Source: Rhodothermales bacterium (GTDB lineage: Bacteria > Bacteroidota > Rhodothermia > Rhodothermales > Bin80). From it: a DNA stretch of 36,039 nucleotides. The position numbers were made by a program, and so were the translations under genes. The DNA is taken from NCBI GenBank assembly GCA_012267425.1, contig JAAXGO010000137.1, positions 1 through 36,039 on the forward strand, written 5' to 3'. Positions 1 through 36,039 of the stretch are shown here, in pieces; the stretch's first letter is position 1, and the number at the start of each line of letters is the position of its first letter. The notes under the pieces are model-generated. The model saw only the letters and a list, made by a program, of their open reading frames with translations. It was not told the origin of the DNA and searched no databases.

Positions 1-417
1 GCACCGAAGTCCGAAGCGTTGTCAATACCTGATGCTGCGCCTCCATGCCGGTATAGTAACCGGCAGACTTGCGAATGTTAAGCACTCGTTATGGCTACTC
101 GGCAGGGGTAGCCCTATCGCGTCCATCCATTGAGCTACTCTATCTTCAGCCAGTGCGTATGCCCCCGGAGCCGTCTCTATGGCGGCGGATTCCATGTCGG
201 CAGCTCGATTCACCAACACTAAACCGAAATGGAGCGGCCCGTCAAGACCAAAACTGTGGGTTAGGCGTTCCAGTGCGCTGCCTGCGGCATCGTTACGGGC
301 AAATACGGTAGGCACAGGCACTCGACTGCGGTGACCTCCTGAATGGGACCCGCCCGCGTCGGGGCCCTTGCCACAAAATTTCTTCACACGCCAACCATCT
401 TAGCCCTTCCGAACCCC
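1..417. other. Stretch without a supportable gene
   Basis: I see no gene here that I can support. A 121-codon minus-strand frame (387 down to 22) is open, but its N-terminal part is low-complexity Gly/His/Arg, it matches no family I know, and its only good Shine-Dalgarno-like sequence (AGGAGG on the minus strand near 333) is not well spaced from a start. A short perfect inverted repeat occurs at 46-65 (TGCCGGT, 6-nt loop, ACCGGCA). The 3' part presumably carries the promoter of the gene starting at 418. The end of a gene from beyond the window may lie here, but nothing shows it. Confidence 0.4.
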
Positions 418-1200
418 ATGATATCCCGCTCTGCACTCACCGTCTGCCTCCTGGGCCTTTTAGCCACCGGGTCCACCCTTGCTCAACACAACCCGCCGAT
501 GGAGGGATTCGACGCGGAAGGCTCCGATCCCGAAGCTATCGCGATCGCCGACCGCGTAATGGAACACCTCGGCGGACGCGATGCGTGGGACCGCACTCGA
601 TACCTTACCTGGAGCTTTTTCGGCGACGACCAAGTCTGGGACAAGTGGACGGGGCGGTTTCGATGGCAAGAAGGCTCGGTTGTCGTCCTCATGAACATCA
701 ACACGATGGACGGTCGGGCCTTCTCCAGCGGCGTGGAAGTGACCGACGACGAAGCGCTGGACGATTTGCTCGTGAAAGCGCACCGTAACTGGGCCAACAG
801 CTCCTACTGGCTGCTGATGCCCTACAAGCTGAAAGACTCAGGCGTTACGCTCCGCCATGCGGGCCGAGGCACCATGCAAGACGGACGCGCCGCCGACATC
901 ATCACGCTGACATTCAAGGACGTCGGCTATACTCCGCATAACCGGTACGAAGTTCGCGTGGACACAGAAACAGGACTCGTCGGCGAATGGTCGTATTATG
1001 CAGACGCGGCGGATGAAAAACCCCGGTTTACCGTCCCGTGGCTGGACTGGAGACAATTCGGTGAGATCATGCTCTCGGATAACCGCGGCATACGGAACAA
1101 CGGCGAACCATTCATGCTGCCAAACGTCGCCGTATTCGACGCTCTGCCGGACGCAGTATTCGACGATCCTGCGAAGATCGATCTCTCCGAAATGCGCTAG
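418..1200 (+). CDS. Exported DUF6503-like protein, 260 aa
   Basis: The start is set at the ATG at 418, because the residues after it form a signal peptide: MISR, a hydrophobic stretch, then a likely signal peptidase I cleavage after TLA at about residue 22. The open frame reaches back to 343, but that extension is not signal-like. The mature protein resembles Bacteroidota DUF6503 proteins, which have a lipoprotein-carrier (LolA/LolB-like) type of fold. The family-like segment YWLLMPYKLKDSGVTL lies in the middle, and the protein is rich in Trp and Tyr. Its biochemical role is unknown; it probably acts in the periplasm or at the outer membrane. It stands alone on the plus strand and ends 7 bp before the stop codon of convergent glgP. 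No Shine-Dalgarno sequence is visible. Family assignment is from memory of the motif pattern and is moderately sure; export is well supported. Confidence 0.75.
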   Translation: MISRSALTVCLLGLLATGSTLAQHNPPMEGFDAEGSDPEAIAIADRVMEHLGGRDAWDRTRYLTWSFFGDDQVWDKWTGRFRWQEGSVVVLMNINTMDGRAFSSGVEVTDDEALDDLLVKAHRNWANSSYWLLMPYKLKDSGVTLRHAGRGTMQDGRAADIITLTFKDVGYTPHNRYEVRVDTETGLVGEWSYYADAADEKPRFTVPWLDWRQFGEIMLSDNRGIRNNGEPFMLPNVAVFDALPDAVFDDPAKIDLSEMR

Positions 1201-1207
1201 GAGCACT

Positions 1208-3778
1208 TTAGGCCCACACGACGAGGCCCGGCAAATATGGTGACGGAAGATCCTCGTGATGTGGCAGCACCCGGACGGTGTAGCCACGAAGACCGCTCTG
1301 GCTGACCCGTACACCTTCTGCCTCAAATACGTACCTGCCATCCGCCCCGAGGCCCGACGTGTGCATCGGTACCTTCGTTGCCTCGACGATCACGTCGGCT
1401 GCATTCACCCTCCCGTGATACAGCTGCACGTCAACGTCGGGGGGCGTCAGCCCACCAAGGAACACTCTCGCCTGTACGCTGAACGGTTCGCCCATCGGCA
1501 TTTCGTTGATCCGAGGCCCGATTACTTCCACGTGAATGCCGTCCCACTCGCGCTCCATTTTAGCAATCCACTTCGCAAGCGCCCTCGCCCTGGCCGACTC
1601 CCCCGCCATCAGATGGTTGTATCGCTCTTCGGCCGCGTGATACGCCTTATCGTGATACTCACTTACCATGCGGTGCGTATTGAATAACGCACTGTAGGTG
1701 GCAATCGACCCCTTCATGCGCCGGATCCATTCCCGTGGCAGCCCGTCTGCAGCGCGCTTGTAGAAAAGCGGCACCACATCACGAGCTAACAGATCGTACA
1801 GATTTGTCGCCTCCACCTCATCCTGGTATGCCTCATCGTCGTACGTCTCCCCGGTACCGATCGCCCAGCCCAGGCTGGGGCTGTACGCCTCTGCCCACCA
1901 TCCATCGAGGATACTCACGTTCAACCCTCCGTTCGCCGCCGCCTTCATACCACTAGTTCCGCTCGCTTCTCTCGGGCGACGCGGCGTATTAAGCCACACA
2001 TCCGCTCCTTGGACCATCAAACGTGTGATTGACATGTCATAATCTTCCAGAAACACGATCCGACGACGGAACGGCCCTTCACGCGAAAGCCGGAAAATCT
2101 CCTGGATCAGCATCTTGCCCGGATGATCGCGCGGGTGCGCCTTGCCGGCGAAGACGATCTGGACAGGGCGCTCCTTCTCGCACAGGATCCGGGCAAGACG
2201 GTTGGAATCCTTAAGCAGCAGCGTTGCGCGCTTATACGTCGCGAAGCGTCGCGCGAAACCGATCGTCAGGGCATGCGGATCCAGCACTTCGCTCGCCACA
2301 GCAATGTCCGCTTGCGGCGCGCCAATTCGCCTCAGCTGCTCGGCAAGCCGGCGGCGGACCATTGCCACTAGTCGCTCCCGCCGGCGCTCGTGCATCTGCC
2401 AGAGCCGCACGTCCGGAATCTTCTCTACACGGTTCCATACCGTCGCGTCTCCTGGCTCGTCCCTCCAGCGGGGCCCCAGGTAGCGGTCGAACATCTGCTT
2501 CATCTCTGAGGACAGCCAGGACGAAATGTGGACTCCGTTGGTTATATGTCCAATTGGGATTTCGTCTTTGGGAAGATTCGGCCACAACCGCTGCCACATT
2601 TCTCGGCTGACTACCCCGTGGAGGCGTGAAACTCCGTTGCGAAATGCACTCATTCGCATCGCAAGCTTCGTCATGCCAAAGAATTCGTGCTCGTTGTCCG
2701 GATGTTCGCGCCCAAGTGCCAGGAATTCTCTCCGCGAAAGCCCCAGCTCCTCCTTCGCATAAGCGACCAAGTAGCGATCCATGAGCTCGGGAGGAAACCG
2801 GTCGTGACCCGCTTCGACCGGCGTATGCGTCGTAAACACGATGCTCGCCGACGCGGCAACCCGGGCCTCCTCGAACGAGGAATCCCACTTCTTCATGAGT
2901 CGGCGGGTCCGCTCCAAAGCCAAAAAGGCCGAATGGCCTTCGTTGATATGGTAGACCTTCGGAGACAATCCGAGCGCCTTCAGCGCACGGTAGCCTCCGA
3001 TTCCCAACATGATCTCCTGACGGATACGCAGCTCATTACCGCCCCCGTACAGGAAATCGGTTAGATTCCGGTCTTCATCGCGCTCGTTGGCAGCAAAATT
3101 CGTGTCAAGGAGGAAAAGCGGCACACGGCCTACCTGCAATCGCCAGATGCGCGCGTGCACGCTGCGGCCCGGGAACCCCACCGAAACCGTCACCTCATCC
3201 CCAGCAGCATCCCGTTCGATCACCAAAGGCAGATTGGCGAAATCATTTTCGACGTACGTTTCCTGCTGCCAGCCGTTCTCGTTGAGGTGCTGCCGAAAGT
3301 ACCCCTTCTGGTAGAGTAAGCCCACACCCACAGCAGGAATGCCGAGATCGCTTGCCGACTTGAGGTGATCACCAGCTAACGCGCCGAGACCGCCCGCAGA
3401 GATGGGGAGACACTCGGTTATACCGAATTCAGCGGAGAAATACGCGACTACTGGGCCTTCCGTCGCCTGGTGATGCTGCCGAAACCAGGTGACCTCACGC
3501 GCCATATAGACATCGAAGTCAGCGGATACACGGGCCAGATGCGCCAGGAAGCCTTCGTCCTCCGCCGCTTTTTCAAGGGTGCTCTGCGCAATTGACCCGA
3601 GCAGCACCACCGGATTGTGGCCGGACGTCGACCACAGCTCCCCACAAAGCCTCCGAAAAAGATCAAGCGTATCTTCATCCCAGGCCCACCGGACATTGAA
3701 CGCCAGATTCCTGAGCCGCTCGAGTGGTGCCGGAAGCCTGGGGATGGCCGTGAATGTGCGCGCGGGGCTCGGCATCAT
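1208..3778 (-). CDS. glgP: Alpha-glucan (glycogen/maltodextrin) phosphorylase
   Basis: A GT35-family phosphorylase of 856 aa that releases glucose-1-phosphate from alpha-1,4-glucans using pyridoxal phosphate. The N-terminal ~110 residues (PAPLERLRNLAFNVRWAWDE) match the DUF3417 extension of the bacterial/archaeal 'alpha-glucan phosphorylase' subfamily rather than the classical muscle/E. coli type. The PLP-lysine motif reads EASGTSGMKAAANG, with the lysine near residue 612. Other family blocks are YFSAEFGITECLPIS, HINEGHSAF, ARRFATYKRA and TNGVH. The C-terminal ~130 residues form a beta-rich extension seen in this subfamily. The protein is cytoplasmic. It is a single gene, transcribed away from the divergent dgcN-dgcA unit, and converges on the DUF6503-like gene with only 7 bp between the stops, so no separate terminator fits. 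The start is one of two adjacent ATGs (3778 or 3775). Confidence 0.95.
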   Translation of the reverse strand: MMPSPARTFTAIPRLPAPLERLRNLAFNVRWAWDEDTLDLFRRLCGELWSTSGHNPVVLLGSIAQSTLEKAAEDEGFLAHLARVSADFDVYMAREVTWFRQHHQATEGPVVAYFSAEFGITECLPISAGGLGALAGDHLKSASDLGIPAVGVGLLYQKGYFRQHLNENGWQQETYVENDFANLPLVIERDAAGDEVTVSVGFPGRSVHARIWRLQVGRVPLFLLDTNFAANERDEDRNLTDFLYGGGNELRIRQEIMLGIGGYRALKALGLSPKVYHINEGHSAFLALERTRRLMKKWDSSFEEARVAASASIVFTTHTPVEAGHDRFPPELMDRYLVAYAKEELGLSRREFLALGREHPDNEHEFFGMTKLAMRMSAFRNGVSRLHGVVSREMWQRLWPNLPKDEIPIGHITNGVHISSWLSSEMKQMFDRYLGPRWRDEPGDATVWNRVEKIPDVRLWQMHERRRERLVAMVRRRLAEQLRRIGAPQADIAVASEVLDPHALTIGFARRFATYKRATLLLKDSNRLARILCEKERPVQIVFAGKAHPRDHPGKMLIQEIFRLSREGPFRRRIVFLEDYDMSITRLMVQGADVWLNTPRRPREASGTSGMKAAANGGLNVSILDGWWAEAYSPSLGWAIGTGETYDDEAYQDEVEATNLYDLLARDVVPLFYKRAADGLPREWIRRMKGSIATYSALFNTHRMVSEYHDKAYHAAEERYNHLMAGESARARALAKWIAKMEREWDGIHVEVIGPRINEMPMGEPFSVQARVFLGGLTPPDVDVQLYHGRVNAADVIVEATKVPMHTSGLGADGRYVFEAEGVRVSQSGLRGYTVRVLPHHEDLPSPYLPGLVVWA

Positions 3779-3936
3779 CGCATTCTCCGAATCGTCATAG
3801 TGAAACGGCCAGTTTACCTACACTCTCCATGCGCTTCAATGGTCAGCGCGACGTTTGTGCGAAATCAAACGAAGATTTAAGCGATCGACTCAAGCCGTAC
3901 TTACGGCCTTGGTCCGCCTTCAGCCAGGTCGCGTAG

Positions 3937-3965
3937 TTGCGCGCAGCCCCCGGATCCTGTATCCT
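3937..3965 (+). promoter_or_regulatory. Possible promoter of the dgcN-dgcA unit
   Basis: TTGCGC (3937-3942) and TATCCT (3960-3965) are separated by 17 bp, the optimal sigma-70 spacing. They lie 34 bp upstream of the chosen dgcN start, in the 220-bp divergent gap to glgP. A run of six T follows the -10-like hexamer. Based on sequence resemblance only. Confidence 0.3.
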
Positions 3966-3998
3966 TTTTTCTGGTCGGACCCGGTATTTACGCATGCG

Positions 3999-5057
3999 AT
4001 GCATCACTCTGCCATTGTGCTAGCAAATGGGCATTACCGTACGGGTTTCGCAAAAACATCGCACGGACTGGTTCGGGGACCTTCCCGATACCCTCTGGCC
4101 GGTGTCGTGGACAAAGATCTCGCCGGGCAGGATGCAGGGACCGTTCTTGACGGCAAGCGGAGAAACATTCCGGTTTTCGCGTCCGTGCGCGACGCACTCG
4201 CGCGCCTTGATATACGCCCGACTCACTGCGTCATCGGAATAGCAACCGTAGGCGGATTTCTGCCCGAGGGCCTCTACGCCGATCTAGAATACGCTGCCCG
4301 AGCGGGCCTGACGCTCGTAAACGGACTGCACCACCTCCTGGCGGAGGATGCCCGGCTTGCCAAACTGGCCTCGAAGCACGGCGGCGGTATCATCGACATC
4401 CGAGCACCCCGGCCAGCCTCGGAGCTGCGATCCTGGTCGGGTGACATCTTGTCTCTTTCTACACCACGAGTTGCTTTTCTAGGTACAGACTGCGCGGTAG
4501 GTAAACGCACAACGTGCATGATGGTACGCGAAGAGTGTCGCTCAAGAGGCATTCGCGCGGAAATGATCTATTCCGGGCAAACGGGTTGGCTACAGGGGCT
4601 CACTCATGGATTCATATTTGACGCCACGCTGAACGATTTCGTGTGCGGCGAACTGGAAGGCGCCATCTTGGCCTGTCATCGTGATACGCAAGCAGAAATC
4701 ATCCTCCTGGAAGGGCAATCGTCGCTACGCAATCCGTCGGGACCTGCCGGATCGGAGTTTCTACTCAGTGGCGCGGTGCACGGGGTCGTCCTCACACACT
4801 CTCCGCACCGGACACACTTCGTGGACTTCGAAGAGATAAACTGCCGCATACCACCGATCGAAGATGAAATCCGACTGATAAACCTCTACGGTGTCGACGT
4901 CTGGGCAATCACGCTTGCCTCCTACGGACTACCGGCCGCAGACGCTGCGCACGCCCGGGATCAGCTGGCTGCAATGGTCAACGTGCCCGTCGTGCTCCCG
5001 CTTGAAGAAGGAGTAGACTACCTGGCTGACATACTCCTGCACAAAGCGGGGCTTTGA
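3999..5057 (+). CDS. dgcN: DUF1611 P-loop protein, probable D-glutamate N-acetyltransferase DgcN
   Basis: A 352-aa protein of the DUF1611 family. The start is set at ATG 3999 (MHHSAIVLANGHYRTG), where family similarity begins; the frame is open back to 3855, but that stretch is Arg-rich and unlike the family. An N-terminal Rossmann-like domain precedes a P-loop (GTDCAVGKRT, residues 162-171). A conserved EGQSSLRNPSG block sits at about 238-248, and SATHSP-type sequence is replaced by LTHSPHRTHF. DUF1611 proteins paired with an enolase-superfamily epimerase were described as DgcN, which N-acetylates D-glutamate for the partner racemase DgcA. The partner follows after 4 bp, so the assignment rests mostly on that pairing. 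Related pairs used to be annotated simply as 'DUF1611 plus dipeptide epimerase', and a role in murein peptide recycling is the main alternative. The protein is cytoplasmic. Confidence 0.8.
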   Translation: MHHSAIVLANGHYRTGFAKTSHGLVRGPSRYPLAGVVDKDLAGQDAGTVLDGKRRNIPVFASVRDALARLDIRPTHCVIGIATVGGFLPEGLYADLEYAARAGLTLVNGLHHLLAEDARLAKLASKHGGGIIDIRAPRPASELRSWSGDILSLSTPRVAFLGTDCAVGKRTTCMMVREECRSRGIRAEMIYSGQTGWLQGLTHGFIFDATLNDFVCGELEGAILACHRDTQAEIILLEGQSSLRNPSGPAGSEFLLSGAVHGVVLTHSPHRTHFVDFEEINCRIPPIEDEIRLINLYGVDVWAITLASYGLPAADAAHARDQLAAMVNVPVVLPLEEGVDYLADILLHKAGL

Positions 5058-5061
5058 ATCG

Positions 5062-6138
5062 ATGCGCATTACCTCCGTCGAGACCTGGCAGGACAGTCTA
5101 CCCCTCGTGCGCCCCTATACAATCGCTTTCAAGACTGTATCCGCGGTAGACCTGCATTTCGTGCGGATCATTACCGACTCGGGAACCATCGGCCTCGGTT
5201 CTGCCGCTCCGACAGACGTCACGGGCGAATCGTCCGAAGCCTGCGCCGCTGCCCTTGCGGACGGGGGACGGGATATTCTGATCGGCCGAGATCCACGGCA
5301 CCTTAGGCCACAGACGCGCGATCTTACGGCACGTCTCGGCTCCACGCCCGCCGCCCGTGCAGCACTCGACATGGCACTCTACGATCTCGTCGCATGCCAT
5401 TTAGGCGTTCCAGTCCTTGACATGCTGGGGCGGTGCCATGACGCCATGGAGACATCCGTCACAATCGGTATCAAACCGGCGGACGAGACCCTCCGGGAAG
5501 CCTCAGAATATATTGAGGGCGGCTTTCGTTGCCTGAAAATCAAACTCGGACATGACGCCGCTGAGGACAAAGACCGCCTCCTGCAGCTGCGTGCGCACGT
5601 CGGTCCCGAGGTTCGCATCCGTGTGGACGCAAATCAGGGATACACCCCGGGCAAAGCACTGATGCTGCACTCCCTCGCCGCGTCGCTGGACCTCGAACTC
5701 ATCGAACAGCCCCTGCCCGCCTCCGATATTGACGCCATGCGCCACATGCCAAATCAGTCCCGCCAAGTCATGGCGGCGGACGAAAGCCTTCACGACACAG
5801 CTGACGCAATCCGACTCGCCAAGCGTCCACGGCCCTTCGGCATTTACAACATAAAGCTCATGAAGTGCGGCGGCATCTCCGGCGGGCGGGCCATCGCCGC
5901 GGTCGCAGAAAGCGCGGGAATTGATCTCATGTGGGGCTGCATGGATGAAAGCGTGGTCTCCATCGCAGCCGCGCTCCACGCAGCCTACTCCTGCCACGCC
6001 ACACGCTACATCGATCTCGACGGCAGCTTCGATCTCTCACGCGATGCTATGGAAGGAGGCTTTCGTCTCGAAAGAGGTAAACTGTTTGTCCTGGATCGCC
6101 CGGGCCTCGGCGTCAGGTGTCCACCTTGCGCTTCTTGA
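5062..6138 (+). CDS. dgcA: Enolase-superfamily epimerase: DgcA-type N-acetyl-D-glutamate racemase or L-Ala-D/L-Glu epimerase
   Basis: A 358-aa member of the muconate-lactonizing-enzyme subgroup. The catalytic set is complete: KxK lysines at 159 and 161 (CLKIKLG), metal ligands D189 (RVDANQGY), E215 (IEQPLP) and D240 (AADES), and the opposing lysine in NIKLMKCGG (K265 or K268). A DLD motif at 318-320 matches the DxD that in dipeptide epimerases binds the substrate ammonium group. It therefore keeps the hallmarks of an Ala-Glu epimerase, while the upstream DUF1611 gene points to the DgcN-DgcA D-glutamate route. The sequence alone cannot settle which substrate is used. It starts 4 bp after dgcN and is surely co-transcribed. 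Its last 26 bp overlap the 3' end of the convergent secreted-protein gene. Confidence 0.85.
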   Translation: MRITSVETWQDSLPLVRPYTIAFKTVSAVDLHFVRIITDSGTIGLGSAAPTDVTGESSEACAAALADGGRDILIGRDPRHLRPQTRDLTARLGSTPAARAALDMALYDLVACHLGVPVLDMLGRCHDAMETSVTIGIKPADETLREASEYIEGGFRCLKIKLGHDAAEDKDRLLQLRAHVGPEVRIRVDANQGYTPGKALMLHSLAASLDLELIEQPLPASDIDAMRHMPNQSRQVMAADESLHDTADAIRLAKRPRPFGIYNIKLMKCGGISGGRAIAAVAESAGIDLMWGCMDESVVSIAAALHAAYSCHATRYIDLDGSFDLSRDAMEGGFRLERGKLFVLDRPGLGVRCPPCAS

Positions 6139-8413
6139 CGACGAAAAGGCCCTCACTGCCGCTCGTGACAATGATGGACCCGCTGTCGAAGTACGGATAG
6201 TTGCTCCACGAGCCACCACCGGCATCGCTCGGTGAGGTATCGAAAAAACCCACTTCGACCGGATCTTCTGGATCAGTGATGTCGAGGATGCGAAGGCCGC
6301 TGCCGTAATTCGACTGGTACATAAGATTGCCCCGTATGTACAGGTTGTGATCGGTGGTCGTCGTCTCCGCGATGTATTCCTTGACAAGCACAGGGTCATC
6401 CAGATCGGCAAGGTCCCAAACGAGCGTTCGTGTGCCTTCTACAAGGCCCTGCGGCTCGTCACCCTCATCGTTCATGTAGAAATAGCGGTGATCCTCCGTC
6501 AGCCAGCCCTGGTGTGTGTACGCCACTTTGGGATAGGTCGCCATCGACAGTGACACCGGATTCTCCTTGTCGGTCACGTCCGAAATACTGATTGCCGTCT
6601 CGTTGGAGCCGAAGCAGACTTCCTTGCCTCGATGCTCGGTGTCAGGTCCGTGATAGATGACGCACTGCGCATCGTGTGAATACCCCGTCTTGCGTCGGCC
6701 CGTCGTGGGGTCCGCAAAGCAGCCGGCGAACCTCGGCTCGGTTGGCTCGCGCACATCAATCATGTGCAGTCCGCCGCCGCACGTCTCACCGCCACCGCTC
6801 GAACCGACCGAAAAAGCAAATCCCGTGTCCTCGTTGATAACGATGTTGTGCGCGCTGTGGATACGATCGTAGTGCGCTGTTTCCTTAAATGTCACCGGAT
6901 CCCCGGTCACCGCGCGCAACTGGCCAAGGTCAAACACCTGCACCCCGTGCTTGCCCGCTCCGTCGGCTACAATGAAGGCATGATCCCGGTAGACTTTGAT
7001 GTCGCGCCACACGTTCGCCCTCGAGCCCTCGGTCATCGGAAGATCGCCGACGTAGCGTGGGGTGTGTGCGTCGGTTATATCCACAAACGACGTGCCGTTC
7101 GTGCGTCCGACAAGCGCATACTCCCGACCAGTCTGAGGATCCGTCCAGCCCCAGATGTCATTGACGCGCGTCCCGCGACTGCCTCCCATGTGCGCAAGCG
7201 GCAAGAACGCCGCCAGATCCACATCATTGCACGACCAAACGACGGCTTCTCCATTTTCACACCGTACTTCATTGCCCAGGATGGGGTCGAAGCCCTTCAT
7301 GTCGCTGATAACTACAGCTTCTTGTGTCCAGTCGGCGGAGCCGTGCTCCAAGATGACGGCCGCCCCTTCCCGAAAATCGACACCCGTCGCCCCAATTGCC
7401 GCAACGTCGCCGCGCAAGGCAATCGTGGCACCGAAGGACGCGCGTCCCCGAAGACCGACAGACTGCAGAATGCGTACGTCCGACCACATACCGTCAACTT
7501 GTCGCGCCATGTAAATCGCTCCCGAGCCACCCTGTGCGCCGATCCACAATTCATCTCCCCGCAGTGCGACAGCGGCACCGAACTGCGCACCCCGCCGTGC
7601 TTGGACGGGACCCAGCCGAGCACTCTCTGTCCATGCCCCAGACGTCGCGTCACGATCCCAAACGAAGACGGCACCCTGCCGCCCGGCAGCGCCCGGAGCC
7701 CCAACAAACGCGCGGTCTCCGTGCAGTAGCACAGCGGCGCCAAAGGAGGCGCGCGCCGACAGGCCATCCGGAGCAAGCAATGCCTCTTCAGTCCACGTGT
7801 CACCGCGTACGGTCCATACCCAGGCGGCGTTCTGACCACCGACCAAAAGGTGCGAGCCGTCCATTGCAAGCGCGGTACCGAATGCAGTACCCTCCTTGGC
7901 TTCGGCGGGTGCAAGCAGTGCGCGCTCAGTCCAGGTCCCGTCATCTTCGCGCTCAAACACGTATACGGCACCTGTACGATTATGCCGGTTCGGTGATGCG
8001 ACGAATGCCGTTGTCCCATGCAGCAGGACCTCTGCACCGAAGGCGTGCGCAGCCTCTCCGTCCGAGGGCGTGAGCGTTGCGGTTTGAGTCCAACTTCCGT
8101 CATCTGTTCGCTCGAAGAAATGCGCGGCACCCGATGCGTCGCCTCCCACGGTCGCACCGACGAGAACCGCAGCCCCATCCGACGAAAGAGCTCTTCCGAA
8201 ACCATCCACCGATTCAGAGACAACGAGCCGGAAGGTTTCACCCCACGCGTTCGTCCTGTCGTAGACGTATACTTCGCCCGGCACGGTGCGATTACGCACC
8301 TCACCGACAAAGACCTCATCACCAGCGACGGCAACCGCGCCACCGAACTGCTGCGCGTTTGCCCCGGAGATGGGGACTGCAAAAAAAATGGCAATGATGA
8401 CTGATCTGGTCAT
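6113..8413 (-). CDS. Secreted FG-GAP repeat / choice-of-anchor B family protein
   Basis: A 766-aa exported protein. Residues 1-20 form a signal peptide ending GANA|QQ. Residues ~22-375 hold about seven repeats of roughly 50 aa with the pattern FG-x-A-V-x(5)-D-x-x-x-V-G-A, each followed by GAVYVFER-like sequence; this is an integrin-alpha/FG-GAP-type beta-propeller. Residues ~400-766 match the 'choice-of-anchor B' domain built of LVIVD-like repeats (GTSFVDITDAHTPRYVGDL; GLRILDITDPEDPVEVGFF), with HNIVINEDTGFAFSVG and YSHDAQCVIYHGPD blocks. No lipobox, transmembrane anchor or type IX sorting domain is seen at the C-terminus (VVKKRKVDT), so how it is held at the surface is unknown. Function is unknown; such proteins are common in Rhodothermia and marine bacteria. 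A Shine-Dalgarno AGGAG lies at 8417-8421. Confidence 0.9.
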   Translation of the reverse strand: MTRSVIIAIFFAVPISGANAQQFGGAVAVAGDEVFVGEVRNRTVPGEVYVYDRTNAWGETFRLVVSESVDGFGRALSSDGAAVLVGATVGGDASGAAHFFERTDDGSWTQTATLTPSDGEAAHAFGAEVLLHGTTAFVASPNRHNRTGAVYVFEREDDGTWTERALLAPAEAKEGTAFGTALAMDGSHLLVGGQNAAWVWTVRGDTWTEEALLAPDGLSARASFGAAVLLHGDRAFVGAPGAAGRQGAVFVWDRDATSGAWTESARLGPVQARRGAQFGAAVALRGDELWIGAQGGSGAIYMARQVDGMWSDVRILQSVGLRGRASFGATIALRGDVAAIGATGVDFREGAAVILEHGSADWTQEAVVISDMKGFDPILGNEVRCENGEAVVWSCNDVDLAAFLPLAHMGGSRGTRVNDIWGWTDPQTGREYALVGRTNGTSFVDITDAHTPRYVGDLPMTEGSRANVWRDIKVYRDHAFIVADGAGKHGVQVFDLGQLRAVTGDPVTFKETAHYDRIHSAHNIVINEDTGFAFSVGSSGGGETCGGGLHMIDVREPTEPRFAGCFADPTTGRRKTGYSHDAQCVIYHGPDTEHRGKEVCFGSNETAISISDVTDKENPVSLSMATYPKVAYTHQGWLTEDHRYFYMNDEGDEPQGLVEGTRTLVWDLADLDDPVLVKEYIAETTTTDHNLYIRGNLMYQSNYGSGLRILDITDPEDPVEVGFFDTSPSDAGGGSWSNYPYFDSGSIIVTSGSEGLFVVKKRKVDT

Positions 8414-8554
8414 GGTCTCCTGACAAAGCCTTTACGTGTTGGCCGATGGATAAGAATACCATGTGCAGTTAGTTCCCAGCCAAGGGTCCTCACAGGAACC
8501 CTCTGGGGGCAATCCAGTAGGCTCGGGGCTTTCACGATTCGTGTACAAGGCGGT
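8414..8554. other. Divergent intergenic region
   Basis: A 141-bp gap between two divergent genes. It holds the AGGAG ribosome binding site of the minus-strand gene (8417-8421). It also holds an imperfect inverted repeat at 8483-8502 (AGGGTCCT, 3-nt loop, AGGAACCCT with one bulged base), which could be an operator or part of a leader hairpin. No convincing -35/-10 pair was found for either direction. Confidence 0.4.
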
Positions 8555-8923
8555 GTGATTTCTTCTTCGGATAGCGCTGCTGCACTGGACAGTCGATGGG
8601 CTGCGTTGCAGAAGTGGCTGCGTGAGCGATTCGAACGGGACGTTGACGTGGAAGGAATTCTGTTCCTCGTTGGGGTTCAGGAATCAGGACGAGGTTTTGA
8701 GCCCGATCTCGATAAAAGTGCAAAAGAGCGTCTCGTGATGGAAGGCACCTGCTGTGTCTTCGAGACAATCGGGTTGTACGATCGAGTGGGGGTCGAACGG
8801 GACGGGAACTGGATCTGGGAGCGGCGCCCAGAGTTTCCGCGGTCGCTGCCGGTCGAAGAGCAGGAAGCTCTGCTGCGGAAAGCAATACTTACCTATTTCG
8901 CAAATCTACGTGACCTCAAATGA
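8555..8923 (+). CDS. Small conserved-looking protein of unknown function, 122 aa
   Basis: The frame opens with GTG at 8555, preceded by a weak AAGG. I do not recognise a named family. The product is soluble and acidic with no signal peptide or membrane segment. It starts with a Ser/Ala-rich turn, then an amphipathic helix (SRWAALQKWLRERFERD), a hydrophobic strand (VEGILFLVGVQE), a central part around GTCCVFETIGLYD, and a C-terminal helix (EEQEALLRKAILTYFANL). Composition and codon use look like a real gene. Its stop overlaps the next start as ATGA (8920-8923), which strongly supports translation and co-expression with the cyclophilin and lysS. Confidence 0.75.
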   Translation: MISSSDSAAALDSRWAALQKWLRERFERDVDVEGILFLVGVQESGRGFEPDLDKSAKERLVMEGTCCVFETIGLYDRVGVERDGNWIWERRPEFPRSLPVEEQEALLRKAILTYFANLRDLK

Positions 8924-9633
8924 TACGTAGCATCCTGCTTTTGACACCCCTGGTCGTCACTCTGCTTTGCGGGTGCCCAAACGAGCGGTCGACGGCCAGC
9001 GCACAGCTGGCCGAGACGAATTATTTCCGGATTGAAACGCCCGGCGGTGAGATAGTCGTCCGTCTTTACGACGAAACGCCTCTCCACCGCGACAATTTTA
9101 GGGAGCTTGCTGCTAAGGGTGCCTTTGACAGCACGCTGTTCCACCGCGTGATCGCAGGCTTCATGATTCAGGGTGGAGATCCGAATTCCCGAGACGCAGA
9201 TCCGTCCAATGACGGCAGCGGCGGTCCAGGCTATACCATTCCCGCAGAGATTCGACCGGAGCTCTATCACAAACGCGGTGCTCTAGCCGCAGCACGGAGA
9301 CACGACGACGTCAATCCGGAGCGCGAATCCAGCGGAAGCCAGTTCTATATCGTCCACGGCACGATTTTTCCACGTGAGATGCTTCTCGAAATGCAGAGCA
9401 GAAACCGCGAAACGTACGGCGATTCTACCTTTGCGTTTTCTCATGAGGCACTCGATACGTACACCACTGTTGGAGGCGCACCAAATTTGGATGGGGGCTA
9501 CACTGTCTTCGGCGAAGTCGTAAGCGGAATGGAGGTCGTCGATTACATCACGCGCGTTGCGACCACGCCGCCGAATCGCCCACTCGTCCCCATGTGGATG
9601 CGCGTATCGGCTGCGCTTGATTGGAACAGGTAG
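8920..9633 (+). CDS. Cyclophilin-type peptidyl-prolyl cis-trans isomerase, probable lipoprotein
   Basis: A 237-aa cyclophilin that isomerises Xaa-Pro bonds. The N-terminus (MIRS plus a hydrophobic stretch) ends in LLCGC, a lipobox-like site with the acceptor Cys at 19; Cys at position -2 is unusual, so lipidation is likely but not certain. The catalytic core shows [14 protein letters not shown] (74-87, catalytic Arg 76) and [11 protein letters not shown] (137-147, conserved Gln). An insert of about 45 aa (150-195, [16 protein letters not shown]...) precedes the final [12 protein letters not shown] block; similar inserts occur in Bacteroidota exported cyclophilins. It would act in the periplasm, anchored to a membrane. 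It overlaps the upstream gene by 4 bp and ends 2 bp before lysS. Confidence 0.93.
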
Positions 9634-9635
9634 CC

Positions 9636-11132
9636 ATGGGCCGCCAGCCGTCCGACCAGGAACGAGTACGCCGGGACGCCCGCACGGCGCTCTTGGTGCG
9701 AGGCATCAGTCCGTACCCGTGCAAGTTTGACGTGGATGCGTACGCAGCCGACATTCGGCGACGCTACAACGCTGACGTGGAGATGCATGTCTCCGTTGCG
9801 GGGCGCATCATGACGCGGCGCATCATGGGCAAAGCGTCGTTCTTCGATCTGCGCGATGCCAGCGGCGACATCCAGGTCTACATCCGGCGAGACGACCTGC
9901 CCGAGGGCTTCTACAATGAAGTCTTCAAGAGGCTGTTGCACATCGGCGACATTGTCGGCGTCGTCGGTAAGGTATTTCGGACCAGAATGGGCGAGGTCAC
10001 CGTGCACGCTGAGCGCCTTGACCTTCTATCCAAGGCGCTTCGCCCTCTACCAATAGTGAAAGAGCAAGGCGGTGCCGTTTACGACGAAGTGACCGAAAAG
10101 GAATTCCGATACAGGCAGCGCTACGTCGATCTGGCCGTCAATCCGGACGTCCGCTCAGCGTTCGCGCAGCGCGCCAAGATGATCACTTCCATCAGAAGCT
10201 TTCTCGATGGGCGAGGCTACGTAGAGGTCGAAACGCCCGCCTTACAACCACTCTACGGCGGGGCGGCGGCGCGCCCGTTCACTACGCACCACAACGCACT
10301 CGACATGAAGCTCTATCTCCGGATCGCCGACGAGCTCTACCTCAAGCGGCTCATCGTGGGAGGCTTCGACGGCGTTTACGAGATCGCGAAAGATTTTCGC
10401 AATGAAGGGCTCAGCCGGTTCCACAATCCGGAGTTCACGATGCTCGAACTCTATGTGGCCTACAAGGACTATGAGTGGATGATGGACCTCGTCGAGGAAT
10501 TGTTGGAAATCGTTGCGAACGAATTGCATGGCCAGACGACCATACCGGTAGGTGGCCAGATGATCTCCTTCGAGCGGCCCTGGCCACGCATCCCGATGTT
10601 CGAGGCCATAGAAAAGTACACAGGCTTCGACCTTCGCGGCAAGAACCGCGATGCCCTCGCAGCGATTGCTTCAGAACTGGACGTGGAACTTCACCCCGCC
10701 ATGGGAAGCGGTAAGATCATCGACGAAATTTTCGAAGACTTCGTCGAGGAGCACCTTATCGAGCCCACCTTCATCGTTGACTACCCTAAAGAGCTCAGCC
10801 CGCTTGCAAAACACCACCGTTCAAAGCAGGGGCTCGTCGAGCGCTTCGAGGCCTTTTGTAATGGCAAGGAGCTCTGCAACGCGTTCAGCGAGCTCAACGA
10901 CCCGCTGGATCAGCGCGCACGGCTCGAGGAGCAACACCGTCTCCTGGAAGGGGGCGACAGTGAAGCCATGCAACTCGACGAGGACTACCTGCGTGCCCTC
11001 GAATACGGCATGCCACCGACCGCGGGACTGGGCGTTGGCATCGATCGCCTGGCGATGATCATGACGAATCAAGAGTCCATTCGCGACGTGATCTTGTTCC
11101 CGCTTCTTCGTCCAGAGAAAGAGAGTTCTTAA
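9636..11132 (+). CDS. lysS: Lysine--tRNA ligase, class II
   Basis: LysRS of 498 aa, charging tRNA-Lys. The start is put at ATG 9636, 2 bp after the cyclophilin stop; a TTG at 9621 in the same frame is a less likely alternative. An N-terminal OB-fold anticodon-binding domain ([23 protein letters not shown]) is followed by the class II core. Motif 1 lies around [13 protein letters not shown], motif 2 is [19 protein letters not shown], and motif 3 is [13 protein letters not shown] near the C-terminus. The lysine-specific [11 protein letters not shown] block is present. No C-terminal extension is seen. It is the last gene of a three-gene plus-strand unit and overlaps the 3' end of queG by 74 bp. 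Confidence 0.98.
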
Positions 11133-12072
11133 GTGCGATCCGCACGTTGCGTTTGAAGCCCTCGAACTTCGCGCGCAAGACCGGGCTCCCCTTGAAGCGC
11201 CGCCTGAATTCGTCGATATCAAGTTCCATCCACTTTGTCAGCAACGTGTCGGTCGTGCCCTCCCGAGGATCGAAGCGCGGCTCCTCGGCTGCAAACTTGA
11301 ACTTGTTCCACGGGCAGACTTCCTGACAGATATCGCATCCGAAAATCCAGTTCTGCATGCCTCCGTGCAGATCGGGATCCACGGTGCTCTCACGATTTTC
11401 GATCGTCAGAAACGAAATGCACCGGTTTGAGTCCACCGCATACGGCCTGAAGATGGCATCCGTGGGGCATGCGTCAATGCAGCGCGTGCACGAGCCACAG
11501 TAGTCGGGGATTGGTCCGTCCGCCGCAAGGTCGACGTCCACAATGAGCTCACCGATAAAGAACCAGGAACCCATACGCGGATTTATCAGGTTCGTGTGCT
11601 TTCCGATCCAGCCGAGCCCGCTGCGCGCCGCCCACACCTTGTCGAGAACCGGAGCGGAGTCCACGAAGGCACGTCCTGCAATGCCGCCCACCCGGTGGTC
11701 CAACCACGCATACAAAGACCACAGCTTTTCCTTAAGCACGTCGTGGTAATCGTCGCCCCACGCATAGCGGCTGATCTTGCCGGTCGCCGGATCCGGCGAA
11801 TGCTCCTGCGGGCTGTAGTAGTTGCAGAGCACGGAAATGACGGACCGCGCGCCGTCGACAAGACGCGTCGGATCTACGCGCTTTTCGAAATTGCGCTCCA
11901 TATACCCCATCGACGCATGCCGATCCTCCAGAAGCCACGTTTCCAGTCGACGCGCCTCGTCATCAAGACGCTCTGCTCGCGAGATACCGCAGGCGTCGAA
12001 GCCGAGCCGCGCAGCTTCGGCTTTTACTTCCGCGGACAGACGGCGGCGTGCGTGTCCATCAAATCCCATCAC
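11059..12072 (-). CDS. queG: Epoxyqueuosine reductase QueG
   Basis: A 337-aa cobalamin- and iron-sulfur-dependent enzyme that makes the last step of queuosine formation in tRNA (epoxyqueuosine to queuosine). The N-terminal cobalamin-binding region contains [19 protein letters not shown] and [10 protein letters not shown]. Two [4Fe-4S] motifs follow: [12 protein letters not shown] (Cys 192, 195, 198, 202), then NRCISF with [11 protein letters not shown] (Cys 218, 246, 249, 253). No C-terminal HEAT-like extension is present, so it is the short form. Two ATGs open the frame (12072, 12069). Its 3' end overlaps convergent lysS by 74 bp, so about 24 codons of each gene share DNA. Confidence 0.96.
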
Positions 12073-12104
12073 GGCCCAGAGAAAGGGTGACCGAGGGCCT
12101 CAAG

Positions 12105-12149
12105 ACAACGAAGCACCGCATCCTCCTTCCGGGTGCGGTGCTTCGTTGT
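12105..12149 (-). terminator. Strong hairpin, probable terminator of the OmpA-like gene
   Basis: A perfect 16-bp inverted repeat: ACAACGAAGCACCGCA at 12105-12120 and its complement at 12134-12149. Three more pairs, one of them G-T, extend it inward to a 7-nt loop (12124-12130). It begins 20 bp after the stop codon of the minus-strand OmpA-like gene. The following T-run on the minus strand (TTGTCTTG) is weak, so it may act mainly as an mRNA 3'-end stabiliser or a Rho-assisted stop. Confidence 0.75.
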
Positions 12150-12168
12150 GCTAAAGTGAAATCGCTGA

Positions 12169-13698
12169 CTACATCTCCGGAATCGTGTCGACGCGGCGGA
12201 ATTCGCTGGCACCCTCCTTCTTCGTCGTCTGGCCCGAAGCTCCCATGCCGACAGTGGTGAAGCGTGATTCGTCGATGCCGTTGTCAACGTAGAACTGCAT
12301 CACGGCCCGGGCACGATCTTCCGACAGCTGCTGCGCCCGGCGCTCATCGCGCGAGGCATGGCCTTCGATCCTGCCGCTAAATTCGCAATTCTGGAATATC
12401 TCGAGATTTTCAGCGAGCTGCGGTCGCGCATCGTCAGCGAGTACGGACGAATTGCGCTCGAAGAAGACCGAGTTCATCTCCGAAATGTCGCAGTTAAAAC
12501 ACCCCTCGTCAGTTACGGTGACCGTCACATCATGTGAATCCGTCCCGTGATCATTCGAAAGTGTAAGCGATGCCGTGTAGGTTCCCGGCTCGGCATACGT
12601 GTGACTGGGATTTTCCTCGCTGCTCGAGTTGCCGTCACCGAAGTCCCACGCGTACGTGAGCGGAGCGTCTCCGTGGACATTCGCACTAAAGGTGACCGAC
12701 GGGTCGTCATCACAGATGCTGACGGTTGTTTTGTCAACCGTGACGGTGACGATTTCTGCCGGATCCACGACGACGACCTGACAGTCTCTTGCGTCGGCGC
12801 TGATTTCGTTCCTGGCGCTAAAAGTTACCGTGTACGTCCCCGACGCTTCGTATGTGTGACTATTCGCAAGACCAGTACCCGTGTTCCCATCACCATAATC
12901 CCACGTCAGGTCAACCGGCTCACTAGCAGCCTCGTTGATGGTCGCCTCGAACGTAGCGGTGTTTTCTCCGGGCGCCGGGGTCGAACACGTCAGCGACTGG
13001 ACACCCACTGGGGTGATTGCCTCGTCGAAAGTGAACCTCAGGCCGAGGCCAAGTCCAGTGAGCACGTCCCCGGCGCCGCCATTCTGATCGTTCGCATCAA
13101 GCTGGTCGTCCGCGAGATGCATGCCGAAATTCCACTCCACGAAGAATGATGAGCGCTCATTGAGAGCGACATCGAGACCCAGCCCGACGAGCGGACCGAA
13201 CGCACTCCCCGACTCTTCGGTCGCATAATTCGGAGGGTCGTTCTGCGTCACCGTACCGAACGAGTAGTTCAGTCCCAGGTTGACGAACGGCGCAACACGC
13301 TTCGTCGCATCTGCGAACGTGCGGCGGTAAAACAACTGAATTGAGCTGCGAACGGACGGATCGGCAGCCAAAGCGTCGCCTTCCCGCAGTATCGGAGGCG
13401 GAGGAAACTGTGTAATTACGGGATAATCACCAACGTAGTACGCCAAGCTGAACGAATTCGACACGGTGAGCTGATAACCGACCTCCAGACCCAAGCCCCA
13501 TGGAAATGCGGTCGAGAATGCATCTCCGTTTAGATTGGTCGGCGACTTTTCGTTATCGCCGAAATACGATGAAATCCCAACCTTCGGTTTGACGAACGCC
13601 GTACCCTCGGCACGCAGGTGCCTATCTTGAGCCAATATCTGGCCGGCCGATAGCAGGCTCGCGGCTACGAACGTCGTCAGCAGTAGTGTTCTTTTCAT
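12169..13698 (-). CDS. OmpA-family outer membrane protein with beta-barrel, two PKD domains and OmpA C-terminal domain
   Basis: 509 aa. The signal peptide is residues 1-23 (ending ILA|QD). Residues ~30-225 look like an outer-membrane beta-barrel with alternating aromatic strands (SFSLAYYVGDY, SIQLFYRRTF, SSFFVEWNFGMHL, LGLGLRFTFDE). Two PKD domains follow at ~240-312 and ~316-396, each with the WDyGDGN...SHTYxxxGTYT signature. An OmpA-type peptidoglycan-binding domain closes the protein (~405-505: FFERNSSVLADDARPQL, IEGHASRDERRAQQLSEDRARAV). The layout suggests a barrel in the outer membrane, PKD spacers in the periplasm and a murein anchor. The Asp that usually follows GHT in OmpA reads Ser here (GHAS), with Asp two residues on. 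A strong Shine-Dalgarno sits at 13706-13711, and a hairpin terminator follows. Confidence 0.93.
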   Translation of the reverse strand: MKRTLLLTTFVAASLLSAGQILAQDRHLRAEGTAFVKPKVGISSYFGDNEKSPTNLNGDAFSTAFPWGLGLEVGYQLTVSNSFSLAYYVGDYPVITQFPPPPILREGDALAADPSVRSSIQLFYRRTFADATKRVAPFVNLGLNYSFGTVTQNDPPNYATEESGSAFGPLVGLGLDVALNERSSFFVEWNFGMHLADDQLDANDQNGGAGDVLTGLGLGLRFTFDEAITPVGVQSLTCSTPAPGENTATFEATINEAASEPVDLTWDYGDGNTGTGLANSHTYEASGTYTVTFSARNEISADARDCQVVVVDPAEIVTVTVDKTTVSICDDDPSVTFSANVHGDAPLTYAWDFGDGNSSSEENPSHTYAEPGTYTASLTLSNDHGTDSHDVTVTVTDEGCFNCDISEMNSVFFERNSSVLADDARPQLAENLEIFQNCEFSGRIEGHASRDERRAQQLSEDRARAVMQFYVDNGIDESRFTTVGMGASGQTTKKEGASEFRRVDTIPEM

Positions 13699-13705
13699 AA
13701 CACAC

Positions 13706-13711
13706 CCTCCT
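13706..13711 (-). promoter_or_regulatory. Strong ribosome binding site of the OmpA-like gene
   Basis: AGGAGG, a full anti-16S match, lies 7 bp upstream of the ATG at 13698. It fixes the start, predicts high translation, and is atypical of classical Bacteroidetes, which rarely use such sites. Confidence 0.8.
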
Positions 13712-13837
13712 CGCGTGTAATTGAGTAGTGTTTGCGTATCCGTCTCGGGCGTAGCCGCGAGGTCGGATCATCGCTGGTAGTGCACCTTGCGGTGTAAGCA
13801 GCAGTTTTCCGGCTGCCGGAGATCCAAGCGGGTAGAT

Positions 13838-14092
13838 CTATGGAAGGGCATTCACGTATCGCTCCAGAGCGCTTTTGGTGTTGCCTGCCTTGTTTTGGTG
13901 GATGATCCCTTTCGTGGCGAGACGATCCAGGTATCCTTTGGTTTCGCCAAGCAATTCTTGCGCACGCTCTCGGTCTTCCGTCTGCCGGAGCTTCTTGACA
14001 AGAGTCCGCAAACGGCTCCGGTGGACCCTGTTTCGTGCGCGGCGCTTGACGGTTTGTCGGACCCGCTTCTTGGCGGATTTGTGTTGCGGCAT
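13838..14092 (-). CDS. rpsT: 30S ribosomal protein S20
   Basis: An 84-aa protein, very rich in Lys and Arg, that binds 16S rRNA early in small-subunit assembly. The N-terminus MPQHKSAKKRVRQ and the C-terminal KGIIHQNKAGNTKSALERYV block are the S20 family signatures; length is normal. It lies 111 bp downstream of ftsZ and 139 bp upstream of the OmpA-like gene, all on the minus strand. No Shine-Dalgarno is seen before its ATG, but the leader carries a perfect 10-bp tandem repeat and a possible promoter (separate entries), so it is probably transcribed on its own. Confidence 0.97.
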   Translation of the reverse strand: MPQHKSAKKRVRQTVKRRARNRVHRSRLRTLVKKLRQTEDRERAQELLGETKGYLDRLATKGIIHQNKAGNTKSALERYVNALP

Positions 14093-14112
14093 GTGAGTGT
14101 ACTAACCGAAAT

Positions 14113-14132
14113 TAACCCGTGATAACCCGTGA
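14113..14132. repeat. 10-bp perfect tandem repeat in the rpsT leader
   Basis: TAACCCGTGA occurs twice without a gap (14113-14122 and 14123-14132), 21 bp upstream of the rpsT start. On the mRNA-sense (minus) strand it reads TCACGGGTTA twice. It could be a protein or RNA recognition site for regulation of S20. Confidence 0.7.
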
Positions 14133-14156
14133 CTATACTCTTCAGTAGAACTGGTT

Positions 14157-14185
14157 AAGGTACTCCCTCGTTCCGGTTTGAGCAA
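14157..14185 (-). promoter_or_regulatory. Possible rpsT promoter
   Basis: On the minus strand, TTGCTC (14185-14180) and TACCTT (14162-14157) are 17 bp apart. Transcription would start near 14150 and give a leader of about 58 nt carrying the tandem repeat. Support is sequence resemblance only. Confidence 0.3.
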
Positions 14186-14203
14186 GAAGGTCCGACGGAA
14201 TTC

Positions 14204-15454
14204 TCAGTCCATCATTTTGCGGAGAAACGCAGGTGTATCACTGTGTTCACGTCGCCCCTTTGACTCACTGTTCGCCGGATGTACCCTGCGCAGACGCCGT
14301 AGCTGCCTACCTGGTTCATCAGACTGTCCGGAGTACGTCTCACCCGACTGTTTCAAACGTATGCCGCCTCTTCGCTCGAATGCTGGCACGTCGAGAATCC
14401 GGAGGCTGTGCTCGCCCTTGTAATCATGCTTCGGATCGGCAAGCTGTACCGTGCGACGTGCTGGGACGCGTCCGTTTTCGTGATCGAAGCCCGTGGCTAT
14501 CACCGTTACGCGGAGTTTGTCCTCCATGGTAGTGTCGATTACCGTCCCCATGATGACCTCGACATCCGGTCCGGCTTGCTCCTTGATGATGTTCGTCGCC
14601 CGTGTGGCTTCGTGAATGCCGAGGTTGCTGCCGGCGGTGATATTGACCATGAGATTCCTGGCTCCGCTTATTGTCATGCCGTCCAGAAGCGGGCTCGAGA
14701 TCGCCTCCAAGGCGGCTTTTTCGGCGCGGTATTCGCCCGATTTGACTGCCGATCCCATCAGCGCCGAGCCTCCGTTTTCCATGGTCGTTCGCACGTCGGC
14801 AAAATCCAGATTGATGAGCCCCGTCCTGGTGATCAGATCGGAAATCCCCCGCGTAGCCTGATACAGCACATCGTCGACCATGCGAAACGCATCGATCATT
14901 GTCATTGCGTCATCGGAAATGTCGAGAACCCTCTCGTTCGGGATCACGATCAACGTGTCAACGTGCGGGCGTAACTTGCCGATGCCTTCGACGGCCATTT
15001 CCATTCGCTTGCTCCCTTCGCAGGCGAACGGCTTTGTGACGATCGCTACCACCAGGATGCCCAAGCGACGGGCAAGTTCGGCGACGATCGGTGCCCCTCC
15101 CGTGCCCGTTCCGCCTCCCATCCCGGCAGTGATAAACACCAGGTCGAATCCCTGAACGGCAGATTCGATAGCTGCCGTGTCCTGGGCTACCGCTTCTGCC
15201 CCCTTGAAGGGGCGCGCCCCCGTGCCGAGCCCCTTCGTGAGGGTGCGCCCTGCCTGAATCTTATTCGCAGCCAGATTCGCATTCAGCGCCTGGGAGTCTG
15301 TATTCACGGCGATGAATTCGACTGCCGAAATGCCCTCGGTGATCATGTTGTTGATGGCGTTGCCGCCACCTCCGCCTACGCCCACCACTCCAAGGCGGGC
15401 GCTATCTTCGGCCATCTCGTCAAATGTGAAGCGTGAGCCGACAAATTCTTCCAT
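14204..15454 (-). CDS. ftsZ: Cell division protein FtsZ
   Basis: A 416-aa tubulin-like GTPase that polymerises into the Z ring. The glycine-rich start of the GTPase domain is VGVGGGGGNAINNM (24-37). The tubulin signature GGGTGTG is at 113-119 and the T7 catalytic loop NLDFADVR at 215-222. The core ends near residue 325. A short basic linker (327-405) contains a second motif LDVPAFERRGG (354-364), as in other Bacteroidota FtsZ. The C-terminal peptide DTPAFLRKMMD should bind FtsA. It is the last gene of the dcw cluster; an 89-bp gap separates it from ftsA, and a good Shine-Dalgarno (GGAGG, 15462-15466) lies 7 bp from the start. Confidence 0.98.
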   Translation of the reverse strand: MEEFVGSRFTFDEMAEDSARLGVVGVGGGGGNAINNMITEGISAVEFIAVNTDSQALNANLAANKIQAGRTLTKGLGTGARPFKGAEAVAQDTAAIESAVQGFDLVFITAGMGGGTGTGGAPIVAELARRLGILVVAIVTKPFACEGSKRMEMAVEGIGKLRPHVDTLIVIPNERVLDISDDAMTMIDAFRMVDDVLYQATRGISDLITRTGLINLDFADVRTTMENGGSALMGSAVKSGEYRAEKAALEAISSPLLDGMTISGARNLMVNITAGSNLGIHEATRATNIIKEQAGPDVEVIMGTVIDTTMEDKLRVTVIATGFDHENGRVPARRTVQLADPKHDYKGEHSLRILDVPAFERRGGIRLKQSGETYSGQSDEPGRQLRRLRRVHPANSESKGRREHSDTPAFLRKMMD

Positions 15455-15481
15455 TTAGTTGCCTCCAATGCGTGTCTGTGT

Positions 15482-15509
15482 GTCCCAAAGGACGTGCGAC
15501 TCAAGTCGC
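15482..15509. repeat. Two adjacent small inverted repeats between ftsA and ftsZ
   Basis: GTCC-caaa-GGAC (15482-15493) and GCGACT-ca-AGTCGC (15496-15509) lie in the 89-bp ftsA-ftsZ gap, about 30-55 bp upstream of the ftsZ start. In RNA they would form two tandem short hairpins. They may affect message stability or processing, or be an operator for an ftsZ-specific promoter. Confidence 0.5.
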
Positions 15510-15543
15510 GATTGTGTGGGGGGTATAGGAAAGCGATGATCCG

Positions 15544-16842
15544 TTACAGTTCGTCAAACCATCCTTTCATTCGTCCTGCAATACGATGTACGAGCGACAT
15601 GCCGTTTGACGGATTCAAACCTCCGTCACCGTAGAGCCCAATTGTCGAAGACGGGCGTCCCACCCCGTCTTGCAAGAGCGGGGTTCTGCACATGATCTCG
15701 GGCTGCAAACCGTAAAGGGCCAGCCCGACACCTGTGGCGAATTTCGGGTCTGCCACCTCTTCGACAAGACCGCCGGCCAATCCGGTCGGCAAACCCACGC
15801 GGGTCTCCATCCCCAGCACCTCGGCACCCAGTTCAGCGGTTCCACGAATGAGAGAGCCACCACCGGTAAGCACTACACCTGCCGACAGATGCCTGGCGTA
15901 GCCGCTGCGCTTTATTTCGATGGCTGCTATTTCCAGGATTTCCTCCATACGTGGCTGGATGATCTGCGCGAGCGTTCCCCGGCTGATGCTCTTCTCGGGC
16001 CGTCCGCCGAGGCCCGGGATGCGGATGTCCTCGTTTTCGTCGACAAGGTCCACGAGCGCCGTGCCAAAGCGACATTTAAGTGCCTCGGCTTGGTCACGCA
16101 TCACGCCCAATCCCTTGCGGATGTCATCGGTCACCTTGCTTCCAGCAACGGCGATGACGGCAGTATGCCGAATCGTGCCGTCTTCAAACACAGCGATGTC
16201 GGTGGTGCCGCCGCCGATGTCGATGAGCGCGACGCCGACTTCTTTTTCGTCGTCGTGCAAGACCGAGAACGACGACGCGAGCGGCTCAAGGACGATGTCC
16301 GCGACCTGGTATCCCGCCTTCTCGATACAGCGGTAGATGTTTTTGGCCGCCGACACGAGTCCGCTGATAATGTGGACGTTAGCTTCGAGGCGCACGCCGT
16401 TCATGCCAACCGGGTCCAGTACGCCGTCCTGACCGTCGACGATGAACTCCTGCGGAATGACATGGAGGATCTCGCGATCGGCGGGCATGGCGACATGCGT
16501 CGTATCCTCGATGAGTCGCTGTACGTCGCGCTGCGTGATTTCGCGGTCACGGCTGGCGATCGTGACGACGCCGCGGCTCTGGAAGCTCTGCACGTGATCG
16601 CCCGCAATGCCGACCAGTACGTTTTGCACTGAGACACCGGAGGTACGCTCGGCTTCACCGATCGCTGCCTTGACGGCTGCAACCGTCTTGTCAATGTTAA
16701 CGACAACGCCACGGTGGAGACCGTGGGACTTGGCCAGGCCGACACCCAGGACGTTGATGTTATTGAATGCATCAGCCTCTGCGACAACCGCACACACTTT
16801 CGTGGTGCCGATGTCCATTCCTACAACAATATGTTCTTCCAT
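15544..16842 (-). CDS. ftsA: Cell division protein FtsA
   Basis: A 432-aa actin-like protein that tethers FtsZ to the membrane and recruits the divisome. Phosphate-1 motif VGMDIGTTKV is at the N-terminus (7-16); phosphate-2 LIDIGGGTTDIAVF is at 206-219; the adenosine motif VVLTGGGSLIRG is near 325. An SHS2-type 1C domain lies between (SVQNVLVGIAGDHVQ). The C-terminus, after a Gly/Pro-rich linker, ends in an amphipathic helix (HRIAGRMKGWFDEL), the usual membrane-targeting tail. It sits between ftsQ (44-bp gap) and ftsZ in canonical order. Confidence 0.98.
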   Translation of the reverse strand: MEEHIVVGMDIGTTKVCAVVAEADAFNNINVLGVGLAKSHGLHRGVVVNIDKTVAAVKAAIGEAERTSGVSVQNVLVGIAGDHVQSFQSRGVVTIASRDREITQRDVQRLIEDTTHVAMPADREILHVIPQEFIVDGQDGVLDPVGMNGVRLEANVHIISGLVSAAKNIYRCIEKAGYQVADIVLEPLASSFSVLHDDEKEVGVALIDIGGGTTDIAVFEDGTIRHTAVIAVAGSKVTDDIRKGLGVMRDQAEALKCRFGTALVDLVDENEDIRIPGLGGRPEKSISRGTLAQIIQPRMEEILEIAAIEIKRSGYARHLSAGVVLTGGGSLIRGTAELGAEVLGMETRVGLPTGLAGGLVEEVADPKFATGVGLALYGLQPEIMCRTPLLQDGVGRPSSTIGLYGDGGLNPSNGMSLVHRIAGRMKGWFDEL

Positions 16843-16886
16843 GACTCTTTTCGGGTCAGTGGGTAATTTCGACTGCGACCGAGGCC

Positions 16887-17630
16887 TCAGCCGTCTGATT
16901 CCACGGTGATGATTTGGCTGTCAAAACGAAGGTCTATCATGTCGATCGTGCGATCGTTCGATCCCACGACGGCCTGCTGCCAGAATGCCACGAGGCTGCG
17001 AAATCTGTCGTTCAACTGGTCCCGCCCAAGAAGGACTTCGACGCCACCGACAGGTGTGACCAAGGTCACGCCGCTGTCCGTGATAACGAATTCTGAAATA
17101 AGCGCATCTGCGTCGTCATGCAGGTCGCCAACTGCCGCCGCAAGCTGGCGGACCACTTCGGTCTTGACCTGCATCACGGGATGGTACGCCTCCTCAAGAC
17201 CGTGGAGAAGCGGCACGTCGAAGTTTGGGTGCTCCGCTATGGGCATCCGGTATCCTTCGGCATCCACGTAGTGGCTCGGTGCGCCGTCGGATGCGATGAC
17301 CAGTAGAACGGGCCGTCTTTCCTCCACTACGACTTCCACGGCTCCGTGTTTGCCGCACGTGCCGACCGCCTCGCGGATCCACGGATGCCGCCGGATGCGA
17401 TCAGCAACGAGCCTTGCGTCAATCGCTCCGTCAAGTCGTGCCAATTCCGCGAGTGCCGTCGAGTCCGCGTACTCGGCACCGACGATGAGCAGCCGATGGC
17501 ACATTCGGCCGTCACGCTGCAAGGTCAGAATGACTCCGGCCACCACAAGGAGGCTACCCAACCCGATGGTAGCGAATCTGCGCTGCCTTTGTCGCGGCAG
17601 GCGGTTTTCATTATGCCTGATCACGGTCAT
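16887..17630 (-). CDS. ftsQ: Cell division protein FtsQ (DivIB-like)
   Basis: A 247-aa single-pass membrane protein of the FtsQBL divisome subcomplex. The start is set at ATG 17630, whose ATGA overlaps the murC stop; the open frame runs further back, but that part is an Arg/Cys-rich shadow. A basic cytoplasmic tail (RLPRQRQRR) precedes one transmembrane helix (~19-37), a POTRA-like segment (ARLDGAIDARLVADRIRRHPWIREA) and a beta domain with VVVEERRPVLLV. Sequence identity in this family is low; order, topology and the HPWI...EERxP pattern make the call firm. Confidence 0.93.
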   Translation of the reverse strand: MTVIRHNENRLPRQRQRRFATIGLGSLLVVAGVILTLQRDGRMCHRLLIVGAEYADSTALAELARLDGAIDARLVADRIRRHPWIREAVGTCGKHGAVEVVVEERRPVLLVIASDGAPSHYVDAEGYRMPIAEHPNFDVPLLHGLEEAYHPVMQVKTEVVRQLAAAVGDLHDDADALISEFVITDSGVTLVTPVGGVEVLLGRDQLNDRFRSLVAFWQQAVVGSNDRTIDMIDLRFDSQIITVESDG

Positions 17631-19036
17631 GATTGCAGCTCGCCAAGTACGCCTACGAATTCGTGTGCAACACGCCAGATGTCTCCGGCGCCGAGAAAGA
17701 CGACGACATCGCCGGCATTGCAAGTGGCCAGGAGTTCATCCTTGACGCGCTCCTTCTCCCGCACCCAGTGAACGTCTCGATGGCCGCGAGCACGGGCCAG
17801 ATCGGCAATGAGCTTTCCGTCGATGCCGTCACGCGGCGTTTCGCGAGCCGCATAGATATCGGTGACTATCAGAGTGTCGGCATTGAAAAAACTCCGGGCA
17901 AAATCCTCGCTGAAGTCCTCCGTCCGCGAGTAGAGGTGCGGCTGAAAGACTGCCACGATTCGACGCTCGGCAAACCCGTCGCTTGCCGCCTGGAGCGTGG
18001 CCACGATCTCGGTGGGATGGTGTGCATAGTCGTCAATGACAAGCACCCCGGCAGCCTCACCGAGGATCTGGAAGCGCCGCTGAACACCGGTGTAGCGGGC
18101 AATGCCCGCTCTGATGCGTTCGAATTCCATATCGAGTTCGAGCCCCACGCTGACCGCCGCCAAGGCGTTGCGTACGTGGTAAATCCCCGGTGCACCAAGG
18201 TCGATCCAGCCGAGGGGCTTGCCGTGTGCCACTACATGGAAGCGTGACGTCGAACCCGTCTGCGAGACGTATTCGGCCCGAATCATCGCCTGCCGTGCCG
18301 TACCGTACGTAATCAGTCGGCGTTCAATGCCGCCAGCCATGTCCTGCAGCACCGGATCGTCCAAGCATATGATTGCGGCACCAAAAAACGGCACCGAATT
18401 GGCGAACTGCAGAAAAGCCGCCCTGATGTCCTCGATGTCTGAATAAATATCGAGATGGTCTGCTTCGACGGTCGTAATGACAGCCAAAACCGGTGTCAGG
18501 CGCAGAAAAGCGCGGTCATATTCGTCCGCCTCGATAACGATGATATCGCCTTCTCCAGCAACGGCATTCGTCCCAAATACGGTGACCTTGCCCCCGACGA
18601 TGATCGTAGGATCAAAGCCTCCTTCCTTGACGACCAGTCCGACCATGGATGTCGATGTCGTCTTTCCGTGCGTCCCCGCGATCCCTATCCCGAACTTCAT
18701 GCGCATGAGCTCGCCAAGCATCTCAGATCGCGAAATCAGCGGAATATGGCGCTTTGCAGCGGCGACGGTTTCGGGATTGGTGGCTGGATTCACCGCCGAA
18801 GAGTACACGACGACGTCCGCGTCTGCGACTTGACCTTCCGCATGGCCTTCGTGGATTACCGCGCCGCGTGCTTCGAGAGCATTTGTGATGTCGCTCTTTA
18901 CCAGGTCGGATCCCTCCACACGGTATCCCCGATCCAAAAGCACCAAGGCGATCGAACTCATTCCGATCCCGCCGATGCCCACCATGTGGATCCGGCGTAT
19001 CCGGCCCAGAACGGGTTGTCGTCGTGCTTTTTTCAT
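17627..19036 (-). CDS. murC: UDP-N-acetylmuramate--L-alanine ligase
   Basis: A 469-aa Mur ligase that adds L-Ala to UDP-MurNAc. The start is set at ATG 19036, which overlaps the murG stop as ATGA; an upstream ATG at 19060 in the same frame is possible. An N-terminal Rossmann domain (IHMVGIGGIGMSSIA) binds the UDP-sugar. The ATP loop is GTHGKTTST (121-129), with the His that typifies MurC. The central domain contains EADEYDRAFL and EADHLDIY; the C-terminal domain contains VIDDYAHHPTEI. Start and stop overlap its neighbours by 4 bp on each side, implying coupled translation. Confidence 0.98.
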   Translation of the reverse strand: MKKARRQPVLGRIRRIHMVGIGGIGMSSIALVLLDRGYRVEGSDLVKSDITNALEARGAVIHEGHAEGQVADADVVVYSSAVNPATNPETVAAAKRHIPLISRSEMLGELMRMKFGIGIAGTHGKTTSTSMVGLVVKEGGFDPTIIVGGKVTVFGTNAVAGEGDIIVIEADEYDRAFLRLTPVLAVITTVEADHLDIYSDIEDIRAAFLQFANSVPFFGAAIICLDDPVLQDMAGGIERRLITYGTARQAMIRAEYVSQTGSTSRFHVVAHGKPLGWIDLGAPGIYHVRNALAAVSVGLELDMEFERIRAGIARYTGVQRRFQILGEAAGVLVIDDYAHHPTEIVATLQAASDGFAERRIVAVFQPHLYSRTEDFSEDFARSFFNADTLIVTDIYAARETPRDGIDGKLIADLARARGHRDVHWVREKERVKDELLATCNAGDVVVFLGAGDIWRVAHEFVGVLGELQS

Positions 19037-20184
19037 GAGACCGACCCATTCGCTCGCCATCCGGCAAGGCGCAGTACGTCACGCGCGATGGCCATTGCAG
19101 CACCCGGTTTCGCCTGCGCTCGCGCCGCCTCAGCCATACGCCTACGTCGATCGGGATCGCGAAGAATCTTCGGTACGAGCGTGCGGATCGCGTCAGTAAG
19201 GTGCGGCTCTTTCACCATGATTGCCGCGCCGGAGCGCTGCATGCTTTCTGCATTCTTCGTCTGGTGGTCTTCTGCCACGTGCGGGGAGGGCACCAGAATC
19301 GCCGGCGTTCCGGTGACCAGAAGTTCGCTGCACGTTATGGCCCCGGCTCTACAAAGGACGAGATCGCTCGCCGCATAGAGCAAATCCATTCTGTCAACGT
19401 ACGTTACCACGCGGAGGCGCCCGTCCATGTCCACGCGAGACGGAATGTGTTCGGAGTACAGCCGCCCGGTCTGCCAGACGACGTGGAGATTGTTTTCGCG
19501 TAGCAGCTCCGCCGCATGCCGCTCCATCGCCGTGTTCAGCGCCTTGCTGCCCAGCGATCCGCCGAATACGAATACCACCTGCGAGTCCTGCGGTAATTTC
19601 AGTTCCCTGCGCGCTGCATCGCGCTTAGCCACGGTCAACTCGCGCCGCACGGGATTGCCGCTCAGGCGGCATTTGTGCTTCGGAAACCACTTTGTCGCTT
19701 CCGGAAACGCAACATGAATCTGCGCTGCCCGACGCGCGACGAGCCTGTTCGTCACTCCCGCGTACGCGTTCTGCTCCTGCGCCACGATCGGTCGTCTGCG
19801 CCAAGACGCCGCCATGAGTACCGGGCCAGAAACGTAGCCGCCCGTCCCCACGACAACGTCCGCATCGAAATCCCTGACCAGGGAGAAGCTTTGCGCAAGC
19901 CCCAACACCAGTTTGAACGGTAGCGAGACATTGCGCAGTGGCTGGCGCCGGTGAAACCCGCTCGCTGTAATCGGATGTATGGCATATCCCGCCATCGGTA
20001 CCGCCGTCCATTCGAGGCGGTCGCGTGTACCGGCGAATTCGACGGCCGCCTCCGGCTCCAGACTGCGGATCGCGCGCGCTATGGCAATCGCAGGATAGAC
20101 GTGTCCGCCCGTCCCGCCGCCGGCCATGAGAATCCGCGGCGGACGAACGCGTTGTCTCCGTCGAGCTGAACCTCCCCTGATCAT
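19033..20184 (-). CDS. murG: UDP-GlcNAc:undecaprenyl-PP-MurNAc-pentapeptide GlcNAc transferase
   Basis: A 383-aa GT28 enzyme that turns lipid I into lipid II at the inner face of the membrane. The N-terminal glycine-rich loop is MAGGGTGGHVYPAI (20-33). The C-terminal UDP-GlcNAc site shows VFVFGGSLGSKALN and CRAGAITCSELLVTGTPAILVPSP, followed by HQTKNAE. The first ~15 residues are Arg-rich (GGSARRRQRVRPPR). Its ATG overlaps the ftsW stop (ATGA, 20181-20184) and its stop overlaps murC. Confidence 0.98.
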   Translation of the reverse strand: MIRGGSARRRQRVRPPRILMAGGGTGGHVYPAIAIARAIRSLEPEAAVEFAGTRDRLEWTAVPMAGYAIHPITASGFHRRQPLRNVSLPFKLVLGLAQSFSLVRDFDADVVVGTGGYVSGPVLMAASWRRRPIVAQEQNAYAGVTNRLVARRAAQIHVAFPEATKWFPKHKCRLSGNPVRRELTVAKRDAARRELKLPQDSQVVFVFGGSLGSKALNTAMERHAAELLRENNLHVVWQTGRLYSEHIPSRVDMDGRLRVVTYVDRMDLLYAASDLVLCRAGAITCSELLVTGTPAILVPSPHVAEDHQTKNAESMQRSGAAIMVKEPHLTDAIRTLVPKILRDPDRRRRMAEAARAQAKPGAAMAIARDVLRLAGWRANGSVS

Positions 20185-21344
20185 TGCTTCCGGGCCTGCC
20201 TGGAAATGTTGAGTACGATTCCTATCATCGCCCCCGTCGTCACCATCGACGAGCCTCCGTACGACACCAACGGAAGTGGCAGACCCGTCACGGGTAAGAG
20301 CCCCGTTGCGACTGCGGCATGGATGTAGCCAAACAGCACAATCGTCGTCGTATATCCTACCGCCAGAAACAGCCCGAGTGGATCTATTGCCTGCCGTGCA
20401 ATCCGCAGGTAGCCGCAGAGAAGCATGACAACGAAGAGACCGAGAAGCGTAAGCGCCCCTAACAAACCGTATTCCTCGGCAACGACGGCAAATATGAAAT
20501 CGTTGTAGGGTGCGGGCAGAAAATCACGCTGCAAGCTCTTGCCTGGCCCGCGCCCGCCAAGTCCTCCCAGTGCAAATGCAATGCGGGCCTGGCGGGCCTG
20601 ATACCCTTCGGCCTGCGGGTTGAATACATCCGCGTCGTCGGTATGCGAGAACACACCGATCCCTAGATAGGCCTCTACACGCGCCGCACGGTTCGGGGAG
20701 GTACGAAGTAGCAGCAGTGCACAGACGATGCCGACCACAGCGAGTATGCCGAGCTGCGCCGCACTGACACGACCGATGAAGCACATTAGCCCGACGGCTA
20801 CCAAGAGGACTGCCGCGGTTGACAGATCCTCGATGCCGATGAGCAGGACCGACGCGAATACCCAGACGAAAATGGGAACGAACGTCCGGGAAATGCTCTT
20901 GATATAGTCCTGCTTGCGCGCCAGAAGCACCCCCAGATACAATATCAGCGCCACTTTCGCGACATCAGAGGGCTGGAGGCTGAGCGTACCCAGACGGAAG
21001 GCCCGCGTCGAACCGCCGTAAGTGACACCGAAGATCTGAACAAGAAGCAGAAGAAAGAGCGATCCCAACAGCAGGACGCGTGCCCAGCGCGTAAGTGTGT
21101 GGTAGTCCAGAAAACTAAAGACCGCTAGTGCAGCCAGTGCAAGAACCAGCCGTATGGCGTGGCGGAGAAGGAAGCGTTCTGTATCGCCGTTGGCCTTGGT
21201 TTCCGCTAGAAACGAAATTGCGCTGTACACCGCCAAAATGCCGATCGCAGCCAAAACAAGCGCGACCCACAGAACATACTTGTCCGCCGGAGCGGAGTCC
21301 CTGATTCGCTGCCGTAGACGGGCCAGTGGACGCCGTTGCTTCAT
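20181..21344 (-). CDS. ftsW: Peptidoglycan glycosyltransferase FtsW (SEDS family)
   Basis: A 387-aa polytopic SEDS protein that polymerises lipid II during septation, with FtsI as transpeptidase partner. About ten hydrophobic segments are seen. Family blocks are RLGTLSLQPSDVAKVALILY, GYQARQARIAFALGGLGGRG, PYNDFIFAVVAEEYGLLGAL and the C-terminal GLLPVTGLPLPLVSYGGSSMV. It starts 6 bp after the murD stop and overlaps murG by 4 bp. Its place within the dcw cluster favours FtsW over RodA. Confidence 0.97.
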   Translation of the reverse strand: MKQRRPLARLRQRIRDSAPADKYVLWVALVLAAIGILAVYSAISFLAETKANGDTERFLLRHAIRLVLALAALAVFSFLDYHTLTRWARVLLLGSLFLLLLVQIFGVTYGGSTRAFRLGTLSLQPSDVAKVALILYLGVLLARKQDYIKSISRTFVPIFVWVFASVLLIGIEDLSTAAVLLVAVGLMCFIGRVSAAQLGILAVVGIVCALLLLRTSPNRAARVEAYLGIGVFSHTDDADVFNPQAEGYQARQARIAFALGGLGGRGPGKSLQRDFLPAPYNDFIFAVVAEEYGLLGALTLLGLFVVMLLCGYLRIARQAIDPLGLFLAVGYTTTIVLFGYIHAAVATGLLPVTGLPLPLVSYGGSSMVTTGAMIGIVLNISRQARKQ

Positions 21345-21350
21345 GGTGGC

Positions 21351-22715
21351 CTATGCTCCCCGGAGGCGTTGCACGATTTGTTTGAACGCACGGCCCCGAT
21401 GCTCGTAATCGGTAAACTGATCGAACGAAGCACACGCGGGGCTGAGAAGTACGACATCGCCGGGGCGAGCCATTGACTGCGCTACACGCGAGGCTTCCTC
21501 GAGCGTGGCAACCCGTGCGGCTTTCGTGGCAAGCCCTCCGATCTGGCGTAAGACCGTGTCAGCACATTCTCCGAACGAAATGATGGCGTGCACTTTCGTG
21601 CGCACAGCCTGCCTAATCGATCTCCAATCGTTGCCCTTGTCGCGTCCGCCGACAATAAGCACTACGGCGTTGTCGAAACTCTCGAGGGCGCAGCGCAGGG
21701 CATGCACGTTCGTTGCTTTCGAGTCGTTAATCCAGCGGACGCCGCTCAGTTCTCGCACAAACTCGAGTCGGTGCTCGACGCCTTGAAAGCCGCGCAGGCT
21801 CTCCCGAATTACATCATTTCTCGCAGCGAGCGCCCGCGCGGCAACGGCGGCGGCGAGTGAGTTATACACGTTATGCCTTCCTGGCAGTGCGAGCTCTTTC
21901 GCGTCAAGAAGCGTTTCTTCTTCGCCGTTGAAGCGAATAGCTATCGATTCGCCCTGAAGCCACGCGCCCCGATCGGGGACCGTTGTACAGCTGAAGGCCG
22001 CCGTCTTCAATTCAGTGCACGCCGCTGCTCGCTCGCGGATACGCGCGTCGTCTAGGTTGTAAACAAAGACGTCGTTGTCCCGCTGGTTTGCGAAGACGCG
22101 GTACTTGCTTTCCGCATAGCGCTCGACGTCACCGCCGTAGCGGTCCAGATGGTCCGGCGTTACGTTGAGAAGAACACTGACCGCCGGTCGGAATGTGGTT
22201 GTGTGGTCGAGCTGGAAGCTTGATACTTCGAGAACCACCACGTCACTTTCTTTAATCTCGCGCAGCGAAGCAGAAAGCGGACGCCCGATGTTGCCGGCGA
22301 CGAGCGTTCGTCTGCCAGTGCGCCTGAACATGTCTCCGATGAGGCTTGTCACGGTCGTCTTGCCGTTGGTGCCCGTGACGGCCACAATCGGCGCCTCGCA
22401 GTAGCGCGAGGCCAATTCCGTTTCCGACACTGTTGGAAGACCTCGCCGCAGCGCCTCGCTGACAACCTCCACAGTATCCGGTACCCCGGGACTCAATACA
22501 AGGACGTCTGCATCGAGACAGCGCGCGGAATGGCCTCCCGTTTCAAACTCCACACCTGCAGCACGTAGCGACCGTTCGTTGTCCGGCGGCAGCTCTCGCA
22601 GCTCGGAGAGAAACACCTGTGCACCGCTCCATGTGAGAAACAGTGCCGCGGCCATGCCGCTTCGTGCGCCGCCCATGACGGTCGCACGCCTGCCTTCGAG
22701 ATCAAGCGGTTTCAT
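21351..22715 (-). CDS. murD: UDP-N-acetylmuramoyl-L-alanine--D-glutamate ligase
   Basis: A 454-aa Mur ligase that adds D-Glu. The start is set at ATG 22715 (MKPLDLEGRRATVMGGARSG), 5 bp after the mraY stop, with AGGGG immediately upstream; the frame is open back to 22778 but only as a shadow of mraY. The ATP loop is GTNGKTTVTS (115-124). Other blocks are LEVSSFQLDHT, NVTPDHLDRYG, and WINDSKATNVHA at the D-Glu domain. The C-terminal end has LLSPACASFDQFTDYEHRG, typical of MurD. Confidence 0.98.
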   Translation of the reverse strand: MKPLDLEGRRATVMGGARSGMAAALFLTWSGAQVFLSELRELPPDNERSLRAAGVEFETGGHSARCLDADVLVLSPGVPDTVEVVSEALRRGLPTVSETELASRYCEAPIVAVTGTNGKTTVTSLIGDMFRRTGRRTLVAGNIGRPLSASLREIKESDVVVLEVSSFQLDHTTTFRPAVSVLLNVTPDHLDRYGGDVERYAESKYRVFANQRDNDVFVYNLDDARIRERAAACTELKTAAFSCTTVPDRGAWLQGESIAIRFNGEEETLLDAKELALPGRHNVYNSLAAAVAARALAARNDVIRESLRGFQGVEHRLEFVRELSGVRWINDSKATNVHALRCALESFDNAVVLIVGGRDKGNDWRSIRQAVRTKVHAIISFGECADTVLRQIGGLATKAARVATLEEASRVAQSMARPGDVVLLSPACASFDQFTDYEHRGRAFKQIVQRLRGA

Positions 22716-22720
22716 CCCCT

Positions 22721-23875
22721 CTATTGAATACGCAGTACGAGAAGTGCCGAAAGCACGGTCACGACGGTCACGATCCAAAAGCGATTCACGATCGTCACTT
22801 CGTGGATGCCCTTTGCTTCAAAGTGATGGTGCAAGGGCGCCATGCGAAAAATCCGCCGTCCCGTTCCGGTCTTCCTGCGGGTGTATCTGAACCAGGTAGT
22901 CTGCAGAATGACCGAAATCGTCTCCATGAAAAAGACCAGGCACAACAGCGGCAGCAGCAGTTCCTTCTTGACCATGAGGGCTAGCGTGCCGACCACCGCG
23001 CCGAGAGCCAAAGCTCCAGTGTCGCCCATGAATACCGCCGCAGGATAGGTGTTGAACCAAAGGAATCCGAGGCACGCAGCCGCCATCGCAGTTGCAACGA
23101 CGGCCAGCTCGCCCGCTCCCGGCAGGTATGTGACGCCGATGTAGCCAGCCAATTCGACGTGCCCGGCGATGTAGCTCAACGCCACGAGTCCGAGCGACAC
23201 GATGGCCGTCACACCGCCTGCCAAACCATCCAGACCGTCGGTCAGATTGACGGCGTTCGACGTTGCGGTCACGATGAACGCGACCACTGGCAAAAAGAGG
23301 AGCCAACCGAGATCTGCTTCCGTGCCGACAAGACGCCCGACGATATTGTAGTCGAAATACCAGTCGCGCAGAAACGGGAGATCCGTGATGCCCCTGACGT
23401 TTGCGAACTCGTCGTGGAAATAGAGCGTGCTCCCTACAACGAGGCCCAGACCCAGTTGTCCGTAAACTTTTACACGTGGCGCGACGCCGCCTAAGTCCTT
23501 TTTCACCACTTTGATCCAGTCGTCGACAAAGCCGACCGCACCCATCCATGCCAATGCCAACATGCTCAGCCACACGTACGCCTCTAGAACGGGTGCCCAG
23601 AGCAGCGTCGCGGTAAGGATCGCAAGGAGAATGATGACCCCGCCCATCGTCGGGGTGCCGGCCTTGTGCGAATGATCGACCGAACCGCCGGAGAGCCCGA
23701 CATGCTCCCGCATCTGTCTCTGCTTGAGCGCTTCGATGACATGCGGGCCGGCGATGAGTGCAATCCCGAGTGCCGTGATGGCCGCAAGAGCGGCGCGCAC
23801 TGTGATGAACTCGATTGCTTGAAAGCCGGGAGGATGATACTGCGCCTCCAGATAGTGTATAAGGTAGTAGAGCAT
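22721..23875 (-). CDS. mraY: Phospho-N-acetylmuramoyl-pentapeptide transferase
   Basis: A 384-aa membrane enzyme that makes lipid I. The start is set at ATG 23875 (MLYYLIHYLE), 11 bp after the murE stop; the open frame extends to 23956 but only as a shadow of murE. About ten transmembrane helices are seen. Signature blocks are the KAGTPTMGG motif, FVDDWIKVVKK (116-126), NAVNLTDGLDGLA (207-219), FMGDTG (282-287) and PLHHHFE (347-353), so the catalytic Asp and His residues are all present. Confidence 0.98.
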   Translation of the reverse strand: MLYYLIHYLEAQYHPPGFQAIEFITVRAALAAITALGIALIAGPHVIEALKQRQMREHVGLSGGSVDHSHKAGTPTMGGVIILLAILTATLLWAPVLEAYVWLSMLALAWMGAVGFVDDWIKVVKKDLGGVAPRVKVYGQLGLGLVVGSTLYFHDEFANVRGITDLPFLRDWYFDYNIVGRLVGTEADLGWLLFLPVVAFIVTATSNAVNLTDGLDGLAGGVTAIVSLGLVALSYIAGHVELAGYIGVTYLPGAGELAVVATAMAAACLGFLWFNTYPAAVFMGDTGALALGAVVGTLALMVKKELLLPLLCLVFFMETISVILQTTWFRYTRRKTGTGRRIFRMAPLHHHFEAKGIHEVTIVNRFWIVTVVTVLSALLVLRIQ

Positions 23876-23886
23876 GAGGCTGCAGC

Positions 23887-25377
23887 TCAGGTCGGGATTC
23901 CTCGGTGTTGAAATGCGCGGCAAGCTTCCCTTCGGTCGTCGAACGGTACACGGCAAGTTCCAATCGTCTGGAAGGACTCATGGCCCTTGCCGGCAAGGAG
24001 CACGACGTCGCCGGGCGCTGCTTTCCGTGCCGCCAGGCGAATGGCACGACGGCGATCTGCGATCCACTCTGCCCTTTCGGGATGCCGCATTCCGCGCCGA
24101 ATGTCCGCTTCGATACGAGACTGTGGCTCTGTACGCGAATTGTCCCTCGTCACGATGACGCGATCGGACAACCGCTCCGCAACGCGTCCCATAAGCGGCC
24201 GCTTCTGTCGGTCGCGCTCCCCACCACAGCCGAACAGGCACCAAAGGGCTCTCTTTTCTGGCGTCGCCGCGCGGATGGTGCTGAGTACCTTTTCCAGCGC
24301 GTCGGGTGTGTGTGCGTAATCGACGATCACGCGCGTTCCGTCTCCAAATACGAACTGCTCGAGACGGCCCTTGGGTGCCGGCACGACTTCCAGTGCATCG
24401 AGCGTCGCGTTCGCCTCGTAGCCCAAACCCCTGGCGGCGGCGTAGGCCGCAGCCAGATTCCAGGCGTTGAACCGGCCTACGAGCCGGAAGCGACGCGACT
24501 GTCCGTCCAGGCGCAAGCGCAGTCCGCAAAGATCGCTGTCGAGTATGCACAGACGCACGTCCGCTCCGCTGCCTTCTCCGTAGGACAGCGTACGGGCCGC
24601 CGTGGAGGACACCATGTAGCGCCCTGATACGTCATCGGCATTGTAGACGGCCACAGCATCAGACTTCAGATCATCGAACAGGAGCTTTTTTGTGCTCCGG
24701 TAGTCTTCAAAGGTGCCGTGATAGTCGGTGTGGTCCAGCGTGAGATTCGTAAATATCGCTGCGTCGAAGTCGATGCTCCGGGTGCGTTGCTGCGCGAGAG
24801 CATGTGACGACACCTCGAGTGCGCAGGCGGCGCAGCCGTAGAGTCTCATGCGGCGCAGCATCCGGTGCAGCTCCAGCGCGTCCGGCGTCGTGTGCACGGA
24901 CGGCTCCGCCGAGGTACCGAAGCGGTATTCGATCGTTCCGAGCAGCCCCGACGTACCCCTGGTTGCCGTCAGCACACTCCAAAACAGGTGCGCTGTCGTG
25001 GACTTGCCGTTCGTTCCGGTCACAGCGGTAAGCTCCAACTCCAGTGAAGGATCGTCGAAGAATTCCGCCGCCAAGACCGCAAGGGCCGCTCGCGAGTCAG
25101 AAACGAGTGCGAAGGCGACGCCGGGGAAGCGCCGAGACGCTTCCTCCGGCATCACCTCGCACACAACGGCAATTGATTCATTTTGAACAGCCTTGTCAAT
25201 GAACTGGTGGCCGTCGGCCGTCTCACCGCGAATTGCGACGAAAAGACCGCCGGGCCTGACTGCCCGACTGTCATGGGTCAGGCTGTCGATAACTCGTTTG
25301 TCTCCATGCATTTCTGCGCCTTCTATCAATCTGGCCGCCTGAAGGCGTCTGTACAGGTCGATCCATGGTTTTGCCAT
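23887..25377 (-). CDS. murE: UDP-MurNAc-L-Ala-D-Glu--diamino acid ligase (MurE)
   Basis: A 496-aa Mur ligase that adds the third residue of the stem peptide, presumably meso-diaminopimelate. An N-terminal UDP-binding domain (DSRAVRPGGLFVAIRG) is followed by the ATP loop GTNGKSTTA (121-129), LDHTDYHG, and YRSTKKLLF with the probable carbamylated Lys at 230. The C-terminal domain has VDYAHTPDAL, GCGGERDRQKRP and LLAGKGHE (460-467). The amino-acid-recognition motif, DNPR in mDAP-adding enzymes, reads DNSR here (412-415); the key Arg is kept, the Pro is lost. A 114-bp gap separates it from ftsI, the largest gap in the upstream half of the cluster. Confidence 0.97.
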   Translation of the reverse strand: MAKPWIDLYRRLQAARLIEGAEMHGDKRVIDSLTHDSRAVRPGGLFVAIRGETADGHQFIDKAVQNESIAVVCEVMPEEASRRFPGVAFALVSDSRAALAVLAAEFFDDPSLELELTAVTGTNGKSTTAHLFWSVLTATRGTSGLLGTIEYRFGTSAEPSVHTTPDALELHRMLRRMRLYGCAACALEVSSHALAQQRTRSIDFDAAIFTNLTLDHTDYHGTFEDYRSTKKLLFDDLKSDAVAVYNADDVSGRYMVSSTAARTLSYGEGSGADVRLCILDSDLCGLRLRLDGQSRRFRLVGRFNAWNLAAAYAAARGLGYEANATLDALEVVPAPKGRLEQFVFGDGTRVIVDYAHTPDALEKVLSTIRAATPEKRALWCLFGCGGERDRQKRPLMGRVAERLSDRVIVTRDNSRTEPQSRIEADIRRGMRHPERAEWIADRRRAIRLAARKAAPGDVVLLAGKGHESFQTIGTCRVPFDDRREACRAFQHRGIPT

Positions 25378-25491
25378 TCTTCGCCCTACGTACGTGTCGT
25401 CGGATTACGCCGCGCAGACCTGCGGCCCGGCGGCTGTACATCCACAGAACGCACCCGGCACTCCCTGCGTATCGAAAAAGTGCGCATGACG

Positions 25492-27585
25492 TTACCGGAG
25501 ACTCAGTGTTATTTCGGTCGGAAGGGCAGCACCGGGCTCAGCCGATTGGCCGATCACGATGCCGTGCCCCTGTAGCCGTGTCCGTACGCCGTGCTCTGTA
25601 AGCCAGGCCACCGCGGAGCGCGCTCCGAGGCCAGTCAGATCAGGCATGCGGACTTCCGTCGTATCGGGAACACTATCCCAAAACAGCTGCACGGCGTTGC
25701 CCGGCTCGAGCGGAGTACCTGCAGCGGGAGACTGCGACACAACCGGATTAAGTGGCATGTCCTGCTCTTCAACCCGATACCCCGCTGCCTGGATGTAGCG
25801 AGAGGCTTCGATGGCCGGTATGCCGGCCACGTCCGGCACGGAATGCGGTGTCGCGTCCGGCAGCGAATTCTGCCGGGCCAGCTCTTCGGCGAGGTCGGGA
25901 AACGTGCCGATCCAGCGTTCGGCTATCTTGCGGAAGACTGGTGCGGACACCCTTCCTCCGAAGATGCTCAGCTTCGGTTCGTCCATCACGATGATCATTG
26001 CCACCTCCGGGTTCCTCGCGGGAAAGAATCCCACGAACGTTGCCCGGTACCCGCGCCCGTACCGGCCACCCTGCGCAATGCGGGCCGTCCCTGTCTTGCC
26101 GGCAGCTTCAAACCCTTCGATCCCGGCGCGTGTGGCGGTGCCCCGCCGTACAACGTCGGTAAATGCAGGCAATAGCAAGGCAGCCGTTTCCTCGTCGATA
26201 ACGCGCCGTACCGAATCGCGGCGGGCCCTGTCATCGGTTGCTTTCCACAGAATCTGCCCCGCGGCATCGCGGCGTTCTGCCACGATGTAGGGTTGCCTCA
26301 GAAGGCCGCCGTTTGCGAGCGCTGCGTAGGCCATCAGCAGCTGCAGCGGCGTCACGCTGATTTCGTAGCCGATGGCCATTGACGTTTTCGTCGTAGCGCT
26401 CCAGCGGTTGGTCTTTTTGAGCCGTCCGCGGGCTTCGCCGGGCAGGTCGATCCACGTTTTCTGGCCAAACCCAAAACTCCGTGCATATGTGTAGAGGTCG
26501 CCACCCTGGAGCTGCATCGCGGTCATAGCCATGCCCACGTTGCTACTGAGTGCGATGACATCATTAAACGGGATGATCCCATGTACGTGCGTGTCGTGCA
26601 TCGTCGTGCCGACGATCGTGATTGATCCCTGACCCGTGTCGACCTCATCGTGCATCGACACGCCGCCGATTTCGATTGCCACCGCTGCCCCGACGAGTTT
26701 GAATGTCGAGCCCGGCTCCATCTGGTCGGTCACGGAGGCGTTTCGTCTTGACGCCATCCGGTACTGTTGAGGACGGTTGGGATCATACGTTGGCACGTTG
26801 GCCATCGCCAGAATCGCGCCGGTTTCGGGGTTGACGGCAATCGCCATACCCCGGCGTGCCCGCGCTTCTTTGACACCCTTTGTCAGTTCTTCTTCGAGAA
26901 TTGTCTGACGAATGAGATCGAGCGTCAAAACGAGTGTCTGTCCGTCACGTGGCTCGACGACCGTGCCCGCTGCGTCCACGCGCCTGTACCCGCGGCGGTC
27001 ACGCAGCAGTGCGCGTCGTCCGGACACGCCTCGAAGCACGTCATCGTATTGCAGCTCGATACCTGCCGTCCCCCGACCGTCCATGTCGACGTGGCCCAGA
27101 ACGTGCGCCGCCGTAGTGCCGAAATTGTAGCGGCGGCGGAATCTCTGCTCTAGAATCACACCTGGCATGTCCCAGGAATCAACGCTGAGGCGTTCTGCAG
27201 TTGTTAGTGATGCTAGACGCACATACTTCGAGCCCTTCTTCTCGTTGACCCGTCTCCAATAGCTGCGCGCGCTCGAGTGTGTAAGAGAGGCAAGGCGTTC
27301 GAAGAATTCGGCACTCACCTCGTCAAAACCTGGAAACGTGGGATCTACCGCCAAGTCGTACCGAGGCACGTTGACCACAAGTGCGCGTCCGCTGCGATCG
27401 ACAATAGTGCCACGCTTGGCCGGCAATACTGACTCCGACCGCGCCTGCCGGAGGCCTTCAGCACGCAGCTCCTCGCCTTCCGCCAGGTGGACCCACACCA
27501 TTTGAACGGCCACCAGCAGCGGCACGACGGCGAGAAACGTCAGCACGACGTACATGCGACTTAATATTTGGTCTTTTACACCCAC
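25492..27585 (-). CDS. ftsI: Septal penicillin-binding protein (transpeptidase) FtsI with two PASTA domains
   Basis: A 697-aa class B PBP that cross-links septal peptidoglycan. The start is GTG at 27585, 12 bp after ftsL. A short cytoplasmic tail and one transmembrane helix (~11-33) precede the dimerisation domain (RGTIVDRSGRALV). The transpeptidase domain has the complete triad S293-T-F-K296, S347-S-N349 and K497-T-G-T. Two C-terminal PASTA repeats follow (~582-636, VPDVAGIPAIEASRYI; ~646-697, MPDLTGLGARSAVAWL). PASTA in an FtsI is normal for Bacteroidota and Gram-positives but not for Proteobacteria. Partner of FtsW. Confidence 0.97.
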   Translation of the reverse strand: MGVKDQILSRMYVVLTFLAVVPLLVAVQMVWVHLAEGEELRAEGLRQARSESVLPAKRGTIVDRSGRALVVNVPRYDLAVDPTFPGFDEVSAEFFERLASLTHSSARSYWRRVNEKKGSKYVRLASLTTAERLSVDSWDMPGVILEQRFRRRYNFGTTAAHVLGHVDMDGRGTAGIELQYDDVLRGVSGRRALLRDRRGYRRVDAAGTVVEPRDGQTLVLTLDLIRQTILEEELTKGVKEARARRGMAIAVNPETGAILAMANVPTYDPNRPQQYRMASRRNASVTDQMEPGSTFKLVGAAVAIEIGGVSMHDEVDTGQGSITIVGTTMHDTHVHGIIPFNDVIALSSNVGMAMTAMQLQGGDLYTYARSFGFGQKTWIDLPGEARGRLKKTNRWSATTKTSMAIGYEISVTPLQLLMAYAALANGGLLRQPYIVAERRDAAGQILWKATDDRARRDSVRRVIDEETAALLLPAFTDVVRRGTATRAGIEGFEAAGKTGTARIAQGGRYGRGYRATFVGFFPARNPEVAMIIVMDEPKLSIFGGRVSAPVFRKIAERWIGTFPDLAEELARQNSLPDATPHSVPDVAGIPAIEASRYIQAAGYRVEEQDMPLNPVVSQSPAAGTPLEPGNAVQLFWDSVPDTTEVRMPDLTGLGARSAVAWLTEHGVRTRLQGHGIVIGQSAEPGAALPTEITLSLR

Positions 27586-27597
27586 GTCGATGTCTGT

Positions 27598-27978
27598 CTA
27601 CTGGGCGGGAATCACAATCGGGGACCCATACGTGAAACCGTCCTCAAGGCCCAATTCGGCGGCCCGTCGGTAGATCACGGCAGGTCCTGTGGCCTGGTCG
27701 AGTGCACCCTTGAGTCTGTTGTGCTGCAGAGTGAGTTGCAGGTTATCCCGCCCCAATTGCTGCAGTTCGTCGATGAGATCCTGCGTGGCGTATACGTGCG
27801 CGATGTAGAGCGTAATGATGCTCGCCACAAGGAACAGGACGGAGGCAAACCGAGTCGTCGAGATCTTCGTCACGACGACCGTTGAGCGCGGGTTAGCGGG
27901 CTCTTCGAAAACTTGAAGCTCGCGCAACTCTCCAATTGCACGGAGAGCTCGTCGGCTGTATGTATGTGTCGTTAGCAT
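27598..27978 (-). CDS. ftsL: Cell division protein FtsL-like
   Basis: A 126-aa bitopic protein. The start is set at ATG 27978, overlapping the rsmH stop by 7 bp; the frame is open further back only as an rsmH shadow. A cytoplasmic tail of ~40 residues leads to one transmembrane helix (~44-63, FASVLFLVASIITLYIAHVY). A heptad-like coiled coil follows (LIDELQQLGRDNLQLTLQHNRLKGAL), then ERAAELGLE-type sequence (YRRAAELGLED). Sequence conservation of FtsL is weak; size, topology and position between rsmH and ftsI carry the call. Confidence 0.9.
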   Translation of the reverse strand: MLTTHTYSRRALRAIGELRELQVFEEPANPRSTVVVTKISTTRFASVLFLVASIITLYIAHVYATQDLIDELQQLGRDNLQLTLQHNRLKGALDQATGPAVIYRRAAELGLEDGFTYGSPIVIPAQ

Positions 27979-28934
27979 GCCGTTGCAGTCGCTGTCGTGG
28001 AAGTACGTTCGGCCACTCGAAGACGTGCACTGCGGGCGCGCGGATTGGCCACGATCTCCCGATCGTCGGGAGTAATTGGCCTGCGTGTCATGGCTCGCCA
28101 CGGCGAAATTGGCGTGCCGAACACATCGCGCACGGGTTCACCACGCACATTGCCGTATCGAAACGTGCGCTTAACGCGGCGATCTTCCAACGAATGATAG
28201 CTGATGACCGCCATCCGTCCGCCGCGTTCGAGAATGTGTTCAGCAGCCAGAAGTGCTTTTTCCAGGTTGCGCAGTTCGTCGTTGACGGCGATGCGTACTG
28301 CTTGGAAAACGCGAGACAGTGTCTTCGCCTCGCGTCGTATGTTGACCGCTGCGCGGACGATTCGGGCCAACTGCCCAGTTGAATTCACGGGACGTGCTGC
28401 TACGACCTTGCGCGCAATTCGCGCTGCACGCGGCTCTTCTCCGTATTCACGTAGCAGCTGTCGAAGCTCTCTTTCCGACCACCGGTTGATGATGTCAGCA
28501 GCATCGAGATCCTCGTCACTGCTCATGCGCATGTCAAGAGGCGCATCGATGCGATAACTGAATCCGCGGCGCGAGGTGTCAATCTGGTGCGACGACACAC
28601 CGAGATCCAGAAGCAGACCCCGGACACCTGTAATGCCCTCGTTCGCCAAGAGCGCTTCCAGTTCAGCGAAATTGCCGTGGATCGTGCGCAATTGCCCGCT
28701 TGACACACGTGTCGAGAGGCGGCGCCTCGTTGCATCTATCGCCTCCCTATCCCTGTCAACGCCAACAACCGTCGCTCCCGCATCCAGAAGCGCGGCGGTG
28801 TGTCCACCACCACCAAGCGTCCCATCGACGTACGGTCCGCCCAGCGACGTCACTAGTGCCTCCACAACAGCATGACAAAGAACGGGTACGTGAAACGAAC
28901 CGGCGTAGTCCGCCGCTGGCTCGCGTGGTGCCAT
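27972..28934 (-). CDS. rsmH: 16S rRNA (cytosine-1402-N4)-methyltransferase RsmH
   Basis: A 320-aa SAM-dependent methyltransferase (MraW) acting on 16S rRNA C1402. The N-terminal HVPVLCHAVVEAL leads to the SAM loop VDGTLGGGGHTAALL (36-50). LLLDLGVSSHQID, GFSYRIDAPLDMRM and the late ISYHSLEDRRVKRTF block are all family hallmarks. Its ATG overlaps the mraZ stop by one base (TGATG), and its end overlaps ftsL, so the three genes are coupled. Confidence 0.98.
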   Translation of the reverse strand: MAPREPAADYAGSFHVPVLCHAVVEALVTSLGGPYVDGTLGGGGHTAALLDAGATVVGVDRDREAIDATRRRLSTRVSSGQLRTIHGNFAELEALLANEGITGVRGLLLDLGVSSHQIDTSRRGFSYRIDAPLDMRMSSDEDLDAADIINRWSERELRQLLREYGEEPRAARIARKVVAARPVNSTGQLARIVRAAVNIRREAKTLSRVFQAVRIAVNDELRNLEKALLAAEHILERGGRMAVISYHSLEDRRVKRTFRYGNVRGEPVRDVFGTPISPWRAMTRRPITPDDREIVANPRARSARLRVAERTSTTATATAC

Positions 28935-29377
28935 CAGGCACTCATCGCTCGCTGTGCGAGCGTTTCAAAATCTTCGGTTTGTGCTTCGAGGTAAGCCTGG
29001 AACGTGTGCTGATTCCAGATTTCGACCTTATCGAGACTGCCCAGAATGAGGGCATGCTGCCTGATGCCTGCGTACTGGGCAAGCGATTTCGGCAGCGTCA
29101 CGCGACCTTGGGTATCGAGCGTCGCTTCCTCCGCCCACATCATGATCAGCCGTGTGAACGCGCGTGCATGGTGGTCATACGGGCTCAGCGCCGCTATTTT
29201 GCTTTCCATGGCGGACCAGCGATCCAGCGGATAGAGATAAATGCACTGCTCAAATCCGCGGGTAATCGTGAACGTGCTCATAGCCTCCGGGTTAAGCGCA
29301 CTGCGCATCTTGGCAGGAATCGCAACCCGAGACTTCGAGTCCACCTTGTACAGCGCTTGTCCCTTGAATCCCGGCAC
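28934..29377 (-). CDS. mraZ: Transcriptional regulator MraZ
   Basis: A 147-aa protein with two SpoVT/AbrB-like halves, each with the DxxxR motif: DSKSRVAIP (~13-21) and DTQGRVTLP (~88-96). In other bacteria MraZ forms ring-like oligomers that bind TGGGN direct repeats upstream of its own gene and control the dcw operon. Such repeats are found here 30-44 bp upstream (separate entry). The start is GTG at 29377. It is the first gene of the division cluster. Confidence 0.97.
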   Translation of the reverse strand: MPGFKGQALYKVDSKSRVAIPAKMRSALNPEAMSTFTITRGFEQCIYLYPLDRWSAMESKIAALSPYDHHARAFTRLIMMWAEEATLDTQGRVTLPKSLAQYAGIRQHALILGSLDKVEIWNQHTFQAYLEAQTEDFETLAQRAMSA

Positions 29378-29406
29378 GTTATTGTCTCACTTCGTATGGG
29401 CAAATT

Positions 29407-29421
29407 CCCCACTTTTCCCCA
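29407..29421 (-). promoter_or_regulatory. MraZ-binding box: two TGGGG direct repeats
   Basis: On the minus strand TGGGG (29421-29417), 5 bp (AAAAG), TGGGG (29411-29407). The 10-bp periodicity equals one helical turn and matches the known MraZ operator pattern (TGGGN with 5-bp spacers). Only two clear repeats are present; the third register reads GCCCA. It lies downstream of the proposed mraZ promoter, a position suited to autorepression. Confidence 0.8.
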
Positions 29422-29431
29422 CTGGAAAAAC

Positions 29432-29459
29432 AATCTACGGCAGGCATGCCCTAGTTCAA
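29432..29459 (-). promoter_or_regulatory. Possible mraZ (dcw cluster) promoter
   Basis: On the minus strand TTGAAC (29459-29454) and TAGATT (29437-29432) are 16 bp apart. A start site near 29425 would fall right at the MraZ box, as in other dcw clusters. Sequence resemblance only. Confidence 0.35.
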
Positions 29460-29495
29460 GTACTGATTTCCTCGGCAGAACACTGTTTTGACGAT

Positions 29496-29540
29496 TCTAA
29501 TAAATGTTTAATACATGTATACATATTTATTTGTTTGAAA
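29496..29540. promoter_or_regulatory. AT-rich core with overlapping palindromes between lexA and mraZ
   Basis: The 230-bp divergent region between mraZ and lexA contains an AT-rich tract that stands out from the GC-rich surroundings. Within it lie two overlapping perfect 10-bp palindromes, ATACATGTAT (29511-29520) and ATGTATACAT (29515-29524). They are candidates for a dimeric repressor operator, perhaps LexA itself. No Gram-positive (GAAC-N4-GTTC) or E. coli (CTGT-N8-ACAG) SOS box is seen. Confidence 0.4.
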
Positions 29541-29607
29541 CGACGGCATAGGGTGTAAGTATATTCACCTGCAGCGATGATCGGTTTTCACCACGCGCCC
29601 CCACACC

Positions 29608-30249
29608 ATGCGAACACCGCTGACGGAGCGTCAGAATGATGCATTCGAGTACATCCGGCGCTGTATCAGGGATCGGCGCACGCCGCCGACGATTCAGGAG
29701 ATGGGAACCGAACTTGGGGTCCGCAGCCCGAATGCTGTAGTAAAGCTGCTCAAGGCACTCGAAAGGAAGGGCTACATCGAGCGCGAACCGCGGAGGGCAC
29801 GTGGCCTCCGTATCGTCGACACCGAGGATCCGTTCTCGCTGGACGACGGCCCGCCTACGCTGCCATTGGTAGGCCGGATCAGCAGCCGTGACCCGGCGTC
29901 AGTGCGTATGAGGCCGGTGGCCTATTTCAGCATTGATCCATTCTTCTTGCGGCCCGGCTCCTCCGACCGGAGCCTCATCGGGCGCAGTGCAGACGACGGA
30001 ATGATCCAGGAAGGAATCCGCAAGGGTGACTTTGTCGTGGTCGAGGAGCAATCCTGGAAGCGGCTGCCTCAGGGCCAACTAGCGGCCTGTCTCGTCGGCG
30101 AGGAACTGCGGGTTCGCCGCCTGTACCGGCAGCGTCAGATGCTTCGTCTTCGCGCGTCGAACCGTACATATTCCGAAGAAGTGTTTTCGGTTCGTGATCC
30201 CGGCTACTTCGTGGTCGGTCCGGTAATCAGTTTATTGCGCCGCTTCTAA
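29608..30249 (+). CDS. lexA: LexA-family repressor lacking all self-cleavage residues
   Basis: A 213-aa protein aligning along its whole length with LexA. The N-terminal winged helix is intact (LTERQNDAFEYI; TPPTIQEMGTELGVRSPNAV; LERKGYIERE, 6-60). The C-terminal S24-type domain begins LPLVGR and ends GPVISLLRRF as in true LexA, but the self-cleavage apparatus is gone. The Ala-Gly cleavage site (VAAGEP in E. coli) reads ISSRDP (91-96). The catalytic Ser of the GDSM-type motif reads Gly131 in ADDGM. The catalytic Lys of VKRL is Arg170 in VRRL. So it should bind DNA but not respond to RecA by self-cleavage. It is divergent from mraZ and converges on pyrG with an 8-bp gap. Dimerisation regions look kept. 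Whether it still controls SOS genes is unknown. Confidence 0.93.
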   Translation: MRTPLTERQNDAFEYIRRCIRDRRTPPTIQEMGTELGVRSPNAVVKLLKALERKGYIEREPRRARGLRIVDTEDPFSLDDGPPTLPLVGRISSRDPASVRMRPVAYFSIDPFFLRPGSSDRSLIGRSADDGMIQEGIRKGDFVVVEEQSWKRLPQGQLAACLVGEELRVRRLYRQRQMLRLRASNRTYSEEVFSVRDPGYFVVGPVISLLRRF

Positions 30250-30257
30250 GAGCTGAC

Positions 30258-31928
<1,671 letters not shown>

Positions 31929-31938
31929 TTAAATAGAG

Positions 31939-31962
31939 AGCGGGCGTCCAGAAGCGCCCGCT
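31939..31962 (-). terminator. Hairpin between the glycosyltransferase unit and pyrG
   Basis: AGCGGGCG (31939-31946), 8-nt loop, CGCCCGCT (31955-31962). On the minus strand the stem is followed by CTCTATTTAATT, T-rich but interrupted. It lies 33 bp after the methyltransferase stop and 26 bp before the pyrG start. It is most simply a terminator of the gyrB-GT2-GT4-methyltransferase unit; attenuation control of pyrG is an alternative. Confidence 0.6.
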
Positions 31963-31995
31963 AAAAATTACGGACCGTCGCTGTATGCGACAAGG

Positions 31996-32811
31996 TTACC
32001 TGGGCTTTCGCGCCACAACGAAGAGTCCGGTACCCTCCAGGTTATTCGCACGCACATCCATCGCGTTGAGCACCAACCCCGCGGGTAGTGCCAGCGCCCA
32101 GTACGGCAACAGCAGCGGGAACCACGCCCAGGAGTTGTTAAGTGCAGCGATGGGGAACCCTATCAGGATCCTCCATGCCACTGACCCCCAGCGCCCGTAT
32201 GTGTACGAGGTGCTCGTAATCTCAAGTCCTGCATCTCGCAGCTTCTCTTCCAATTCGGGCAAGCCATACCCTGTGCGTACGTGCTCGTCGATGAAGCTGA
32301 CGTCGGCGGCGTGTCGCGCATCCGAGCCGCCCAGATTCGACGGTGTGCTAATGAGGATGACTCCACCCGGACGTGCAACGCGTGCAAAATGCCGCAAGAC
32401 GGCACTGTCGTCTTCGATGTGCTCGAGAACGTCCACAGACAAGATACAGTCGAATGGTCCGTCTGCGCGGAGATCCGTCAGATCTTCGCGCTCGAAGCGG
32501 ACGCGGCGCCCGCATTCGGCGTGGGTGAAAAACGCACGGGCGTGCTCCAGATAATCTTCCTTTATGTCAACCGCCAGCACGTGCGCCGACGGAAAACTGC
32601 GCACTATGAACCAGGTAAACTGCCCGAAGCCGGTTCCCGCGTCTAGTACCTCCACGTGCCCGTTCATCCTTCCGACAGCAGATCGCAACGCGCGCCGGAC
32701 ATACCAGGACCGAAGAAAAATCAGGTGCAACAGTACGAAAAACACACGCTGAAGGACCGGACGCCCGCGCACGAACGCACTCATACGGTCCTTGATGGGA
32801 TCGTAGCGCAT
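31996..32811 (-). CDS. Class I SAM-dependent methyltransferase with C-terminal hydrophobic segment
   Basis: 271 aa. SAM motif I is VEVLDAGTGFGQFTW (53-67), an acidic residue ends the next strand (LAVDIKEDY), and DCILSVDVLEHIEDD with RPGGVILISTPS complete the Methyltransf_11/25 pattern. The N-terminal ~45 residues contain a hydrophobic helix (VFFVLLHLIFL). The C-terminal ~60 contain another (WFPLLLPYWALALPAGLVL), suggesting membrane association. The substrate is unknown; it starts 2 bp after a GT4 gene, so a lipid-linked sugar or surface glycan is a fair guess. It is the last gene of its unit. Confidence 0.88.
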   Translation of the reverse strand: MRYDPIKDRMSAFVRGRPVLQRVFFVLLHLIFLRSWYVRRALRSAVGRMNGHVEVLDAGTGFGQFTWFIVRSFPSAHVLAVDIKEDYLEHARAFFTHAECGRRVRFEREDLTDLRADGPFDCILSVDVLEHIEDDSAVLRHFARVARPGGVILISTPSNLGGSDARHAADVSFIDEHVRTGYGLPELEEKLRDAGLEITSTSYTYGRWGSVAWRILIGFPIAALNNSWAWFPLLLPYWALALPAGLVLNAMDVRANNLEGTGLFVVARKPR

Positions 32812-32813
32812 AC

Positions 32814-33950
32814 TTACTCGTCGTCCGGTTCTCCGACCGATTCTACAGCATCGCAGAGCCGCTCCCAGCCGTACTTGTGTTTTTCCCGACGTACGCCATC
32901 GGTGAGCCGCTCCGCCATGCCCTCCATGAAGTACCTCACGACGGCATCTGCCAGTGCGTGCGGATCGTCCGGTCTTACGACGAGTCCCGCTTTTTCGTGG
33001 GGCACGACTTCGGCCAGGCCGCCAACGTCAGTTACGATGACCGGCGTGTCGTAGTTGAAGGCGATCTGCGCGACGCCGCTTTGTGTGGCCGACAGATAGG
33101 GCTGCACGACGACGTCAGCGGCCGAGAAATACGCTGCCACCTTGAACGACGGTACGTAATTGTCCCGAACGATGACATAGTCGGAGATGCCGAGGCGGTT
33201 TATTAACGCACGGTACGGTGCCGGGGCGTCGTAGAATTCTCCGGCGATGACCAGACGCAGTTTCGGGATGGCACGCAGAAGGCCCGGCATGCTCTCCAGC
33301 AAGACGCGCAACCCTTTGTATTTCCGGACGAAACCGAAAAAGAGCATCAGCTTCGCGTCGGCAGGTAGGTTGAGGCGCTCACGCGCTTCGGCGCGACCGA
33401 CACCTTGACCGAAATGGTCGTAGATGCCGTGCCTCACACGCCGAATGTCTGCCTTGATTCCAAGGGAACGTACTTCGCTGCCAACGGCTTCTGACATGAC
33501 CACGACTCTGTTCGCCTTCCCGAGAAGGTGGCGGGTCAGATAGCGGTCACCCAAGCGTTTTTCGTGCCCGTCCACGTTGTGAGCGACGCAGACGATGGAG
33601 GCTCCCGCCTGACGCGCCCGACTGGCGACAGAAGCAAAGGATGGGCAGAAAAATGGCATCCAATGCTGAAATACGACGGTGTCCGGCGACGAACGGGCCA
33701 CGTATCGTCCGGTCTTTGACCACGTAAACGGATTGGCCGTGTCCAACAGTCGTGTGGCAGGCTCTTGGTCTTCCTCTTCGAGCTGCGTTTTTCCCGGGAA
33801 AAGAAGCTTCGGATACTGCCGCGTGAATGTGACAGCCTCGACGTCGTGGCCTCGCTTTTTCAGACCGTGGAACAGCTGCTTCGAGAAGTCTGCGATCCCT
33901 CCCCTGTACGGCGAAAACGGACCGACCAAGACAAATTTCTTGTGGTCCAT
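32814..33950 (-). CDS. Glycosyltransferase family 4 protein
   Basis: A 378-aa GT-B enzyme. The N-terminal acceptor domain opens with LVGPFSPYRGGIADFSKQL, typical of GT4. The hinge LMLFFGFVRKYKGLRVLLE and the C-terminal donor site PYLSATQSGVAQIAF...TPVIVTDVGGLAEVV follow. The usual E-x7-E motif is replaced by the SATQSGVAQIA variant, which I recall from a Bacteroidota subgroup. It probably transfers a sugar to a lipid-linked glycan at the cytoplasmic face of the membrane; donor and acceptor cannot be read from the sequence. It lies between a GT2 gene (3-bp gap) and a methyltransferase (2-bp gap), clearly one unit. Confidence 0.9.
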   Translation of the reverse strand: MDHKKFVLVGPFSPYRGGIADFSKQLFHGLKKRGHDVEAVTFTRQYPKLLFPGKTQLEEEDQEPATRLLDTANPFTWSKTGRYVARSSPDTVVFQHWMPFFCPSFASVASRARQAGASIVCVAHNVDGHEKRLGDRYLTRHLLGKANRVVVMSEAVGSEVRSLGIKADIRRVRHGIYDHFGQGVGRAEARERLNLPADAKLMLFFGFVRKYKGLRVLLESMPGLLRAIPKLRLVIAGEFYDAPAPYRALINRLGISDYVIVRDNYVPSFKVAAYFSAADVVVQPYLSATQSGVAQIAFNYDTPVIVTDVGGLAEVVPHEKAGLVVRPDDPHALADAVVRYFMEGMAERLTDGVRREKHKYGWERLCDAVESVGEPDDE

Positions 33951-33953
33951 GCT

Positions 33954-34919
33954 TCAATCAGGCTCTGCGTGTCCAGCAGCGGAATTCAGTATTCGGGTGA
34001 TCTCATATGGGGGCGATTGCTCCATCCGCCGACGAAGCAGAGTTTCGGTAAGAAACCCGGTGCAGAATGTCTGTACTCCGACGATGATCAACAGTACACC
34101 CATAAGCAGTAGCGGACGATCACCGATGGGATTGCCGTATACGATCTTGTCGATCGACAGCCATAGGCTGATCGCAAATCCGCCTAGGAATGACACGGTG
34201 CCGAGAGTGCCGAAAAAGTGCATGGGACGGGCAGCGAACCGGGTTTGAAACACCACCAAAATCAGATCCAGGAAGCCGCGCAAATAGCGCTCGATACCGA
34301 ATTTTGTACGCCCGAAGCGGCGATGTCTATGCACGACGATTCTTTCTCCGATACGTTCGTAGCCCTCCCACTTGGCCAAAAGCGGTATATAGCGGTGCAT
34401 TTCTCCGTAGACGCGGACGCTTCGGACCACTTCTCTCCTGTAGGCCTTGAGCCCGCAGTTGAAATCGTGCAACCGAATTCCGGAAACGAGTCGTGTAACA
34501 CGGTTAAACAGCCGGCTAGGGATCGTCTTGCTGAGCGGATCGCGTCGCACTTTTTTCCAACCGCTCACCAAGTCGAATCCCTCGTCGATCATGGCCACGA
34601 GGGCGGGGATTTCGGCAGGGTTGTCCTGCAGATCGGCATCCATCGTAACCACGCAGCGCCCCTCCGCTTCGCTGAAACCGGCCGCCAGCGCGGCGCTTTT
34701 GCCATAGTTGCGTCGTAGTCGAATTCCTTTGAAACGTGCGTCGCCGGTGTGGAGGGCTCCTATGACGTTCCAGGAGTCGTCCCTGGATCCGTCGTCGATC
34801 AGCCAGACATCGAATACAAGCCCTGCATCCGTGCATGCCGCACGAATTTCATCGGCGAGTACGGAAAGAGATTCGGCCTCCTCGTAGACAGGCACCACGA
34901 CACTCACATCCGGCAGCAT
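33954..34919 (-). CDS. GT2 glycosyltransferase, polyisoprenyl-phosphate sugar transferase type (DPM/GtrB-like)
   Basis: 321 aa. A cytoplasmic GT-A domain with SVVVPVYEEAESL, WLIDDGSRDDSW and the metal-binding DAD in VVTMDADLQDNP (94-96) is followed by FNCGLKAYRREV. Two C-terminal transmembrane helices (~234-258 and ~268-292) place it in the dolichyl/undecaprenyl-phosphate mannose or glucose synthase group, which loads a sugar onto a lipid carrier. Its Shine-Dalgarno AAGGAG (34925-34930) overlaps the gyrB stop codon, so it is read with gyrB. It is followed after 3 bp by the GT4 gene. Confidence 0.92.
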   Translation of the reverse strand: MLPDVSVVVPVYEEAESLSVLADEIRAACTDAGLVFDVWLIDDGSRDDSWNVIGALHTGDARFKGIRLRRNYGKSAALAAGFSEAEGRCVVTMDADLQDNPAEIPALVAMIDEGFDLVSGWKKVRRDPLSKTIPSRLFNRVTRLVSGIRLHDFNCGLKAYRREVVRSVRVYGEMHRYIPLLAKWEGYERIGERIVVHRHRRFGRTKFGIERYLRGFLDLILVVFQTRFAARPMHFFGTLGTVSFLGGFAISLWLSIDKIVYGNPIGDRPLLLMGVLLIIVGVQTFCTGFLTETLLRRRMEQSPPYEITRILNSAAGHAEPD

Positions 34920-34928
34920 GGGTGCTCC

Positions 34929-36039
<1,111 letters not shown>

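Follow-up and report, generated by a model that had tools for sequence, protein, structure and literature searches.

The window analysed here, a stretch of 36,039 nucleotides from a Rhodothermales bacterium, encodes on its plus strand (29608..30249) a LexA-like protein of 213 amino acids that, judging from its aligned residues, is almost certainly a dead protease. We consider it rather likely that the protein acts as a non-cleavable, autoregulated LexA dimer dedicated to one locus, the stretch of divergent promoters with which the dcw cluster begins.

The ORF is intact and starts with the ATG at 29608. The protein scored 130.2 bits against TIGR00498 lexA (NCBI curated cut-off 110.95), and matches to PF01726 and PF00717 gave it an N-terminal winged helix (29614..29805, plus strand; 80.3 bits) followed by an S24-like domain. 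Its identity to E. coli LexA is about 31%, and its sequence matches in the PDB were LexA chains only. An AlphaFold2 model (pLDDT 88) led to the same family, the best PDB structure matches all being LexA, with a TMt of about 0.8 for the C-terminal domain.

Catalytic residues and their loss across relatives

Aligned with E. coli LexA, the cleavage region VAAGE reads ISSRD, in which Ser93-Arg94 (codons 29884..29889) occupies the place of Ala84-Gly85; the nucleophile region GMSM reads DDGM, in which Gly131 (29998..30000) occupies the place of Ser119; and the general-base region VKRL reads VRRL, in which Arg170 (30115..30117) occupies the place of Lys156, all on the plus strand. These are the replacements that the first-pass annotation had read from the letters, and the alignment bears them out. 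Gly117 of E. coli LexA, two residues before the nucleophile, is Asp129 in the window protein; Asp129/Asp130 and Arg170 may be joined by a salt bridge where the active site used to be.

The same residues recur throughout the clade. In an alignment of 27 homologues from the window's order and from Kryptoniota-like contigs (alignment A1), all of which match TIGR00498 at E <= 0.001, Arg170, Asp129 and Met132 are invariant (27/27), and the residue at 131 is Gly except in the Kryptoniota-like group, which has Ala. From the order, 33 intact ORFs were retrieved, many of them also in A1, and every one carries D-[D/A]-G-M together with Arg (32 DDGM and one DAGM). The loss is thus clade-wide, a point that the first-pass annotation had left to be checked, and its view that the changes are not sequencing error is upheld by the identical residues of the clade. 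The C-terminal domain of the A1 homologues contained no invariant Ser, Thr, Cys, Lys or His to replace the dyad, and a takeover of catalysis by a neighbouring Ser or Lys is rejected on this ground.

Across a broader sample of 71 proteins, cleavage site, nucleophile and base change state together: canonical members have Ala-Gly (one Gly-Gly), GxS[M/L] and Lys, and degenerate members have no Ala-Gly, mostly D-D-x-M, and Arg, the last in 46 of 46. Ala-Gly is absent from the cleavage position of the aligned Arg-type members, except in one ambiguous diverged copy (G088b, GEAGG). A maximum-likelihood tree built without the catalytic columns, in which no root was inferred and some rows are long, placed all 46 Arg-type LexAs on one side of a single branch (98/88; 98% of bootstrap trees) and all 25 canonical LexAs, including E. 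coli LexA and the canonical paralogues, on the opposite side. One ancient catalytic loss is the simplest reading of these sequences. Of the three independent losses claimed at first pass, the loss itself stands and the independence does not, the changes appearing in alignment and tree as one ancient clade-wide state.

Genus g10 of family f5 (L154, L155, L156), where the gene lies beside mraZ and pyrG, keeps the Ser (DDSM) together with Arg and no Ala-Gly, so that the lost base is the feature common to all members. Genome G088 has two diverged dead-LexA copies (L158, L159), and it is the copy beside mraZ that reads GEAGG at the former cleavage site. The degenerate side of the tree also includes two Gemmatimonadota sequences (L006, L007), Arg-type LexAs without the catalytic parts that do not lie beside mraZ; L006 is near a gltX-like gene, and a DinG-like helicase gene is near both.

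The window genome encodes a second, canonical LexA on another contig (L002; AAG, GQSM, SLKR), which bears on a further check proposed at first pass; the assembly is fragmented with 7% contamination, so the L002 contig alone is no proof, but the relatives agree, as most of them also have a canonical LexA besides the dead one. Genus g8 had no second PF01726 protein, and in four Rhodothermus-type genomes (G031, taken as Rhodothermus marinus DSM 4252, G041, G050 and G056) the dead LexA is the sole S24 protein and RecA is normal. The LexA of Balneolaeota is an SOS repressor recognising a direct repeat (PMC7739468); it is probably a relative of L002, and its site differs from the palindrome proposed below for the dead LexA. 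LexA homologues have been reported absent in Bacteroidetes, in an account that does not mention Rhodothermus or Salinibacter and that describes a non-canonical LexA with a CI-type HTH, intact cleavage parts and control of SOS genes (PMC8565304). Both this protein and the dead LexA are S24 repressors of the wider phylum, but the N-terminus of the latter is the winged helix PF01726 and its catalytic parts are lost. Canonical LexAs, complete in their catalytic residues and carrying the winged helix of LexA, were also found in families f27 and f45 (L135-L137, L140, L142, L145, L146, L148) of the same GTDB phylum, in conflict with the published view of a Bacteroidetes without LexA, depending on where the limits of the phylum are drawn.

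The mraZ-linked locus and its candidate operators

In the window, the LexA-like gene is divergent from mraZ (28934..29377), the first dcw gene, which is followed on the same minus strand by rsmH (mraW; 27972..28934), an ftsL-like gene (27598..28101) and the penicillin-binding protein gene ftsI (25492..27585), all assigned by ORF and synteny, and by murE (23887..25377), assigned by synteny; the cluster continues as far as ftsZ (14204-15454). On the other flank lies the convergent pyrG (30258..31928, minus strand; ORF and synteny), which adjoins the LexA-like gene in only part of the group. In 20 of the 20 order loci fetched, some of them clipped by contig or fetch ends, the LexA-like gene adjoins mraZ-rsmH-ftsL-ftsI-murE divergently, and the divergent mraZ adjacency is also found in three Kryptoniota-like contigs and in Kryptoniota-like genomes. 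The same arrangement extends to genomes of families f35, f41, f55 and f37 and to genera g10 and g47. The dead LexA lies away from mraZ in families f32, f53 and f58; the mraZ-linked f37 branches with these three, so the linkage was probably lost in them. None of the fetched canonical lexA loci contained mraZ inside the fetched flanks.

On the mraZ side of the intergenic region, a MraZ-box-like TTCCCCACTTTTCCCCAC near mraZ occurs in the order, and the mraZ promoter TTGAC-N17-TACCTTG is conserved in many of its genomes. Their counterparts in the window, both on the minus strand, are the MraZ-box-like repeat GTGGGGAAAAGTGGGGA (29406..29422; 0 expected by chance), similar to repeats in the relatives, and the candidate promoter TTGAA-N17-TAGATTG (29431..29459). 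An Rfam search of the region returned no RNA element.

On the other side, one or two palindromes with the consensus GGTGAAAATATTTTCACC (40 sites) are found near the LexA-like gene in the genomes of the order. The paired palindromes in the promoter of this gene, GGTGAAA-N4-TTTCACC, have the geometry of LexA-dimer sites and are separated by 2-5 turns of the helix; the spacings of 22, 31-33, 41 or 54 bp all come near an integral number of 10.5-bp turns. In families f41/f55 the corresponding position is taken by pairs that have, or nearly have, the form CTG-N10-CAG. The TG lies 7 and 6 positions from the centre of the palindrome, the geometry seen in the E. coli SOS box. The window contains one palindromic operator candidate of this family motif, GGTGTAAGTATATTCACC (29552..29569, no strand assigned; 0.05 expected by chance in the window), and a single half-site, TTTTCACC (29585..29592, no strand assigned), a weak candidate for a second operator with half matches only; three other matches with one mismatch occur in the window genome. 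In several genomes the proximal palindrome is followed, after a few bases, by a TATCTTTG-like sequence (TAnnTTTG-like), which fits the -7 box of Bacteroidota promoters, and this position suggests repression by steric block. The palindromes adjoin the promoter of the LexA-like gene itself, not that of mraZ, and some 80-130 bp separate the distal one from the mraZ -33 element, which means that any control of mraZ would be exerted from a distance.

Genome-wide scans with relaxed patterns and mismatches point to a very small set of sites. Searched with the relaxed pattern at <=1 mismatch, the whole genomes of R. marinus and of its relative G017 each yielded the two palindromes of this locus and no others (control 0), and in the scan of 114 order genomes every exact match among those listed, from nine genomes, lies at the LexA-like/mraZ locus. 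By hand count, a site with <=1 mismatch is present at the locus in 24 of the 47 genomes with a strong homologue. Searches of the recA loci gave a best match with at least 3 mismatches and those of the canonical lexA loci gave no site, and the palindrome is rejected as a general SOS box on this evidence. A palindrome of the GGTGAAA-N4-TTTCACC type was not found in the Kryptoniota-like members. In G006, where no canonical LexA was detected, a perfect relaxed-pattern palindrome GGTGTAATTATTTTCACC (L168:3010-3027, G006:C14:13009) lies between SixA-like phosphatase and exonuclease III genes; it is either a chance occurrence or a second target.

Proposed function and alternative explanations

That the dead LexA binds the candidate paired operators and autoregulates is, on these sequences, quite probable; that it regulates dcw is also favoured, though only somewhat. 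The dimer would sit on both palindromes of its promoter, along one DNA face and probably cooperatively, and autorepression would keep its level steady. Bound there, about 100 bp upstream of the mraZ promoter, it could act jointly with MraZ to modulate mraZ and the dcw operon. A protein unable to cut itself could not be switched off by RecA in the usual way, and its activity would have to depend on how much of it is present, on a different protease, or on a ligand or partner that the formerly catalytic domain binds. The earlier picture of a DNA-binding LexA, predicted to resist cleavage and to be uncoupled from RecA, is supported by the sequences. Action on the neighbouring mraZ/dcw promoter is proposed because, in the best genomes, the operators are found nowhere else. 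Against this reading stand the window copy itself, with one good palindrome and a half-site only, the unlinked members in f32, f53 and f58, the Kryptoniota-like members lacking the palindrome, and the many genomes of the order lacking the gene.

With E. coli LexA, the dead LexA shares domain order, fold and winged helix and, probably, a dimer sitting on a palindrome in its own promoter; it differs in having DDGM and Arg instead of Ala-Gly, Ser and Lys, in its operator sequence, and in showing no sign of an SOS regulon. The nearest functional analogue is the LexA of Synechocystis PCC 6803, which lacks the Ala-Gly site (Gly-Gly) and the catalytic Ser (Asp) and represses a broad regulon of other genes instead of serving as an SOS switch (PMC7567884, PMC3091678). 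The cyanobacterial comparison drawn at first pass is fair as an analogy; here, in contrast, cleavage site and Lys are missing throughout a clade, almost all of whose members lack the Ser as well, and the candidate operators are at one locus beside dcw. MraZ, the transcription factor at the dcw head that represses its own cluster (PMC8475190), would act on the same intergenic region as proposed for the dead LexA, but it is unrelated to LexA and binds direct repeats.

The dead LexA could instead be a pure autoregulator, with the mraZ link an inherited gene order and its real targets elsewhere with weaker sites. The position of the operators, at its own promoter and some 80-130 bp from the mraZ -33 element, fits this, as does the second perfect-pattern site of G006 upstream of the exonuclease III gene; R. 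marinus, however, has no further site at <=1 mismatch, and the gene has stayed linked to mraZ in different families and lineages while its neighbour on the other flank varies, which makes this reading rather unlikely. It is less credible still that the protein has remained an SOS regulator, released by some other protease or, without self-cleavage, by direct contact with RecA, and standing in for LexA in Rhodothermus: although it is the sole LexA and sole S24 protein of four Rhodothermus-type genomes with RecA, no operator is found at recA, the operator set is a single locus, and a canonical LexA coexists in most genomes.

Pairwise dN/dS was 0.03-0.08 within genera g8 and g19, for pairs with a measurable dS; two other genera gave about 0.12, and a single g30 pair gave 0.43, so that most pairs fall within 0.03-0.12; the LexA-like gene is under strong purifying selection. 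The pseudogene reading is rejected for most members by dN/dS and holds for G002, of the same genus as G006, whose locus (L190, G002:C1:1689000-1703000) keeps the order mraZ, LexA-like gene, pyrG with the LexA-like gene broken by frameshifts and stops. Nowhere in this locus did the palindrome occur with fewer than 4 mismatches, and the MraZ box is intact. Gene broken and operator gone, the two appear coupled, and the gene can be lost. In G069 (L157, G069:C5) the LexA-like gene has one in-frame TGA, either a recent loss or an error, and both palindromes, about 550 bp upstream of it, are intact. A functionless paralogue in decay, to which G002, G069 and the many order genomes without the gene might point, is highly improbable, and is refuted for most members by the dN/dS and by the invariant Asp129, Met132 and Arg170, the conserved operators and synteny also speaking against it. 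There is likewise only a slim chance that a different regulator binds the palindrome and the dead LexA does something else, given the TG at +-7/6 around the dyad, a placement shared with the E. coli SOS box, the f41/f55 pairs at the same place, and the disappearance of the operator where the gene is broken.

Returning to the preferred reading of a LexA dimer dedicated to the dcw head, control of dcw, if true, would place a second transcription factor beside MraZ at a cell-division locus that ranks among the most conserved in bacteria and would mean that a DNA-damage switch was turned into a housekeeping division regulator. More tentatively, and with slightly less than even confidence, the protease may have been lost once in a LexA paralogue early in Bacteroidota/Kryptoniota (perhaps also Gemmatimonadota), yielding a regulator reserved for the division and cell-wall cluster, whose dead cleft would serve as a sensor of a cell-wall, nucleotide or partner-protein signal. 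Among the papers covered by our searches, none linked LexA with mraZ or Rhodothermus, and none dealt with this protease-dead family. Since R. marinus and Salinibacter ruber (presumably our G028, strain DSM 13855) are cultured, direct testing is possible. Genomes such as that of R. marinus seem to have LexA-based SOS, yet their only LexA should be non-cleavable; TIGR00498 accepts the window protein and matches all 27 dead members of A1, and annotation likely reports an SOS LexA that is absent.
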